DNA of 32,697 nucleotides from an uncultured Nitrospinota bacterium (lineage in GTDB: Bacteria > UBA8248), in NCBI GenBank assembly GCA_947258645.1, contig CAMYJL010000041.1:1-32697 (forward strand), written 5' to 3'. This document shows, piece after piece, positions 1 to 32,697 of the stretch. The first letter of the stretch is position 1; every line of letters starts with the position of its first letter. The notes under the pieces were generated by a model, which saw only the letters and a list, made by a program, of their open reading frames with translations, made no database searches and had not been told where the DNA came from. A program made the position numbers and the translations under genes.

Positions 1-102
1 AGAAAGCAGATACTAGGTTGTCTATTTTCTTGGTCTTCTCATCGACTGATAGCTCGCTCACCGCCGGTCTAATGATCTCCTAGTAAGTAGTAATTGATCA
101 TT
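1..102. other. Window edge downstream of fliE, no assignable gene
   Basis: This stretch lies beyond the fliE stop codon. In flagellar operons fliF usually follows fliE, but nothing here resembles the FliF N-terminus. On the minus strand one frame is open from about position 77 to the edge and would read IIRPAVSELSVDEKTKKIDN. It is too short to judge, and the plus strand is also open for most of this length. The base composition is more AT-rich than the neighbouring genes. It may be the start of an unrelated gene, a recombination scar or a contig-end artefact. Confidence 0.3.
71..102. repeat. Inverted repeat abutting the fliE stop codon
   Basis: The arms AATGATC (71-77) and GATCATT (96-102) are perfect inverted copies around an 18-base centre that itself contains CTA/TAG pairing and a TAGTAAGTAGTA tandem motif. 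It starts at the base after the fliE stop on the minus strand. There is no T-run, so it is not a classic intrinsic terminator. It could be a transcript-end hairpin or mark a rearrangement point. Confidence 0.4.
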
Positions 103-405
103 TTATTCGTGAGGGATCTTGTTTCTGACCTGATTGATAAAGCGAAACGAAATATTCGCTTTCTCCAGAGCAATCATCACTTCATGGATATTTTTACTCT
201 CGCCCGCGAGCATGGCTTGACTCTGGGTGTTCGCGTTGACCATTTGATCGTTCGTGGAGGAGAGCATTTCGTTTAACATGCCCGAAAAAGCGCCGGGTTT
301 TTCGCCATCCGACAGCCCGGAAGAAGGCAGAAGCTTACCGTCCGGAGCTGATCCATTGGCCACCTGTGGCAGTTGCGGAATCGAAGCCGGATTAATGTTC
401 GTCAT
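103..405 (-). CDS. fliE: Flagellar hook-basal body protein FliE, abnormal C-terminus
   Basis: FliE forms the junction between the MS ring (FliF) and the rod of the flagellar basal body. The core is recognisable: an N-terminal linker rich in Pro, Ser and Gly, then FSGMLNEML, and the family helix VMIALEKANISFRFINQVRNK. In the family this helix continues after RNK into a conserved end of roughly AYQEIMRM. Here the protein stops after RNKIPHE, about ten residues early, and neither other frame restores the motif. The start is supported by GAGGGG six bases upstream of the ATG. It follows flgC by 18 bases in a flgB-flgC-fliE operon. Identity is confident from the helix and the operon; whether the protein still works is uncertain, because the missing segment is normally well conserved. 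Confidence 0.85.
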   Translation of the reverse strand: MTNINPASIPQLPQVANGSAPDGKLLPSSGLSDGEKPGAFSGMLNEMLSSTNDQMVNANTQSQAMLAGESKNIHEVMIALEKANISFRFINQVRNKIPHE

Positions 406-423
406 TTTTTCCCCTCACCAACC

Positions 424-870
424 TTATCTTCCAATAGACATGGCTTTGGTAATCATCGCCCTTGTGGCGTTGACAGCCGTCACGCTTGCCTCGTAAGACC
501 GCTGAGCATTCATCATGCTCACCATCTCGGTGATCATGGTGATATTTGGCATGGCGACGTACCCATTTTCGTTCGCGTCCGGGTGGGAGGGCTTGTAAAC
601 CAGCCGGGGGGGACTTTTGTCCTCAATCACGCGGGTGACCTCTACCCCCTGGATGTGCCGGTTCAACTCGTCTTCGAAAGAAGCGCCCGCTTTTCCGGTC
701 ATCTCCTCCAATCCCACCGGCCGGATGGAGACATCTTTCCGGCGGTAAGGTCCCCCCTGGGGGGTTTTTGTCGTATTGACGTTGGCCAGGTTGCTGGCGA
801 TGGTGTTCATGCGGACCCGCTGAACAGCCAGGGCCGAAGCGCTAATCTGCATTGATTGGAATAGGTCCAT
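424..870 (-). CDS. flgC: Flagellar basal-body proximal rod protein FlgC
   Basis: FlgC is one of the proximal rod subunits, exported by the flagellar type III system and assembled in the periplasm between the MS ring and the distal rod. At 148 residues it has the usual family length. The N-terminus MDLFQSMQISASAL and the rod/hook signature NTIASNLANVNTTKTP (about residues 22-37) are diagnostic. The C-terminal coiled segment ITEMVSMMNAQRSYEASVTA, followed by a KAMSIGR end, is also typical. The ATG lies two bases after the flgB stop codon, so translation is probably coupled. The gene looks intact, unlike fliE next to it. Confidence 0.96.
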   Translation of the reverse strand: MDLFQSMQISASALAVQRVRMNTIASNLANVNTTKTPQGGPYRRKDVSIRPVGLEEMTGKAGASFEDELNRHIQGVEVTRVIEDKSPPRLVYKPSHPDANENGYVAMPNITMITEMVSMMNAQRSYEASVTAVNATRAMITKAMSIGR

Positions 871-872
871 GA

Positions 873-1295
873 CTATCTTGTCCCTTCGCTAATCGCGGTT
901 TTGAGCCCACCGAACAGCCGGGCCAGGACTTCGGTTTCCGTCTGAAAGAGCAGACTGTTTTCATTCAACTTACCCATTTCCTTGTCGACAGAGACGGTAT
1001 TTCCGTCAAACGAGGCGGTTGCCGAATCTGCCGAGACGATTTCCGGCTGACTGGAGAGGATATCGATATTCCCTCCCCCGCCCAGGTGTTTTTCATGCGT
1101 TCTCACCATCCCCAATCCCCGTTCGGTGGAAAGGGCTTCCTTGAGCATCCCTTCAAATTCGATGTTTTTTGCCTTAAACCCCGGTGTCTCGGCATTGGAT
1201 ATGTTGGTGGATATGAGGGAATGGCGCTGCGATCGAAAATCCATCGCCCGCTGGTAGGCAGCCATCGTATCGTTGAACAATCTCGGGCTCGGCAT
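873..1295 (-). CDS. flgB: Flagellar basal-body rod protein FlgB
   Basis: FlgB is the most proximal rod protein. The family signature SLISTNISNAETPGFKAKNI lies near residues 25-44, and the C-terminal helical part ends in LARLFGGLKTAISEG, as expected. The ORF track starts at 1328, but the ATG at 1295 (MPSPRLFND) is better: it follows an AGGGGGG ribosome-binding site about seven bases upstream, and FlgB proteins normally start just before the LF segment. This gives 140 residues, the usual size. It is the first gene of flgB-flgC-fliE. The upstream spacer carries a plausible sigma-54 promoter and a FleQ-like site, described separately. Confidence 0.95.
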   Translation of the reverse strand: MPSPRLFNDTMAAYQRAMDFRSQRHSLISTNISNAETPGFKAKNIEFEGMLKEALSTERGLGMVRTHEKHLGGGGNIDILSSQPEIVSADSATASFDGNTVSVDKEMGKLNENSLLFQTETEVLARLFGGLKTAISEGTR

Positions 1296-1379
1296 CGAAC
1301 TACCCCCCTTCTTTCCTTCTTTCTTCAAGCATGTATTCTAACGGTAGGCGCACGAAACAGCCAATATAACTAACAATGA

Positions 1380-1394
1380 GCAATATCCATACCG
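1380..1394 (-). promoter_or_regulatory. Candidate sigma-54 promoter for flgBC-fliE
   Basis: On the minus strand the sequence reads CGGTATGGATATTGC followed by T. Against the sigma-54 consensus TGGCACG-N4-TTGC it keeps the invariant GG, the exact ten-base gap to GC, the G ending the -24 element, and the full TTGC plus T of the -12 element. Mismatches are at T1, C4 and C6. Transcription would begin near 1368, about 70 bases before the flgB start. Two sigma-54 activators in the same cluster make this choice of sigma factor likely. Confidence 0.5.
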
Positions 1395-1545
1395 GTCACG
1401 GCCGCAGCCGCCTAAATGTGTAAAATCCTTTAACATAGGGATTCGGGGGTGAAAATTAAGAGAAGTAAAAGAGAAAAGAGGGGCAAAAATTTCCTGCCAC
1501 TCCCGGAAAAATCGTCAATCCCCCGGCCGGCCGTGAAACCGTCTC

Positions 1546-1559
1546 GTCAGGAAATTGAC
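1546..1559. promoter_or_regulatory. Candidate FleQ-type enhancer box upstream of flgB
   Basis: GTCAGGAAATTGAC matches the FleQ-box consensus known from Pseudomonas aeruginosa (GTCaNTAAAtTGAC, recalled from the literature) at every defined position except the sixth. It lies in the spacer between the FlbD-like gene and flgB, roughly 180 bases upstream of the predicted start of the flgB sigma-54 promoter. That is a normal distance for a sigma-54 enhancer. The neighbouring FleQ-like protein is the obvious candidate to bind it. Confidence 0.5.
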
Positions 1560-1560
1560 C

Positions 1561-2906
1561 CTAGGTCACCTTTGCCGCGGTATCGTACTCTTTCAGCTTG
1601 TTCCGGAGGGTCCGGATACTGATGCCGAGCATTTCGGCAGCACGGGTTCGGTTTTCACTGACCTTGCCAAGCGTTGAGATGATCAGGCGACGCTCGACTT
1701 CCTGCACCGAGAGCCCGACAAACGAGTCAATCGAATTTCCCTCGGCCGGAACCTCAACCGGGGAATCTTGTGGCTGCTCATCCAGAAGCAAATGTTCCAC
1801 GCGCAACTCTTTTTCAGGAGCGAGGACGACCGCACGCTCGATCACGTTTTCACACTCGCGTACATTCCCATTCCACGGCATCCTGTCCACGATTTCATCC
1901 ACGTCTGAGGAAACAGCCTCTATGTTTTTGTTATTACGTTTATTATGCTTTTCACCAAAATGACCCCCCGCTTTCGGTTTCTCAGGGGGGGGATATGGAG
2001 CGGAATCACATTGAGGCGGTAGTACAAATCCTCCCGAAATTTCCCCTCTTCGATGTACTGGAGGAGCGCCCGATTCGTGGTCGCGATGACCCGGACATCC
2101 ACCTGGACCGGAGAACTTCCCCCCACGCGATCAACGATTTGCTCCTGGAGAACGCGCAACAGCTTCGCCTGCAGATGAACCTGCATCTCGGAAATTTCAT
2201 CCAGCAAAATCGTCCCGCCGTTGGCCATCTCAAACTTTCCCAGTCTGCGGGAAATGGCGCCGGTAAACGCTCCCTTCTCGTGGCCGAACAGCTCGCTCTC
2301 GAGCAAAGATTCCGGCAAGGCGGCGCAATTGACGGCCACAAAGGGCTTGTCCTTGCGGGCGCTTCTCGCGTGGATGAACCGGGCCAGCAGCTCTTTTCCC
2401 GTCCCGCTTTCCCCCTGGATGAGAACGGACGCCTGACCGCTTGCGGCCCGCTCTGCAATCGACAACACCCGCTTGAATTCGGGATCATCCGTGATGATCG
2501 CCCAGGGCTCCGCCTCCTTCCCCCCACTCGACGGCGGCCCTTCCCCGCTTCGCCCCAGAGCCTGCTCGATGACTAGCTCAAATTTTTCCGGCTCCACCGG
2601 CCGCACCAGAAAATCCGAGGCCCCCTCCTTGATGGATTCGACGGCCAGGTCCAAGGAAGGCTCGCCGGCGGTGACGACAACACTGGCCTCCGGCTGACGG
2701 GACAATATCTTCCGCGTCAAATCCAGAGCCTCGTATTGCCCGGAGTCTGAATCAAGGAAAACCAGCAGTTTTTCCGCTTTTTCCGACGCAACGATGGCTT
2801 GTCCGGCTCCGAGGACTCGAATGGCCTGATGGCCCTGATGTCGAGTGCGCTCTTCCATTTCCGGAGGAAATACATCTTCGGGGCCGACCAGAAGAACATC
2901 AGCCAA
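1561..2906 (-). pseudogene. FlbD/FlrC-like sigma-54 flagellar activator, frameshifted
   Basis: The order is a degenerate receiver domain (residues about 1-115), a sigma-54 interaction AAA+ domain and a Fis-type helix-turn-helix. The AAA+ part has Walker A GESGTGKE, the sigma-54-contacting GAFTGA and Walker B GGTILLDEISEM. The C-terminus NRTRAAEMLGISIRTLRNKL closely resembles FlbD/FlrC-type flagellar activators. The reading frame breaks after IPPLRNRK: the first part (1920-2906) runs into a stop, and the rest (from about 1902 down to 1561, VDEIVDRMPWNGNVREC onward) is in another frame. Against the intact paralogue at 5244-6641 about six residues are also missing at the break. The usual PWPGNVREL reads PWNGNVREC. 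The TTG at 2906 is chosen because AGAGG precedes it and the receiver's first strand begins there; the track ATG at 3014 would overlap the upstream gene. The receiver lacks the usual acidic pair, and the usual Lys reads Arg. It is either a decaying gene or an assembly error. Confidence 0.8.
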
Positions 2907-2953
2907 GGGAATACCTCTCGACAGCGGAATATCCGGCGCAGACAGTCCTACTT

Positions 2954-5095
2954 TTAATTCGCAACGCCACCCCCCAAAAGCCTTTCCAGGCGGGGACGGT
3001 TCGCTTTGTCCCACTCGACGCTTGCCGAGCGCACCCGGTTGATTTCACGCCAGAACGGATCGGCCGGCACGTTCTCTTCGGCTTTCAATTTGGCCGGAGA
3101 AGCCACCCTACCCATAAGTTTCAACTCGGCCTGAATCCTCCTGACCCGATGCAAGGTCCATCCCGAAAGCTTGCTCTTGGGGTATGCCTCAAGCGCCTCT
3201 TTGTAGGAAACGAGCGCGCCCACCTTCTGCCTCCCCTCATAAAGCAGATCCCCGAGACGAAACCTTGCCTTCTCCAGAGAAAACGGCTTTACGGAACCCG
3301 GAATTTTCGAATACATGCCTATCGCTTTTCTCAGAGCCTCTACAGATTCCCCATATTGGAATATCTCGGAAAATGCTTCGGAAAGGATAAAAAGCGAACG
3401 CCCCCTCAACTCGTTGTCCATCTCCCCCTTCAACGCCTCCGTCAAGTGAGTGACCGACAGGCGCGGCTGCCTCTCCAGCCAGGCGATTTCGCCGAGTATC
3501 GCCCGAATGGAGGCCGATCGCTTTCCATCGGGAAACCTGCTGATAAAACGGCCCGCGAGAGACTTGGCATTCCCGATATTTCCCGACAAAAGCGCCGATT
3601 GTGTCAGGCGAAATATTACCTCCCCCCCCACTGCAAGAATCCCCCGGGGATCCGACATCACTTCCTTGAAAATCTTGTCCGCCTTCTCGTAGAGGCCCAG
3701 CCGCATATAACTCTCACCCACATCCATCATCGCGAGAAAAGGCTTGGCCTCCATACTTACTTCCTTGGGGATGATCGTTCGAAACTCTGCATACGACCAA
3801 ATCGCGCGCAAGAACTGCTGCCTGCTGTAAAATTTTCCAATTTCCCCAAAGTAAGCGCGCGCCATGATCAGGTGGGCATTGTTTAACAACGGGGTGGTCT
3901 GATTCTTTCCCAGGAATTCTTTGAGCGTATCGATGGACTTCCAGAGCCCTCCTCGATTGAGGTGGTAATTGGCAATTCTCAGATAGGCCACATGCGAAAG
4001 ACGGTTTTCCGAAGCCTCCCGGGCAACCCTCCAGTAAGCACCGACAGGATTGCGAAACGGATCAACGGGGAACACCCAATCGGAGGGCGTCTTGAACTTT
4101 TTATCCACCACCATATCCGCCATACGGATGAGCGAGACCCATGCGCCCTCGGTCCTGGGATATTTCGAAACCACCCTCATGTAAATCTTGGCGGCGCTCT
4201 CCATATCCCCTTGTTCAAGCTGAATATCACCAAGACGAGCGAGCGCTCTGTGCGTATACCCGGAGGATGGATTGACGTTCACCATTCGGAGGAAGGATTG
4301 CTCCGCTTCTCTAAAACGGCGGGCCTGAAATAAGGTCTCCGAATAACCAAAAAGGAGATCCGAGCGCAACTTGAGGTAACCGGGCCACCGCTTCATCCCT
4401 CCCTCAAACTGCTGGAGTGCCTCCTTGAAGAGCTTTTTCTTGGAAAGAGCATTAGCGATTCCAAAATAAGCCTCTTTCTCGGCAGGCGTCCCTTGGTATT
4501 TCTTCAAAATCTTGCCGTATTCGACAATTGCACTTTGCGGATCATTTATCGATATATAGCGTGCGGCGATTTCCAGGAGAGCTTTCGGGGCTTGAGGGCT
4601 GTCCGGTGCTTTTTGCACCAATGTCCGAAAAGCGACGAAAGCCTCTCCGGACCTTTTCGTTGCTTTATAAACCTGCCCCAAGCGGAAATATGCGCCCGGC
4701 ATCTGAGGCGACTCGGGATAGAAGGAGAGCGCGAGAACATAGGCCTTGGCCGCTTTCGTATATTCAGCTGCCACACCTGTTTTGGCGATGAAATAATGGG
4801 AATCGGCCAGCATGAAAATCGCCCGCCGGTGCTCGGTATGGTTCGGGAATTTCCGGACAAACAATTCCAGAAGCGGCAAAGCCCGAGCATAGAGACCCCG
4901 CTGATGGAGTCGGAGGGCTGCGCGGAATAGAAGCTGGGGATTCGCTTCCAATTCTTTTGCAAGGGATTTTTTTTCACTTCCAATCGCCGGAGCCTCCGGT
5001 TGACCAATCTTTTCCGCTCCGGCCACGGGACCAGCGGCCGCGAGCACCACAACAAAAAAGAGGGCAACGTCCACTCTTGGCGTTCCACGTGGCAT
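2954..5095 (-). CDS. Exported tetratricopeptide-repeat protein
   Basis: This is a 713-residue protein with an N-terminal signal peptide (hydrophobic FFVVVLAAAGPVAGA, cleavage probably near residue 27) followed by many TPR-like helical pairs across its whole length. Examples are YARALPLLELFVRKFPNH, GAYFRLGQVYKATKRSGEAF and ALARLGDIQLEQGDMESAAK. Such proteins are scaffolds for protein-protein contacts in the periplasm or outer membrane. It sits between two flagellar sigma-54 activators on the same strand, so a role in flagellar assembly or envelope anchoring is a reasonable inference, but no catalytic or binding motif proves it. ATG at 5095 is preferred over the TTG at 5098 because GGAG lies seven bases upstream of it. 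The stop is 47 bases before the FlbD-like start, suggesting one operon. A more specific family is not recognised. Confidence 0.85.
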   Translation of the reverse strand: MPRGTPRVDVALFFVVVLAAAGPVAGAEKIGQPEAPAIGSEKKSLAKELEANPQLLFRAALRLHQRGLYARALPLLELFVRKFPNHTEHRRAIFMLADSHYFIAKTGVAAEYTKAAKAYVLALSFYPESPQMPGAYFRLGQVYKATKRSGEAFVAFRTLVQKAPDSPQAPKALLEIAARYISINDPQSAIVEYGKILKKYQGTPAEKEAYFGIANALSKKKLFKEALQQFEGGMKRWPGYLKLRSDLLFGYSETLFQARRFREAEQSFLRMVNVNPSSGYTHRALARLGDIQLEQGDMESAAKIYMRVVSKYPRTEGAWVSLIRMADMVVDKKFKTPSDWVFPVDPFRNPVGAYWRVAREASENRLSHVAYLRIANYHLNRGGLWKSIDTLKEFLGKNQTTPLLNNAHLIMARAYFGEIGKFYSRQQFLRAIWSYAEFRTIIPKEVSMEAKPFLAMMDVGESYMRLGLYEKADKIFKEVMSDPRGILAVGGEVIFRLTQSALLSGNIGNAKSLAGRFISRFPDGKRSASIRAILGEIAWLERQPRLSVTHLTEALKGEMDNELRGRSLFILSEAFSEIFQYGESVEALRKAIGMYSKIPGSVKPFSLEKARFRLGDLLYEGRQKVGALVSYKEALEAYPKSKLSGWTLHRVRRIQAELKLMGRVASPAKLKAEENVPADPFWREINRVRSASVEWDKANRPRLERLLGGGVAN

Positions 5096-5219
5096 CAAAT
5101 GGCTCCAAAAAAACCTGGCGGCAATGCCTTCCTTTCCCCTTTAGAACTCCACCTCTTCCCGTAACCAAAACAGACCGCTCAAATGCGCAATCAAAACTTT
5201 AATATAGCCATATAATCAT

Positions 5220-5234
5220 TTGATATATAATCAA
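5220..5234. repeat. AT-rich inverted repeat upstream of the TPR gene
   Basis: TTGAT-ATATA-ATCAA is a perfect short palindrome in the 148-base spacer between the FleQ-like stop and the TPR start. The surroundings are strongly AT-rich (TATATGGCTATATTAAAG on the minus strand). It could be an operator or part of a promoter for the TPR-flbD genes, but I could not place convincing -35/-10 or -24/-12 elements. Confidence 0.3.
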
Positions 5235-5243
5235 TTATATTTT

Positions 5244-6641
5244 TTACTCCGAAGCCTTCGCCTCCTCCATCTTCTTCTTTTTCAGCTTTTCAACTAGGGT
5301 AGTCCGATTCAAGCCCAAAAGCTGGGCGGCCCGATTCTTCACCCCGCCACTTTTCTCCAAGGCCTTTTCAATCAAACGGCTTTCAAGATCATCGATGACG
5401 GCCTTCAGGTCGATCCCTTCCTCCGGAATGTCCGGTTCCGCCAGTTTCATCGGACCCGAATCCACCGAATGCAGGCAACAGAACCGCTCGGGCAACTCTT
5501 CAAGACGAAGCTCAGGGTTGTCGGCCAGGATTGCCATTCGTTCAATCAGATTCTCCAACTCTCTCACATTCCCCGGCCAGGGATACTCCTGCAACGCCTC
5601 GAGTACCGTCTCTGAAACCTTTTCCAGTTTCGACATATTCTTTTCCCGGAATCGATTGATAAAGGCCTCGACCAATACAGGGATATCTCCCTTTCTCTCC
5701 CTCAATGGAGGCAGGTGAATCGGAATTACATTCAGCCGGTAATAGAGGTCTTCCCGAAATTCCTTTTGGGCGACGGCTCTCTCTAAATCTTTGTTTGTCG
5801 CCGCGATAACACGAACATTCACCCGAATCGTCCGGGATCCACCCACCCTTTCGAATTCACTCTCCTGGAGAACACGGAGGAACTTGACCTGGAGCTTCGG
5901 GCTCATTTCGCTCACCTCATCCAGAAAAATTGTTCCCCCGTCCGCCATCTGGAATCGTCCCTCCCGGGCCGTGGTGGCGCCCGTAAATGCCCCCTTCTCA
6001 TGGCCAAACAGCTCACTCTCCAGTAACTCCTCAGGTATAGCGCCACAATTTACTGGAATAAGTGGACCATTCCTCCTTTCACTACTTTTGTGAATTGCCC
6101 GGCAAACCAGCTCTTTCCCCGTCCCGCTCTCTCCGACAATGAGAATGTTGCTCGCGGTCTCGCTCACCCGCGATATCATGTCAAATACCTTTTTAATTTC
6201 AATACTTTTACCCAGTATTCCATAGAATCCACTTTCATTTTTTCCCCGCGCAGGAGACACTTCTTCCTTAAGGGATTTTTCCGCAAAATGAAGGAGTTTT
6301 TCGGGGATAGAACCATTCAGGTCAGGCCACGCTTCGTAATCGCTCGCCCCCGCTCTTACGGCCTGAACAATTCTCTCGAGTTTTTTCCCTTCGGATGTGC
6401 ACAATATCGGGAGATTTTCTCTGGCAATCCGGAGAACCTGAATTTCGTCAAGCAGGGAACGGTACTCGGCATCCGGGAGGTTGTCGGGAAGCGCACAATA
6501 AATAACATTCGCGCCCTTGGATGAAGCCCATTCCAGCCTCTCCACGACCTTAACCTCGAAACCTTTTGAAACTAAAGACTTTTCAAGGATTTCGGAAGAA
6601 CTCGGATCATACCCGAACAAAACTGCGCATTTATCGCCCAT
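5244..6641 (-). CDS. FleQ/FlrA-like sigma-54 flagellar master regulator
   Basis: The protein is 465 residues. Residues 1-125 form a receiver-like domain without the normal phosphorylation residues, as in FleQ. The AAA+ core follows with Walker A GESGTGKE, GAFTGA (sigma-54 contact), Walker B GGTIFLDEVSEM, the arginine-finger segment REDLYYRLNVIP and PWPGNVRELENLIER. The C-terminal region EEGIDLKAVIDDLESRLIEK and the Fis-type helix-turn-helix ending NRTTLVEKLKKK match the FleQ/FlrA class closely. FleQ proteins switch on early flagellar genes at sigma-54 promoters and, in Pseudomonas, also answer to c-di-GMP. Where Pseudomonas FleQ has the c-di-GMP motif LFRS, this protein has GFYG, so that response is doubtful. 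AGGA lies six to seven bases before the ATG. The gene appears intact and carries its own FleQ-like site at the promoter. Confidence 0.9.
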   Translation of the reverse strand: MGDKCAVLFGYDPSSSEILEKSLVSKGFEVKVVERLEWASSKGANVIYCALPDNLPDAEYRSLLDEIQVLRIARENLPILCTSEGKKLERIVQAVRAGASDYEAWPDLNGSIPEKLLHFAEKSLKEEVSPARGKNESGFYGILGKSIEIKKVFDMISRVSETASNILIVGESGTGKELVCRAIHKSSERRNGPLIPVNCGAIPEELLESELFGHEKGAFTGATTAREGRFQMADGGTIFLDEVSEMSPKLQVKFLRVLQESEFERVGGSRTIRVNVRVIAATNKDLERAVAQKEFREDLYYRLNVIPIHLPPLRERKGDIPVLVEAFINRFREKNMSKLEKVSETVLEALQEYPWPGNVRELENLIERMAILADNPELRLEELPERFCCLHSVDSGPMKLAEPDIPEEGIDLKAVIDDLESRLIEKALEKSGGVKNRAAQLLGLNRTTLVEKLKKKKMEEAKASE

Positions 6642-6708
6642 CAGGGTTCCTTAAAAGGGGGGGAAATCCCCTAAACTTAAAATAATACAATCATTTAATA
6701 GCACTGGG

Positions 6709-6737
6709 ATTTGACCACATTCTCGGGGATATGTCAA
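6709..6737 (-). promoter_or_regulatory. Sigma-70 promoter of the fleQ-like gene
   Basis: On the minus strand, a perfect -35 TTGACA (6732-6737) is followed after exactly 17 bases by TCAAAT (6709-6714), a four-of-six match to the -10 consensus. The start point would be near 6702, leaving about 60 bases of leader to the ATG at 6641. A FleQ-like box overlaps the -35 element. Confidence 0.6.
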
Positions 6738-6746
6738 AAAAATGAC
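6733..6746. promoter_or_regulatory. Candidate FleQ box over the fleQ-like promoter
   Basis: GTCAAAAAAATGAC has the same 14-base GTCA-N6-TGAC architecture as the site before flgB. It differs from the Pseudomonas FleQ consensus only at positions 6 and 10. It covers most of the -35 hexamer of the predicted sigma-70 promoter, a position where binding would block polymerase. Autorepression by the FleQ-like protein is therefore the simplest reading. Confidence 0.45.
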
Positions 6747-7158
6747 CTCATCCATCCTCCCCCAAGGCATATTGTGTAGTCATCGATTACACAACCGAGT
6801 CGATTATAACTAAGCCGTACACTATAGCCAATATATTTCTCCCCCAGGCACCCGTCATTTTTCAAGCTCCCCTGCGATCAAAAAACTCCCGCATCCCCGC
6901 CCATATGAGCAATAATCAGGCCGCCTCGGTGCCAAATGAATGACCATTTCGTCTCAATGGCTGCGCCAAATTAACATCCCGGGAATTCAGGGCCAGACTT
7001 TCTCCTCCGCTATATAGCCTCTCGGGTATGTTCTATGGCTTGGACTCCCAACTCCCCGCCCCCCGGTTTCCCGACGGCGCCCGAGGCGCTTCCCTCCCCA
7101 TTTGAGTAAACGCCCTTCCCGCCCGAATTTTTGATACTCTCGCCTCAAGGCTTTTCCC
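6747..7158. other. Divergent intergenic region, nothing recognised
   Basis: This is the middle of the 593-base spacer between the minus-strand flagellar block and the plus-strand atp operon. No ORF of useful length is present in either direction. Short inverted repeats occur (CCATT/AATGG near 6945-6960 and GCGCC/GGCGC near 7075-7090), but neither has a T-run. I see no tRNA, no insertion-sequence ends and no recognised riboswitch. It could hold an unrecognised small RNA or decayed coding sequence. Confidence 0.5.
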
Positions 7159-7187
7159 TTGACACCCCCTATTCGGATTGGTAGGTT
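7159..7187 (+). promoter_or_regulatory. Sigma-70 promoter of the atpZIBE operon
   Basis: A perfect -35 TTGACA (7159-7164), an exact 17-base spacer and TAGGTT (7182-7187; T, A and final T conserved) lie about 40 bases upstream of the atpZ ATG. Transcription would start near 7194. This is the only strong plus-strand candidate in the spacer. Confidence 0.65.
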
Positions 7188-7234
7188 GCCGCCCCGTAAT
7201 CGCTAGAAATTAACTGGGCGGAGAGAGAAATTCC

Positions 7235-7489
7235 ATGGCCTCTCATCCTCCAGAAAAGAACCCGGCTCCTTCAGGTTCGGAACAAAAGAATGAAGATCGG
7301 GTTCGCCTGAATTTGCGCCAACTCAGGGCCGCTTCCGTCGGATGGAATTTCGTGACAGCCCCTCTTGTCGGAGCAGCTCTGGGCTATGGAATTGACTGGT
7401 TGTTGTCAACCTATCCATGGGTCATGGCGATCGGCGGGATATTGGGATTTATTTCGGCCTTTATCGAATTGTTGCGGAGCGCGCGGTAA
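7235..7489 (+). CDS. AtpZ/AtpI family protein of the ATP synthase operon
   Basis: This 84-residue membrane protein belongs to the small family encoded first in many Fo operons (AtpZ, also called the F0F1 gene 1 family). It has a charged, Pro/Lys-rich soluble start (residues 1-30) and then two hydrophobic helices: the first around FVTAPLVGAALGYGIDWLL and the second around VMAIGGILGFISAFIELL. The GxxxGxxxD-like pattern in the first helix is typical. Members are thought to help c-ring assembly or to act with AtpI in Mg2+/Ca2+ handling. GGAGAGAG precedes the ATG. The next gene begins with GTG directly after the stop codon. Confidence 0.85.
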   Translation: MASHPPEKNPAPSGSEQKNEDRVRLNLRQLRAASVGWNFVTAPLVGAALGYGIDWLLSTYPWVMAIGGILGFISAFIELLRSAR

Positions 7490-7900
7490 GTGCAAAGCGA
7501 GCACGAGCCTTCTTACACACAGCCCTCTTTGATCCTGAAGAATATTGAAAAGTCGGGCTGTGTCATTTTAGGGTTGCTCTCAGCGGGCGCGTATTTCTCT
7601 GTGTCATTTCCATTTGCAGCGGGTATTGCCTTGAGCGGTTTTTTGGCTCTCGGTAATTTCCGGTGCGTGGAACTTTATTTCGACCGGGTTTTCCGGCGGA
7701 ATGGCTCGGGACCCAAATGGTGGGAACACGCCATGTACGGCCTGCGCTTTTTAATATTGCTGGGTGCCATCGCCGGCCTGATCGCGTGGGGACAGTTGCC
7801 GGTCGTGGCCGTCGTTCTGGGACTATCCGCTCCTCTCATGGGAATCCTCTCCTTCGCGGTGATGGCACTCGCGAAAGGGGAAACCGCCGCGAAAGTCTAA
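7490..7900 (+). CDS. atpI: ATP synthase protein I (AtpI)
   Basis: This is a 136-residue protein with four predicted transmembrane helices, starting at CVILGLLSAGAYFSV, AAGIALSGFLALGNF, GLRFLILLGAIAGLI and VVAVVLGLSAPLMGI. That topology and position identify the ATP synthase I family, which aids c-ring assembly. The GTG start follows the atpZ stop with no gap, and GGAG lies inside the end of atpZ nine bases upstream. The basic loop YFDRVFRR lies between helices 2 and 3. Sequence conservation in this family is low, so the call rests on topology, size and the atpZ-x-atpB-atpE context. Confidence 0.82.
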   Translation: MQSEHEPSYTQPSLILKNIEKSGCVILGLLSAGAYFSVSFPFAAGIALSGFLALGNFRCVELYFDRVFRRNGSGPKWWEHAMYGLRFLILLGAIAGLIAWGQLPVVAVVLGLSAPLMGILSFAVMALAKGETAAKV

Positions 7901-7903
7901 ATC

Positions 7904-8614
7904 ATGGAAAAATTTCACCCCTATCTTTACCTTGGCTTCATCCCCGGCTTCGATGAATACCCGAACGTCTTATACACATGGATGGTGATGGCGTTCTTGA
8001 TTGCCCTCTCGCTCATCATCACGCGAGCCCTCCAGACGATTCCGGTCGGCGGACAGAACGTCATGGAAACCCTTTTCGAGGGCGTGGCCGGATTCATGCA
8101 AGATACGCTGGGCCCGGAGGGAAAAGCCTTTTTCCCGCTCGTCTTCACGCTGGGCATTTATCTGTTCCTGAACAACGTCATCGGAATCCTTCCCGGCGCC
8201 ATGGCGCCGACGAGCAACCTCAACACCAACATCGGGGCCGCCCTGACCGTCTTTCTCGCCACCCACTACGTCGGGTTCAAAAAGAGCGGCCTCCACTACC
8301 TCGAACATTTTACCGGTCCCATCCTGTGGCTCGCGCCGCTCATGGTCCCCATTGAGATCATCTCTCACCTCGCGCGCCCCCTGTCTCTTTCCCTGCGCCT
8401 GTTCGGCAACATCACGGGAGAGGAACTCGTGCTCGGAGTGCTGATGCTGCTGTGCCTCCAGATTTTTCTGCCGCTGCCGTGGGCGATGCAGCTTTTCGTG
8501 ATATTCGGAAGTTTCATTCAGGCCTTTGTATTTGTGCTCTTGACCATGATATACATCGCCGGGTCGCTTGAAGGGCACGACCACGACGAACATGAACATT
8601 CCCCCGCACACTAA
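7904..8614 (+). CDS. atpB: F-type ATP synthase subunit a
   Basis: Subunit a forms the ion half-channels beside the c ring. At 236 residues it has the usual length and five to six membrane helices. The key motif RPLSLSLRLFGNITGEEL (about residues 156-173) contains the essential arginine that faces the c-ring carboxylate. Upstream are FPLVFTLGIYLFLNNVIGILPG and the family's PTSNLNTN stretch. The C-terminal helix FGSFIQAFVFVLLTMIYIAGSL is followed by a His/Asp/Glu-rich tail (GHDHDEHEHSPAH). The ATG lies three bases after atpI. It is followed by atpE, with no F1 genes in the window. Confidence 0.97.
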   Translation: MEKFHPYLYLGFIPGFDEYPNVLYTWMVMAFLIALSLIITRALQTIPVGGQNVMETLFEGVAGFMQDTLGPEGKAFFPLVFTLGIYLFLNNVIGILPGAMAPTSNLNTNIGAALTVFLATHYVGFKKSGLHYLEHFTGPILWLAPLMVPIEIISHLARPLSLSLRLFGNITGEELVLGVLMLLCLQIFLPLPWAMQLFVIFGSFIQAFVFVLLTMIYIAGSLEGHDHDEHEHSPAH

Positions 8615-8654
8615 AATATTTGCACCTCAAAACCTCAACAAGGAGAACCAACGA

Positions 8655-8978
8655 ATGATTAAAAGGCTCGGTTTCATGGGGCTCGCTCTCGTTACCTTCG
8701 CTGCAACCGCGACCAATGCCTTTGCCGCCGCCACCGCCGGATCCGGCGATGGAGAAGTACTGAAATGGCGGATCATCTCCTCCTCGTTCGCCCTCGCGAT
8801 TGCAGCGGCGGCGGGCGCTTTCTCCCAGAGCCGGAGCATCGCAAGCGCTCTGGAAGGTACGGCCCGGAACCCCGGAGCCGGCGGCGACCTGCGTGTTTCC
8901 ATGATCATCGGTCTCGCTCTCATTGAGTCCCTGGTCATTTATACGTTCGTTATCTGCCTGATCATCATTCTCGGCTAA
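8655..8978 (+). CDS. atpE: F-type ATP synthase subunit c, with N-terminal leader
   Basis: Subunit c builds the rotating ion-carrying ring. The start is the ATG at 8655, preceded by AAGGAG; the track's earlier start would overlap atpB. Residues 1-25 (LGFMGLALVTFAATATNAFA) look like a signal peptide, leaving a hairpin of about 82 residues. The loop is EGTARNPGAGGD, and helix 2 contains the ion-binding glutamate in LALIESLVIYTF. Counting back 33 positions from this Glu gives a Gln in helix 1 (FSQSRS), and Ser and Tyr follow the Glu at +1 and +5. This is the ligand arrangement described for Na+-binding c rings such as Ilyobacter (Q32, E65, S66, Y70); the extra Thr at position 67 is Leu here. Ion choice is inference. 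Confidence 0.95.
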   Translation: MIKRLGFMGLALVTFAATATNAFAAATAGSGDGEVLKWRIISSSFALAIAAAAGAFSQSRSIASALEGTARNPGAGGDLRVSMIIGLALIESLVIYTFVICLIIILG

Positions 8979-8998
8979 GGGCAACCAAGACACCTCGG

Positions 8999-9035
8999 GA
9001 GGAAGGCAAGACTTCTTGCCTTCCTCCTTTTTTTC
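8999..9035 (+). terminator. Intrinsic terminator after atpE
   Basis: A perfect 13-bp stem GGAGGAAGGCAAG / CTTGCCTTCCTCC with an ACTT loop is followed directly by seven T residues. It lies 20 bases after the atpE stop and closes the Fo operon, which supports the F1 genes being encoded elsewhere. Confidence 0.95.
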
Positions 9036-9231
9036 TGTCACCGAAAATGCCGCAACCCAGAGCGTCAGACCTGCCTATCGGCTGACCAGGAGTCGCCACC
9101 TTGCCCGGTTTCTGCGGTTACTGGTCTCTGCCGGCATCCTTTTCCCGCCGCCAAAGAGAGAAATGCCCCGCGTCCTGCTCCAAGGCGGATCTCTTTCTTT
9201 CTCCAGGCTCCCCATTCGTTTTTGAGCGGGC

Positions 9232-9972
9232 ATGCCCGCGGCTCGCTGGAATCGGAAAGCGCCGACGATGAATTCTCCTGCGGGCATCAGCCCGGACTCA
9301 TTCGACGGATGGATCCTGCAGAAAGAGGACTTCCCCGGCGAAATCCGCACCTCCCGCGTCGCGTTGCCCATCCTTCAACACCTCATGGAAGAGATGGGTG
9401 TCGATAGGTGCGCCATCGGGGCGGTTGGGGCGGCACTGGGTCCCGGCTCCTTCACCGGCCTGCGGATTGGGCTGGCCACCGCAAAAGGACTGGCACTCGG
9501 ATTGAAGCGCCCGCTCTACGGCATATCCTCCCTGGACGCCCTGGCCTACACCGCGTTGCGGCGCGGCCAGGAAAAGAATCTCCCCCCGCCCGATTGGATA
9601 CTGACCTGCCGCGACGCCCATCACGGTGAGATCTTCTCGGCGCTATTCGGGCCGTTTTCTCCTGATAACCTCTCGGTGCCCGCCTGTCCCAGAACCGGGA
9701 AGGATCGGGTGGGCCCGCCGGAGGAGGTCCAGCTGCCCGAAACGGGTACAATATTGCTGGCCGGACGGGAGGCGGATTTTCCATCCACATGGGCTGGAGA
9801 TTCCCTGGATCCGCGTATCCAAAAGATGAACATCCCATCGGCGTCGGATGGTGTGGCGAGACTGGCCTGGGAAGCCATCCGCCGGGGTGATCTGCCCGCG
9901 GCTCCTGATGTGCAGCCGATTTATGGCCGCAAGCCGCGAGCGGAGACCCAATGGGCTCCGCCCGGCGCTTGA
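9232..9972 (+). CDS. tsaB: tRNA t6A biosynthesis protein TsaB, atypical N-terminus
   Basis: TsaB is a partner of TsaD in making the universal N6-threonylcarbamoyladenosine of ANN-decoding tRNAs. The diagnostic motif LGPGSFTGLRIGLATAKGLA (about residues 69-88) is clear, as are ISSLDALAYTA, ILTCRDAHHGEIFSALF and a C-terminal QPIYGRKP. Normally the protein opens with a strand like ILALDTS and a SVAL turn. Here the first 25 residues show no such motif, although alignment from FDGWILQKEDF onward is good. The same frame is open upstream of an in-frame TGA at 9223-9225. The start could be 9232 or the ATG at 9268 (GGAAAG upstream); neither restores the missing strand. Sequence change or assembly error in the first 100 bases is possible. 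Confidence 0.85.
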   Translation: MPAARWNRKAPTMNSPAGISPDSFDGWILQKEDFPGEIRTSRVALPILQHLMEEMGVDRCAIGAVGAALGPGSFTGLRIGLATAKGLALGLKRPLYGISSLDALAYTALRRGQEKNLPPPDWILTCRDAHHGEIFSALFGPFSPDNLSVPACPRTGKDRVGPPEEVQLPETGTILLAGREADFPSTWAGDSLDPRIQKMNIPSASDGVARLAWEAIRRGDLPAAPDVQPIYGRKPRAETQWAPPGA

Positions 9973-9979
9973 CCGGGCG
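9959..9979 (+). other. Hairpin over the tsaB stop codon
   Basis: CGCCCGG (9959-9965) and CCGGGCG (9973-9979) pair around a seven-base loop that contains the tsaB TGA. The next T-rich stretch (TTTTATT) begins about 15 bases later, so terminator activity would be weak at best. Confidence 0.3.
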
Positions 9980-10082
9980 CGGACGATCTCGTAGTTTTAT
10001 TAAGAACACGGATGATCATGGACGACAGCGATCCCATCCGCCTTCCATGGCTTGTATGTTGTTGAATAAAGGAGGGTAACAA

Positions 10083-10298
10083 ATGGACCTCACCGAAGAC
10101 CATAATTCCCAAGCCGCTGTTAACCAGGACGACTTCAACCGTCTCAAAACCCAACACACCCAATTAGAGAAACAACTCAGCGAGCTTGAGGACCTGAAGT
10201 TTCCCACCGATTCCGAAGAATCCAAGATCAAGCAGCTCAAAATCGAGAAACTTGCCATTAAGGAAAAAATGGAGCGCCTCCACCTGCTGGAGACCTGA
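10083..10298 (+). CDS. DUF465 family small coiled-coil protein
   Basis: This 71-residue protein is highly charged and almost wholly helical. The core FNRLKTQHTQLEKQLSELED followed by SKIKQLKIEKLAIKEKMERL matches the YdcH/DUF465 family, which consists of short two-helix proteins of unknown function, common in proteobacteria and related phyla. It has an excellent ribosome-binding site (AAAGGAGGG, six bases before the ATG). It stands alone between tsaB and the ilv promoter, with 110 bases before it. It has no signal peptide or membrane segment, so it is cytoplasmic. No function can be assigned. Confidence 0.85.
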   Translation: MDLTEDHNSQAAVNQDDFNRLKTQHTQLEKQLSELEDLKFPTDSEESKIKQLKIEKLAIKEKMERLHLLET

Positions 10299-10329
10299 GA
10301 GATCACCCCGAAAGCGTGGGCAAAAGGAG

Positions 10330-10351
10330 AAGTGCTGCCCCCTTAGCACTT
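10330..10351 (+). other. Stem-loop after the DUF465 gene
   Basis: AAGTGCT and AGCACTT form a perfect 7-bp stem with a GCCCCCTT loop. No T-run follows, and its 3' end touches the -35 element of the next promoter. It may end the DUF465 transcript inefficiently or bind a regulator. Confidence 0.35.
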
Positions 10352-10379
10352 GACTTCATGGGGTTTAGAGACATATAGT
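10350..10379 (+). promoter_or_regulatory. Sigma-70 promoter upstream of the ilv operon
   Basis: TTGACT (five of six to the -35 consensus) and TATAGT (five of six to the -10) are separated by 18 bases. Transcription would start near 10386 and give a leader of about 315 bases before the first ilvB start codon. Confidence 0.65.
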
Positions 10380-10385
10380 TTTGGG

Positions 10386-10701
10386 CTTCTCGGGGTATGG
10401 GGCCTGTATCCTGCTCCATGCGGTACCTTGGACCCAAATGGAGAAGTTTGTTTCCGAAATTATCCTGAACCACCGGAAATACTCAGTTTTCCGGTTTCTA
10501 TAAATTGGGATTGCGGCCAAATGCATCCGAAAGTTGTTTTGCGGGGAAAAGAGTCTGTCGTAGCGGGGGGGCAGTGCGCTTCTATGCGCCTCCCCCTGAT
10601 TTAGGCTTCGGCAACCCAGGCTTTGACGCGAAACAGCTCGTTCGGATCAACCCAAAATTTCCGCTAGCGGAAACCATGCTTCGGCATAGGAGTGATTGGC
10701 C
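10386..10701 (+). ncRNA. Structured leader or small RNA before ilvB
   Basis: No convincing gene lies in the 403 bases before ilvB, but the transcribed part is rich in hairpins. GGTATGGGGC/GCTCCA-TACC spans about 10396-10434. ACCGGAAA/TTTCCGGT (10472-10495) is a perfect 8-bp stem. A long G-rich hairpin, GGGGG...GCGC-TTCTAT-GCGC...CCCCC, spans 10566-10596. A 16-base palindrome lies just before the ribosome-binding site. It does not match T-box, SAM, TPP, cobalamin, tmRNA, RNase P or SRP signatures that I can recall. A short frame MHPKVVLRGKESVVAGGQ from 10521 has some Val/Leu codons, but not the dense run of a classical attenuator peptide. It could be an attenuation leader or a separate small RNA. 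Confidence 0.4.
10658..10673. repeat. Perfect 16-bp palindrome before the ilvB start
   Basis: TTTCCGCTAGCGGAAA is its own reverse complement. It ends 14 bases before the AGGAG ribosome-binding site of the first ilvB. It could be a protein operator, or in RNA a 6-bp stem with a CTAG loop that affects translation. Confidence 0.5.
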
Positions 10702-12468
10702 GTGACCACCAAATCTAAGCGACCCACCCCACTCAAAAAGAAAAAGATCTCGGGTGCCGAGATCATCTACCGCGCCCTTGAGCAGGAAGGCGTCGAGTAC
10801 ATCTTCGGCCATCCGGGCGCCGTACTTCTCGGCCTTCTGGATTTGTTCCTCCAGCGCAGCAAGATGAAACACATCCTCACCCGTCACGAACAGTGCGCCG
10901 CGCACATGGCCGAAGGCTATGCACGTGCAAGCGGAGGCGTTGGCGTCTGTCTGGTCACCTCCGGTCCGGGCGCCACCAACCTCATCACCGGCATCACCGA
11001 CGCCTACATGGATTCGATCCCCATCGTTTGCCTCACCGGCCAAGTCGGCACCTCCATGATTGGAAACGACGCCTTCCAGGAGGCCGACATCGTCGGGATG
11101 ACCCATACCGTCACCAAGCATAACTACTTGGTCAAGCGGACCGAAGATCTGGCCAAGACGCTCAAGGAGGCCTTCCACATTGCGCGCACGGGCCGCCCGG
11201 GCCCCGTCCTCGTCGATCTGCCCAAGGATGTCATGCTCGGAGAAGCGAGCTTCGATTATTCCGACGAAGTGGACATCCGGGGCTACAAGCCCAGAACCAA
11301 GGGGCACACGCGGCAAATCCAGCGCGTCGCCGAGGCCATCAAGGAGTCCAAGCAACCCGTCCTCTACGTGGGCGGCGGCGTCATCCACTCGGAAGCTCAC
11401 AAAGAGCTACTGAAGCTGGCCGAAACGGCAAACATCCCCGTCACCTGGACCCTCCTCGGCGCGGGCGCGTTTCCCAGCAGACATGAACTCTCACTGGGCA
11501 TGCTCGGCATGCACGGGACGGCGTACGCCAACAAAGCGGTGGACGAGTGTGACCTCCTCTTGGCCGTTGGTTCCCGGTTCGATGACCGGGTCACGGGCAA
11601 ACTTTCGGAGTTCGCCCAGAAAGCTAAAATCGTTCATATCGACATCGATCCGACGGCCATCGGAAAAAACGTGTCAGTCGATATCCCTGTGGTGGGAGAC
11701 GCCCGGCAGGTTCTCCTCGAGGTGAACAAACTCGTGAAGAAACAAAAGCGCTCCCTCTGGCAAAAGCGGATCGATCGCCTCAAGGACGATTTTCCGCTTA
11801 GCTTCGACGCCCCCGACGGTTCTCCCATCAAGCCCCAGGAGGCCATCGTCGCTCTGAGTGAAGAGGTGGGCGACAAGGCCATCGTCACAACCGAAGTGGG
11901 CCAGCATCAGATGTGGGCCGCCCAGTTTTACCAGGTCTCCTTTCCGCGGCAGTTCATCTCCTCGGGCGGGCTGGGAACGATGGGGTTCGGCTTCCCCGCG
12001 GCGATCGGCGCCGCCCTCGCCCGCCCCGACAAGCTGGCCATTGACATCGCGGGCGACGGGAGCTTTCAGATGGTCCTTCAGGAATTGGCCACGGCGGTCC
12101 AGTACCAGATTCCGGTCAAGGTTTTCATCTTGAACAACTATGGCCTCGGCATGGTCCGTCAGTGGCAGGATCTCTTCATGGATCGCCGCTTCAGCGAGGT
12201 TGGCATGGAGGTCGCTCCCGACTACGTCAAGCTGGCCGATGCCTATGGAGCGAAAGGCATTCACGTATCGGATCGGGCCGATCTCAGGCCCGCCATCCGC
12301 GAGATGGTTGAAACACCTGGGCCCGTCATTCTGGACGTGGTGGTGGATCAGGACGAGCTCGTCTTCCCGATGGTTCCAGCCGGCGGCGCGAGCAAGAACA
12401 TGATTCTCCAAGATCAGCGAAAGAAAAAACCTCTAAAGGGCAAACTTTCTGCCCTGCCGGACAATTAG
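10702..12468 (+). CDS. ilvB: Acetolactate synthase large subunit, first copy
   Basis: This is the ThDP-dependent catalytic subunit that condenses two pyruvates (or pyruvate and 2-oxobutyrate), the first common step to valine, leucine and isoleucine. It is 588 residues. The catalytic Glu is in RHEQCAAHMAEGYARASG; FAD/Mg regions are MIGNDAFQEAD and GSRFDDRVTG; the ThDP-Mg motif is AGDGSFQMVLQELATAVQ; and the Trp of MVRQWQ, linked to 2-oxobutyrate preference, is present. Departures from the family are PGAVLLG instead of PGGAxxP near the ThDP entrance, and Cys in HEQCAA where Gly is usual. A GTG start at 10702 is chosen because AGGAG sits nine bases upstream; the track's TTG at 10696 is only three bases from it. 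The 12-base gap to the second copy implies co-transcription. Confidence 0.95.
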   Translation: MTTKSKRPTPLKKKKISGAEIIYRALEQEGVEYIFGHPGAVLLGLLDLFLQRSKMKHILTRHEQCAAHMAEGYARASGGVGVCLVTSGPGATNLITGITDAYMDSIPIVCLTGQVGTSMIGNDAFQEADIVGMTHTVTKHNYLVKRTEDLAKTLKEAFHIARTGRPGPVLVDLPKDVMLGEASFDYSDEVDIRGYKPRTKGHTRQIQRVAEAIKESKQPVLYVGGGVIHSEAHKELLKLAETANIPVTWTLLGAGAFPSRHELSLGMLGMHGTAYANKAVDECDLLLAVGSRFDDRVTGKLSEFAQKAKIVHIDIDPTAIGKNVSVDIPVVGDARQVLLEVNKLVKKQKRSLWQKRIDRLKDDFPLSFDAPDGSPIKPQEAIVALSEEVGDKAIVTTEVGQHQMWAAQFYQVSFPRQFISSGGLGTMGFGFPAAIGAALARPDKLAIDIAGDGSFQMVLQELATAVQYQIPVKVFILNNYGLGMVRQWQDLFMDRRFSEVGMEVAPDYVKLADAYGAKGIHVSDRADLRPAIREMVETPGPVILDVVVDQDELVFPMVPAGGASKNMILQDQRKKKPLKGKLSALPDN

Positions 12469-12480
12469 GAGGAATCCGCC

Positions 12481-14181
12481 GTGGAGTTGACCGGGTCACA
12501 AATCGTCATCGAGGAGCTGAAGGCAAACGGAGTCGAAATCGCCTTTGGAATCCCCGGCGGTGCCATCATGCCTTTCTACGATGAGATCCTGAAATCGGGA
12601 TTCCCGCATATCCTCGCGCGACATGAGCAGGGCGCTACCCACATGGCCGACGGCTACGCGCGCGTGACCGGCAAGCCAGCGGCCGTGGTCACCACCTCGG
12701 GCCCGGGTGCGACCAACATCGTCACCGGTCTCTGCAACGCCCGGATGGACTCGGTGCCGATCATCGCCATCACGGGACAGGTGGCCACCCCCATGATCGG
12801 AACCGATGCCTTTCAGGAGGCCGATACATACGGATGTACCATCCCGGTCACGAAGCACAACTGGCTCGTCAAGGATCCGCGCGAGCTTCAGACCGCTGTC
12901 CGGGAAGCCGTTCGGGTCGCCACTTCCGGGCGCCCCGGCCCCGTGGTGATCGATTTCCCCAAAGACATCCAGACTATGACGGCGGAATACATCCCGCACC
13001 GGACCCAGGAAACCGTTCCGGCGGGCGACATCCATAACGACGCGCCCGAGCTCGATATGCAAGCTATCGACCAGCTTCTCGAGGCGATCGAACGCGCCAA
13101 ACGCCCGATCATCATCGGCGGAGCGGGAATACTGAAGGCGGGGGCCGCCGCCGAGTTGACGGAGTTCGCCCGGCGGACCGGCATTCCGGTGATCAACACA
13201 CTGCTCGGACTGGGCGGCTTCCCTGGCACCGACCCCCTCTCCCTCGGAATGCCGGGCATGCACGGAACGGCTTACGCGAACATGGCCCTTTGCGAATGCG
13301 ACCTGCTGATCAACCTCGGCGGGCGTTTTGACGACCGCGTGACGGGAAAAGTGTCGGCCTTCGCTACCAAGGCGACCATCGCCCACGTGGACATCGACGC
13401 GGCCGAGCTCGGGAAGCGAGTTCACACCCACATTCCGATACTGGGCGATGTGCGCGACGTGCTGCTCATCCTCAACACCCAGGCCAAGGAGAGGGACATC
13501 TCCGCCTGGCAGGATCAGATCGGCGAGTGGAAACGGGAGCATCCCCTTCAATATGACCGGGACGGCTCGATCAAGCCCCAACACGTCATCGAACAGATTC
13601 AGGAAGTATCGGGCGGGAACGGCATCTACGTCACTGGCGTCGGTCAGCATCAGATGTGGTCCGCGCAATTCCTTCGGTTCAACGAACCGAACTCATGGGT
13701 GACTTCCGGCGGACTGGGCACGATGGGATTCGGTCTGCCGGCCGCGATTGGCGCGAAGGTGGGCCGCCCGGACAAGGACGTCTGGTTGATTGACGGAGAC
13801 GGAAGTTTTTCCATGACGCTGGTCGATCTGGCGACCGCCGCCACCTACAACATCCCCGTGAAGGTCGCCATCCTGAACAACGCCTACCTCGGCATGGTGC
13901 GCCAGTGGCAGGAGCTCTTCTTCGAGAAGCGCTACTCCAACGTCCACTACCCCGAAAATCCCGACTTCGCGCGGATTGCCGAGGGCTACCATGTGCGTGG
14001 CTTCGACGTAAAGGACGTGGATCAGGTTCGCAGCACACTGGAGCAAGCCGCCGAAATCGACGGCCCCGTTGTGATGAACTTTCACGTTTCGAAAGAAGAA
14101 AACGTCTGGCCCATGGTCCCCTCCGGCGCGGGGAACAGCGAGATGCAGCTTGGCCCGCCCGTATCGGAGGAGCGCACATGA
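12481..14181 (+). CDS. ilvB: Acetolactate synthase large subunit, second copy
   Basis: This second complete catalytic subunit of 566 residues is clearly diverged from the first (roughly half identical by eye), so it is not a recent duplication. It has the textbook motifs: FGIPGGAIMPFYDEI, the catalytic Glu in RHEQGATHMADGYARVTG, MIGTDAFQEAD, GGRFDDRVTG, ThDP motif DGDGSFSMTLVDLATAA, and MVRQWQELF with the substrate-selecting Trp. GTG is the start, with AGGAGG ten bases upstream. Its stop overlaps the next start (ATGA), tying it directly to the small subunit. It is the more canonical of the pair and the likelier housekeeping enzyme. Confidence 0.96.
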   Translation: MELTGSQIVIEELKANGVEIAFGIPGGAIMPFYDEILKSGFPHILARHEQGATHMADGYARVTGKPAAVVTTSGPGATNIVTGLCNARMDSVPIIAITGQVATPMIGTDAFQEADTYGCTIPVTKHNWLVKDPRELQTAVREAVRVATSGRPGPVVIDFPKDIQTMTAEYIPHRTQETVPAGDIHNDAPELDMQAIDQLLEAIERAKRPIIIGGAGILKAGAAAELTEFARRTGIPVINTLLGLGGFPGTDPLSLGMPGMHGTAYANMALCECDLLINLGGRFDDRVTGKVSAFATKATIAHVDIDAAELGKRVHTHIPILGDVRDVLLILNTQAKERDISAWQDQIGEWKREHPLQYDRDGSIKPQHVIEQIQEVSGGNGIYVTGVGQHQMWSAQFLRFNEPNSWVTSGGLGTMGFGLPAAIGAKVGRPDKDVWLIDGDGSFSMTLVDLATAATYNIPVKVAILNNAYLGMVRQWQELFFEKRYSNVHYPENPDFARIAEGYHVRGFDVKDVDQVRSTLEQAAEIDGPVVMNFHVSKEENVWPMVPSGAGNSEMQLGPPVSEERT

Positions 14182-14681
14182 GACAGGTCTTCTCCATACT
14201 CGTGAACAATCACGCGGGCGTTCTCTCGCACGTCTCGGGCTTGTTCGCGCGCCGCGGCTATAACATCGAGAGCATCGCCGCCGGACCGACCGAGGACAAG
14301 GAAGCCACCCGGATCGTCATCGTCGCATTCGGTGAGAAAACCACGCTGGAACAAATCGCCCGGCAGCTTCGCAAGCTCTACGACGTCCGCGAGGTGCAGC
14401 AGCTGGCGTACAACGAATCCGTCACCCGAGAGCTGGTCCTCGCGACCGTCTGGGCGGACGTGACCAAGCGCACCGAGGTGCTCCAGATTGCCAACGCTTT
14501 CGGCGCGAACATCGTCAACATTTCGGACGAAACCGTGACGCTCGAAGCCAGCGGGAACGACCACAAAACGCGAATACTCATAAAAGCGCTGGAGCGCTAC
14601 GGCATCGCGAACATGGCCCGTACGGGAATGATCGCTCTCCCCTTCGAAGGAATGACAGAGGACTGGGAGCCTCTCGCTTGA
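14178..14681 (+). CDS. ilvN: Acetolactate synthase small subunit, first copy
   Basis: This is a regulatory subunit that activates the large subunit and carries valine feedback inhibition. It is 167 residues: an N-terminal ACT domain (FSILVNNHAGVLSHVSGLFARRGYNIES, about residues 5-32) and the C-terminal small-subunit domain (ELVLATVWADVTKRTEVLQIANAFGANIVNIS). Asn11, Gly14 and Asn29, which line the valine site in E. coli IlvH, are all present. The ATG overlaps the ilvB stop (ATGA) and is preceded by GGAGGAG. The track's longer frame from 13905 is an upstream extension inside ilvB and is not used. Confidence 0.95.
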   Translation: MRQVFSILVNNHAGVLSHVSGLFARRGYNIESIAAGPTEDKEATRIVIVAFGEKTTLEQIARQLRKLYDVREVQQLAYNESVTRELVLATVWADVTKRTEVLQIANAFGANIVNISDETVTLEASGNDHKTRILIKALERYGIANMARTGMIALPFEGMTEDWEPLA

Positions 14682-15214
14682 TGGCCAGAAACGCAGAGGA
14701 CAACAGCCAGAACATGACGCACATAATCGCCGTTCTCGTCGAGAACAAATTCGGCGTTCTCGCAAAAGTGGCGAGTCTGTTCAGCGCACGGGGATACAAC
14801 ATCGACAGTTTGTGCGTCGCGATCACCCAGGACCCCAGCATCTCCCGGATCACGATAGTTACGCGGGGGGACGCGCAGATTCTCGAGCAAATCCGCAAAC
14901 AGCTCAGTAAGCTGATCGACACGATCCGGGTGATGGAGCTACCCGCGGGGGAAATTGCCGAGCGCGAACTGGTCCTTATCAAGGTGACGGCCCCGAAGGA
15001 AAAGCGCGCGGAAGTTCTCCAAATTGTCGAAATTTTCCGGGCGCGCACGATTGACATCTCCGCCGAGGCGCTCACGATCGAAGTCACCGGCGACGAGGGA
15101 AAGATCAGGGCCATCCTCGAGCTCCTCCGCCCGTTCGGCATCAAGGAAATCGTCCGCTCAGGCAAGGTCGCCCTCACGCGCGGCGCCAAAACGCTCAAAA
15201 GCGTCAAGAACTGA
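14681..15214 (+). CDS. ilvN: Acetolactate synthase small subunit, second copy
   Basis: This is a second regulatory subunit of 177 residues, starting in a TGATG overlap with the first. A short extension MARNAEDNSQN precedes the ACT domain (IIAVLVENKFGVLAKVASLFSARGYNIDSL), and the C-terminal domain (ELVLIKVTAPKEKRAEVLQIVEIFRARTIDIS) is complete. It resembles standard IlvH/IlvN proteins (ITQDPSISRITIVTRGD) more than the first copy does. The Asn/Gly valine-site residues are kept. In related bacteria ilvC commonly stands at this place before psd. Here a second small subunit does, and ilvC is absent from the window. Confidence 0.95.
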   Translation: MARNAEDNSQNMTHIIAVLVENKFGVLAKVASLFSARGYNIDSLCVAITQDPSISRITIVTRGDAQILEQIRKQLSKLIDTIRVMELPAGEIAERELVLIKVTAPKEKRAEVLQIVEIFRARTIDISAEALTIEVTGDEGKIRAILELLRPFGIKEIVRSGKVALTRGAKTLKSVKN

Positions 15215-15219
15215 TCTCG

Positions 15220-15864
15220 ATGCCCCAACAGGATGGTGGCCCCCGCCCTCCCATCGCCCGGGAGGGGTGGGGATATATCACCGGTCTCGCCCTCCTCGGA
15301 ATTCTGTTGCTCGCGATGGGAGGATATGCATGGGCCATCCTGTTCCTCCTCCTGGCCCTGTTTGTTGCCTCCTTTTTCCGCGACCCCGAAAGAACACCGC
15401 CCTCTGAGCCCGGCGCCGTCGTTGCGCCGGCCGACGGGCGTGTCGTCGCCATCGAAAAAACCGGGGACGGCGGACAAATGATCGGGATATTCCTGGCGAT
15501 CTATAATGTGCACATCAACCGATCGCCGGTGGCGGGGGCGATTCGGAATATCGAATACCGACAGGGGAAATTTCTGGCGGCGTTCAACAAGGATGCCGCC
15601 GAGGTAAACGAGCAGAACGCATTCGACATTCAGACCGAATCGGGAGAGAATTTCCGTGTCGTGCAGAGTGCGGGCCTGATTGCGCGGCGCATCGTGTGCT
15701 GGAAGAAGCCGGGAGACATTCTGGGCAGGGGCCAGCGCATCGGCCTGATCCAGTTCGGCTCCCGCACGGACCTGCACATACCGCCTGGCTATGAGATCAC
15801 CGTCGAGGTGGGAACGCGTGTCCGGGGAGGAGAAACGACCGTTGCCAGATCATCTCAAGGATAA
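15220..15864 (+). CDS. psd: Phosphatidylserine decarboxylase proenzyme, short form
   Basis: This enzyme makes phosphatidylethanolamine from phosphatidylserine using a pyruvoyl group formed by self-cleavage. It is 214 residues. Two membrane-associated hydrophobic segments lie near the N-terminus (ITGLALLGILLLAMGGYAWAI and onward), followed by FFRDPER, PADGRVVAIEK and the catalytic-site region FLAIYNVHINRSPVAG. The cleavage site is the Gly-Ser in IQFGSRTDLHIP near the C-terminus; Ser becomes the pyruvoyl group. It lies five bases after the small subunit gene and overlaps pssA, the enzyme that supplies its substrate. Confidence 0.95.
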   Translation: MPQQDGGPRPPIAREGWGYITGLALLGILLLAMGGYAWAILFLLLALFVASFFRDPERTPPSEPGAVVAPADGRVVAIEKTGDGGQMIGIFLAIYNVHINRSPVAGAIRNIEYRQGKFLAAFNKDAAEVNEQNAFDIQTESGENFRVVQSAGLIARRIVCWKKPGDILGRGQRIGLIQFGSRTDLHIPPGYEITVEVGTRVRGGETTVARSSQG

Positions 15865-16669
15865 ATTCCGGGACAAGTGGGAAAAGCGTAAACGCCGCAA
15901 GCGAAGAAGAAGGCGACCCCGGTTCAGCCGCGGCATTTTTCTGTTGCCCAACCTGTTCACGACGGGAAGTTTCTTCGCCGGCTTCTACGGTATCATCGCG
16001 GCCATTCAGGGAGATTACTGGTGGGCCTCGCTCGCCATCCTGATCTCCATTGTCCTCGACGGACTCGACGGCGCCGTCGCGCGCCTAACGAATACTGCCA
16101 GCGCATTCGGCCTCCAGTACGACTCACTGTGCGATCTGGTGGCGTTCGGCATCGCTCCCGCAATTCTCATGTACAAATGGGCGCTCGCGCCCTTCGGGCG
16201 CATCGGCTGGCTCGCGGCATTCATCTTCGCCGCCTGCTCTGCCCTCCGCCTAGCGCGCTTCAACGTTTTCACGCAAACCGCCGGCGCGGGCGCCGACTTC
16301 CGGGGGCTTCCGACCCCGGCCGCCGCCGGTGTCCTGGCATCGTGGGTTTTCCTCGTGGAAGATTTCGGCATCCAGGCCTACGTGCCGCTCACAATCACGG
16401 TGGTTTTCGCCTATATCCTCGCCTTTCTGATGGTGAGCACGGTCCGCTACAAGAGCTTCAAAAAACTCGACGGACGGCTGCAGCGGCCCTTCCGCGTCCT
16501 CGTCGGCGCTGTCCTGGCCCTCTTTGTAGCGGCCGCGATCCCCCAGGTCGTCGCCTTTCTCGTTATGATCGGCTACACAGTTTCGGGTCCCCTCTTCACC
16601 TTTTCCCGATTCGGGCAGCCGAAAGATTCTCCCTCCCCTTCCGAGGCAACGCCCTCGGAAACTCCCTAG
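15842..16669 (+). CDS. pssA: CDP-diacylglycerol-serine O-phosphatidyltransferase
   Basis: This enzyme makes phosphatidylserine from CDP-diacylglycerol and serine, the step before psd. The CDP-alcohol phosphatidyltransferase signature is complete: DGLDGAVARLTNTASAFGLQYDSLCD. Seven to eight hydrophobic helices span the rest, with RLARFNVF and GLPTPAAAG as further PssA markers. The start is taken as TTG at 15842, because GGGGAGGAG lies nine bases before it; upstream ATG 15791 and GTG 15818 have poorer signals. This gives 275 residues and a 23-base overlap with psd. The N-terminus is extremely basic (KWEKRKRRKRRRRRPRFSRG), suggesting attachment to acidic lipid or RNA. Confidence 0.93.
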   Translation: MPDHLKDKFRDKWEKRKRRKRRRRRPRFSRGIFLLPNLFTTGSFFAGFYGIIAAIQGDYWWASLAILISIVLDGLDGAVARLTNTASAFGLQYDSLCDLVAFGIAPAILMYKWALAPFGRIGWLAAFIFAACSALRLARFNVFTQTAGAGADFRGLPTPAAAGVLASWVFLVEDFGIQAYVPLTITVVFAYILAFLMVSTVRYKSFKKLDGRLQRPFRVLVGAVLALFVAAAIPQVVAFLVMIGYTVSGPLFTFSRFGQPKDSPSPSEATPSETP

Positions 16670-16817
16670 CCGGCGCGCCGGGAGTCACGCAAGAAAGAAT
16701 CTTTGCCATCGGCGCCGGGAGAAGGCATAATTCCGCCCATCTCAAAAAGATGCCCGTGGCAAGCGTCTGGCGGTTGCCCGCCCGCTTTTTGCTCTTTCGT
16801 GGTGAATATCCGAAGAA

Positions 16818-19100
16818 ATGATGTGTACTCTCTCGTTGAGCCCGATTCACCATCGCCTCATTCAAATTCTCTCGGGATGGCTTATCTGCATTCCTCTTTT
16901 CCTCGCGGGGTCACTGACGACGGCAAATGCGGCGCCCGCCCCACCCGCCTCTGGCACATCGCCCGGGTTCACCCCATCCCCCCGGAAAACCCCCACAGGG
17001 GATCGCCTGCGGTTTTTGCAGGATTCTTCCGCGGCGGCCGCCATCACTGCCGACGAGCTTCTGGAAGACCGCGAACGCAAGCGCGTCATCGGTCGCGGAT
17101 TCGCCGACGCCACCGGTAACATCATCTTTCAGACCGGCAACGACCGCATCGTCGGCAACCGCGTCGATTTCAATCTCGACAGCGAGCGCATGGTGATATA
17201 CGACGCGCGCGGCTACGTCGCCGCCACCTACTACATCACCGGAAACATCATCCGCCGGATTGCCCACGACCGCTATGAGGTCATAGACGGAACGTTCACC
17301 ACCTGCGAGGGCGACACGCCGGACTGGGCCTTTCATTCAAAAAAAACCACCTTTCAGATCGAAGGCTACGCTCATCTCAATACGCCCCTGGTCTCGGTAA
17401 AAGGGGTGCCCGCGGCGGCGCTTCCCTACGCCATTCTTCCGATAAAAACCAAGCGCACCACAGGCTTCCTCACACCCGGCATCGGCTCCGGGAACAAAAA
17501 CGGATTCGAATTTTCCCCTACATTTTTCTGGGCCATCAACGAATGGTCGGACGCAACGCTCGGCTTCGACTATTATTCCGACCGGGGCACCCGCTACCGG
17601 GGCGAATACCGTTATGAATTGAGCACAAATACCCGGGGAGAAATCCGGGCTAGCACATTCAAGGACCGACGGGAAAGGACAACGCTCTCGGACCTAAAGG
17701 CGTTCCACATCTCTAACCTTCCCCAACTCGAAGGAAGCTTGGAGATATTCGTCGATGAAGCGACTCGGAATAACGCGGACCGATCTCTCGAGAGCAATCT
17801 TGACGAGCGTGTGCGCCAGGAGACCGACTCACGCGCCACGTTCACGCGAACCGTCCCCGGCATCCCCAACAGCCAGCTTCAAATCGGCCTGCGCCGCAGG
17901 GAAGGGCTCAGGGAAAGCGACGGCCAGTTGTTCCAAAAATTCCCGGAGGTTCTGCTGGATGTCAACCAAGCGCAAATCGGCACCAGCGACTTTTTCTTCA
18001 ACTTGGACTCATCCGTCGTTTCATTTCGCCGCGTGGAAGACAGAAACACAACCAGCCTCGTTCGGGCCGACCTGTCACCTTCGGTATCCCTGCCTCTCAA
18101 AACCGTCCCGTGGCTGGGCGTGACCGCCAATTCTGGATTTCGCTATACCTATTGGACAGATCAGAAACGGGATTCTCTCGTCGGAGACAACCCAAGCCGC
18201 GATGAGCAAAAAGAAGAAGGGCTTTCCCGGGAGATCTGGTTCGCCTCTCTCAATGTCATCGGCCCCCGCTTCAGCCGCGTTTACAAGGGAGAGGTCGGTC
18301 CTTTCCAGGATTTCAAACACATTTTCTCTTTTGAAACGACCTACGACTACGCCCCAGCCATGGATTCAAAGGACAGGGGGCTCATCATCCCTATTGACAA
18401 CGTGGACAGTTTCGACGATCGCAATACCATCACCTACGGAATCGTCAACCGCTTCCTGAGCAAGCTAAAAAGCGAGGACGGCGTCCAGACCCGGCAGCTT
18501 CTGAAGGCGAGCCTTACTCAAACAGCCGATATCGCCGAGGCGCGGAGAGAACAAAACCTGGCCACCAACCCCCGGCGGCCCTTCGGTGATGTTATTTTAA
18601 ACATTCAATCCCGGCCGATTTCGCTGCTGCGGTTCACTCACACATCCAGTTTCAACGTTTATGAAGACGAAATCGACGAACATTCTACGGGTCTTCTTCT
18701 CGACGGCGGCCGAAACTGGTACCTCAGCGTGGACCGTACCTGGATCCGCCAGCGAAGCCGCGGAAATTTTCCCCAAACAGGGGAAAGTTTCATCAATTTC
18801 GCCGGCGGCTACGCGCTTACTTCAGAATGGTTCTTCGAGTACCTCACCCGCCTGAACAAAGTCGCAAACACGACCCTCGAGCAAAGCGTCATCATCCGCT
18901 ACAGGGGATGCTGCTGGGGATTCAACCTCACCCTCACCGACACGCAGGACACGAGCGAAGTTTTCCTGAACCTCATCCTGAAAGGCGTCCTGGAAGGAGA
19001 AGAAGCGCCCACCTTCAAACGCTCCCAGAGTGTCACCTCAGAAGGACGCTTCCTGGGCGGCGGCAGCGTATCCCCCCTGCCCTTCGATTCATCCAATTGA
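16818..19100 (+). CDS. lptD: LPS-assembly outer-membrane protein LptD
   Basis: LptD is the beta-barrel that inserts lipopolysaccharide into the outer leaflet. The protein is 760 residues with a signal peptide (WLICIPLFLAGSLTTANA, cleavage near residue 39). An OstA/LptA-like jellyroll domain follows (ITADELLEDRERKRVIGRGFA to about residue 130), then a long barrel of alternating strands beginning around TTGFLTPGIGSGNKNGFE. Conserved cysteines appear in FTTCEGDTPDWAF and YRGCCWGFNLTL, matching the disulfide pairs needed for LptD maturation. The start has only a weak GAAGAA site. A 148-base gap separates it from pssA. It shows that the host has a true LPS outer membrane, and it precedes the heptose genes for the LPS core. 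Confidence 0.95.
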   Translation: MMCTLSLSPIHHRLIQILSGWLICIPLFLAGSLTTANAAPAPPASGTSPGFTPSPRKTPTGDRLRFLQDSSAAAAITADELLEDRERKRVIGRGFADATGNIIFQTGNDRIVGNRVDFNLDSERMVIYDARGYVAATYYITGNIIRRIAHDRYEVIDGTFTTCEGDTPDWAFHSKKTTFQIEGYAHLNTPLVSVKGVPAAALPYAILPIKTKRTTGFLTPGIGSGNKNGFEFSPTFFWAINEWSDATLGFDYYSDRGTRYRGEYRYELSTNTRGEIRASTFKDRRERTTLSDLKAFHISNLPQLEGSLEIFVDEATRNNADRSLESNLDERVRQETDSRATFTRTVPGIPNSQLQIGLRRREGLRESDGQLFQKFPEVLLDVNQAQIGTSDFFFNLDSSVVSFRRVEDRNTTSLVRADLSPSVSLPLKTVPWLGVTANSGFRYTYWTDQKRDSLVGDNPSRDEQKEEGLSREIWFASLNVIGPRFSRVYKGEVGPFQDFKHIFSFETTYDYAPAMDSKDRGLIIPIDNVDSFDDRNTITYGIVNRFLSKLKSEDGVQTRQLLKASLTQTADIAEARREQNLATNPRRPFGDVILNIQSRPISLLRFTHTSSFNVYEDEIDEHSTGLLLDGGRNWYLSVDRTWIRQRSRGNFPQTGESFINFAGGYALTSEWFFEYLTRLNKVANTTLEQSVIIRYRGCCWGFNLTLTDTQDTSEVFLNLILKGVLEGEEAPTFKRSQSVTSEGRFLGGGSVSPLPFDSSN

Positions 19101-19229
19101 TGGGCCAGAACCCGAAATATGATAAGATACCAACCCTGCGCCGGGGCTGAAACGCGACCATATCGGCTCCTGCTCTCATCGTTTTCTGATTGAATCTGCC
19201 CGCAGCCATCAGGAAGGATTGAACACTAG

Positions 19230-20567
19230 ATGCATATTTGCGTAATCGGCAGCGGATACGTCGGTCTCGTCACGGCTTCCGTCTTCTCGGACCTGGGCAA
19301 CGATGTGATCTGTGTGGATTCCAGCGAAAAGCGGGTCGAGACATTGCTCTCGGGAGAATGCCCCATTTACGAACCGAGGCTCCCAGAGTTGCTCGACCGG
19401 AACCGGCGCGAGGGGAGGCTCCAATTCACTACCTCCACCCCCTTCGGGGTGGCGCCGAGCGAGATCGTTTTTATATGCGTTGGCACCCCTTCTTTGACGA
19501 ACGGGCAAACCGACCTTTCCCAGGTGGAGTCGGCCGCCCGGGACATCGCCAATTCCCTGAACGGCTACAAGATCATCGTGAACAAAAGCACTGTTCCGGT
19601 CGGGACAGGCGATTTCGTCCGCCGCGTCATCGAAGAGCACCGACCGAATGGGAAGAATTTCGACGTGGTGAGCAACCCCGAATTTCTCCGCGAGGGACAG
19701 GCCGTTCGCGACACGCTCCAGCCCGATCGCATTGTCATCGGGGCATCTTCCGAAAAAGCCGCCAACCGCATGCGCGAGCTCTACCGCCCCCTGGATTGTC
19801 CGGTTCTCGTCACCGATATCTGCAGCGCCGAAATCATCAAATACGCCTCAAACGCTTTTCTCGCTACGAAGATCAGCTTCATCAACGCCGTGGCCAACCT
19901 CTGCGAAGAATCCGGTGCGGACGTCAAAGCCGTCGCGAAGGGTATGGGGTCGGACATAAGAATCGGCCCCCATTTTCTGGAAGCGGGGTTGGGATACGGC
20001 GGCTCATGCTTCCCGAAGGATGTCGATTCCCTTATCCACACTTCGGTAGAGCTGGGCATTCCGTTCAACATTCTTCAGCAGGTTGCGGAGGAAAATGCCG
20101 TGCGTGTCCCCCGCCTGGCAAAACGGATCATCAAGAGACTCGGCGACGACAGCGGAAACTCGCTGAAAAACAAGACGATCGCCATCCTCGGCCTTTCCTT
20201 CAAGCCGGACACCGACGATATGCGCGAGGCGAAAAGCATCGAACTTTGCGGACTACTATTGAAAGCCGGTGCACATATCCGCGCCTACGACCCCGTCGCG
20301 ACGGATAACGCCCGTACAATTCTCGGCGAAGACGGCGTCACCTATTGCAAAAGCGCCTACGACGCCGCGGAAGGCGCCGACGCCGCCGTTTTCGTCACCG
20401 AGTGGCGGGAATTCATTCAGCTGGACCTCCATCGACTACGAGAAGCCCTCCGCCAGCCCATCATGTTCGACGGGCGCAACATCTATTCTCCCGGCGAAGT
20501 TTCCGCCGCGGGAATCGAGTACCACTGCATCGGACGCGGTGTGTTCCCACCGGGGGGGAATCCCTGA
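19230..20567 (+). CDS. UDP-glucose 6-dehydrogenase
   Basis: This enzyme oxidises UDP-glucose to UDP-glucuronate with two NAD+. It is 445 residues. The N-terminal Rossmann motif is [17 protein letters not shown]. The central segment has NKSTVPVGT and [12 protein letters not shown], followed by [19 protein letters not shown]. The catalytic cysteine lies in [14 protein letters not shown]. The C-terminal UDP-binding domain has [16 protein letters not shown] and [17 protein letters not shown] lies about a dozen bases upstream. A weak promoter is possible near 19113-19140 (TTGATG, TATGAT, short 15-base spacing). The product feeds the next gene, whose start overlaps this stop (TGATG). Confidence 0.97.
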
Positions 20568-21526
20568 TGCGCATCGTCGTCACCGGCGGAGCGGGATTTA
20601 TCGGCTCACACTTGTGCGACGCGCTCCTGGATCGCGGAAAAGAGGTCCTGTGCGTCGACAATTTCCTCACCGGCAGGCGCGCTCACATCGAAGAAATGCG
20701 CGCACGGGGAGGAAGCCGGTTGTCCCTCCTCGAGCACGACGTGAGCGAAACCATCACCATCGATGGCCCGGTGGACGCCGTCTACCACCTGGCCAGCCCC
20801 GCTAGCCCCATCGATTACCTGACCTTTCCCATCCCGACTCTCAAGGTGGGCTCACTGGGCACCCACAACGCCCTTGGCCTGGCGCTCGCCAAAAACGCCC
20901 GTTTTTTTCTGGCCTCCACCTCGGAGGTATACGGTGATCCGGAGATCCATCCCCAACCAGAGAGCTACTGGGGGAACGTGAACCCCATCGGCCCGCGCGG
21001 CGTCTACGACGAGGCCAAGCGCTTCGCCGAGGCTCTGACGATGGCCTATCACCGCTCCCACGGCGTCAACACCCACATCGTCCGCATCTTCAACACCTAC
21101 GGGCCTCGCATGCGCCTAGCCGATGGCCGCGCGGTTCCGGCCTTTCTCTGCCAGGCGCTGAAGGGAGAACCCCTGACGGTATATGGAGACGGATCCCAGA
21201 CCCGGAGCTTCTGCTTTTATTCGGATCTGATCGAGGGCCTGATCCGGCTCATGGAAAGCGAGGTGCACGATCCGGTGAACATCGGGAACCCGGCCGAGAT
21301 GACCATCATGGAGTTAGCCGAACGCATCAAGGAAATCACCGGATCATTTTCCCCTATCGAGTGCCATCCCCTCCCGGTGGACGATCCCAAGGTTCGCCAG
21401 CCCGATATCACCCGCGCGAAAAAACTCTTGGGATGGGAACCCAAGGTGTCCTTCGAGGATGGAATCCAGGCCACCATCGAGGACTTCCGCCGTCGCCTCG
21501 ACGCCGACGAGGAGAGCGGCCCTTGA
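20567..21526 (+). CDS. UDP-glucuronate decarboxylase (UDP-xylose synthase)
   Basis: This is a short-chain dehydrogenase/reductase that converts UDP-glucuronate to UDP-xylose. The 319-residue protein begins at the ATG overlapping the ugd stop; the track's frame from 20345 is an artefact of ugd. The cofactor motif is [16 protein letters not shown]. The catalytic Tyr/Lys are in [20 protein letters not shown], and the catalytic Ser/Thr region is [37 protein letters not shown] is characteristic of UXS enzymes and separates them from dTDP-glucose dehydratases. With ugd it forms a two-step route to UDP-xylose, presumably for LPS core or capsule decoration. Confidence 0.95.
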
Positions 21527-22212
21527 AAGGTCCGGGGCCAATCAGATATTGGCCCGAATCCGAGCGGCCGCGGGAGCGGCTCCTCTCCCGGGGCGGCGAC
21601 GCTCTCAGCGACGCGCAGCTTCTCGCCATCCTTCTCAGAACGGGCGATCAGGGCATCTCCGCCCTCGACCTCGCCATCGCCCTCATGGATCGCTTCGGCG
21701 GCCTCTCCGGCATCGAGGCCGCCTCCGTCTCCGAACTCTGCGAAATCAAAGGCGTGGGCCCCGCCAAGGCCGCTCAGTTGAAAGCGGCCCTGGAGATTGC
21801 CCGGCGGCTCGGCCGGGACGGGGGAGAGGCGAAACCCGCCTTTCACGGCGGAGCGGATGTCTACAAATTTCTGGCCCCCGCCATGTCGGGGCTTCCCCAC
21901 GAGGAGTTTCGGGTTCTTCTTCTCGACACGAAACACCGGCTTCTCCGCGAAAAGACCGTATCGAGGGGGACCCTCGCGGGCACCGCAGTGGATCCCCGGG
22001 AGGTGTTCAGCGCCGCCGTCCGGGAGCGTGCGGCGGCCGTCGTCTGCGGGCACAACCACCCGAGTGGAGATCCGGCGCCCTCTTCCGAGGACCGCGCCTT
22101 CACCGCGCGCCTCCTCGAATCCGGCCGTGTGCTGGGCATCCCCCTCCTCGACCACGTCGTCATCGGTCGGGACGGATATTTCAGCTTCGCCGAGGCGGGA
22201 TGGCCACCTTGA
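21523..22212 (+). CDS. radC: RadC family JAB/MPN-domain protein
   Basis: This 229-residue protein has an N-terminal UPF0758 region ([22 protein letters not shown]), a helix-hairpin-helix ([20 protein letters not shown]) and a C-terminal JAMM metallopeptidase-like domain. The zinc motif [16 protein letters not shown] is intact. Once linked to DNA repair, the family's real activity is unsettled. The start is TTG at 21523, overlapping the previous stop as TTGA, with AGGAGAG upstream; the ATG at 21361 in the track lies deep inside the decarboxylase gene. It is an unrelated gene inside a sugar-nucleotide operon, probably through shared transcription only. Confidence 0.93.
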
Positions 22213-22309
22213 AAATGGAATCGGAGATCGGCTAGATTGGCCCCGGTTGTCCGCTCCCCCCATTTCCTCCACCCGATGCCGTCCCGAAGGTCAGGCAGCG
22301 AGGAGTCCG

Positions 22310-22894
22310 GTGGATCTTTCGGCTCAAGAATTCCTGACTGACCGGGCGGAGCGCTTCGCCGCCGCCGCGGGGAGCGATCTGCCCGCCCAGGTCGAAAAAC
22401 TCACCGAAGCCGCCCTCGCCTGCCTCCGCAAGGGCGGGAAAATACTCGTCTTCGGAAACGGCGGCAGCGCGGCGCTGGCCACCCATTTTTCGGGCGAACT
22501 TGTCGGGCGCTTTCTCGGGGAGCGCCGCCCCCTTCCGGCCATCTCCCTGACAGGCGACGCGAGCGCCATGACGGCCATCGCCAACGATTATGACTATTCC
22601 GAGGTATTCGCCCGCCAGATTGAGGGCCACGGCACCCCGGGCGACCTGGCCCTCGGGCTGACCGCGAGCGGTAAATCCCCAAACGTGGTCACCGCACTCA
22701 TCCGCGCCAGCGCGGGGGGTATCACCGCCGCCGTCCTCTCCGGCCACGACGGAGGCCCGGCCGCCGGAGCCGCCGACATCGCCGCCATCGTCCCTTCGAC
22801 CGATACCGACTTCATCCAGGAAGCCCACGAGGCCGCCCTTCACTACATCTGCCACCGCGTGGACGCGGCTTTTTGTGGAGATACCAGCGCATGA
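22310..22894 (+). CDS. gmhA: Sedoheptulose-7-phosphate isomerase GmhA
   Basis: This SIS-domain enzyme converts sedoheptulose 7-phosphate to D-glycero-D-manno-heptose 7-phosphate, the first step to LPS inner-core heptose. It has about 194 residues. The substrate loop is GNGGSAALATHFSGELVGRF, where the family usually has SAADAQH; the His and Glu metal ligands remain. SLTGDASAMTAIANDYDYSEVFARQ and TASGKSPNVVTAL are standard. C-terminal DFIQEAHEAALHYICH carries the remaining Gln/His ligands. GTG at 22310 is chosen, with GAGGAG four bases upstream (short spacing). About 100 non-coding bases separate it from radC. Its stop overlaps the hldE start (ATGA). Confidence 0.93.
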   Translation: MDLSAQEFLTDRAERFAAAAGSDLPAQVEKLTEAALACLRKGGKILVFGNGGSAALATHFSGELVGRFLGERRPLPAISLTGDASAMTAIANDYDYSEVFARQIEGHGTPGDLALGLTASGKSPNVVTALIRASAGGITAAVLSGHDGGPAAGAADIAAIVPSTDTDFIQEAHEAALHYICHRVDAAFCGDTSA

Positions 22895-24375
22895 GCGAAA
22901 CACTCTCCCGCCTCGTCGCCGGGAACCCCACCATCCTCGTCGCGGGTGATCTCATCCTCGACCGCTACGTCTGGGGGGAGGTGGAGCGAATCTCCCCCGA
23001 GGCCCCTGTCCAGGTCCTCCGCTGGGTGAGCGAAAACGACGCACTAGGTGGCGCCGCGAACGTCGCGCGCAACCTTGCCGCCCTGGGCTGCAACGTCCGC
23101 CTCCTGGGCTTTATCGGAGACGACGGCGAGGGAACGCGCTTTGAGCGCCTCGTGGAGGAAGCCGGCATCGACGGCCGCTACATCCGGCGCCTTTCGGGAA
23201 GGCCCACCGTTTCCAAAACCCGCTTCATCGGACGCAGCCAGCATGTCCTCCGAGTCGATAAAGAGGAAAACTCCCCCATTCCCCCCCAGACGCAGGGGAT
23301 GCTGCTCGACGCCCTGCCCGCTGCGCTCGAGGGGGTGGACGGCGTCATCTGCTCCGACTACCTCAAGGGCGCCATCTCGCCCATCTTCATGAAGGGCCTC
23401 ATCGTCAGCGCGAAGGAGCGGAATTTTTCGATCGTCGTCGACACGAAAGGAAACGACTACTCCAAATACCGGGGCGTCCGCGCCATCACCCCCAATCTCG
23501 CCGAGGTCTCCCACGCGACCGGCGTGGAACTGAATAAAGCCGGAACACAGGAGGGCAAAGAACACGCGATCGACAAGGCCGCTCGGATACTCTTCGATCA
23601 GGTGGGCTCCGAGTTGATACTCATCACGCGCGGGCCGGACGGCATGACCCTTTTCGAAAGGGGTCGCCGAATCGCCCACGAAGCCGCCCGCGCCCTCGAT
23701 GTCTATGACGTGACCGGCGCCGGCGACACGGCGGCCGCTCTCTTCGGCCTCGCCCTTTTTCAGGGCATTTCTCCCGAAGAGGCGGCACAGGTGGCCAACC
23801 TGGGCTCGGGCATCGTCGTTGGCAAGGTGGGAACGGCCACTGTCACCGTCGCCGAGATTGAATCGGCCCTCGACGGCAGACGGGACGGGACAACCGAGAA
23901 AATCTTCGGCACGGAAGAGCTGGCCCTGCACCTTCAGCACGAGCGCGGCAAGGGGCGGAAGGTGATATTCACAAACGGCTGCTTCGACCTCCTCCACGTC
24001 GGGCACATTCAATACCTCCAGCAGGCACGAATGCTCGGCGACCTCCTCGTCGTCGGCCTGAACAGCGACGATTCTGTCCGCCGGATCAAGGGGGAGGGAA
24101 GACCCCTCATCGAGGAAACCCAGCGGGGGCTCCTCCTCGGCGCCCTCGCTTGCGTGGATTACGTCGTGTTCTTCCCGGAGGACACCCCTGAAAACCTCAT
24201 CCGGGCGATCCGTCCCGACATCCTGGTCAAGGGCGGCGATTACACGCCAGATGAGGTGGTCGGAAAAAATCTGGTGGAATCCCTGGGCGGGCGCGTCGAG
24301 GTACTGCCGTTCGTCGAGGGCGTCTCCACCACCAACATCGTGAACACCATCCTCGAACGCTACAGCGGAGATTGA
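22891..24375 (+). CDS. hldE: Bifunctional heptose 7-P kinase / 1-P adenylyltransferase HldE
   Basis: The fused enzyme acts twice in ADP-heptose synthesis. The N-terminal PfkB-type kinase (residues about 5-330) has GDLILDRYVWGEVERISPEAP, GGAANVARNLAALG and the catalytic Asp in DVTGAGDTAAALFGLAL. The C-terminal nucleotidyltransferase (about 360-494) has FTNGCFDLLHVGHIQYL with the HxGH motif, GLNSDDSVRRIKG and a terminal GVSTTNIVNTIL. It is full length (494 residues) from the ATG at 22891, with GGAG nine bases upstream. The phosphatase GmhB, needed between the two activities, is not in this window. Confidence 0.97.
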   Translation: MSETLSRLVAGNPTILVAGDLILDRYVWGEVERISPEAPVQVLRWVSENDALGGAANVARNLAALGCNVRLLGFIGDDGEGTRFERLVEEAGIDGRYIRRLSGRPTVSKTRFIGRSQHVLRVDKEENSPIPPQTQGMLLDALPAALEGVDGVICSDYLKGAISPIFMKGLIVSAKERNFSIVVDTKGNDYSKYRGVRAITPNLAEVSHATGVELNKAGTQEGKEHAIDKAARILFDQVGSELILITRGPDGMTLFERGRRIAHEAARALDVYDVTGAGDTAAALFGLALFQGISPEEAAQVANLGSGIVVGKVGTATVTVAEIESALDGRRDGTTEKIFGTEELALHLQHERGKGRKVIFTNGCFDLLHVGHIQYLQQARMLGDLLVVGLNSDDSVRRIKGEGRPLIEETQRGLLLGALACVDYVVFFPEDTPENLIRAIRPDILVKGGDYTPDEVVGKNLVESLGGRVEVLPFVEGVSTTNIVNTILERYSGD

Positions 24376-24382
24376 GGCCGGC

Positions 24383-25396
24383 ATGAGCGCGTCTTTGAAC
24401 GGCCCCCCGGCCGTCATCGTGACCGGAGCGGCCGGATTCATCGGCGCGCGACTCGCGGCCCGGCTGATCGGCGAAGGAGAACGAGTCATCGCCGTGGACG
24501 CCCCGCGCCACTTCGAGGCGCGCCCCGAGATTGCCGCCATTTACCGGGATGGACCGCCGACTGAAATTCTGGATGTGGAAAAACTCCCCGGACGGCTGGA
24601 AAGATCCGCCAGCGGCGAGATTTCCGGCGTCATCCATCTGGGCGCCTGCACCGACACCACCGAATTCGACGAGATTCTTCTAGACCAGGTGAACACGGCC
24701 TATACCCGCCACCTCTGGGAACTGGCGGCCCGCCTTGGAATTCCCTTACTCTACGCCAGCAGTGCCGCCGTCTACGGAGACGGCTCGCGGGGATACGACG
24801 ACAAAACGCCACCGGAGGCGTTCACCCCCCTCAACCCCTACGGCAACTCGAAACTTCTCTTCGACATCTGGGCAGCCGGCGAGGGCCAGAAACGCCGCCC
24901 CCCCGCCTGGACGGGATTCCGCTTTTTCAACGTCTACGGCTTCGGCGAGGCTCACAAGGAAAAAATGGCCAGCGTCTTCTACCAGGCCTTCGTTCAAATC
25001 ATGGAAAGCGGCGAGATGCGCCTGTTCCGATCCCACAAGGAAGGCGTTGCCGACGGACATCAGAGCCGGGACTTTATTTTTGTCGAGGATGTGGTAGACG
25101 TTTTATGCCATGCATGGCAAAAGGGACTACCGGACGGCATTTACAATCTGGGGACGGGCAAGGCGCGGACTTTTCTGGACCTAGCGCACGCGGCCTTCGC
25201 CGCGATGGGCCGGGAGCCCAGGATCGACTTCATCGACACACCCCCCGAGATACGAGCCCGGTACCAGTATTTCACCGAAGCCAGGATGGACAAACTCCTC
25301 GGAAGCGGCTACACAGGGCCGTTCACGCCCCTCGAAGAAGGGGCTCGGCGGTACTGGGAGCGCTTGAAGGAGAGTCTCACGGCCCCCGGCGAATAG
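24383..25396 (+). CDS. hldD: ADP-glyceromanno-heptose 6-epimerase HldD
   Basis: This enzyme converts ADP-D-glycero- to ADP-L-glycero-D-manno-heptose, the final step before LPS core assembly. It is 337 residues. The NADP-binding Rossmann motif is VTGAAGFIGARLAARL. Family-specific motifs are HLGACTDTTEFD, SSAAVYGDG, the catalytic NPYGNSKLLFD, RFFNVYGFGEAHKEKMASV and SRDFIFVEDVVDVL. It begins seven bases after hldE, so the pair is co-transcribed. The gene is intact and of normal size. Confidence 0.96.
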   Translation: MSASLNGPPAVIVTGAAGFIGARLAARLIGEGERVIAVDAPRHFEARPEIAAIYRDGPPTEILDVEKLPGRLERSASGEISGVIHLGACTDTTEFDEILLDQVNTAYTRHLWELAARLGIPLLYASSAAVYGDGSRGYDDKTPPEAFTPLNPYGNSKLLFDIWAAGEGQKRRPPAWTGFRFFNVYGFGEAHKEKMASVFYQAFVQIMESGEMRLFRSHKEGVADGHQSRDFIFVEDVVDVLCHAWQKGLPDGIYNLGTGKARTFLDLAHAAFAAMGREPRIDFIDTPPEIRARYQYFTEARMDKLLGSGYTGPFTPLEEGARRYWERLKESLTAPGE

Positions 25397-25399
25397 GCC

Positions 25400-25414
25400 C
25401 CGGACCGGGTCCGG
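25400..25414. repeat. Inverted repeat in the hldD downstream spacer
   Basis: CCGGACC and GGTCCGG flank a single G in the 70-base gap between hldD and the metallo-hydrolase gene. No T-run follows on the plus strand (AAACAGGCAG). As RNA the loop would be too tight to form fully, so a DNA-binding site or a weak pause hairpin is as likely as a terminator. Confidence 0.3.
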
Positions 25415-25466
25415 AAACAGGCAGAAAAAACAGTTCTTTACCGCCCCTGTAAGGAAATCCCAACAC

Positions 25467-26297
25467 GTGGACATCGCACTTCTCGCCAGCGGGAGCAGCG
25501 GCAACGCCGTTCTGGTCCGCTCGGGCGGGTCCGCCTTTCTGGTGGACGCTGGATTGAGCGGCCGGGAGGTCACGGCCCGGCTCGACTCCATCGATGTATC
25601 TCCCTCCGAACTGCTGGGCATCGTCCTGACCCACGAGCACACCGATCACATCCGCGGCGTGGGGCCGCTGGCCCGGCGCTTTGGGCTTCCGGTGTGGACG
25701 AACCGCGCCACCCTCGAAGCGGGAAGCGCGACCCTAGGCAAACTCCCCCACTGGGTCGAGGTCACGATGAGCGTTCCCTTCGAGATTGGCGACATCTGGC
25801 TCGAGCCCTTCAGCATCCCTCACGACGCGGCCGACCCGTTCGGACTGACCCTGAAATCCACCCAGGGCTACCACGTCGGCCTCGCGACGGACATGGGGTT
25901 CGTCACCCAACTGGTCCGCGCCCGGCTCCAAGGTCTGAACGGCCTGATCCTCGAGTTCAACCACGATCTTCCGATGCTCCTGGACGGGCCCTATCCCTGG
26001 TCCATCAAACAACGTATCCGCGGAAAGCTGGGCCATCTCAACAACAAGGACGCCGCAGGCCTTCTCGGCGAAGTCGCCTCACCGGATCTCGAATGGGTGA
26101 TCTGCGCCCACATGAGCCAGCAGAACAACAACAAGGAGATCGTCGTCACCGAAGCGAAGAGCGCCCTGAACGGTCTGTTGAGTATGCCCTCTTCCGCTTC
26201 GCTCCACGTCGCCACCCAAGCGGAACCCACCCCGCTCTTCGGACAGGGCGACCGACGAAACCTCCCCGGCACGCTCGAAGTGGAGGAACTGAATTGA
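25467..26297 (+). CDS. MBL-fold metallo-hydrolase, WalJ/YycJ-like
   Basis: This 276-residue metallo-beta-lactamase-fold protein opens with LLASGSSGNAVLVRSGGSAFLVDAGLS, the pattern of the YycJ/WalJ group of predicted nucleases. The metal motif HEHTDH lies near residue 57. Further conserved points are FSIPHDAADPFGLTL, GLATDMG, EFNHD and CAHMSQQNNN. The GTG start follows AAGGAAA. WalJ of Gram-positive bacteria has been linked to DNA mismatch repair and cell-division signalling; the role in this lineage is not known. Its stop overlaps the purB start as TTGA, so it leads the purine operon. Confidence 0.88.
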   Translation: MDIALLASGSSGNAVLVRSGGSAFLVDAGLSGREVTARLDSIDVSPSELLGIVLTHEHTDHIRGVGPLARRFGLPVWTNRATLEAGSATLGKLPHWVEVTMSVPFEIGDIWLEPFSIPHDAADPFGLTLKSTQGYHVGLATDMGFVTQLVRARLQGLNGLILEFNHDLPMLLDGPYPWSIKQRIRGKLGHLNNKDAAGLLGEVASPDLEWVICAHMSQQNNNKEIVVTEAKSALNGLLSMPSSASLHVATQAEPTPLFGQGDRRNLPGTLEVEELN

Positions 26298-27598
26298 TTC
26301 CGCGTTACACCCGCCCCGAAATGGGCCGGATATGGGAAGAGCGCGAAAAGATCCAGCGTATGCTGGACATCGAGATTGCAGTCTGCGAGGAACTCGCCGA
26401 GCGTGGGGAAATACCGGCTAACGAGGTCGAGGAGATCAAGGCGAAAGCCGCCTTCGATCCCCAACGCATCCGCGAAATCGAGCGGGTGACGAAGCACGAC
26501 GTCATCGCATTTCTCACCAACGTCGCTGAAAATGTGGGGCCCTCGTCCCGTTTTATCCATCTGGGGCTGACGAGCAGCGACGTTCTCGACACCGGGCTGG
26601 CGCTCCAGCTGGTCTCGTCGGCCGGAATCATCATCAAGGACCTGGAAACTCTCCGGGAGACACTGAAACGCCGGGCGCTGGAACATCGCCGCACGGTCAT
26701 CGCGGGCCGCTCGCACGGGATGCACGCCGAGCCCATGACGCTGGGCCTCAAGATCGCGGGCTGGTTCACCGAGTTCGATCGCGCGGAAAATCGCATGAGA
26801 AACGCACGAGAGACGGTCCGCGTCGGTCAGATTTCGGGGGCGGTGGGTGTGTGCGCCCATATCGCACCCGATGTGGAAGAAGCCATCTGCCGCCGCCTCG
26901 GCCTCCAGGTGGACCCGGTAAGCAGCCAGATCATCCAGCGCGACCGCCACGCCGAGTACATGAGCGCCCTCGCCCTCATCGCCGCGAGCATCCAGCGCGT
27001 CGCCACCGAGGTGCGCCACCTTCAGCGAAACGAGGTCGGCGAAGCCGAGGAGTATTTCAGCCCGGGCCAGAAGGGAAGCTCCGCCATGCCCCACAAGCGC
27101 AACCCGGTCGTCTCGGAACAACTCTGCGGCCTTGCGCGCCTCGTCCAGACGAACGCCGCGGCGGCCCTTCAGAACGTCCCCCTCTGGCACGAACGCGACA
27201 TCAGCCATTCCTCGGTCGAACGGGTCATCCTGCCCGACAGCAACATCCTCATCGACTATATGCTGAACAAGCTGAACGACCTCATTGACCGCTGGGTGAT
27301 CTACCCCAAGCGCATGCGGGAGAATCTGGACCGTTCGGGCAAGCTCCTTTGCAGCGAACACGTCATGCTCTCCCTCATCCGGACGGGCCTCACCCGGGAG
27401 GATGCCTACGCCCGCGTCCAGGGCCCGGCCATGGCGGCTTGGGCCGACGGGAGCGATTTCCAGGAAAAACTGGCCGACGACCCGGATGTCGGGGGTCTCC
27501 TGGGCGGGGAGGCGCTTGCCCGCTGCTTCGATTTGAACGAACATTTCAGGAATATCGACGCGATTTTCGAACGTGTTTTCGGATCCGATCCGAGGTGA
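26294..27598 (+). CDS. purB: Adenylosuccinate lyase
   Basis: PurB cleaves SAICAR to AICAR in the purine pathway and adenylosuccinate to AMP. The 434-residue protein starts at TTG 26294 (IPRYTRPEMGRIWEE), with GGAGG about seven bases upstream; the track frame from 25694 includes 200 codons of shadow. Superfamily motifs are present: TSSDVLDTGLALQL, the catalytic His in GRSHGMHAEPMTLG, and the mobile signature loop GSSAMPHKRNPV. The size and the SRPEM-like start match the B. subtilis type rather than the longer E. coli type. A 74-base gap separates it from purC. Confidence 0.97.
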   Translation: MIPRYTRPEMGRIWEEREKIQRMLDIEIAVCEELAERGEIPANEVEEIKAKAAFDPQRIREIERVTKHDVIAFLTNVAENVGPSSRFIHLGLTSSDVLDTGLALQLVSSAGIIIKDLETLRETLKRRALEHRRTVIAGRSHGMHAEPMTLGLKIAGWFTEFDRAENRMRNARETVRVGQISGAVGVCAHIAPDVEEAICRRLGLQVDPVSSQIIQRDRHAEYMSALALIAASIQRVATEVRHLQRNEVGEAEEYFSPGQKGSSAMPHKRNPVVSEQLCGLARLVQTNAAAALQNVPLWHERDISHSSVERVILPDSNILIDYMLNKLNDLIDRWVIYPKRMRENLDRSGKLLCSEHVMLSLIRTGLTREDAYARVQGPAMAAWADGSDFQEKLADDPDVGGLLGGEALARCFDLNEHFRNIDAIFERVFGSDPR

Positions 27599-27672
27599 TC
27601 TTTCCCCTCTGCCCTGTGGTAGGATTCCCTCTCTTCAGAGAACCTGCCCCGGCCGCGAAATGGAGTTGAATC

Positions 27673-28386
27673 ATGGAACGGCGTAATCAGATATACGAAG
27701 GCAAGGCCAAAATTCTGTACGAGACCGACGATCCGGCGCTGGCAATCCAGCACTTCAAGGACGACGCCTCGGCGTTCAACGCCAAGAAGCTGGGCAACAT
27801 CGTGGACAAGGGCGTCTTCAACAACAGCATCTCCTCGAAGCTGTTCGAGGAGGTGGCAGCCAACGGCGTGCCCACGCATTTCGTGAAAAAACTCTCGGAT
27901 CGCGAGATGCTCGTCAAGAAACTCGACATGCTCAAGGTGGAAGTCGTCGTCCGGAACATCGTGGCGGGGAGCCTCGCCCGGCGGCTAGGGATTGACGAAG
28001 GCAAGCACCTCCCCCACCCTATCATCGATCTGCACTACAAGGACGATTCGCTTGACGACCCCCTTATCAACGACGACACGGCGGACGCCTTCGGCTACGC
28101 CACCTACGATGAGCTGAAGCACATGCGCGAGTCAGCCCTGAAGGTGAATGAGATTCTCACGAAATTTTTCGGGGCCCGGAACATCGACCTCGTCGATTTC
28201 AAGCTTGAGTTCGGAAGGTGCGCCGACGAGGGCGGCAAACTCCTTCTCGGCGACGAGATCACGCCCGACGGATGCCGCTTCTGGGAAAAAGGAACCGGCA
28301 GAAAGATGGACAAGGACCGATTCCGCCGCGACCTCGGCAACGTCGAGGAAACCTACGCGGAGGTGGACCGGCTCGTCACATCCTGA
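27673..28386 (+). CDS. purC: SAICAR synthetase
   Basis: PurC joins aspartate to CAIR using ATP, giving the substrate of PurB. At 237 residues it is the standard bacterial monofunctional form. It has IYEGKAKILYETDDP (glycine-rich ATP loop), FKDDASAFNAKK, EVVVRNIVAGSLARRLGI, IDLVDFKLEFGR and the Mg-binding LLGDEITPDGCRFW. GGAG lies seven bases before the ATG. It is followed by a 118-base spacer before purS that holds a 7-bp hairpin (CGTCCGC/GCGGACG, 28398-28420) but no T-run. Confidence 0.97.
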   Translation: MERRNQIYEGKAKILYETDDPALAIQHFKDDASAFNAKKLGNIVDKGVFNNSISSKLFEEVAANGVPTHFVKKLSDREMLVKKLDMLKVEVVVRNIVAGSLARRLGIDEGKHLPHPIIDLHYKDDSLDDPLINDDTADAFGYATYDELKHMRESALKVNEILTKFFGARNIDLVDFKLEFGRCADEGGKLLLGDEITPDGCRFWEKGTGRKMDKDRFRRDLGNVEETYAEVDRLVTS

Positions 28387-28504
28387 TAGAGAAACATCGT
28401 CCGCGCACAGGGAGCGGACGCCTTGAACCGCCGTTCAGGACCGCTTATCCGGATCGGACCCACGCAGGAGGCCCGGCCGGCGAACGAACCATCCGGAGCG
28501 AAGG

Positions 28505-28786
28505 GTGGCGAAAGCCCACGTTTACATCACATACAAAAATGGCGTGCTCGACCCGCAGGGCGAAGCCGTGAAGGACGCCCTCTCCTCCCTGGGTTTTCAA
28601 GGTGTGGGTGATGTGCGCGTCGGAAAATACATCGAGATCGAGGTTGAGAAATCCGCGCCCGACGAGATCAGGGGCGAGGTGGAGAAGATGTGCCAGGAGC
28701 TCCTCGCCAATCCGGTCATCGAAGACTTCCGCGTCGAGATTCCGAACGGGAACAACAATCCGCAGCCGCCGAAATCGGAAGCCTGA
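28505..28786 (+). CDS. purS: FGAM synthase subunit PurS
   Basis: PurS bridges PurQ and PurL in the three-part formylglycinamidine ribonucleotide synthase. The 93-residue protein has the family core [21 protein letters not shown], followed by [15 protein letters not shown] and [17 protein letters not shown]. The C-terminus is a short Asn/Pro-rich tail ([12 protein letters not shown]). The start is GTG with GGAG upstream. Its stop overlaps the purQ ATG (TGATG), matching the need for fixed subunit ratios. Its presence fits the small-type PurL downstream. Confidence 0.95.
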
Positions 28787-29478
28787 TGCAATTCGCCGTC
28801 ATCGTATTCCCCGGCTCGAACTGTGACCACGACTGTTACCATGCAGTAGCCCACGTTCTCGGCCAGCCAGCGAAGTTCGTCTGGCACAAGGAGCGCGACC
28901 TCGGCGGCGCGGAAGTCATCATCGTCCCCGGCGGGTTCAGCTACGGCGACTACCTGCGCGCGGGGGCGATCTCGCGCTTTTCGCCCGTCATGAAGTCCGT
29001 CGCCGATCACGCCGCCGCGGGCCGGCCCGTTATCGGCATCTGTAACGGCTTTCAGATTCTGACGGAGGCTGGACTCCTCCCCGGCGCGCTTCACCGGAAC
29101 ACCTCCCTACGCTTCATCTGCAAGGACGTTTATGTGCGCTGCATGACCTCGCGCACGCCGTTCACCACTGAAATTCTTCCCGGCGAAACACTTCGACTAC
29201 CTATCGCGCACGGCGAAGGAAACTACTTCTGCGACGCTGAAACATTCGCCGAAATGGAGGAGAACGATCAGATCGTCTTCCGCTATTGCGACGCCGAAGG
29301 AACCCCGTCGCCGGAAGCCAATCCCAACGGCTCGCTGGGCCACATCGCGGGCATCTGCAATACGGGAGGGAACGTCCTCGGCCTCATGCCGCATCCCGAG
29401 CGTGCCTCGGAAGCTGCCCTCGGGGGCGACGATGGGCTCCGCCTGTTCCAGTCCACTCTTTCCGTGACGGTTTCATGA
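28786..29478 (+). CDS. purQ: FGAM synthase glutaminase subunit PurQ
   Basis: This class I glutamine amidotransferase supplies ammonia to PurL. It is 230 residues from the ATG overlapping purS. Family motifs are [29 protein letters not shown], the nucleophile Cys in [19 protein letters not shown] and the His/Glu pair in [10 protein letters not shown]. The stop overlaps the purL start (ATGA). The track's start at 28690 lies within purS and is not used. Confidence 0.97.
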
Positions 29479-31718
29479 ACGGGCAAATCAAGGAAGCGGC
29501 CACCAATCTCCAGATCGCCCTCGATCACGGCATCGCCGAGGACGAGTGGGAACGCATTCTGAGCGCCCTCGGCCGCGAGCCCACCCCCACCGAACTCGGC
29601 ATTTTCTCCGCCATGTGGAACGAGCACTGCTCCTACAAGAGCAGCCGCGTGCACCTCAAAAAATTCCCGACGTCGGGGCCGCGCGTCCTCCAGGGCCCCG
29701 GCGAGAACGCGGGCGTCGTCGATATCGGAGACGGCCTCGCCGTCGCCTTCAAGATGGAGAGCCACAACCACCCCTCCTTCATCGAGCCCTACCAAGGCGC
29801 GGCCACCGGTGTGGGCGGAATCCTCCGGGACATCTTCACGATGGGCGCGCGCCCGGTCGCCCTCATGGACAGCCTCCGCTTCGGCGCTCCCGATCATGAG
29901 CGCACCCGCTACCTCGTCGGCGGCGTCGTCGCCGGAATCGCGGGCTACGGGAACTGCATCGGCGTCCCCACCGTGGGCGGCGAGACCGGCTTTCACCCCT
30001 GCTACAACGGCAACATCCTAGTGAACGTCATGTGCGCAGGGCTCATGAAATCGGACGCCATCTTTCGCGGCACGGCCTCGGGCGCGGGAAACCCCGTCAT
30101 CTACGTCGGCGCCCCCACCGGGCGGGACGGCATCCACGGCGCCTCAATGGCCTCGGCGGGGTTTGACGAGACGGCCTCGGAAAAACGCCCCACCGTTCAG
30201 GTGGGCGATCCCTTCCGCGAAAAGCTCCTCCTCGAAGCCTGTCTCGAACTCATGAAGAAGGACGCCGTGATCGGCATCCAGGACATGGGCGCGGCGGGCC
30301 TGACCAGCTCGGCGGTTGAGATGGCCGGCCGCGCGGGGACGGGCCTGATCCTCCGGCTGGACGACGTGCCCTCACGCGAGGAGGGAATGACGCCCTACGA
30401 GTTCATGCTCTCCGAAAGTCAGGAGCGGATGCTCCTCGTCGCCGGGCGCGGGCGCGAGGGTGAGGTCCGAGAAATCTTCGAACGCTGGGATCTGCCGATG
30501 GCCGTCGTGGGAGAGGTAACGGACGACGGCCGTCTCCGCGTCGAGTCGGGCGGGAAAAGCTTCGTCAACCTCGCCGTGGACATCCTCACCGACGAAGCGC
30601 CGATGTATAAGCGGCCGATGAAGGCCGAACGGGCGCTCCCCGCCACCGACCCGCTGGAGACGCTCCCCAGTGCGGAAGACCTGGGCCCGGCCCTGCTAGC
30701 GCTTCTGGGCCATCCGGGCGGAGGAGACAAGAGCCCGATCTGGGAACAATACGACTACATGGTCCGGACCAACACGCTCACCTCGCCTGGCGGCGATGCT
30801 GCCCTCATTCGCGTCAAGAACACAGCGAAGGCCCTGGCCATGACAACGGACGGAAACGCGCGCTACTGCATGCTCGACCCCCACAGGGGCGGGATGCTGG
30901 CGGTGGCCGAAGCGGCCCGGAACCTGAGCGCATCGGGCGCCTTGCCCCTGGCCATGACAAACTGCCTCAACTTCGGCAACCCCGAACGGCCCGCCGTCAT
31001 GGCCCAGTTCTCGGGCGCGATCGAGGGAATGACCGAAGCCTGTAATGCGCTGAAAGTTCCGGTCGTCAGCGGTAACGTCAGCTTCTATAATGAGACCCAC
31101 GGCGTGGACATTTACCCCACGCCGATTGTCGGGATGGTGGGTCTCATCGAGGATGCCGCCAAACGCACGGGAACCGGCTTCACCCGGGAAGGAGACGTCA
31201 TCGCAATTCTCTACCCAGCGGACGAAGCGCCGCTTCCGTCTGCAGGCGCTCATGAATATGTCTGGGTCCTTGCGGGCCGCGAGGGAGGCGCCCCTCCCTC
31301 GATATCCCTCCACTCGGAAGCCGCTGTTCAAACCGTCTGCCGGGAAGCGATCGGGTCGGGGCTGCTATCGTCCGCCCACGATCTTTCGGATGGAGGGCTC
31401 GGGATCGCGCTCGCGGAATCCTGTCTCGCCTCCCCCGGAAGCGGATTGGGCGGTGAGGTGAAAATTCCGGACGGCGAGGGGCGGCCCGACGGTCATCTGT
31501 TCGGAGAAGCGGCTTCTCGAATTCTCGTTTCACTCGCTCCGGAATCTTCGGAGAAACTTCGCGATTTGGCGGAAAACAACGATGTGGGTTATCAGGAAAT
31601 TGGGCGGACGGCGGAGGGACACCTCCGGGTCGAATCTCCTGATGGACGCCCGTATTTCGAGCTTCCGATGAAGGATTTGTTAGCCGCCTGGAAGGGCGCG
31701 CTGGGGGGTCTGCTCTAA
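29475..31718 (+). CDS. purL: FGAM synthase subunit PurL, small type
   Basis: PurL is the ATP-dependent synthetase subunit that makes formylglycinamidine ribonucleotide. Its 747 residues fit the small PurL that needs PurS and PurQ. The N-terminus has [17 protein letters not shown] and the ATP/Mg segment [54 protein letters not shown] and a second AIRS-like half ([54 protein letters not shown]) complete the fold. It starts at the ATG overlapping purQ. Its stop TAA overlaps the purF ATG by one base. Confidence 0.97.
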
Positions 31719-32697
31719 TGTCCATGGCCGACGAGATCGTTCACGAATCTTGCGCCGTATTCGGAGTCTTCGGGCATCCCGAAGCAGCGAACCTGACCTA
31801 TCTGGGTCTCTACGCCCTTCAGCACCGGGGTCAGGAAAGCTCGGGGATCGTCGCCTCCGACGGGATACGGGTACATAGCGAGGTGGGAATGGGCCTTGTC
31901 GCCGACATCTTCGACGAAGAGCGCCTCTCCAAGCTAAAGGGCCATCTCGCCATCGGCCACAACCGTTACTCGACCGCCGGACAGTCCCACATCTCGAACG
32001 CCCAGCCGTTCCTCGTTGATCACGCCCGCGGTATCATCGCTCTCGGGCACAACGGAAACCTCGTAAACGGTGGTCGGCTCCGCAGGGGGCTGGAAGAGAG
32101 CGGCTCCATTTTCCGGAGCACAACGGACAGCGAAGTCATCCTCCATCTCATCGCCCGCTCGGCCGAAGATGAAACCGATCTGGCGATTGTGGACGCACTC
32201 AACCGACTCGAGGGCGCCTTCACCTTGACCATGTTGACCCGCGACAAACTCATCGGTGTCCGCGACCCGCTGGGCTTCCGGCCTCTCGTTTTGGGGAAGA
32301 TGAAAAATGGCTGGGGAAAAGATGCTTGGATCCTGTCGAGCGAAACCTGCGCCCTCGATCTTATCGACGCGGACTTCGAGCGCGAAATCCTGCCCGGAGA
32401 GATGATCATCATCGACGAGGACGGCCCGCGAAGCATTTTCCCCTTCGCCCCCCAACAGCACCGCCAGTGCATATTCGAGTTCATCTACTTCGCCCGGCCC
32501 GACAGTCATATATTCGGAAAAGACGTCTATACCGTCCGCCGGCAGCTTGGCGTCGAACTCGCCCGGGAAAACCCGGTCGATGCAGATATCGTGATTCCCG
32601 TGCCTGACTCGGGGGTAGCGGCGGCGCTGGGCTATGCCGACGAGTCGGGGCTTCCCATGGAGCTCGGGCTCGTCCGGAACCACGACGTCGGGCGAAC
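31718..32697 (+). CDS. purF: Amidophosphoribosyltransferase, 3' end beyond window
   Basis: PurF makes phosphoribosylamine from PRPP and glutamine, the committed purine step. The first 326 or so codons are present; the frame is open to the edge and is therefore missing from the ORF track. The leader [11 protein letters not shown] precedes Cys12, the glutaminase nucleophile exposed by propeptide removal, as in B. subtilis PurF. YALQHRGQESSGIVASDG, IGHNRYSTAG, GHNGNLVN, STTDSEVILHLI and RDPLGFRPLVLG define the glutaminase domain. RQCIFEFIYFARPDS contains the first Cys ligand expected for the [4Fe-4S] cluster; the other ligands lie past the edge. PVPDSGVAAALGYADESG begins the PRTase domain. Confidence 0.96.
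   Translation, partial: MSMADEIVHESCAVFGVFGHPEAANLTYLGLYALQHRGQESSGIVASDGIRVHSEVGMGLVADIFDEERLSKLKGHLAIGHNRYSTAGQSHISNAQPFLVDHARGIIALGHNGNLVNGGRLRRGLEESGSIFRSTTDSEVILHLIARSAEDETDLAIVDALNRLEGAFTLTMLTRDKLIGVRDPLGFRPLVLGKMKNGWGKDAWILSSETCALDLIDADFEREILPGEMIIIDEDGPRSIFPFAPQQHRQCIFEFIYFARPDSHIFGKDVYTVRRQLGVELARENPVDADIVIPVPDSGVAAALGYADESGLPMELGLVRNHDVGR

Follow-up and report, generated by a model that had tools for sequence, protein, structure and literature searches.

A FleQ-type box paired with a sigma-54 promoter upstream of flgB, conserved outside the Pseudomonadota and accompanied by a FleQ-like regulator gene

FleQ and FlrA of Pseudomonas and Vibrio bind the box GTCAAT-N2-ATTGAC, for which the P. 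aeruginosa consensus is given as GTCaNTAAAtTGAC (PMC6120874); this consensus is itself contested by ChIP-seq (PMC6120874), and binding of FleQ downstream of a promoter is known (Jyot 2002, as cited in PMC6120874). The contacts of FleQ with c-di-GMP include R144 and R185 (PMC10723142). Beyond the Gammaproteobacteria, Kazakov and others assigned the predicted motif yGTCA-N6-TGACr to the FleQ/FlrA-like protein DVU2894 in Desulfovibrionales (PMC4641369). A different site, GGCA-N4/5-TGCC, also written GGCAxxxxTGCC, has been published for FlbD and DVU1063 (PMC3333781).

Here we describe a flagellar locus in a window of 32,697 nucleotides (the whole stretch of DNA analysed) from a genome assembled in 509 contigs (4.29 Mb; G000). 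On the minus strand, the genes run in the order FleQ-like activator (FleQL), TPR protein, FlbD-like sigma-54 regulator, flgB, flgC and fliE (Table 1). G014, G005 and G008, three relatives from the same family, share this order, as does a named MAG (L033). Outside the window, genes were identified from Pfam matches or by reading the sequence. FlhF, FlhG (FleN-like) and FliA-like proteins were readable by eye in G005, and G000 contains two long FlgE-type open frames (C3:29505 and C155:12614; 754 and 658 residues).

Table 1. Genes and regulatory elements of the locus, in window coordinates.
Feature	Coordinates	Strand	Remarks
fliE	103..405	-	Pfam FliE
flgC	424..870	-	Pfam; synteny
flgB	873..1295	-	TIGR01396 above cut-off; start (about 1295) from alignment
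Sigma-54 -24/-12 element of flgB	1379..1394	-	CGGTATGGATATTGCT; exact GG-N10-GC
FlbD-type motif B	1481..1495	-	AGGAAATTTTTGCCC; at -101 from the flgB -24 element
Second half-site	1513..1519	-	ATTGACG; TGAC starts 42 bp past the start of box A
FleQ-type box A	1546..1559	-	GTCAGGAAATTGAC; reads GTCAATTTCCTGAC on the flgB strand
FlbD-like sigma-54 response regulator	1561..3014	-	16-nt deletion disrupts the frame compared with relatives; junction about 1964-1969
TPR-repeat protein between both regulators	2954..5098	-	Conserved synteny
FleQ-like sigma-54 activator (FleQL)	5244..6641	-	Best PDB match FleQ; GAFTGA; RTTLVEK
Box A in the fleQL leader	6733..6746	-	GTCATTTTTTTGAC; in register across orthologues
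Sigma-54 element upstream of fleQL	6908..6923	-	CGGCCTGATTATTGCT; GG-N10-GC

Box A begins one base beyond the stop codon of the FlbD-like regulator gene and, as the preliminary description had counted, matches the P. aeruginosa consensus at all defined positions but one, the sole deviation being T to G. The same description reported a sigma-54 element on the minus strand; the exact GG-N10-GC spacing given there holds, but the stated distance of about 180 bases from the box does not: the -24 element is 165 bp from the start of box A (gap 151 bp). The element has the GG-N10-GC and the conserved -24/-12 of a sigma-54 promoter and matches 9 of 11 scored consensus letters, which puts it among the weakest in the set examined. 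The box alone is unremarkable, with 62 copies in 4.29 Mb, approximately the expected number; the probability of a perfect box in the 265-bp intergenic region before flgB is about 0.001 (dinucleotide shuffles). A third GTCA-N6-TGAC of the window (3441-3454) lies inside the TPR gene; it has no sigma-54 partner and is probably there by chance.

A search of the phylum, which is not Pseudomonadota, returned one family of 18 genomes, with FlgB in four and FlhA in five of them; neither protein was found in G001 or G002, in both of which fleQL is broken. At flgB of the relatives the box, positioned in each case right past the regulator stop codon, reads GTCAATTTGGTGAC in G014 (8/8), GTCAACTTCCTGGC in G005 (7/8) and GTCAACTTCCTGAC in G008 (8/8), followed 120–150 bp further on by a sigma-54 element, which in G014 and G008 scores 11 in the scan used. 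The GG-N10-GC element occupies the equivalent position before flgB in these three genomes and in L033. In the alignment from regulator stop to flgB across the four flgB-bearing genomes, whose intergenic DNA has otherwise diverged, 35 of 276 columns are invariant and the densest invariant run falls inside the box. Shuffling put the perfect boxes at P = 0.001, 0.005 and 0.0008 and the 7/8 box at P = 0.02. Treating the four genomes as independent gives about 2e-10 for the whole pattern, which overstates the evidence because these genomes share ancestry. At flgB of L033, where the gene order is equal, the promoter is present and a box was not found. Directly past its FleQL gene, this MAG, which is outside the family, has a perfect box (GTCAAAAAATTGAC, L033:11371-11384); a sigma-54-like element follows after a further 63 bp. 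The pair of box and sigma-54 element at flgB is significant in its context and not a product of chance, and the proposal of the preliminary description, a FleQ-type box and sigma-54 promoter before flgB with a FleQ-like regulator nearby, is supported by its conservation in a phylum other than Pseudomonadota.

The best match of FleQL among solved structures is P. aeruginosa FleQ. It has a sigma-54 AAA+ domain (Pfam Sigma54_activat) with the GAFTGA loop, and its recognition helix, RTTLVEK, is identical to that of FleQ and, among the G000 sigma-54 activators with a readable C-terminus, is present in FleQL only. Its N-terminus gave no Pfam match at E 0.001, hence no Pfam FleQ domain. Across 80 homologue loci from many phyla, searched over 400 bp before and 300 bp after the gene, an exact box stood beside the gene at 7 of 24 loci with RTTLVEK and at none of 56 without it (Fisher P = 1e-4). 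The FleQ-like protein encoded at 5244-6641 is thus the likely reader of the box and the probable flagellar master regulator. In all family orthologues readable in the region, R185 is kept, R144 is replaced by Y or H, and N186, which we take to be another c-di-GMP contact of FleQ, is replaced by A; with R144 and N186 replaced, FleQ-style control of FleQL by c-di-GMP appears doubtful.

The fleQL gene has its own sigma-54 element about 270 bp upstream, with GG-N10-GC at the equivalent position in all six genomes aligned, and the leader box is located downstream of that promoter. The leader box is in register in the five intact orthologues (8/8 in G000, G014, G005 and G011; 7/8 in G008), with the same sequence in G000, G005 and G011 and GTCAAAATATTGAC in G014, whereas in G002 (L234) fleQL is frameshifted and the leader box has decayed. 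Remnants of FleQL with frameshifts or stops are present at L234 (G002) and L237 (G001).

We consider it probable that box A is an upstream activating sequence read by FleQL, driving sigma-54 transcription of flgB-flgC-fliE, with the neighbouring FlbD-like regulator reading the motif GGNAAATTNTTNCC. From the sites, their conservation, their spacing and the helix match, all of them read from sequence, we infer binding, looping and the direction of regulation. FleQL dimers would bind the palindrome at 1546-1559 and probably also the weaker half-site at 1513-1519; bound FleQL would then loop over about 150 bp to sigma-54 RNA polymerase, whose open complex at 1379-1394 would start the flgB-flgC-fliE transcript. 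FleQL would also bind the box in its own leader, downstream of the sigma-54 promoter, so that the fleQL-TPR-regulator operon would be autoregulated. The FlbD-like regulator, a product of this operon, would read GGNAAATTNTTNCC before flgF and before the second flgE-like gene. Several observations weigh against this reading: the weak -24/-12 element of flgB, the lack of a full box at most flagellar sigma-54 promoters examined, the non-flagellar or unassigned genes that follow four of the five best-placed boxes, the missing box at flgB of L033, and the contested FleQ consensus.

The FlbD-like neighbour gene, motif B (1481-1495) and the half-site (1513-1519) had all been overlooked in the preliminary description. 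FlbD was the best family match in both halves of the regulator, far below the family cut-off, and the best NCBIfam match of its HTH (92 bits, the next 59, again below the family cut-off). The broken frame reflects 16 nt missing between C- and G-runs (window 1903-2010) in the G000 assembly; the relatives are intact. A motif search in four genomes recovered GGNAAATTNTTNCC in all eight flgF and second flgE-like promoters, with a log-likelihood of 70.6 versus at most 42.4 across ten shuffles, and the motif is placed at -101 to -130 in steps of about ten bases, or one helical turn (L177, L178, L186, L187, L189, L191, L193). The full GTCA box was not found at the flgF and second flgE-like operons of the four genomes, where the sigma-54 promoters are excellent; at flgF a GTCAA half-site stands ahead of the motif, and most of the flagellar sigma-54 promoters examined are without a full box. 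The HTH and the FlbD-type motif at these other flagellar promoters apparently assign the neighbour regulator to a different site. The outcome that the preliminary description named as counting against it, no enrichment of the motif before other flagellar genes, was thus observed in part: flgF and the second flgE-like gene carry the FlbD-type motif instead. The box does recur in the fleQL leader and, with the same spacing, at four loci that are non-flagellar or unassigned.

That the adjacent FlbD-like regulator, not FleQL, reads the box and activates flgB is in our judgement unlikely. The regulator gene does lie right beside flgB, which in G000 has a FlbD-type site at -101, but in all four genomes the operons with clear FlbD-type sites (flgF and the second flgE-like gene) are without a full box, across phyla the box goes with the FleQ helix, and the reading frame of the regulator is broken in the G000 assembly. 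A role of the FleQL-bound box as a repressor or architectural site, with flgB activated from the FlbD-type site, is likewise improbable, at roughly one chance in ten by our reckoning. Motif B at flgB scores 17.8 bits (equalled in 0 of 300 shuffles; rank 7 in 1.73 Mb) and lies at a distance like that at the second flgE-like promoters; however, motif B was not found at flgB of G014, G005 and G008, which have box and promoter, so that flgB of G000 carries both the GTCA box and motif B, flgB of the relatives the GTCA box only, and the box is the common element. Against activation through the box, the site at -101 could be the working enhancer of G000 flgB. Motif B can also be read as a weak terminator-like repeat, which was rejected as a general reading because no T-run follows GGNAAATTNTTNCC at flgF or the second flgE-like gene.

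Pairs of box and sigma-54 element occur elsewhere in G000. The spacing scan covered 1.73 of 4.29 Mb, together with the sequence flanking 50 of the 62 boxes; 11 of these 50 boxes had a sigma-54-like element no more than 250 bp away (4.7 expected), and six of the 11 are at -164 to -176 (flgB, C114, C62, C20, C5 and C70, the last in coding sequence). Within 400 bp, the 1.73-Mb sample held 13 pairs, 6 of them in this one 13-bp slot, which was picked after the data had been seen. ATTGACG with its TGAC starting 32–42 bp past the box start is present in four of the five non-coding promoters, at +32/33 in three of them and at 42 in flgB; C62 has TTTGACG instead, further on. The C70 pair (-174), within coding sequence and with a poor promoter, is probably a chance occurrence. 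A scan for the exact pattern at the correct spacing recovered the C114 site and those at flgB in G000, G008 and G014, but genomes that lack flagellar genes gave matches too; by itself, the pattern is therefore not diagnostic. A chance palindrome beside a chance GG-N10-GC, with flgB transcribed by read-through or from a sigma-70 promoter, would fit the near-expected count of 62 boxes and one weak sigma-70-like site (1364-1335), but conservation in four genomes and the spacing cluster in the genome make it highly improbable.

Four of the five best-placed boxes in G000 precede non-flagellar or unassigned genes. The C5 module (L126:1763-9246) stands before an operon for a multihaem cytochrome and a flavin/2Fe-2S oxidoreductase, and the C20 module (L280:4478-6412) before a RodZ-like HTH protein and a lytic transglycosylase. 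At C114 (L117:1015-1757) the module precedes a membrane protein of 151 aa, which over its first 58 residues is similar to the N-terminus of the C20 transglycosylase; for the 261-aa protein of C114, no family relatives and no Pfam or NCBIfam match were found. In C62 (L331:11571-11730), box and sigma-54 element are followed by a highly structured RNA (fold z -6.6) with a strong terminator hairpin and nine U; an Rfam match above threshold was not found, and the transcript is a candidate sigma-54-dependent small RNA. More tentatively, with about one chance in three, a FleQ-like regulator that makes no use of the c-di-GMP contacts of FleQ may run a sigma-54 regulon whose composite enhancers combine the box with a half-site at a fixed helical distance. 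Such a regulon would join flagellar rod assembly to multihaem cytochromes, to a transglycosylase operon and to a small RNA with a structured fold.

The preliminary description suggested that FleQ box logic operates outside the Gammaproteobacteria; the conserved pair at flgB agrees with this, but the idea has a precedent which that description missed, since the motif of DVU2894 had already been predicted in Desulfovibrionales (PMC4641369). What is new, on the sequence evidence, is that, in another phylum, box and sigma-54 element are conserved as a pair both before flgB and before the gene of the regulator itself, and apparently also the split of flagellar operons between FleQ-type and FlbD-type motifs (a two-regulator wiring) and the extra targets. 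The locus offers independent evidence, backed by conservation, that the FleQ box and recognition helix extend far outside the Gammaproteobacteria and can be separated from c-di-GMP sensing as well as from FleS/FleR. It also offers an example of two sigma-54 regulators that apparently divide the flagellar operons between them, each with its own DNA motif, and a list of extra targets open to testing, the candidate small RNA included.

Compared with FleQ/FlrA, the system is alike in its AAA+ sigma-54 activator with GAFTGA and RTTLVEK, in GTCA-N6-TGAC, in sites upstream or downstream of the promoter and in a second sigma-54 regulator gene nearby. It is unlike FleQ/FlrA in the N-terminal domain of FleQL (no Pfam FleQ match), in the replacements of R144 (Y or H) and N186 (A), in the FlbD-like partner and TPR gene in place of the fleS/flrB kinase, and in the absence of a box between fleQL and the genes that follow it. 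The neighbour regulator resembles FlbD (Caulobacter) and DVU1063 in its HTH and, apparently, in the motif GGNAAATTNTTNCC that it would read before flgF and the second flgE-like gene, whereas motif B differs from GGCA-N4/5-TGCC in its A/T-rich centre and is often not strictly GGCA/TGCC. DVU2894 of Desulfovibrio vulgaris is likewise FleQ/FlrA-like outside the Gammaproteobacteria, predicted to be auto-regulated, with the same palindrome (PMC4641369), and it too coexists with a FlbD-like regulator (DVU1063). It was described without an N-terminal domain and with no conserved sigma-54 promoters found near its gene (PMC4641369), whereas in the FleQL lineage boxes stand at a fixed distance from sigma-54 promoters, flgB included.
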